From a virus, in IMG/VR virus record IMGVR_UViG_3300032241_002059, positions 1-23,497 of that record: a DNA stretch of 23,497 bases; one strand, given 5' to 3'. Position 1 is the first letter of the stretch; each line of letters opens with the position of its first letter. The notes under the pieces were generated by a model. It had not been told where the DNA came from. It was given only the letters and a program-made list of their open reading frames with translations, and did not search any database. Below are positions 1-23,497 of the stretch, piece by piece. The translations under genes and the position numbers were made by a program.

Positions 1-68
1 ATTATGCACCATTGAGTGATCCTTTCTTTAAAAAAGCCATCAAAGATGGTTTGACTTTACAGAAATGA
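1..68 (+). CDS. 3' end of an upstream gene (partial, unidentified)
   Basis: In the frame whose first complete codon is at base 3, the window opens inside a reading frame encoding 21 residues (starting YAPLSDPFFKK, ending GLTLQK) before TGA at 66-68. The composition is protein-like and the frame is on the same strand as the gp32 gene that follows, so I read it as the C-terminus of a replication-region gene. In T4 the genes before 32 are 33 and 59, so a helicase-loader or late-transcription gene is possible by position only. The fragment is too short to assign. The -35 hexamer of the next promoter lies inside it. Confidence 0.5.
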   Translation, partial: YAPLSDPFFKKAIKDGLTLQK

Positions 69-79
69 ACCTATATAAT
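51..79 (+). promoter_or_regulatory. sigma70-type promoter for the gp32 gene
   Basis: TTGACT at 51-56 (5 of 6 matches to TTGACA), a 17-base spacer, then TATAAT at 74-79 (6 of 6). The -35 element overlaps the coding end of the upstream gene and the -10 follows its stop codon. Transcription would begin near base 86, leaving a leader of about 60 bases before the gp32 start. A host-type promoter suits early or middle expression of a replication protein and contrasts with the late-type boxes at 6633-6667. Confidence 0.75.
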
Positions 80-85
80 AATATA

Positions 86-145
86 TGATGGATAATGTGG
101 ATAATCCGATAATACTAAACATACTACGCATACGAGGTAATACAA
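86..145 (+). promoter_or_regulatory. gp32 mRNA leader with three GATAAT repeats; possible autoregulatory operator
   Basis: The predicted leader is almost all A and T and carries GATAAT at 91-96, 100-105 and 108-113, then a Shine-Dalgarno-like GAGG at 134-137, eight bases before the ATG. T4 gp32 is known to repress its own translation by binding a leader pseudoknot and then an unstructured A/U-rich stretch over the start region. The repeated unstructured hexamers here could play that part. I see only a weak GGA/TCC hairpin around 99-107 and no convincing pseudoknot, so the operator role is inference. Confidence 0.4.
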
Positions 146-1012
146 ATGGTAGATTTTAAATCACTTAAAGCCAAGTCTTCTACAGACAAATTGACCAAAG
201 CTCTTGAGAGCATGTCTAAAGGTCAAAGCGGCGGCAATTCTAAAGACGATCGTTTCTGGTCACCAGAAGTTGATAAAGCTGGTAACGGCTATGCTGTAAT
301 CCGCTTTCTAGATTCACCACAAGTTGACGGTGAAGATGGAATGCCATGGGTTCAGGTATTCAACCATGGATTCCAAGGTCCAGGCGGTTGGTTAATTGAG
401 AACTGCTTAACTTCAATCAATCAAAAATGTCCAGTTTGTGAGCACAACAGTTCTTTATGGAACAGTGGTGTTGAAGCAAACAAAGAAGTTGCTCGCAAAC
501 AAAAGCGTAAACTTTCTTATATCGCTAACATTTTAGTTGTTAAAGATGCAGCTCATCCAGAAAACGAAGGAAAGGTCTTCCTCTTCAAGTTCGGTAAGAA
601 AATCTTTGATAAGATCAAAGAGAAACTAGAACCACAATTTGAAGATGAGAAGTCAGTAAATCCTTTCAACTTCTGGCAAGGTGCTAACTTCAAGTTGAAG
701 ATTCGTAACGTTGAAGGATATCGTAACTACGACAAGTCTGAGTTCGATGTTTTATCAGCTGTTGATGAAGATGATGATAAGATTGAGAAGATCTGGAAGT
801 CTGAGTATTCTCTAAAAGAATTCTTGAATCCAAAAGAATTTAAATCTTATGATGATTTGAAAACCAAGCTAGAACGTGTATTGAATCTAGCTGGAGCATC
901 TAAGCCAAGACATGTGAATGTTGAGGAAGCTGGTGAGGAAGCAATCGTTGAACCAAGTCTTGAAGAAGACGATGACAACTTGAGCTACTTTAACAAGTTA
1001 GCTGCAGAATAA
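146..1012 (+). CDS. 32: Single-stranded DNA-binding protein, gp32 family
   Basis: This is a T4 gp32-type protein of 288 residues (T4: 301). It coats single-stranded DNA cooperatively during replication, recombination and repair. The basic N-terminus has the KAKSST segment (residues 8-13) that corresponds to the gp32 LAST-type cooperativity motif. The core has AGNGYAVIRFL (45-55), then the zinc ligands H74, C87, C95 and C98 in the same order as T4 (His, Cys, then CPVC). The segment YIANILVVKDAAHPENEGKV matches the T4 core closely. The C-terminal 30 residues are very acidic, as expected of the domain that recruits partner proteins, but lack the Ser/Gly linker of T4. The start is fixed by GAGG eight bases upstream. 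A strong sigma70-like promoter precedes the gene and an intrinsic terminator follows it, so it is probably transcribed alone or at the end of an early operon. Confidence 0.96.
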   Translation: MVDFKSLKAKSSTDKLTKALESMSKGQSGGNSKDDRFWSPEVDKAGNGYAVIRFLDSPQVDGEDGMPWVQVFNHGFQGPGGWLIENCLTSINQKCPVCEHNSSLWNSGVEANKEVARKQKRKLSYIANILVVKDAAHPENEGKVFLFKFGKKIFDKIKEKLEPQFEDEKSVNPFNFWQGANFKLKIRNVEGYRNYDKSEFDVLSAVDEDDDKIEKIWKSEYSLKEFLNPKEFKSYDDLKTKLERVLNLAGASKPRHVNVEEAGEEAIVEPSLEEDDDNLSYFNKLAAE

Positions 1013-1038
1013 TTGACCAACTCATGTTGGATTCAATT
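1011..1038 (+). other. Bulged 11-bp hairpin after the gp32 stop
   Basis: AATTGA (1011-1016) pairs with TCAATT (1033-1038), and CCAAC (1017-1021) pairs with GTTGG (1026-1030). There is a TCAT loop and a two-base bulge (1031-1032). It starts within the gp32 stop codon and ends two bases before the terminator stem. No T-run follows on either strand, so it is not a classical terminator. It may protect the 3' end of the mRNA or act against the opposing transcript. Confidence 0.5.
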
Positions 1039-1039
1039 G

Positions 1040-1065
1040 GGGGAGGCGAAAGTCTCCCCTTTTTT
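1040..1065 (+). terminator. Intrinsic terminator for gp32
   Basis: GGGGAG (1040-1045) pairs with CTCCCC (1054-1059). The stem is extended by a G-T wobble and a C-G pair closing a GAAA tetraloop (1048-1051), followed by six T (1060-1065). The T-run overlaps the TAA of the convergent tape-measure-like gene (1064-1066). The leftward strand has no U-run after this stem, so the terminator works mainly for rightward transcription. Confidence 0.9.
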
Positions 1066-3655
1066 ATGCATGCATTCCCAGAATAGCAGCAGCTGATGCT
1101 GGGTTATCTTGCATACCAGCATTAGTAACTTTAACCCAAAAGTCATTATTATGTGCTGATGGTTCTATATTTGCTGCTTGCTGTTGACCACCTTTAGCAG
1201 CTGTTTGTTGGTTGATAACAACTGGTGCAGCTTGAGGTTGAACTTGAGCAGTTTTTGCTGCTGGTTGTGATTTGAAATGCTCATCATAAACTCTAGATAT
1301 ATCTCTATCTGATGATGATACTTCTCTAGCAGCCATTTGTCCTTCTGTCGGTTTTGCAGAAATGTCTGTTGGGCTTGACTGAGGTGAAACTGAAGTTCCT
1401 CCAGCTCTATTATAAGTATCCATCCAACTATTTGCATATGTTTCTGGAAGCATTCCACGATTAGCGGCTAAAGCTGCAGCTGAGATATTACCTTGTATGT
1501 TTCCAGTATACCAAGCTAGTGGTACAGCTCTAACATCTCCACCAGATTGTTTTAAAATATCTTGAACATATCTTCTGGCAACTTGATCTTGAATGTCAGA
1601 TGGAGCATCTTTTGCTCTTGCATATTTTTCGCCTATTCCATATTTTTTTGTTAAAGATTTCCAAGTTGAATCTAGAAATTGATATGCGCCTGAAGCAGTA
1701 CTTTCTGTATTGAATGCTGTGTAATTATTTCTAGATTCTTTCATTCTAATTGTGGCTAGAATTTTTTCCACTTGATCATTACCAGGACCATTGCCGCTTA
1801 CTCTATCCCATAAAGAAGAAAATCCACTTTCACCGACATATGAACCTATAAGTTCTCCAGCAAACTCAAATGCAGGTATTGCAGCAAGACTTAATCCAGC
1901 TGAAAATGGAGCAAGTGCTCCACCAACTACAGCGCCAATGCCAGCACCAATTGCTCCACCAGCAACAGCACCACCAGCACTACCTGCCAGACTAACTGCA
2001 CTTTTCTTTAAATTCTCAGCATTAACTTCTTTACCTTCCACAAAATAACTTGCAGCCTCAAATAGTGCGCCAAATCCTGCGAATTTTCCAGCTTTACCTA
2101 AAGCGCCTTTCAATGCTTTACCTGCACCTTCAGAAAGATATTTTCTTGCCAGTAATCCTTTTGATGATTTGACTGAATTTAATAATTCTGGATCTCTGAC
2201 AATATTCAGAGCTTCTTGTTCAGAAATATAAGTTTTGGAAACTTTATCATAATACATTCCATTTTTCTCAACAATTCCAGCTCTTCTTAATTGTTTAATT
2301 TGAGCTTCTTGAATATTGCCTCTTAAACCTTGTTCTTCAAAAAATTGGTTTATATTTTTATCTTTAATTTCTTCACCAATATTTCCATTTGCGTCAACTT
2401 TATGAAAAGAACCAGTTTCTGAATTAAAAGTAATGTTATTTTTTTGCAGAGCTTGTTTTTCAACATTAGATAGAGACTGATACATCTCGCCTCTAGCTTC
2501 TCTATAAATCTTATGCTGCTCTGATGCAATATTACCGTGCATTTTTTCTTGAGCTTTTAATTCTTGAAACGGTTTTCCTCTTGTCCCACGTTGTGCTGAT
2601 TTTGCAGCATCTCTAGCTAATCGAGCTTCTGTAAATTTCTCAAGAGCTTGTTGTGATCTTTGCGCAGCGCTCATAGTTTGCTCGCCGAAGGCACCAATTC
2701 CACCTCTTCCGATCATCCCTGCTTCTTTAAAAAAGGTAGATTGAATTGCTGCTGCACCTGTTCCAAAAACAGCCATTCTACTAAAACGTCCACCTGCTCC
2801 CATTGCTCTTGCAGCTAAAGCTTCTTCTGCAGCAACGGCAGCTTTGCCACCACCTCTACCCAATAATTTCTTTATTCCGAAGCCAGCAAGTCCAAGAGCG
2901 CCTATGGTTTCAGCTATCTCTTCAACTCTATTAAGCAACCCACCTTTACCGCCATTATGTTGTAGAAGATCTAAAATTTGATCTAACTTGCCGTCAATAT
3001 TCTTTTCAAAATCTACCATCTCATAATGTCTTTCGGCTTGTAATGCTTCTATTTGATCAATATCGAGATTGCCTGTTCCACCTTCTTCCATTAGTTTGAA
3101 ATCTTTATAATTTTTTATTTCTTGTATTTGACTTTTTAGATTTGAGATTTCTAATAGAACTCCAGCTTCTGGTATTCTAGTGGCATAATCTGGCTCATTT
3201 TTCGTAGCAGTTTTTGGAACTACTTGTTGAACATCATATATTTTTTCTTTTGATTTAATTGATGAAGATTTAACACGATCTGAAACATTTGATATTTGTT
3301 TTAAAATTCTACCAACATCGTTTTGAGTCTTATCAGCAGTTTTTTGTACCTTTGAAATACTCTTTTCATTTTTGTTGATTGATTTTTTAACTTCTTTCAA
3401 CTCACTTTCAATAGAATTAATCTTTTTAGTTTGAGCTTTAGTGTCAGCTGTTTTGTCTGATGCTGTTTTTGATTTAGTTGTTGTTTTAGTAGTAGCACTT
3501 TTACCAGCCTCACCAAAAAGCGATGTCATGATATTCATTTTAATTGTTTGTGCAATTTCCTTAGCATCACTAGCATCTATATTTGGATCTTGTGCTCTTA
3601 TGATCGCTGATAGCGCCTTAATAGAAAATCCTGTTGGTGTTACTTTGCTTACCAT
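1064..3655 (-). CDS. Tail tape-measure-like protein with a lytic transglycosylase-like domain
   Basis: 863 residues, read as the tail-length tape measure (T4 counterpart gp29, 590 residues). Residues 40-75 are Lys/Thr/Ser-rich. A predicted coiled coil follows (about 78-128). The middle has two Gly/Ala-rich hydrophobic stretches (about 250-300 and 552-605) of the kind seen in tape measures that enter the membrane. Residues about 625-745 resemble the lysozyme-like/SLT-Rpf fold: a candidate catalytic Glu at 640 in KESRNNY, then SGAYQFLDSTW near 651-661, and AWYTGN near 690-695. The last 100 residues are Gln/Ala/Pro-rich and low in complexity. The ATG (3655-3653) overlaps the end of the preceding -1 frame by 7 bases, and the Shine-Dalgarno is weak, which suggests translational coupling. 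The position right after a chaperone-like frameshift cassette is classical for tape measures. The family is inferred from architecture and context; the alternative is a separate virion peptidoglycan hydrolase. Confidence 0.72.
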   Translation of the reverse strand: MVSKVTPTGFSIKALSAIIRAQDPNIDASDAKEIAQTIKMNIMTSLFGEAGKSATTKTTTKSKTASDKTADTKAQTKKINSIESELKEVKKSINKNEKSISKVQKTADKTQNDVGRILKQISNVSDRVKSSSIKSKEKIYDVQQVVPKTATKNEPDYATRIPEAGVLLEISNLKSQIQEIKNYKDFKLMEEGGTGNLDIDQIEALQAERHYEMVDFEKNIDGKLDQILDLLQHNGGKGGLLNRVEEIAETIGALGLAGFGIKKLLGRGGGKAAVAAEEALAARAMGAGGRFSRMAVFGTGAAAIQSTFFKEAGMIGRGGIGAFGEQTMSAAQRSQQALEKFTEARLARDAAKSAQRGTRGKPFQELKAQEKMHGNIASEQHKIYREARGEMYQSLSNVEKQALQKNNITFNSETGSFHKVDANGNIGEEIKDKNINQFFEEQGLRGNIQEAQIKQLRRAGIVEKNGMYYDKVSKTYISEQEALNIVRDPELLNSVKSSKGLLARKYLSEGAGKALKGALGKAGKFAGFGALFEAASYFVEGKEVNAENLKKSAVSLAGSAGGAVAGGAIGAGIGAVVGGALAPFSAGLSLAAIPAFEFAGELIGSYVGESGFSSLWDRVSGNGPGNDQVEKILATIRMKESRNNYTAFNTESTASGAYQFLDSTWKSLTKKYGIGEKYARAKDAPSDIQDQVARRYVQDILKQSGGDVRAVPLAWYTGNIQGNISAAALAANRGMLPETYANSWMDTYNRAGGTSVSPQSSPTDISAKPTEGQMAAREVSSSDRDISRVYDEHFKSQPAAKTAQVQPQAAPVVINQQTAAKGGQQQAANIEPSAHNNDFWVKVTNAGMQDNPASAAAILGMHA

Positions 3656-3855
3656 TTTCTTGATTTATTTTCCATTTCTTTTAGTTTAGCATTCTCATTT
3701 TCTTCTTTAATCTTAGCTGACAGCATTCCAATATAAGCATCTTTTTCCCACGGTATCATATCATCAAAAATTCTAAAATCAATTTTATGGTGATAAAGGA
3801 GCATAAAATTCAAATTGAAAAACTCCTTTAATCCCTCATTACCAAAGCTTAGATA
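3649..3855 (-). CDS. -1-frame extension of the gp26-like gene (chaperone T-type tail or gp51-like)
   Basis: Sixty-eight codons and a TAA run in the -1 frame relative to the gp26-like gene. No ATG precedes residue 18 of the extension. The predicted peptide is protein-like, with FFNLNFMLLYHH, then DMIPWEKDAYIGML, then a charged helix ending KSRKW. It is continuous with gp26 if ribosomes slip back one base at the T TTT TTT site (3855-3861), giving a 314-residue fusion. It ends 7 bases into the tape-measure-like gene. Lambda G/GT and P2 E/E' tail chaperones have this arrangement. Independent starts are possible: TTG at 3813-3811, eight bases after an AAAGGAG, or ATG at 3804-3802. T4 has a separate hub-assembly gene, 51, in this place, but I cannot confirm homology. 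Confidence 0.65.
   Translation of the reverse strand, partial: YLSFGNEGLKEFFNLNFMLLYHHKIDFRIFDDMIPWEKDAYIGMLSAKIKEENENAKLKEMENKSRKW
3794..3830 (-). other. 8-bp stem downstream of the slippery site, covering a Shine-Dalgarno-like sequence
   Basis: On the leftward mRNA, TAAAGGAG (3830-3823) can pair perfectly with CTCCTTTA (3801-3794) across a 21-base loop. The first arm contains an AAAGGAG that could serve as ribosome-binding site for the TTG at 3813 or the ATG at 3804. The stem begins 24 bases after the slippery heptamer, further than the usual 5-9 base spacer of frameshift stimulators. It may therefore mask an internal start instead of, or as well as, stimulating slippage. Confidence 0.4.
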
Positions 3856-4592
3856 AAAAAATCGTTGAGACCCTCCAGCACAAACTTGTGCTTAAATCCG
3901 CATTTTGGACAATCTTTATTTAACTCTTGTCTAATAGTTGGCAAGTTCTTAAAAAAGTTTGTCAATAAGTCATATTTTTCTGCAGGTAGATTCATTACAA
4001 ATTCTACTAATTCTTCTACAGTTGCATCTTTAGAGTAATATACATTTTCCTTGTCAAAAATGTAATCGATACATAATGCTATTGTTTTAAACTCATCATT
4101 TTCTTCTAAATTCTCTGCAGGGTTTGATAATTTTTGAATCACCTCAAATGTTGGATAATTCATTTGTATTCCAACATCATCATTGATCATTATCTTTGTA
4201 GAGTTCTGATCAAGATTTACTACTGGAACACTTAAAAGATCAATAGATCCATCAATTATCATTCCGCATTCTGATTTCTGATCGCCTTCTCCAATTTCAT
4301 TTTTACATTTAAAGAACACGTTTATGTTCTCACCAATTGATCTTGCTCTGAAATTTAAAAATAAAACTTCAATGTCAACGAGTGGCAATTTATCTACATC
4401 AATGTTTTCATCTAGAAGACAATTTTTAATAATTTGTTTAATCGTATTGACGACTTCATTAGCATCTGTCTGTTCAGTTGCAAGAAGCATCAGTTTTTGT
4501 TCCTTAACCAGAAATGGTCTGAACTTAACTGGGTTTTCTTGAGAAAACAGTTTCACTTCATAAGTCGGTGTCGCGATTGTCGGGAATTTCAT
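3849..4592 (-). CDS. 26: Baseplate hub assembly protein, gp26-like
   Basis: 247 residues, matching the T4 baseplate protein family of gp26 (T4: 208 residues), which acts in building the central hub. The N-terminus has PTYEVKLFSQ followed by PVKFRPFLVKEQKLML, typical of the family. Cysteines C96, C109, C228 and C231 make a Cys-x12-Cys and Cys-x2-Cys set (DCPKCGFKHKF near the C-terminus) that could bind a metal. The start has a good GAGG six to seven bases upstream and lies 19 bases after the stop of the gp54-like gene. The C-terminus reads LNDFFI, and the two Phe codons are the slippery TTT TTT. By position and architecture this protein may be the G-type member of a tape-measure chaperone pair. 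The gp26 assignment rests on motif recall. Confidence 0.75.
   Translation of the reverse strand: MKFPTIATPTYEVKLFSQENPVKFRPFLVKEQKLMLLATEQTDANEVVNTIKQIIKNCLLDENIDVDKLPLVDIEVLFLNFRARSIGENINVFFKCKNEIGEGDQKSECGMIIDGSIDLLSVPVVNLDQNSTKIMINDDVGIQMNYPTFEVIQKLSNPAENLEENDEFKTIALCIDYIFDKENVYYSKDATVEELVEFVMNLPAEKYDLLTNFFKNLPTIRQELNKDCPKCGFKHKFVLEGLNDFFI
3855..3861 (-). promoter_or_regulatory. Candidate -1 ribosomal frameshift site T TTT TTT
   Basis: The leftward mRNA has seven U in a row, phased in the gp26 frame as GAU UUU UUU AUC UAA. This is the X XXY YYZ arrangement that permits tandem slippage into -1, and the zero frame stops two codons later. The -1 frame is open for 68 more codons up to the start of the tape-measure-like gene. 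A homopolymer error in the assembly would give a similar picture. Confidence 0.6.
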
Positions 4593-4611
4593 ATTCTACC
4601 TCAATTTTTAA

Positions 4612-5616
4612 TTATATTGGCAATCCACTGGCTGATGCTGATTCTTCATCAGTCAGTGGAGTAAATGGTTTACCAGTAATTGGATTAATTGGTGTTGTCG
4701 ATTCATTTGAATTTTGAGTCGATGCAGCTGGAGCTGGTGATGGTGGCGGCACAGACTGAACTGATGTTGGTGATGGAACTGCGCTAGATCCAAAATCATA
4801 ACTTGGAAGATAAGCTTCTGGACTTGGATTGTTCAGGTCAGTTATGTATGTTCTCCACTTATTGTAGTGGAATGTGACTTGAAGTTCATGTATTCTGTCA
4901 TCAGCCCAATTTAATGGTTGTGGTGCAATCGCAATAGGAAAAGCGCCAAACAGTGTTGTGATATAACTTGGAGTTCCATCAACAGTATATTGTGTTATTG
5001 TAATATCTGTTGTTGTTACTGGACCATTTTTATCTTGAGGGTATCCAACTAATCCTGTTTGAAAGTTTATAAGATAATTCATCCACCACTCAAAGAAATT
5101 TCTACCCATCATATCACCAAAACAATATAGACTTAGAGTTATTGGTGTGAACGTTGGAAAGTGTGACAATCTTTGAGTAAATGCATAATGTCTATATTCT
5201 ATTGGATTGTGATTGATCCCTGGAAGTTCTGCCATGTTACAAGCATATCGCATATCGAAATATGATGAATAGTTGTATCCAGTTCCAGAAAGCGTAGTCA
5301 TACATTTTGGTATTGGTAGATTGACTAAAAATCTACAAGTCTTGGCAAATTCATTATTGAGGTCAAGCTGAGTAAACATATTAGAGATGTTTGAAACAGA
5401 TTGACTTGTTTTCGGACTTGGTGCTTGGAATTGTCCTGAGTTGTTTTGATTATTGCTGAGGATAGAACCAAGTAGTGATTGTGCAGCTCCAGCTAAAACA
5501 GGATTTCTTATGTTTTTTGTAGCTGAGCTTACCAAGCTTCCTGTAATGTTATTGATATTTTGTTGAATAACTGTATCAGGATTAGTGATACCGACAGGAT
5601 TTAAATTAATAGCCAT
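4612..5616 (-). CDS. 54: Tail-tube-fold protein, gp54-like baseplate tube initiator
   Basis: 334 residues from the chosen ATG (5616-5614), whose A is shared with the TAA stop of the preceding gene (TAATG). An AAGG lies eight bases upstream. A longer in-frame ATG at 5703 would overlap the upstream gene by 88 bases and add an unconvincing N-terminus. T4 gp54 has 320 residues and starts tail-tube polymerisation on the baseplate. The segment TTLFGAFPIAIAPQPLNW followed by ELQVTFHYNKW parallels the gp54 stretch around TMFGGCIPVAV and FNVTFAYRV, and resembles the gp19 tube fold. The N-terminal 90 residues are Asn/Ser/Gln-rich, and the last 60 residues are a Pro/Ser/Thr-rich tail that looks disordered. 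It could instead be another tube-fold paralogue (gp19 or gp48 kin). Confidence 0.6.
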   Translation of the reverse strand: MAINLNPVGITNPDTVIQQNINNITGSLVSSATKNIRNPVLAGAAQSLLGSILSNNQNNSGQFQAPSPKTSQSVSNISNMFTQLDLNNEFAKTCRFLVNLPIPKCMTTLSGTGYNYSSYFDMRYACNMAELPGINHNPIEYRHYAFTQRLSHFPTFTPITLSLYCFGDMMGRNFFEWWMNYLINFQTGLVGYPQDKNGPVTTTDITITQYTVDGTPSYITTLFGAFPIAIAPQPLNWADDRIHELQVTFHYNKWRTYITDLNNPSPEAYLPSYDFGSSAVPSPTSVQSVPPPSPAPAASTQNSNESTTPINPITGKPFTPLTDEESASASGLPI

Positions 5617-6197
5617 TAGAATTGCCTTAGAGATTGACGTTGAACTTGAGTTGCAGAAGCTCCAATAAATTGTTCTGTTGGTAGGAAAATTGCAATTTCC
5701 CAATCGTCAGGTGCAACCTCAACAACTTTAGAATCTAAATGAGAATACAGATATCTTTTTAAGCAAGGAGCAAATTCTCTATATCTTCTTGTGCTGCTTA
5801 AAATATTATAACTGACTCTCATTTTTGTTGTTTCATCAAAATTCTTATTGTTCAAAAGATCATAAAGTTTATTCAATAAAGCTAAACGATGTTTTGATGA
5901 AATGTAATGTAAATTTAAACCAAGAAACCCATCACTATAATTTTCAATTGGAATGACCAACGGAAAACGATCATAATATGGAAGTACATCTTTTAATTTT
6001 GGATCATAGGAATAGAAATACATCTTTCCTACAATAATTCTTTTTGCGAATACATTATCGGTTGCAGAAAGAATATTTCTTCTGCTGGTTTGAAGAGTTC
6101 TTACGTTTCTTCTGAGCCAGTCTCGAGCTTTTTTGGATCTGACGTTGATATTCTCTTTCGCCAGATTATCCCTTACTTTTTCTATTAGACTTGCCAT
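5616..6197 (-). CDS. Conserved phage protein of unknown function (possibly gp2-like DNA end protector)
   Basis: 193 residues between the gp4-like and gp54-like genes. The N-terminal 50 residues are very basic, with many Arg and Lys. A conserved-looking core follows: GKMYFYSYDPKLKDVLPYYD (57-76), then FPLVIPI, GFLGLNLHYI and repeated helices with RLALLNKLYDLL. It has no signal peptide or membrane span. The start overlaps the end of gp4 by 32 bases in another frame, and its stop shares one base with the next ATG, so the three genes are translationally chained. In T4 gene 2, encoding the DNA end protector, lies beside gene 4, so a head-completion role is a reasonable positional guess. I could not confirm it from motifs. 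Confidence 0.6.
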   Translation of the reverse strand: MASLIEKVRDNLAKENINVRSKKARDWLRRNVRTLQTSRRNILSATDNVFAKRIIVGKMYFYSYDPKLKDVLPYYDRFPLVIPIENYSDGFLGLNLHYISSKHRLALLNKLYDLLNNKNFDETTKMRVSYNILSSTRRYREFAPCLKRYLYSHLDSKVVEVAPDDWEIAIFLPTEQFIGASATQVQRQSLRQF

Positions 6198-6633
6198 CAG
6201 GTATTTTTAACTCTCTTTCCGTAATAATTTCAAAATGCCAACCGCGATCGGCGCAAAACTCTCTGGCGGCTTTAAACTTGGCTTCATTTACTCCCCAAGT
6301 CGCAACCTCATTAATGAAGCTTCTGGTCACCTTTTTTGGTTTCACAGGCGGCTTAGTTTGTTTCTCAGGTTTAATCTCAATTACAAATCTTTTGATACTT
6401 CCATCCTTGCCTTTTATTTTAGCCACAAAGTCTGGAAAGTATCTATGATATTTATTGTCTAGAGGGGAGATATATGGAATGATCAGTTCTTCGTTTGACC
6501 ATTCGACAACATTTTCGTTATCGTCAAACCACTCCATAACTTTTCTTTCCCAGAGACTTCTGTACCAAATGTTGGAGACGTCCCCATAATACTTTTTCTG
6601 GTTTCTGGGGTGAAAACGACCTGAGTATGCCAT
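6166..6633 (-). CDS. 4: Head completion protein, gp4 family (nuclease-like fold)
   Basis: 155 residues (T4 gp4: 150) starting MAYSGRF, like T4 MAYSGKW. It shares the T4 pattern throughout: YRSLWERKVMEW for the T4 YRSNWEKFFFEW, IPY, FVIEIKPEKQTKPPVKP for FIEIKPKKETQPPVKP, and FINEVATWGVNEAKFKAA for FMNEIYTWSVNTDKWKAA. gp4 acts on the filled head before tail joining. The residues PDF (D68) and EIK (E86, K88) fit a PD-(D/E)xK-like nuclease core. It is first in the leftward operon. The start codon lies about 20 bases after the expected start point of the leftward late promoter, and its A is also the first base of the opposing late box. The Shine-Dalgarno is weak (TTGGAT). Confidence 0.93.
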   Translation of the reverse strand: MAYSGRFHPRNQKKYYGDVSNIWYRSLWERKVMEWFDDNENVVEWSNEELIIPYISPLDNKYHRYFPDFVAKIKGKDGSIKRFVIEIKPEKQTKPPVKPKKVTRSFINEVATWGVNEAKFKAAREFCADRGWHFEIITERELKIPDGKSNRKSKG

Positions 6634-6640
6634 ATAAATA
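6633..6640 (+). promoter_or_regulatory. T4-type late promoter, rightward
   Basis: An exact TATAAATA, the T4 late-promoter -10 consensus read by RNA polymerase with the phage late sigma factor and sliding clamp. It points toward the gp48-like gene 43 bases away. Transcription would begin about 6646-6648. The first base overlaps the gp4 start codon on the other strand. Confidence 0.8.
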
Positions 6641-6659
6641 ATCCAATAACACTAAAGCT

Positions 6660-6667
6660 TATTTATA
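6660..6667 (-). promoter_or_regulatory. T4-type late promoter, leftward
   Basis: TATTTATA on the + strand is an exact TATAAATA on the - strand, aimed at the gp4-like gene. The expected start point is about 6652-6654, giving a leader of about 20 bases. With the box at 6633-6640 it forms a 9-bp inverted repeat (including 6641 and 6659), so the two promoters face each other and their transcripts overlap. Confidence 0.8.
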
Positions 6668-6682
6668 GCTACAGGTATCACA

Positions 6683-7945
6683 ATGGGTTTATTTTCTGGT
6701 ATTTCACTAAGTTCAATTGTTGGACAGGGTGTGCAACAAGGCATACTTAATGCAAGTAGCGTTTCTCCTGGTCCAGTTTCAACTATTGGTCTTAAACAAT
6801 CACCAAAACAAACAATTACTGCAGTTACTGCAGCAAAAAGCAGTGGTGAATTAGCAGCTTTATCTCCAGGACCAGCAAGCAGAAAAATAAGCGGTGAAGG
6901 AGTTGGGGAATATACTGTCTATAGATACCCAAATAATCTTCAAGGAAACAGTCAAGAAGATCCACCGCATGCTGTTCTTTTCTATGTTAATGTTCCAGTA
7001 ACTTCCTCATATAAAACTGACACATCACAAATTGTGCAAAATAACTCTGTATATTATGGCGGTGTTGGAGGAACTACAAATCCGCAAAATAATACGACAA
7101 ACGCTGATGGTGAAGTTCCTGAAGTGGTTACTACTGGACAAGGATTTGCAACTAAAGGGATTGCAGTACAACAAAATTCTCAATTCACAGGTGGAACTTT
7201 AAACTCCACACAACTTTCATCATTACTTCAACCATCTTTAAGTAGAATATCCACAGCAATTGCTCTTTATATGCCTGATACGATTACTGCAGCATATAAT
7301 CATAATTGGAATCCAGTATCACTATTTGATGCTCTTGGTAATTTTGGACAATCAGCGATAACAGCATTAGGTGCTGTAGAAGCTGCAAAAGATTTAGCCA
7401 ATAGATTTACTGGAGCATACAAACCATCACCAGTAAATACTACTCCAATAGAAAGAACTGCATTTACAAATATAACGAATGCTACTCTTGGCACACAAGG
7501 AACTGGAGTTCTTGAAAATTCAGCAGGATATGCCTTAAACCCTCAAATTGAAATGTTGTACAGAGGAACAGATAATAGAGAGTTTACATTTGAATTTAGA
7601 TTTCAACCAAGAAGTTCTGATGAGTCTGTAGCAATTATGAACATCATCAATACATTTAAAATGTATGCTGCTCCAGAGTTAATTTCTCAAGTTGGTGGAA
7701 GCGTTTATGGTAGATACTTTATACCGCCAGCACAATTTGATATTCAATTTGCATTCACATCAGGTAATAATCCATATCTACCAACAATATCAACATGCGT
7801 CTTACAAAATATTAGTGTAAATTATTCTAAGGCTGGACACTTCGCAACGTTCACTGATGGTATGCCAGTTGAGATAGGTTTAACGTTAATATTTAAAGAA
7901 GTTGATATTATGTATAGACAACTTATTCAGAAGTATGGATATTAA
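6683..7945 (+). CDS. 48: Baseplate tail-tube cap, gp48 family
   Basis: 420 residues (T4 gp48: 364). gp48 sits on top of the hub and, with gp54, forms the platform from which the tail tube grows. The C-terminal half carries the family pattern: YALNPQIEMLYRG, REFTFEFRFQPRS, INTFKMYAAPEL, YFIPPAQFDIQF, then ISVNYSKAGHFATF and a final IGLTLIFKEVDIM. The N-terminal 190 residues are Ser/Thr/Gln/Gly-rich and look flexible, which accounts for the extra length. An AGGT lies seven bases before the ATG. It is the first gene of the rightward late operon, directly behind the late box. In T4 genes 48 and 54 are adjacent; here they are on opposite strands. Confidence 0.88.
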   Translation: MGLFSGISLSSIVGQGVQQGILNASSVSPGPVSTIGLKQSPKQTITAVTAAKSSGELAALSPGPASRKISGEGVGEYTVYRYPNNLQGNSQEDPPHAVLFYVNVPVTSSYKTDTSQIVQNNSVYYGGVGGTTNPQNNTTNADGEVPEVVTTGQGFATKGIAVQQNSQFTGGTLNSTQLSSLLQPSLSRISTAIALYMPDTITAAYNHNWNPVSLFDALGNFGQSAITALGAVEAAKDLANRFTGAYKPSPVNTTPIERTAFTNITNATLGTQGTGVLENSAGYALNPQIEMLYRGTDNREFTFEFRFQPRSSDESVAIMNIINTFKMYAAPELISQVGGSVYGRYFIPPAQFDIQFAFTSGNNPYLPTISTCVLQNISVNYSKAGHFATFTDGMPVEIGLTLIFKEVDIMYRQLIQKYGY

Positions 7946-7947
7946 AA

Positions 7948-8631
7948 ATGCAATACTTTCAAAATTTCCCCAAGGTTTTATATTCTTTTGATCCAAATTT
8001 AAAAGATGCATTTTTAGTCACCAACATATTCACACGTGTTCAATTTCTTACCGACTATTTACAAAATCTTAATATTTTCTACACATATAATATGCAGGAT
8101 CATGATACTTTTGAAAGTATCGCAGAAAAATATTATGGTGACGCTAACAGATATTGGATAATTCTACTTGCTAATCAAATAATAAATCCAGCATATCAAG
8201 CTCCATTAAATGATCTTGAATTTATTAATTATTTGACTAACAAGTATGGATCAGTAGTTGTCGCTCAATCTACGATAGATCATTATGAGAAAGTTACAGT
8301 AACGACTGCATCTCCATTAGGTGCGCCATCATCAATAACAACTTCTAAATTGTATTATTCTAATACGACATATTCTATTGTTGATGAGGTGTCAAATCAA
8401 ACTATCACAAATCTACCAACATTGGCGCATCCAACACTCCAATTAACATCTCCTCAATCTGTTAGCCTTGATGGTACAACGTATTCAACTGTCATCACGT
8501 TAAACGCTATTTCTTCATATAATGCTGAATTTAGCGAGAACCAATCTAAAAGAGTGATACAACTACCTAAGAAAGAATATGCAGCTCAAATTGAAACTCA
8601 ATTGAAATCACTATTAACATCAACATTATAA
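7948..8631 (+). CDS. 53: Baseplate wedge protein, gp53 family
   Basis: 227 residues (T4 gp53: 196). gp53 joins neighbouring wedges around the hub. Residues 50-83 (QDHDTFESIAEKYYGD, then RYWIILLANQIINPAY) are the LysM-like segment typical of gp53, also seen in T4 as ANAIYGNPQLYWVLL. The middle region (about 110-195) is a Ser/Thr-rich beta-type insertion, and the C-terminus has a charged helix (SKRVIQLPKKEYAAQI). It starts two bases after the gp48 stop with only a weak GGAT upstream, so coupling to gp48 translation is likely. Confidence 0.88.
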   Translation: MQYFQNFPKVLYSFDPNLKDAFLVTNIFTRVQFLTDYLQNLNIFYTYNMQDHDTFESIAEKYYGDANRYWIILLANQIINPAYQAPLNDLEFINYLTNKYGSVVVAQSTIDHYEKVTVTTASPLGAPSSITTSKLYYSNTTYSIVDEVSNQTITNLPTLAHPTLQLTSPQSVSLDGTTYSTVITLNAISSYNAEFSENQSKRVIQLPKKEYAAQIETQLKSLLTSTL

Positions 8632-8632
8632 A

Positions 8633-9955
8633 ATGCCAATTCCACCAAATACAACTAATTCGAATGTAATACCAAAAGGTCTGAGTCAATCTACAGATTA
8701 TAAATTTCAATGTCAAATCATAACAGGAAATGGAACTCTGACTGACATTAGCGATCTTGTTTTACATTTTAATTTATATGAAAGTATCTTTAGTCCTTGT
8801 ATGACAGGAACTATAATTGTCAGTGATTCTTTAGATATTATCACAAATTTAACTCTTCATGGAAATGAGTGGGTTTATATATCATTAGATAAGCCATCAT
8901 TAAATAGACCAATAAAAAAATACTTTAGAATTTATAAGGTTTCAAATAGAGGCGCTGAGAGTCAATCTATTCAAAAATATATTATATCTTTTTGTTCTGA
9001 AGAATTAATTCTTTCAAGCCAATTTTATGTTAGAAAGACGTACAAAGGTCTATCTATTGATTCTATGGTTTCTGATATTTTACTTAACTTATTAAAAGTT
9101 CCTACCAGTAAAATTAATAATATTAGATCTACCTCTGGTTCTTATGATTTAATGATTCCCAGAATGCGCCCATTAGAAGCAATTGTTTGGTTGGCATCTA
9201 GAGGATATAATACTAATGAAAACACTTTCTTTTTTTATGAGAGTGCAGATGGATTTAATTTTACATCTTATGAAAATATGATAAGCCAAACGCCATATAC
9301 GACTTTTTCTTGGCGACCAAATGTTGTTGGCGATCCATCTCAAGACATACAATCTTTAAGATATGCTAAGAATGATGTTGATTTTGATATTCTTAGAGGA
9401 AATAGATATGGTCAATTTGCATCATCTTTACTAACTTTTGATTTAGTTAACAGAACAAAAAAAGCTTATACTTCTAGTGGGGTGAACACTCCAGCCAAGA
9501 GTCTTTTGAATTCAAATTTACCAGCCAATCTGACAACAAATAGATTGAATATGACATTATTCGACGCTACAGATTCTGTTGTTAAATTTGTTCCAATAAC
9601 CGATTCTGATTCTACAACAAATAAATTTGTTCCTCAAAATTGGATGTTGCAAAATCAACTTAAATTAGCTCAGTTGCAAACATTAAAAACCACAGTTGTA
9701 ATCGCTTCAGATTTCCAAATAAGAGCTGGTATGACATTAAATTTGATTCGTCCTAAAATGAAACCTCAAAACAAATCAGACAGCGAATATTTGGACACAT
9801 TTAGAACGGCTAAATATTTGGTATCAGCAGTGAACCATGGTATTATTGGTGACATTTCATCAACAACTCTAGAACTATTATCTGATTCTTTTGCAGATAA
9901 AATACCAGGACCAGCAAGTAATGCTGGTGCATTACAACAAGTGAAACAATCATGA
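8633..9955 (+). CDS. 27: Baseplate hub protein, gp27-like
   Basis: 440 residues (T4 gp27: 391). The gp27 trimer forms the torus that carries the spike. Visible hub-type features are an N-terminal beta domain (about 22-130: LVLHFNLYESIFSPCMTGTI, then ISFCSEELI), the helix SMVSDILLNLLKV (144-156), RPLEAIVWLASRGYN (179-193) and TFFFYESADGFNF (198-210), all usual in gp27/gpD-like hub proteins. It begins one base after the gp53 stop with no Shine-Dalgarno. It ends in TGA overlapping the start of the gp5-like gene (ATGA), the only TGA stop among the complete genes here. Confidence 0.88.
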   Translation: MPIPPNTTNSNVIPKGLSQSTDYKFQCQIITGNGTLTDISDLVLHFNLYESIFSPCMTGTIIVSDSLDIITNLTLHGNEWVYISLDKPSLNRPIKKYFRIYKVSNRGAESQSIQKYIISFCSEELILSSQFYVRKTYKGLSIDSMVSDILLNLLKVPTSKINNIRSTSGSYDLMIPRMRPLEAIVWLASRGYNTNENTFFFYESADGFNFTSYENMISQTPYTTFSWRPNVVGDPSQDIQSLRYAKNDVDFDILRGNRYGQFASSLLTFDLVNRTKKAYTSSGVNTPAKSLLNSNLPANLTTNRLNMTLFDATDSVVKFVPITDSDSTTNKFVPQNWMLQNQLKLAQLQTLKTTVVIASDFQIRAGMTLNLIRPKMKPQNKSDSEYLDTFRTAKYLVSAVNHGIIGDISSTTLELLSDSFADKIPGPASNAGALQQVKQS

Positions 9956-11139
9956 TAGAAAAGAATTATGCTGGTTTAGATAATTTCGTATGGTGGATTG
10001 GCGTTGTTGAAGATCGCCAAGATCCAATGCACCTTGGACGTTGCCGAGTTAGATTTTTTGGTTTCAACAATGAATCTTTAACTGAAAACCCAACTCAAAA
10101 TTTACCTTGGGCACATCCAGCTCATTCTTTAAATGACCAAACATTTAGCACGCCAAAAGAATCTGATGTTGTATTTGGTTTCTTTGCTGATGGGCAAAGC
10201 AGACAATTTCCTATAATGTTAGGCGTGATTCCTGGATATTACACTAACGCTAACAATCCAGGAACAGGCTACAACGACGTCAGAAATGACGCAACAGTAT
10301 CAAATGCGCCTAGACCTCCAGCTTCTAGAAAATACAATACTGATGGGACAGGAATTGTAATAACTGAAAATACTGATGTTTCAACTTTAAGATATCCAAG
10401 ACCTAATCAAGTATCAAACACTTCTATAACAGGTCTTGCTTCAAATTTAAATGTTCCAGCAAATGATGTCGTAATAGATAAAGCTGTGAACAGAGATTTA
10501 AAAGTTCCAACTGCTGCTGGAATAACTTGGGACGAACCATACACACCATTTAATCCAAATTATCCATACAATCAAGTCAAAGAAACAGAATCTGGGCATG
10601 TGTTTGAAATGGACGATACTTTTGGACATGAACGTGTTTCTATGATTCATCGTTCTGGAACGTTTATGGAAATGCATCCAGACGGCTCTAAGGTTCAAAA
10701 AGTAACCAACGCTAATTACGAAATTGTAATGGGTAGCGATTATGTTCATATTATGGGACTATCCAATAAAACTGTAAACGGAGACCTAAATGTTTTAATT
10801 GGCGGTCAATGTAATGTACAAATTTCTGGAACCACAACCATAACTGTTGCGAATGGCGATATCAATATGACTGCGCCTCAAGGTAATGTCACCATAGCTG
10901 CAGGACAAACTCTGGCTTTACATGGTAATCAAATAGACATATCAGCTGCAACAAGTATCAACAAGTCAGCTGGTTCTACAGTTGGCGTTAATGCTCCAGG
11001 TGGAATGCATATGATAAATGGAGACATTACAACAGGAAATAATTTAAGTAGCGATAATGGTTTCAGCGGCACACTTACTTCCGTTACAGGAGCGCAATAT
11101 CATTTTGTTAATGGAATTTGCGTCAATAAGAGCACATAA
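9952..11139 (+). CDS. 5: Baseplate central spike, gp5-like, without lysozyme domain
   Basis: 395 residues against 575 in T4. The N-terminal OB-fold is clear (about 12-105: WWIGVVEDRQDPMHLGRCRV, then PWAHPAHSL and FADGQSRQFPIMLGVIPG). The C-terminal half is a beta-helix spike, with GHVFEMDDTFGHERVSMIHR (about 209-228), MEMHPDGS, and then short repeats such as GDLNVLIGGQCNVQISG and GDINMTAPQGNVTIAAG. The region between (about 110-200) is Asn/Pro/Thr-rich linker with no lysozyme motif, where T4 gp5 has its T4L-like lysozyme. The protein ends YHFVNGICVN. It overlaps the hub gene by four bases (ATGA). The spike should pierce the outer membrane without digesting peptidoglycan itself; the tape-measure-like protein may supply that function. 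Confidence 0.88.
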   Translation: MIEKNYAGLDNFVWWIGVVEDRQDPMHLGRCRVRFFGFNNESLTENPTQNLPWAHPAHSLNDQTFSTPKESDVVFGFFADGQSRQFPIMLGVIPGYYTNANNPGTGYNDVRNDATVSNAPRPPASRKYNTDGTGIVITENTDVSTLRYPRPNQVSNTSITGLASNLNVPANDVVIDKAVNRDLKVPTAAGITWDEPYTPFNPNYPYNQVKETESGHVFEMDDTFGHERVSMIHRSGTFMEMHPDGSKVQKVTNANYEIVMGSDYVHIMGLSNKTVNGDLNVLIGGQCNVQISGTTTITVANGDINMTAPQGNVTIAAGQTLALHGNQIDISAATSINKSAGSTVGVNAPGGMHMINGDITTGNNLSSDNGFSGTLTSVTGAQYHFVNGICVNKST

Positions 11140-11150
11140 GGAATTTGTAA

Positions 11151-11810
11151 ATGAGCGAGAATAACGGTTTACTTCCAGTAAACATTAAACATTTAAACGA
11201 TATAGCCACTGGCTTAGATAATATGGCTACCTCGAGTTGCGATACAATCCAAGCTGCGATTAATCGTCAGTTGAAAGGTGTAGAAGATCTTATTGCTGAT
11301 ATGGTTAAAGAAATTAAGGCTCTATCTCAATGGGCAGATTTGATAGATTTTAATCCATTTTCATTTATTAAAAAATTCATTAAAAAGGTTATCGGTCCAC
11401 AGTTAGATGCAGCTATCAAATATGCTGTACAATTGGCTTTACTTTTACAAGCTGTTATAAAAATCGCCCAAGCTGTTCAAAGATTGGCTGTAAAGATAAT
11501 CGGTTGTACGGTTTCAGCTTTTAGTCGTCTGACAGCTGTTATTGGTAAGCTCACTTCAGCTCTAAAAGGTGCATTGGCAAACATTCTTAATATACAAAAC
11601 AAATTTAAAGCTGCAGTTGCCAAGGAAGTTAAAGGTGTTATAACTTTTGTAAATCAGGCTAAAGCAAATGCGATTGCAGAAGTTAACCAAGTAACTAAAC
11701 CAGATAATGGTGACGGGAAAGGACCAGTTGTTGTTAATACGCCAAGCGTCCCATCTACTCCTCCTTCCACTGATGCTCAGATTGCAGCGTTATCGGTTGG
11801 GCAAAGTTAA
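11151..11810 (+). CDS. Unrecognised helical, basic protein between spike and gp25
   Basis: 219 residues; I do not recognise the family. Residues 1-60 are a soluble helical region. Residues about 60-165 form a run of alternating hydrophobic and Lys/Arg residues: FIKKFIKKVIGPQ, AVQLALLLQAVIKIAQAVQ, LTAVIGKLTSALKGALANIL. This reads as amphipathic or membrane-active helices rather than classical membrane spans. The last 45 residues are a Pro/Ser/Thr tail. There are two cysteines. It has a good AGGA Shine-Dalgarno. Its place in the late operon between the spike and a wedge gene suggests a virion or hub-assembly part. T4 gp28, a hub component, has no other visible counterpart here, but I see no sequence support for that match. 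Confidence 0.75.
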   Translation: MSENNGLLPVNIKHLNDIATGLDNMATSSCDTIQAAINRQLKGVEDLIADMVKEIKALSQWADLIDFNPFSFIKKFIKKVIGPQLDAAIKYAVQLALLLQAVIKIAQAVQRLAVKIIGCTVSAFSRLTAVIGKLTSALKGALANILNIQNKFKAAVAKEVKGVITFVNQAKANAIAEVNQVTKPDNGDGKGPVVVNTPSVPSTPPSTDAQIAALSVGQS

Positions 11811-11823
11811 ATAAATATAAAAA

Positions 11824-12225
11824 ATGGCAAGATCAAATACATCAGCAATAGTTTATAGCGACTTTAACGTTAATTTTGACGTTAATCCAGTCACAGGCGA
11901 CTTACTTAAAGTCACTGGAATAAACTCTGTTACACAATCTTTGATGAATTTGGTTCAAATAAATTATTATGAAAAACCATTTCATCCAGAGATTGGATCA
12001 AATATTAGAAACTTGCTATTTGAACAAATGGATCAAATTACGTCAAATGCTTTATCTAAAGAGATTCAGATTTTGATTGAGAACTTTGAGCCTAGAGTTT
12101 CCATTAATAATGTTATCGTCCAAACGGACTATGATAATAATGGATATAATATTGAAATTGATTTTAATATTTTATCGGTAAATAATTCTTTTACAGTATC
12201 ATCATTTCTTCAAAGGCTTCGTTAA
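11824..12225 (+). CDS. 25: Baseplate wedge protein, gp25 family (lysozyme-like wedge/sheath initiator)
   Basis: 133 residues (T4 gp25: 132). gp25 is a conserved part of the wedge that templates sheath assembly and is found in contractile systems generally. The family motif EPR is present (IENFEPRVSI, about 86-95), preceded by GERNP-type equivalents: EKPFHPEIGSNIRNLLFE (about 50-67). The gene starts 13 bases after the previous stop, and its upstream sequence is all A/T with no Shine-Dalgarno, which is unusual for this operon. It ends directly before the gp6 ATG. Confidence 0.94.
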   Translation: MARSNTSAIVYSDFNVNFDVNPVTGDLLKVTGINSVTQSLMNLVQINYYEKPFHPEIGSNIRNLLFEQMDQITSNALSKEIQILIENFEPRVSINNVIVQTDYDNNGYNIEIDFNILSVNNSFTVSSFLQRLR

Positions 12226-14283
12226 ATGGCTAACAATACTTCACAGATACAATTAACTGCACTAGATTTTGATGCCATCAAACAGAACCTGATCACATAT
12301 TTACAAAGTCAATCTCAATTCGCAGATTATAATTTCCAAGGTTCAGCTTTTAATATTCTTTTAGACATCCTTGCATATAATACAACATATAATGCATTCT
12401 ATATGAACATGCTTGCGAATGAGATGTTCTTAGATACAGCAGTATTGAGATCATCAGTTGTATCACAAGCAAAATCCTTAGGATACACTTCAAAGTCATC
12501 AACAGCAGCACAAGCAATCGTTAATCTTACAGTAACAAAAGGAATAAACGATCAGACAACTATTCTGAATGTGCCAAGATTTACATCTTTTGTATCCTCA
12601 GCTTTAAATGGCGCATCATATACCTTCTACACAGTTGAAGATTCAGAATATGTTGCAAACACTGGAAACACTTTTACCTTTAATTCTTTAGTCATTAAAG
12701 AAGGTGTTCCTACAACTAAATCTTTCTTATATTCTTCAACAGCTAATCCATCTCAATATTTTGATTTGGTTGACCAGAATATAGATCTTTCAACACTACA
12801 AGTTGTTGTTCAATCTTCTACAACCAATCCTTCCTATACAGTATTCACTTTGGCTGAAGATGCAACAACTGTTACTGCAAATAGTAATGTATACTTTGTT
12901 GAAGAAGGTCCAAATGCCAATTATATAATTTATTTTGGAGATGGAATATTAAGTGCAAATCTTGTTGATCAAAATATTGTAACAGTAAGTTATTTGATCA
13001 CCAATGCTGACAATGCTAACGGTCTTCAATCTTTTGGTTTACAGACAAGTATTTTAAATGGTTCTGTTTCTAGCGTAACTACTGCCACTCCATCTTTTGG
13101 CGGATCTCCTATTGAGAGCATTGACAGTATCAAATCAAATGCTCCTAAGTCTTTTATTGCTCAAAACAGAATTGTTACCAAAAACGATTACATTACAATT
13201 ATTAATAAGAAATATCCTTACTTTGATTCAGTTACTGTTTGGGGTGGTGAGGAAGAAACTCCCCCAGTTTACGGTCAAGTGTTCATTTCAGCTAAACCAA
13301 AAAATGGATATGTCACAACTACTTCTCAAGTAGATTATCTAATCAATAATATCATCAAACCATTTAGCGTATTAACAGTTACTCCAAATTTTGTAAATCC
13401 AGATTACGATTATTTAAATTTCAATTTAAATGTAAACTACGATCCTTCGCAAACAATTCAATCTCAACAAAATCTTGTTTCTTCTATCATTAGTACTGTT
13501 TACAATTATGCAAATACTAATTTAAATACATTCAACTCATCATTCCAATATTCAAAATTCTTAACTGCAATTGATGGAACTGATCAATCAATCCAGTCAT
13601 CAACAGGAACAATTTATATTGAGAAAAGATTTAGCCCAAGTTTAGTAGAATCTGAAACATACACTATTAAATTTGGAACTTCTCTACATCACGGAATTTC
13701 TAACGATAGATTATACTCAACTGGTTTTATCCAATTAGATTCAAGTGGTAATGAACAAGAATGTTATATTGAAGAAACTCCATTTGACTTTGGAAGTATT
13801 GCAAGTGTAACAATTAATTCTCCAGGTTATGGATATACAACAGCACCAACTATTATTATCGAAGGTGACGGTTTGGGTGCAAATGCATATCCTGTTATTG
13901 TTAATGGTCAAATTAATTCTGTTGTTATTGATGCTGCTGGTAACAACTATACGACAGCAGCTATCTCATTATCTGGTGGTGGCGGCACAGGCGCATCATT
14001 GACTCCTAATTTAACTGGTGGAACTGGTGTGCTGAGAACATATTATTTCGACACCAATAATGTAAAGCATATTTTAAATCCAACAGCAGGAACAATTGAT
14101 TACATTAATGGTATAGTGACATTAAATAGTTTCTATCCATTAAGCGTTGTTGGAACTGATGGGATTCTTTCTATATTTGCACAACCAGATAATTATAATT
14201 TCTCATCTAAAAATGAAATTATTTTGACACTAGATCAAACAAGCTTAACGGCAGTATCAGTAATTCTAAACGCATCATCATAA
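12226..14283 (+). CDS. 6: Baseplate wedge protein, gp6 family
   Basis: 685 residues (T4 gp6: 660), the J-like wedge protein that forms the inner ring of the baseplate. The N-terminus LTALDFDAIKQNLITYLQSQ, then YNFQGSAFNILLDILAYNT and FYMNMLANEMFLDTA, is characteristic of gp6. Other landmarks are NRIVTKNDYITIINKKYPYF (about 309-328) and SVTVWGGEEETPP. Residues about 524-602 are two GYG-type beta repeats (INSPGYGYTTAPTIIIEGDG and the following SGGGGTGASL) that T4 gp6 lacks as far as I recall. The start is immediately after the gp25 stop, with AAGG nine bases upstream. Confidence 0.93.
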   Translation: MANNTSQIQLTALDFDAIKQNLITYLQSQSQFADYNFQGSAFNILLDILAYNTTYNAFYMNMLANEMFLDTAVLRSSVVSQAKSLGYTSKSSTAAQAIVNLTVTKGINDQTTILNVPRFTSFVSSALNGASYTFYTVEDSEYVANTGNTFTFNSLVIKEGVPTTKSFLYSSTANPSQYFDLVDQNIDLSTLQVVVQSSTTNPSYTVFTLAEDATTVTANSNVYFVEEGPNANYIIYFGDGILSANLVDQNIVTVSYLITNADNANGLQSFGLQTSILNGSVSSVTTATPSFGGSPIESIDSIKSNAPKSFIAQNRIVTKNDYITIINKKYPYFDSVTVWGGEEETPPVYGQVFISAKPKNGYVTTTSQVDYLINNIIKPFSVLTVTPNFVNPDYDYLNFNLNVNYDPSQTIQSQQNLVSSIISTVYNYANTNLNTFNSSFQYSKFLTAIDGTDQSIQSSTGTIYIEKRFSPSLVESETYTIKFGTSLHHGISNDRLYSTGFIQLDSSGNEQECYIEETPFDFGSIASVTINSPGYGYTTAPTIIIEGDGLGANAYPVIVNGQINSVVIDAAGNNYTTAAISLSGGGGTGASLTPNLTGGTGVLRTYYFDTNNVKHILNPTAGTIDYINGIVTLNSFYPLSVVGTDGILSIFAQPDNYNFSSKNEIILTLDQTSLTAVSVILNASS

Positions 14284-14284
14284 T

Positions 14285-17200
14285 ATGGCAACAACAACAC
14301 TAACAACATCAGGATTATTGGAATCACAATTTCCAGAATTTATTGTAGCCAATAATCCAAATTTTGTTGCCTTCGTTAAGGCATATTATCAATGGCTGGA
14401 AGATTCAAACACTGGTGCTGTTCTTTTCCAAACTGATAATTTATTGAGTTATAAAGACGTAGACGAAACTACAGATCAATTTATTCAGTATTTTATAAAT
14501 GACTTTCTTCCATATTTTCCTCAAGAAATTGCAGCTGATGAACGTAAACTTATCAAAGCTGCTAGAGAATTTTATGTAACTAAAGGTAGTGAGAATTCTT
14601 TAAAGTTTTTATTCAGAGTTCTTTATAATGAAGATGCAGAAGTCTTTTATCCAAAACAAAATATTTTAAAAGCATCAGACGGTAAATGGCAAATTCCACA
14701 AGCAGTTAGATGTATTCTGGGAACTGGTGGATATCCGAGTGTTAATGTTGGTCCAAATTTTGATCCAAGTAACCTCGTTCAAAGACAAGGTGTTGGCTCA
14801 TTATCAAATACGACATGTACTATTGAGTCTGCATACGCAACCGTTGATCCACAATTCGGATTTGAAGTTATTGAAATTTATCTTTCTAACATTAATGGAT
14901 CGTTCGTTGCTGAAGAAAACTTAGTTGTAAATGGAACATACGCTAACACTGAATCGTTCTCATTCCAACAAAAGATTATTGGATCTCTTTCAAATATTGT
15001 GATCAATCCAAGTTATCAAGGATTAAACTATAACGGACCAACTTATAACTTTGACGGAACTATAAACTATCCTGGAGATCCAGTTGTTATTTTTGGCGGT
15101 TTAGCTGACACTCCTCAAGCAACTAAAGCTGTTGCATACGTTAACAATGTCAGCGTCGGATCAATCTATTCTGTTGGTACAGAAAGCGGTGGTTGGGGAT
15201 ATAGAACATTCCCTAACACTGTTGTCACTGTTGTGTCAGATACAGGTGTTGGAGCAAACGTTGTCGTTCAATCAGTAGATTACATTAACGTTGCTGCAAA
15301 CTCAATTTTTATTAATACAGATGCGATTGAATTTATCGCAAATGCAACGATTGAGTTTTACGCTAACTCTTATACAATCAATGGCATCTCTCCGTCTGGA
15401 ACTACAACACAAACTGTAAATTTAAACACAGCAACTTTCCAAGCAAATACAACTATTGATAACTTCTATAGAAACTATTATCTCCAAGTTGTTTCAGGAA
15501 CAGGACACTCAGCATCACCAAACGTTGCAATTATTGAACATTATTACTCGTCAAATCAGATTGCTGTGTTGGGTTCGCCATATTTGGGTGCAACTTTAGA
15601 CTCTACAAGTAATGTTGTTCTATATGCAGATCAATATTATGGATTTGCTAATAACCAAATCTTCATTAATGGATGCACTGGTGCAGGTAACAGCTTAAGC
15701 ACTGTAAATCTTCATAGCACAACATTCACACCAAGCGCAGTTAATGGTTACTATAACAACTCCTTAATTGAATTTGTGGCTGGAGCTGGAGCAGGTTCCG
15801 CAGGATTAATTACTGCATATAATGGTTCAACAGGTGTTGCTACATTTATACCACTCCCACAAACGCCACCATTAAGTGTGGCTCCAAACGCAACTACAAA
15901 TGCTGTTGTGTTTTACGAAAATGCTAACACAAAATTAGGTAATGCATTCCAATACACTAACGTACAAGTTGGTAAGATCTCAACAATGAACGTGATCAAT
16001 GGTGGTTACGGTTTTAAATCTAAACCAACTCTATCTCTAGATTCTCAATTTGAAACTGATTTCTCTTTAGCATATGCAGGATTCCTTGATCCTACTAATG
16101 TTTCAGAACATGCAAATACCGTACAATCTATTAGAGACATTGGTCAGATTGCTAATGTTCAAATTGTAACAGCAGGTATAGGATACGACACATCAAAAGA
16201 TGTTATTGTAATTAATAACTCTCTTGGTCACGGTGCAGCATTCAGTTTCACAACTCATCCTAATGGCGCCATCTCAACAGTTTCTGTTACAAATCCTGGA
16301 GAAGGATACACTTATCCAATCTCAACAACAACTCCAATCTATTTGGCCAACAGTGCAAATACTCAAAACGCTGCAAGCGGAACTGGAGCACAGTTAGTTG
16401 CTTATGGTTTTGATGAAGGTGCAGCCTTTGACATTTCTGTAACAAACATCGGTCAAATTTATGACTTTAGAATTGTAAGTCGTGGATTCGACTATCAAAC
16501 AACACCGAATGTCTCATTAGCAATTATTGATCTTCCTGTTGCACAAAACATTTCAGTAAATGGAATTATTGGTGTAGGGAACACAACAACAGCTATCAAT
16601 CTTCATAGCGTGAATTTTACTCCAAGCACAATAAACAATTATTATCAAAACACAGTATTGCAAATTGTGGCTGGAACTGGTTCAGGAAGCTTGCCAAACT
16701 CAGCAGTCATTAGAGACTATAATGGCAATACAGGTGTTGCTAATCTTGCTACAGCTTTAGCAGTAGCACCAGATTCAACAAGTAATTTGATAATGTATAA
16801 TGCTAATGTAACATTTAATTATCCTGCTTTATTTGAAGATGATTTCGTTTATCAAGGAGCAAACGCTAAGACTGCTACATTTACAGCATTCTTTGACAAG
16901 TTTGGTTCTCAATATGCAGGACTATTATCTAATTCTACAATAAGACTTTACAACTATACTGGAACATTATTGCCTGGTTCAAATCTTGTATTTTCTAATG
17001 CTGCAATTAATGTTTCTCCAGTTCCAAATGGAACTTCTGTTCTTGCTACTGTTTATGGTAACGGTAGAGCAAGAGCTAATGCGATCTTCTTAAACGGATT
17101 GATTCAATATCCAGGATACTATTTAAATACTGATGGGCAATTAAGTGCGGATCAATATTTACAAGCTAATACTGAATACCATAATTTCTCTTACATCGTT

Positions 17201-18349
17201 CAAGTTAAAGAAGCATTAACAGAATACAAAAATACCTTATTGAACATTTTACATCCTTCTGGAATGCAAGTTCTTTCTTATATGAGTATTCCTGATAATC
17301 AGTTTAGTCAAATTGATTTAACTGCAAATCTATCAACTTTTAATATTCTAAATGGTTCAGTAACATCTAATTCATATTGGTCTAATGCAGTTTTAGTTGG
17401 CGCAAGCACATACTTTGCTGCTAATGCTAAAGTTGGCGATTTTGTTGTTGTTGGATCAGGGCTAGGAAACAGAGAACAAGTTAAAATTATTACGAATATT
17501 ACCGACAATACTCATTTGACCATGGAAAGTAATACAATGTTCTTGGGTCCAGGATATTTGGAGACCATCAACTATAGCGCATCAAACTATACGATTTCTC
17601 AGTTCAATACAACTGGAAACGCAATCGCTGTAAACTTGAATACTGCTAATTTTATCGCCAACACAACGGTCGACAATTATTACAATAATGGCACAATTAA
17701 AGTCACAAGCGGTAGTGGTTATATTTCTGATGCTGTTGGTTTAATTACTGGTCCAGGCAATACCTCGAGCCATGCAAATTTAAATACACTAACATTCACA
17801 GCCAGCCACGTAGATGGTTATTATGATGGATATTATTTAAAGGTTGTAAGTGGAACAGGCGCTTCAGCTTCTCCAAATACTGCAAATATCACAGCTTATT
17901 TTGGTGCAAATCAAATCGCTGTTTTAGATACAAATCTAGGAGCAACTTTAGACTATACAAGTGATGTTGTAATTTATGCTCCGAATACTGCAACAATCGT
18001 TGGGTACTATTCAGCAAATCAAATCGCTATACTAAATACTCCATTGAAAGCACCATTAGATTCAACAAGTGATGTCATATTGACTATCCCTTCTGTTTCT
18101 AATACATTCTCAATTATGCCTCAAACTGAAAATGTTTATGGACAAATTCTAGTAGGAGACGGAATCGCATTTGATCTAGGTGTTGCTAATACTAGATTTA
18201 ATGCTAATGTGGTTTATATAAGCGAAAGTGGAAATGCTTTAACTGTGGACACTCCAATCAACTTGTTGACAACTAATGTTGCTAACCAGTCATATTACAT
18301 CTATCCGCAGTTTAATGGAACTTCATATACATTTATTAATAATCAATAA
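14285..18349 (+). CDS. 7: Baseplate wedge protein, gp7-like, very long with internal repeats
   Basis: 1354 residues against 1032 in T4. The N-terminus carries a pattern common to wedge gp7-like proteins of T4-type phages: SQFPEFIVANNPNFVAFVKA, YYQWLED, then FLPYFPQEIAADERKLIKAA, REFYVTKGSENSLKFLFR and ASDGKW (about 12-140). The C-terminal part has AHSYLSPSG-type landmarks: KEALTEYKNTLLNILHPSGM (about 976-995). Between and after these are GYG-type beta repeats (about 293-338, 561-590, 618-678, 722-750) and an 80-residue module repeated five and a half times (see repeat entries). It starts one base after the gp6 stop without a Shine-Dalgarno, so it should be coupled to gp6. The gp7 assignment rests on gene order and the N-terminal pattern. 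Confidence 0.78.
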   Translation: MATTTLTTSGLLESQFPEFIVANNPNFVAFVKAYYQWLEDSNTGAVLFQTDNLLSYKDVDETTDQFIQYFINDFLPYFPQEIAADERKLIKAAREFYVTKGSENSLKFLFRVLYNEDAEVFYPKQNILKASDGKWQIPQAVRCILGTGGYPSVNVGPNFDPSNLVQRQGVGSLSNTTCTIESAYATVDPQFGFEVIEIYLSNINGSFVAEENLVVNGTYANTESFSFQQKIIGSLSNIVINPSYQGLNYNGPTYNFDGTINYPGDPVVIFGGLADTPQATKAVAYVNNVSVGSIYSVGTESGGWGYRTFPNTVVTVVSDTGVGANVVVQSVDYINVAANSIFINTDAIEFIANATIEFYANSYTINGISPSGTTTQTVNLNTATFQANTTIDNFYRNYYLQVVSGTGHSASPNVAIIEHYYSSNQIAVLGSPYLGATLDSTSNVVLYADQYYGFANNQIFINGCTGAGNSLSTVNLHSTTFTPSAVNGYYNNSLIEFVAGAGAGSAGLITAYNGSTGVATFIPLPQTPPLSVAPNATTNAVVFYENANTKLGNAFQYTNVQVGKISTMNVINGGYGFKSKPTLSLDSQFETDFSLAYAGFLDPTNVSEHANTVQSIRDIGQIANVQIVTAGIGYDTSKDVIVINNSLGHGAAFSFTTHPNGAISTVSVTNPGEGYTYPISTTTPIYLANSANTQNAASGTGAQLVAYGFDEGAAFDISVTNIGQIYDFRIVSRGFDYQTTPNVSLAIIDLPVAQNISVNGIIGVGNTTTAINLHSVNFTPSTINNYYQNTVLQIVAGTGSGSLPNSAVIRDYNGNTGVANLATALAVAPDSTSNLIMYNANVTFNYPALFEDDFVYQGANAKTATFTAFFDKFGSQYAGLLSNSTIRLYNYTGTLLPGSNLVFSNAAINVSPVPNGTSVLATVYGNGRARANAIFLNGLIQYPGYYLNTDGQLSADQYLQANTEYHNFSYIVQVKEALTEYKNTLLNILHPSGMQVLSYMSIPDNQFSQIDLTANLSTFNILNGSVTSNSYWSNAVLVGASTYFAANAKVGDFVVVGSGLGNREQVKIITNITDNTHLTMESNTMFLGPGYLETINYSASNYTISQFNTTGNAIAVNLNTANFIANTTVDNYYNNGTIKVTSGSGYISDAVGLITGPGNTSSHANLNTLTFTASHVDGYYDGYYLKVVSGTGASASPNTANITAYFGANQIAVLDTNLGATLDYTSDVVIYAPNTATIVGYYSANQIAILNTPLKAPLDSTSDVILTIPSVSNTFSIMPQTENVYGQILVGDGIAFDLGVANTRFNANVVYISESGNALTVDTPINLLTTNVANQSYYIYPQFNGTSYTFINNQ
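15376..15921 (+). repeat. Two tandem copies of an ~80-residue module in the gp7-like gene
   Basis: Copy A (about 15376-15630) and copy B (about 15655-15921) share the order VNL(N/H)(T/S)-TF, then nnYY, then a V(V/A)(S/A)G(T/A)G segment, then an ITAY or IIEHY turn, then a TLDSTSNVVLY-type end. Copy A has TTIDNFYRNYYLQVVSGTG and GATLDSTSNVVLYA. Copy B has AVNGYYNNSLIEFVAGAGAG and ATTNAVVFYEN. Confidence 0.7.
16551..16806 (+). repeat. Third copy of the gp7-like module
   Basis: This copy has NTTTAINLHSVNFTPSTI, then NNYYQNTVLQIVAGTGSG, then IRDYNGNTGVANL and APDSTSNLIMYN. It is closest to copy B (INLHS/VNLHS, FTPS, DYNG/AYNG, NTGVA/STGVA). It is separated from B by GYG-type repeats. Confidence 0.65.
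17587..18093 (+). repeat. Two further copies and a half copy of the gp7-like module
   Basis: Copy D (17587-17778) has AVNLNTANFIANTTVDNYYN and KVTSGSGY but lacks the end of the module. Copy E (17779-17988) has HVDGYYDGYYLKVVSGTGAS and GATLDYTSDVVIYA. Half copy F (17989-18093) has YYSANQIAILNTPLKAPLDS. DNA similarity is still visible: GCAAATCAAATCGCT occurs identically at 17906-17920 and 18014-18028, and bases 15590-15610 match 17942-17962 at 20 of 21 positions. Confidence 0.7.
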
Positions 18350-18361
18350 TCAAGGTTAAAC

Positions 18362-19990
18362 ATGAGTAGTCTACTTACTGTAAAACAAAAAGTTCTTTTA
18401 GCGACAGCTCTAGAAGATTCTTGGATTACCACCAGCAACACTTATCTTGGTATTGGTGCAGTAGTTCCTTGGGCAAATGGTTCTATTCCAAATGCTAATA
18501 ACAGTACCGATTCTGACAACTTTGTTTTCGACAATTTAGTTGCTCTTAAGAAATTAACTGCTTCTGATTTCAGTCCTGTTATTCCTAGAGTCGATTGGAC
18601 ATATGGTTCATTATATGTCGCTTATGATAATCAACTTGATATGTTCACGTATGACGATTATGATGTTGGTAATGGTACAATCACAATCACTTCGTCAAAC
18701 AACACCATTGTTGGAAACAACTCAACATTTTTCCTAGATTATGGCGTTGGACAATATGTGGCATATGTTAACGTTGCGACTCAAAGCTACGAAACAAAAG
18801 AAATTGTTGCGATTACTTCTAACACACAAATGATGGTAAACTCTGGACCAACATTCTCAGCAACAGGAATACAGGCATTTAACTATTCGTCATCTTTCCC
18901 ATATTTCTATAATTCTTTCTACGTTAGAAATTCATACGACCAAGTGTTTAAATGCTTAGACAGTAATAATGCGAAAGAAATAACAAATCATAACAACACA
19001 GGTTTACCTTCAACAGTAATGCCAATGATTAGTCTTGGTGGCGATCTTCCAACTAACCCATACGTTCAAACTTCAGACGGTTATAAATGGAAATACATGT
19101 ACACCATTCCTGGAGGATTAAAACAAAAATTCTTTACCACACAATGGATGCCAGTAGTTACTGATACTGCAGTTTTAGATTCAGCTGTACATGGTCGTAT
19201 TGATATTCTAAGAATTGTAAATGGTGGAACAGGTTACAATTCTAACGTCGCAACCAGTAACGCTGCAATTATTACAGTAACTGGTGACGGAACTGGTGCT
19301 AACATTGTGGCTCAAATTGATTCAACTGGGGCAATTACAGGTTATCAAATTCTAGATGGTGGTCAGGGTTACACTTATGCAAATGTAAGCATAAACCAGT
19401 CCACACCAACTGGCAATACAGCCGTACTAAGAGCGATCATTTCTCCAGAAGGTGGACATGGCTCCAACAACGCTCTGGAGCTTGGTGCAACCAATATTAT
19501 GTTGTGCCCAGAGTTAATCTTCGACGAAGGTGGACTAGTTCCAGTGGGCTCTGGATTATCTCCAACACCATTTCAATATTATCAAATTTCAATTATACAA
19601 AACCCAGAAACCAGCGCAAATACATCTAATGCAGCTTCGGGTTCAATTTACAATGTAACCATTGGAATTTACACTGGTCCAGTTAAAGCTGGCTCTTTAT
19701 TCCAGATGGGCGATACTGCCTATCAAGGTCTTGTCGGCAATCCAACATTTACTGGAACAATCGTGAATTGGGATAACGTAAATAATATTCTCTACCTAAA
19801 TAACATCAGAGGATCATTTACTCCTTATTCTCAAATTCAGGGTAAATTGGGTGGATCTGCAACGGCATTTAATGAAGTTCCTCCAGGCATTCAAAGTTAT
19901 ACTGGGGATATTCTTTATGTACAAAATAGATCTGCAGTTTCACGTTCAATTGATCAGACAGAGCAGATTAAGATAGTAATCGAATTATAA
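18362..19990 (+). CDS. 8: Baseplate wedge protein, gp8 family
   Basis: 542 residues against 334 in T4. gp8 binds gp7 and gp10 in the outer wedge. Family landmarks match T4 in order: YLGIGAVVPWANG (T4 FITFGRSEPW), VIPRVDWTYGS (T4 VIPRRDWGD), QVFKCLD (T4 LVYRCLD), SDGYKWKYMYTIP (T4 GDGYVWEYLFEIP), FQYYQISIIQNPE (T4 FRQISIITNPL) and a C-terminus ILYVQNRSAVSRSIDQTEQI (T4 MIYMENRPPIIMAMDQTEEI). The extra length is mainly a beta insertion at about 103-167 and a GYG-type repeat at about 282-347. A good AAGG precedes the ATG. Confidence 0.93.
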   Translation: MSSLLTVKQKVLLATALEDSWITTSNTYLGIGAVVPWANGSIPNANNSTDSDNFVFDNLVALKKLTASDFSPVIPRVDWTYGSLYVAYDNQLDMFTYDDYDVGNGTITITSSNNTIVGNNSTFFLDYGVGQYVAYVNVATQSYETKEIVAITSNTQMMVNSGPTFSATGIQAFNYSSSFPYFYNSFYVRNSYDQVFKCLDSNNAKEITNHNNTGLPSTVMPMISLGGDLPTNPYVQTSDGYKWKYMYTIPGGLKQKFFTTQWMPVVTDTAVLDSAVHGRIDILRIVNGGTGYNSNVATSNAAIITVTGDGTGANIVAQIDSTGAITGYQILDGGQGYTYANVSINQSTPTGNTAVLRAIISPEGGHGSNNALELGATNIMLCPELIFDEGGLVPVGSGLSPTPFQYYQISIIQNPETSANTSNAASGSIYNVTIGIYTGPVKAGSLFQMGDTAYQGLVGNPTFTGTIVNWDNVNNILYLNNIRGSFTPYSQIQGKLGGSATAFNEVPPGIQSYTGDILYVQNRSAVSRSIDQTEQIKIVIEL

Positions 19991-20001
19991 GGTAACAAGA
20001 A

Positions 20002-23000
20002 ATGCTAGATTTTGACTTATCGCCATATTATGATGACTTTAATGCGACAAATGGTGCAAACCAAAATGGTTACATGCAAATTCTGTTTAAGCCAGGATAT
20101 GCTGTCCAAGCTCGCGAATTAACACAAATCCAGTCAATTCTACAAAACCAAATTGGCGAATTTGCTAATAATATTTTTGTAAATGGTTCTATCGTTTCTG
20201 GTTCAGAATTAACATACGACAACAGTGTAACTTCTCTACAATTACAACCATATCAAGGTAATATTCCAATTACACTTGAAGACTTCAACGATAAATTGAT
20301 TGTTAATTATAACTCTGGTCCACAAATCATCAGAGCAAAAGTTATTGCCGTTGATACAAGTCTTGCAAGCAACACTTCCGCTGGTGCACTTGCCGTTAAA
20401 TATTTAACAGGTATTGAATTTGCCGATGGCGATGAAATTCAAACTGTTGTTACTGGTGCTGAAAGTTCAGATATTGGTACACTTTTAACTGCCAATTCAT
20501 CTAGTGCAGCTTCTATTGTAAGCATTAATGGTGGCGTTTTCTTTGTTGATGGATATTTCGTAACGCTAGATCCACAAACAATTATTTTAGATTCTTTAAG
20601 CAATCTTCCAACTTGCATGGTTGGTTTGAATATTGAAGAAAATGTTGTTAATTATACATCAGACTCAGCGCTACTTGATCCTGCTCAAGGATCATTTAAC
20701 TATCAAGCTCCAGGTGCTGATCGTTATCAAATTAAATTAGTTCTAGCTCAAAGATCATTAGATTCCCCAGATACTTCTAAGTTCATCAGATTGATGACTA
20801 TTGAAAATGGTGTTGTAACAAGTCAGCTTGGAAATCAATACATTAACAATCCAGTTCTTGCTCAAAGAACATATGATCAATCAGGCAACTTTACTGTAAA
20901 ACCATTTATCGTTACAGCTGCTGATAATACTGCTGATTCTAATAATGCAACTTTCCTATTAGACATTGCTCCAGGCAGAGCATACGTTAAAGGATACGAG
21001 TTTGATACAACTGGTAAAATTTCTATTGTTGTTGACAAAGCTAGATCTACAAATACATCTAACAGTTATTTCTTAACTTTAGATTATGGCAACTATGTGA
21101 CAACAACAAATGTCCATTCAGGTAATGCTGGATTCTTTAATTTGACACAATTCCCGAATGTTGATCTTCACATGATCACATCAGCTCAAATTAATACAGC
21201 AAACCAATGGGCATATTCTAATACAAAAATTGGTACAGCAAGAATCAGAGATATTGAATATGCTGGATCAAATTCTTTCTATGCATATTTAACAGATATC
21301 AAAACAAATCCGATTACTGCTAATGCTGGAAACGTTTCTTCTAATACACGCTATTTGAGTCTTCCTGCATATTTCTCAACTGTTGCTAATGCTTATATTG
21401 GCACAACAATCAGCATTGTTGCAGGTAACTCATCAGGCGACGTTAGAAACGTAGTTACCCATGACACTTCAAATGGTGCTCTTTATGTTGACGTTCCATT
21501 TAGTCAATTACCAAGCCCAAATACCCAGTTTGTGTTAAATTACGGAACACAAAGTATTCAAACAATGGTGCAGACTCCAGCAACATATACTGCTGCTAAT
21601 GTCTATGCAACTCAAAATGCAATCAATGGTGGTGTTTATCCTGTGTTGGATATTTCACCATTGGGTCAAACTTCTGTTACTCCAGGATCAACTATTCCAG
21701 GAAATACGATTGTTTATCAAAGCACTGGCTACAACAATTTGTTGTTCCAATTACCAAACAGCTATGTTTCTCAAAATTCAATTAGTAAAGTTTCTTTCTA
21801 TTCAAGAAAGACCTTACTTTCTCAAACATTCGCTTCTGGTAATTTAACAATTTCATCAGGTTCTGGTTTAAACACTGGTACTGAAGTTTTAACCTTTGGT
21901 GTCACAAACGGTTGGGTCAGCGACATTCTTGCAAACGAAGATGTGTTTGTTGTCGTTAAGAGCAATACAGGAAGTTCATTAGCGAACGGTACTGTTATCG
22001 TCTTTAATAAAAATGGCGGCGCATGTACTTCAGGAAATGGTATCTACCAAACCTCACCAACAAGTATGACAATTAATGTCTCAAATGGTGGAACGTTCAC
22101 TGGTGATATTATTTTCACGCTTCAAGAAGGTAATCCAACTGGTGCTGAAACTTATGCTCGTAGAACAAAAACATTAGTTCCAGCAACATCATTTGTTCAA
22201 TTACAAACTTATGACACACCATCAACTGCAACAGCTGTTCTTGGAGTTACTGGCGTCAGCGTAAACACCTCAACTGGATATATCTGGTTCAATGCCAGCT
22301 CGCCAATTACAAGTTTAACTGCTGGTGTTCCACAAAGTCTATATGTTCCAGACATTGTAAATATTGTTAAAGTTTATGATTCTGGAAACTTATCATATGC
22401 TCCAAACACAGTGAATGCAATTGACTTGACATCAAGTTTCTCATTCTCTACTGGACAAACAGACAACTATTACGATCACGCTTCAATAACATTGAAACCT
22501 GGATATCCAGCACCACAAGGTCAAGTTCTTGTTGTGACTCAATACTTTAGTCACGATACAACAGCTGGATTCTTTAATGCTGACTCATATTCATCATCAA
22601 TATATTCATCTGGCGCAATTCCAGTATACAATTCTGCTAAATTGGGACAAATTAATTTAAGAGATACTATTGACTTTAGACCAACAAGAACTATTGGTAC
22701 ATTGTCAAATGTAACAACATTTACGCTTTCTCCGTTTATTACTCCTGATCCTGAATATCCAATGGAGTTAAACTATTCTTATTATCTTCCAAGAATAGAC
22801 AAGTTGGCGCTATCATCAACACAAACATTTAAGTTGATTTCTGGAACACCATCATTGACTCCAGTTGCTCCACCTGATTCTGAAAATTCAATGACATTGT
22901 ATAATATTAATGTACCAGCGTACACATATTACAGTTCTAATGTCGGATTGACATATGTCAACAACCAAAGATATACAATGGCTGACATTGGCAATTTAGA

Positions 23001-23497
23001 TAGAAGAATAACTGCTATTGAACAATATGTTGTTCTGAGCCAATTACAACAAAGCGTTCTTCAACAATCTGTTGCATATCAAAATGGAACTACTGTTAAA
23101 AATGTTTATGGTGCTGTGACCGATTCGTTTGATGATAACAGCATTCTTGATGTAAACAATCCAGATATTTCTGTATCATTTTTTTCTGGTAATTGTGTTC
23201 CACAAATTGCATATACTCCAATTAAATTTGATTTTACTGGAAAAACTAATACTGGCGCATTTTTCCAAAACACTAATGATAAAACAACATCATTAACATT
23301 TACAGAAACTCCAATTATTACTCAAAATACTGCGACAACTTCTATCGAAGTTCAACCATATGCATTCGGCGAGTTCTTGGGTCATATTGCATTGTCTCCA
23401 CAAATAGATTACTTCTATAGTCAGACATTGATTCCTGCAAATTATGATCAACCAAATAATCCACCACCAACCACCAGCAACACTAAACCTATTATTG
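20002..23497 (+). CDS. DUF4815-type virion structural protein (partial, runs off the right edge)
   Basis: An ATG at 20002 with AAGG about nine bases upstream opens a frame with no stop for 1165 codons up to the window end. The N-terminus (LDFDLSPYYDDFNATNG, then FKPGYAVQARELTQIQSILQ) and FVNGSIVSGSE fit the DUF4815 domain of T4-type phage structural proteins, especially in marine phages. Further landmarks are INLRDTIDFRPTRTIG (about 885-900) and RYTMADIGNLDRRITAIEQY (about 990-1010), a short coiled-coil-like helix usual in the C-terminal part of these proteins. The middle is Ser/Thr/Asn-rich beta sequence. It follows gp8, where T4 has genes 9 and 10, so a baseplate periphery or fibre-attachment role is plausible but not shown. 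Confidence 0.82.
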   Translation, partial: MLDFDLSPYYDDFNATNGANQNGYMQILFKPGYAVQARELTQIQSILQNQIGEFANNIFVNGSIVSGSELTYDNSVTSLQLQPYQGNIPITLEDFNDKLIVNYNSGPQIIRAKVIAVDTSLASNTSAGALAVKYLTGIEFADGDEIQTVVTGAESSDIGTLLTANSSSAASIVSINGGVFFVDGYFVTLDPQTIILDSLSNLPTCMVGLNIEENVVNYTSDSALLDPAQGSFNYQAPGADRYQIKLVLAQRSLDSPDTSKFIRLMTIENGVVTSQLGNQYINNPVLAQRTYDQSGNFTVKPFIVTAADNTADSNNATFLLDIAPGRAYVKGYEFDTTGKISIVVDKARSTNTSNSYFLTLDYGNYVTTTNVHSGNAGFFNLTQFPNVDLHMITSAQINTANQWAYSNTKIGTARIRDIEYAGSNSFYAYLTDIKTNPITANAGNVSSNTRYLSLPAYFSTVANAYIGTTISIVAGNSSGDVRNVVTHDTSNGALYVDVPFSQLPSPNTQFVLNYGTQSIQTMVQTPATYTAANVYATQNAINGGVYPVLDISPLGQTSVTPGSTIPGNTIVYQSTGYNNLLFQLPNSYVSQNSISKVSFYSRKTLLSQTFASGNLTISSGSGLNTGTEVLTFGVTNGWVSDILANEDVFVVVKSNTGSSLANGTVIVFNKNGGACTSGNGIYQTSPTSMTINVSNGGTFTGDIIFTLQEGNPTGAETYARRTKTLVPATSFVQLQTYDTPSTATAVLGVTGVSVNTSTGYIWFNASSPITSLTAGVPQSLYVPDIVNIVKVYDSGNLSYAPNTVNAIDLTSSFSFSTGQTDNYYDHASITLKPGYPAPQGQVLVVTQYFSHDTTAGFFNADSYSSSIYSSGAIPVYNSAKLGQINLRDTIDFRPTRTIGTLSNVTTFTLSPFITPDPEYPMELNYSYYLPRIDKLALSSTQTFKLISGTPSLTPVAPPDSENSMTLYNINVPAYTYYSSNVGLTYVNNQRYTMADIGNLDRRITAIEQYVVLSQLQQSVLQQSVAYQNGTTVKNVYGAVTDSFDDNSILDVNNPDISVSFFSGNCVPQIAYTPIKFDFTGKTNTGAFFQNTNDKTTSLTFTETPIITQNTATTSIEVQPYAFGEFLGHIALSPQIDYFYSQTLIPANYDQPNNPPPTTSNTKPII

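Follow-up and report, generated by a model that had tools for sequence, protein, structure and literature searches.

Predicted -1 frameshifting joins a gp26-type gene to a gp51-type tail upstream of a tape-measure-like gene in a T4-superfamily phage

In phage lambda, a -1 frameshift near the end of gene G adds the T domain to give GT; excerpts of a review of the system (PMC5009743) describe binding of the tape measure, report neither product in virions and call T4 the exception. A 2010 review (PMC3004832, excerpts) places T4 gp26 and gp51 in a table under hub assembly chaperones; it describes gp51 as essential, of unknown function and absent from the final particle, and it also notes genetic studies supporting gp26 in the hub, unlike a departing chaperone. 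Tail assembly chaperones of T4-like phages were identified by Vladimirov, Gautam and Davidson in 2022 (Virology 566:9-15), as cited in PMC10885494 and PMC12846349, and polyT slippery sites in TAC-N genes of T4-like phages appear in an excerpt of a 2025 paper. In the Vandenendeviridae TAC locus, exemplified by phage Adele, a conserved -1 extension with a T-run site precedes the tape measure (PMC12846349, excerpt). The signal of Escherichia coli dnaX combines an internal Shine-Dalgarno (SD) element upstream, a heptamer and a downstream hairpin (PMC5600365, excerpt).

Here we describe a locus of this kind in a stretch of viral DNA of 23,497 nucleotides (the window). The original prediction knew of no frameshift chaperone described for T4-superfamily gp26/gp51, a statement outdated by the 2022 work, as known through the papers that cite it. 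We regard the locus as a well-supported new example of an arrangement that is common among relatives and already recognised in outline.

Anatomy of the locus and its homologues

The features of the locus are as follows.
3849..4592, minus strand: gp26-type ORF of 247 aa, read directly from the sequence (short chaperone, G / TAC-N)
3855..3861, minus strand: slippery heptamer T TTT TTT in gp26 phase
3849..3851, minus strand: zero-frame TAA, end of the short product, read from the sequence
3649..3855, minus strand: -1 frame extension of 68 codons plus stop (T domain, gp51 homologue)
1064..3655, minus strand: tape-measure-like ORF of 863 aa with a transglycosylase-like domain (PF06737, phrog_1047)
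3871..3876, minus strand: GGAGGG, SD-like candidate stimulator, 9 nt before the heptamer
3794..3830, minus strand: possible stem of 9 bp, weak candidate stimulator, beginning 24 nt after the heptamer

Read directly on the minus strand, the gp26 ORF ends GGT CTC AAC GAT TTT TTT ATC TAA; the seven T (3861-3855) are phased T TTT TTT and the zero-frame stop is the second codon past TTT TTT, just as had been predicted. The -1 frame peptide runs YLSFGNEG...KSRKW, and its stop (3651-3649) overlaps the ATG of the next ORF by 7 bases, so that the claim that it ends inside the tape-measure-like gene is borne out. The predicted fusion comprises 246 + 68 = 314 aa. As in G/GT-type pairs, two overlapping ORFs, the second in the -1 frame, lie directly before a tape-measure-like gene. 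The 863-aa ORF aligned with PF06737 (E 1e-5, 26.5 bits, just below the cut-off of 27) and phrog_1047 (tail associated lysin; E 6.9e-4), and a PADLOC scan with it gave no match; its position and length suggest that it is probably the tape measure.

The gp26-type ORF was found to match PF12322 (E 2.1e-54) and phrog_150 (baseplate hub; E 1.2e-60). Residues 1 to 91 of its AF2 model (pLDDT 92.3) superimposed on the HK97 tail assembly chaperone 2OB9 with a Z of 6.8 (rmsd 4.3, 85 residues aligned), and this chaperone was among the four best PDB matches of the N-domain (Z 5.4-7.9; next row 2.9). A Foldseek search of the PDB returned nothing at E <= 0.001. The modeled N-domain fold thus resembles that of a chaperone, at moderate Z values below 8. 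The 68-aa tail, predicted to be protein-like, indeed matched phrog_634 (gp51) with E 3.5e-14, the comparison with gp51 profiles that had been proposed as a check; a Pfam search with it gave no significant match (best 0.059). The short product therefore carries PF12322 and the predicted long one a gp51-type tail, as in the T4 gp26/gp51 family.

Lambda G/GT and the window share a -1 frameshift arrangement near the end of G with a T domain, the frameshift of the window being a predicted one. The lambda heptamer differs from the one found here, and G is smaller. The Vandenendeviridae TAC locus bears a GTTTTT motif, whereas the motif here is T TTT TTY. An internal SD and a heptamer are shared with dnaX, but the dnaX product is unrelated and its heptamer is A AAA AAG. 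As the citing papers describe the 2022 work, T4-like chaperones have a polyT site, like the window locus, and short and long forms, as predicted for it; the separate short gene and fused long gene that the citing text reports for some T4-like phages are unlike it.

Reading frame, slippery heptamer and start codons

Among 265 sequences examined, a T ORF was recognisable in 262; three were set aside without a T call, namely L056 (contig end), L238 (one frame across an internal deletion) and L028 (below the T profile). The T ORF lies in the -1 frame in 262/262, and 260 of the 262 retain an in-phase T TTT TTN, so that the T run, its phase and the -1 ORF proved to be conserved in relatives, as the original prediction had asked. 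A homopolymer is a usual site of error, and a sequencing or assembly fault or a decayed gene might give the same appearance. We reject this explanation as having a negligible chance of being correct, since the frame arrangement is identical in every sequence with a T ORF and 206 of these carry TTTTTTC, with six T instead of seven.

Deduplication at 80% left an in-phase T TTT TTN in 145 of 147 sequences. Further tests used the 145 relatives, which were selected by having the heptamer; the fair count is therefore 145/147. Elsewhere in these ORFs just 15 of the 32,691 in-phase codon positions carry the heptamer. Going by the codon usage of the ORFs, Phe is spelled TTT in only 70% of cases and the preceding codon would be expected to end in T in about 61% (89/145). 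A conserved Phe-Phe pair alone was rejected as the cause of the T run, as only 3 of 157 such pairs elsewhere are spelled in-phase T TTT TT. Synonymous constraint across the 145 was highest on the slippery codons and on the GAG of the internal SD, the top six of 241 columns being residues 244, 240, 3, 246, 247 and 245.

A separate gp51 gene, with its own start codon or translated by coupling, is one alternative to frameshifting. In public records gp51 stands as a CDS of its own, and in none of 18 phage records examined was a joined gp26-gp51 CDS annotated. The -1 frame was predicted to have no ATG near its start, and the first in-frame ATG of the window is indeed the 18th codon past the heptamer, although T codon 15, a TTG preceded by AAAGGAG in both the window and L002-L005, was omitted from the prediction. 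In 47/145 relatives, the window not among them, a T-frame ATG is found between -4 and +5 nt relative to the gp26 stop, and these phages may therefore make T separately or as an additional product; only 7/145 possess no start codon of any kind in the first 20 T codons. Records read singly showed such an ATG together with the heptamer in phiM12, P10VF, PC-Liy1 and RHph_I1_9, and without it in Limestonevirus, K444 and 1.255.O. Against this alternative, just 3/145 have an SD-bearing start among their first 25 T codons, the codon matching the window TTG is TTA in L006-L011 and L015, and 98/145, the window included, keep the heptamer without an ATG at the stop. Moreover, the slippery codons are themselves constrained, and the -1 frame shows constraint ahead of the earliest start that the window offers, its pN/pS there being 0.56, compared with 1.03 and 2.64 for the other frames. 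An own gp51 start codon in the window is accordingly judged unlikely, and a separate gene improbable.

A separate gene with its own conserved start and no slippery sequence, which the original prediction had named as evidence against itself, is approached only in a few records, all from outside the window clade, that have a T-like ORF in the -1 frame. No canonical heptamer accompanies this ORF in four Ackermannviridae records (L029, L267, L268, L275), in Vibrio phage K444 (L028, no family given) or in TSW001 (L271). L014 has only GAT TTT ACC at the site and no in-phase heptamer.

Candidate stimulators and proposed mechanism

The GGAGGG of the window stands 9 nt upstream of the heptamer, a working distance for a dnaX-like signal. 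An SD-like element at the published spacing was found in 108/145 relatives, compared with 2525 of 29,936 control positions. The Glu codon at the SD site ranks second of 241 columns for synonymous constraint and is GAG in 91/119 (gene background 24%).

A downstream RNA-structure signal is present in relatives and is not clearly so in the window. The relatives gave a z of -1.80 +- 0.18. Five control stretches ranged from +0.01 to -0.54 and themselves also exceed 5% in the structure test (up to 25/144). In a dnaX-like signal the stem-loop would start about 5-10 nt past the heptamer. In the window, the first 48 nt downstream have a synonymous-shuffle z of about 0; the best stem begins at +24 (z -1.78, 10/200 shuffles as good). 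The hairpin of the window clade (5 sequences) has a covariation term of 0, with 1/28 pairs changed on both sides. Covariation in relatives is weak: it comes from sets of 11 and 6 sequences chosen by eye from 27, whose scores were reached by 24 and 35 of 500 shuffles, respectively. For gp26/gp51, neither an SD nor a hairpin stimulator appears in the literature excerpts among the matches listed, and the three-part signal of SD, heptamer and hairpin is possibly new for this pair.

The long form might instead arise by transcriptional slippage on the T run. The window has seven T, and transcriptional slippage is one possible reason given for the underrepresentation of UUUUUUU in E. coli genes (PMC4066793, excerpt); the six T of TTTTTTC in 206/262, however, together with an SD at the distance for ribosomal pausing and the stem signal, point to ribosomes and render this route very improbable.

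We therefore read the locus, with a probability of roughly 0.9, as encoding the two tail assembly chaperones of a phage of the T4 superfamily, with a long form that would be made by programmed -1 frameshifting, as originally predicted. This G/GT-type reading follows from the conserved heptamer and phase, the -1 peptide, the gp51 homology, the chaperone-like fold and the want of a conserved SD-bearing start; it draws on locus anatomy, conservation, homology and fold resemblance, from which we infer the frameshift and its rate, the effect of the SD and the binding of tape measure and tube. Most ribosomes would stop at 3849, yielding gp26, the short form. Some would slip at T TTT TTT and continue in the -1 frame, probably after a pause caused by GGAGGG pairing with 16S rRNA; the 68-residue gp51-type tail that they append would give the long form of 314 aa. 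If lambda G/GT is a guide, the short and long forms may together coat the product of the following gene, the tape-measure protein; tail-tube subunits may be recruited by the tail of the long form, and both forms would depart before the phage tail is completed.

Relation to T4 gp51

The proposal that gp26/gp51 constitute the T4 form of the tape-measure chaperone pair gains support from the gp51 homology of the tail and the chaperone-like fold. T4 gp51 matches PF12322 (E 3.9e-52) and the T profile aligns to its residues 198-244; judged by sequence, T4 gp51 is a gp26-like PF12322 domain and a T domain in one gene. With hhalign, single-sequence T4 gp51 aligned to the gp26 profile weakly and off register, and a two-sequence gp51 profile reached 1.3e-7 over profile columns 12-224.

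Because T4 gp26 and gp51 were not placed reliably in a tree of 29 rows (long branches), the order of events was inferred from distribution. It is an evenly balanced proposition that dnaX-like frameshifting, with the full signal of internal SD, U UUU UUY and downstream hairpin, is ancestral for setting the chaperone ratio in the T4 superfamily, with T4 having split the two products into genes 26 and 51 and the Ackermannviridae and a Streptococcus phage having arrived at the same pair by other recoding routes.

These results assign a strong predicted recoding signal to a group of phages that is abundant. T4 gp51 would gain a concrete role as a long chaperone, consistent with the 2022 work as cited. 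The cyanophage 'gp51', reported in an excerpt of PMC3037559 at only ~20% of the usual length, would be short because it corresponds to the tail that frameshifting adds to gp26.

Anatomy and identity of the gp26 locus

Read along its minus strand, the window encodes first a head closure protein, then a DNA end protector and a tail-tube-like protein, followed by gp26, a -1 frame extension (T) and finally an 863-aa ORF. The coordinates, heptamer phase, 68-codon extension and 7-base overlap with the tape-measure-like gene given in the original prediction were all right when read directly from the sequence. The gp26 ORF ends GGAGGG TCTCAACGA T TTT TTT ATC TAA.

Features of the window
4612-5703, minus strand: tail-tube-type protein directly upstream of gp26 (phrog_45 tail tube, 7.8e-25)
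3849-4592, minus strand: gp26 ORF, 247 aa
3871-3876, minus strand: Shine-Dalgarno (SD)-like element GGAGGG
3855-3861, minus strand: heptamer T TTT TTT
3649-3855, minus strand: T, 68 codons
1064-3655, minus strand: 863-aa tape-measure-like ORF
14285-18349, plus strand: baseplate-wedge-like ORF of 1354 aa, in whose translation repeated modules (motifs NLHS..TFTP..NGYY) can be seen by eye

A tube gene is likewise annotated at the position upstream of gp26 in phages phiM12 and Milchi.

The proposed comparison of the 68-residue extension with gp51 profiles returned phrog_634, 'baseplate hub assembly catalyst' (E 3.5e-14, profile positions 61-118 of 121), and the window gp26 matched PF12322 and phrog_150. 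T4 gp51 matched PF12322 across residues 1-201 and phrog_634 across 147-246, and the profile of the extension aligned to its residues 198-244 (probability 76%, E 2.3e-5); T4 gp51 is thus a gp26-like domain and a T tail in one continuous protein. Gene 51 of RB43 is in one piece, as in T4. Genes 26 and 51 are divergent and not joined in the T4 record, and a joined gp26-gp51 CDS was found in none of 18 fetched phage records.

A predicted gp26 model (44 aligned sequences, pLDDT 92.3) gave no significant match in a Foldseek search of the PDB. Structural realignment against 782 chains ranked 3FGX (Z 7.9), 3KLU (6.8), 2OB9 (the HK97 tail assembly chaperone, 6.8) and 5IR0 (5.4) ahead of the next chain at 2.9, all four matches being confined to gp26 residues 1-96. 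We take 3FGX and 3KLU to be chaperone relatives. Among viral predicted structures the model matched 'baseplate hub assembly chaperone' and gp26 proteins. The T-domain model was helical with middling confidence (pLDDT 76.5).

Conservation of the frame and heptamer

The original prediction called for the T run, its phase and the -1 ORF to be followed across relatives. The sample (n=265) was made up of 257 loci from IMG/VR, seven from phage records (L023, L024, L026-L030) and the window itself, leaving out T4 (L025) and the window's own fragment (L001). Loci were retrieved by gp26 or T-domain peptide patterns, none spanning the slippery site; two IMG/VR scans gave the best 80 of 585 and the best 80 of 591, which weights the sample towards nearer relatives. 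Some contigs are present twice. T was recognised in 262/265, in the -1 frame in all 262, and an in-phase T TTT TTN heptamer was present in 260 of these (TTTTTTC 206, TTTTTTT 52, TTTTTTA 1, TTTTTTG 1), which supports the prediction. Three loci were set aside: L056 (contig end 23 nt past the stop), Vibrio phage K444 (L028; T under the profile threshold) and L238, where gp26 and T (1486-2268) lie in one frame, joined across an internal deletion, possibly an artefact, that takes out the slippery region.

Deduplication at 80% left 147 sequences. As the 145 analysed below were chosen by having the heptamer, the fair count includes two misses, 145/147. Codon usage in these ORFs has TTT for 70% of Phe and would predict a T at the end of the preceding codon in 89/145; both were seen together in 145/147, and Phe-Phe pairs elsewhere in the same ORFs gave in-phase T TTT TT in 3/157. 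Among 241 testable gp26 columns (n=145), the strongest synonymous constraint fell at residues 244 (the T preceding the run), 240 (GAG), 3 (close to the ORF's start), 246, 247 and 245; the sequences are related, but relatedness is common to every column.

Flanking signals and the start of T

Residue 240 is Glu, encoded by GAG in 91/119 against a 24% background (0.13-0.46 at nine other conserved Glu columns of gp26), which places GGAGG directly before a nine-to-ten-base spacer. By the criterion published in PMC4066793, an SD-like element was present in 108/145 loci, compared with 2525/29,936 control positions, and lacking in 37/145.

Relative to codon-preserving shuffles, T codons 3-18 folded better than expected (mean z -1.80, s.e. 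0.18; p <= 0.05 in 69/143), as did codons 1-16 (mean z -1.59). Five control stretches gave z of 0.01, -0.24, -0.34, -0.54 and -0.23 and p <= 0.05 in 4/142 to 25/144, so these controls are not perfectly neutral. S-PM2-type relatives possess a long stem beginning nine bases downstream of the heptamer, and covariation counts in the relatives' stems were weakly positive. In the window z was about 0 over the first 48 nt, and a candidate stem begins 24 nt downstream.

Alternatively, a gp51-type T might possess its own start and be a separate product, as would be favoured by the 47/145 deduplicated loci (not the window) that carry, together with the heptamer, an ATG in the T frame lying between -4 and +5 nt relative to the stop of gp26. 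In these phages T might be reached through coupled initiation, either in addition to slippage or in its place, and some might also make free T product. The first 12 T codons held ATG in 56 of 145 and any start in 84; 7/145 were devoid of any start codon in the first 20, and 5/145 had one upstream of the slip site. However, an SD-like start within the first 25 T codons occurred in just 3/145, including the window's TTG (common to relatives L002-L005; TTA in L006-L011 and L015), and the -1 frame is constrained: over the 14 codons that follow the heptamer in seven window-clade sequences, pN/pS was 0.56, versus 1.03 and 2.64 in the other frames (21 non-independent pairs). The ATG-at-stop loci marginally raised the standing of a separate product, which we still consider very improbable, and lowered our probability for a G/GT-type chaperone pair expressed by -1 frameshifting from 0.92 to 0.91. 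Contact of the chaperones with tape measure and tube would follow by likeness to lambda, and is the weakest-tested part of the mechanism.

Precedent, spread and exceptions

The original prediction treated frameshifting as not known to be described for T4-superfamily gp26/gp51. This did not hold: in the PRFect (PMC10885494) and Adele (PMC12846349) papers, Vladimirov et al. 2022 is cited for the occurrence in T4-like phages of a short chaperone gene beside a fused long one, and for polyT slippery sequences in the TAC-N genes of such phages, respectively. The general identification of T4-like chaperones was therefore already known, the window being a further member; the SD and hairpin at the slip site may be new detail. 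The Atkins review (PMC5009743) treats T4 as the exception to the conserved G-T frameshift, and a 2010 review (PMC3004832) classes both gp26 and gp51 among the hub assembly chaperones while also reporting genetic support for gp26 inside the hub.

Among named phage records, the heptamer was present in S-PM2, Syn33, phiM12, Milchi, P10VF, PC-Liy1, phiAS5, RHph_I1_9 and P-SSM5, and was not found in the gp26 3' ends of Magnus, K444, Sa157lw, Ds3CZ, TSW001 and 1.255.O. A -1 frame T-like ORF lacking the canonical heptamer (for example GAA ATT TTC ATT TAA) was seen in four Ackermannviridae (L267, L268, L029, L275), K444 and TSW001 (L271), some with no nearby start codon and others with an ATG overlapping the stop; T likeness in these exceptions was judged partly by eye, with profile matches of E 4.5e-4 for Sa157lw and just 0.014 for K444. 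Within the window's wider clade, L014 (about 5739-5750) reads GAT TTT ACC TAG with no heptamer, permitting a single-codon T TTT slip at most.

Chrysonvirus phiAS5, presumably kin to Aeh1, has its T ORF in the -1 frame, with T TTT TTC as heptamer (L270, about 3247-3417). A 2010 comparison (PMC3037559) reports gp51 missing in Aeh1 only, perhaps from the same cause if Aeh1 is alike. In Streptococcus phage GXN1 (L276, about 3121-3442), a T-like stretch follows gp26 in the +1 frame (E 1.8e-5, probability 78%), and the CGT CCC CGA preceding the stop suggests a +1 shift at CCC_C.
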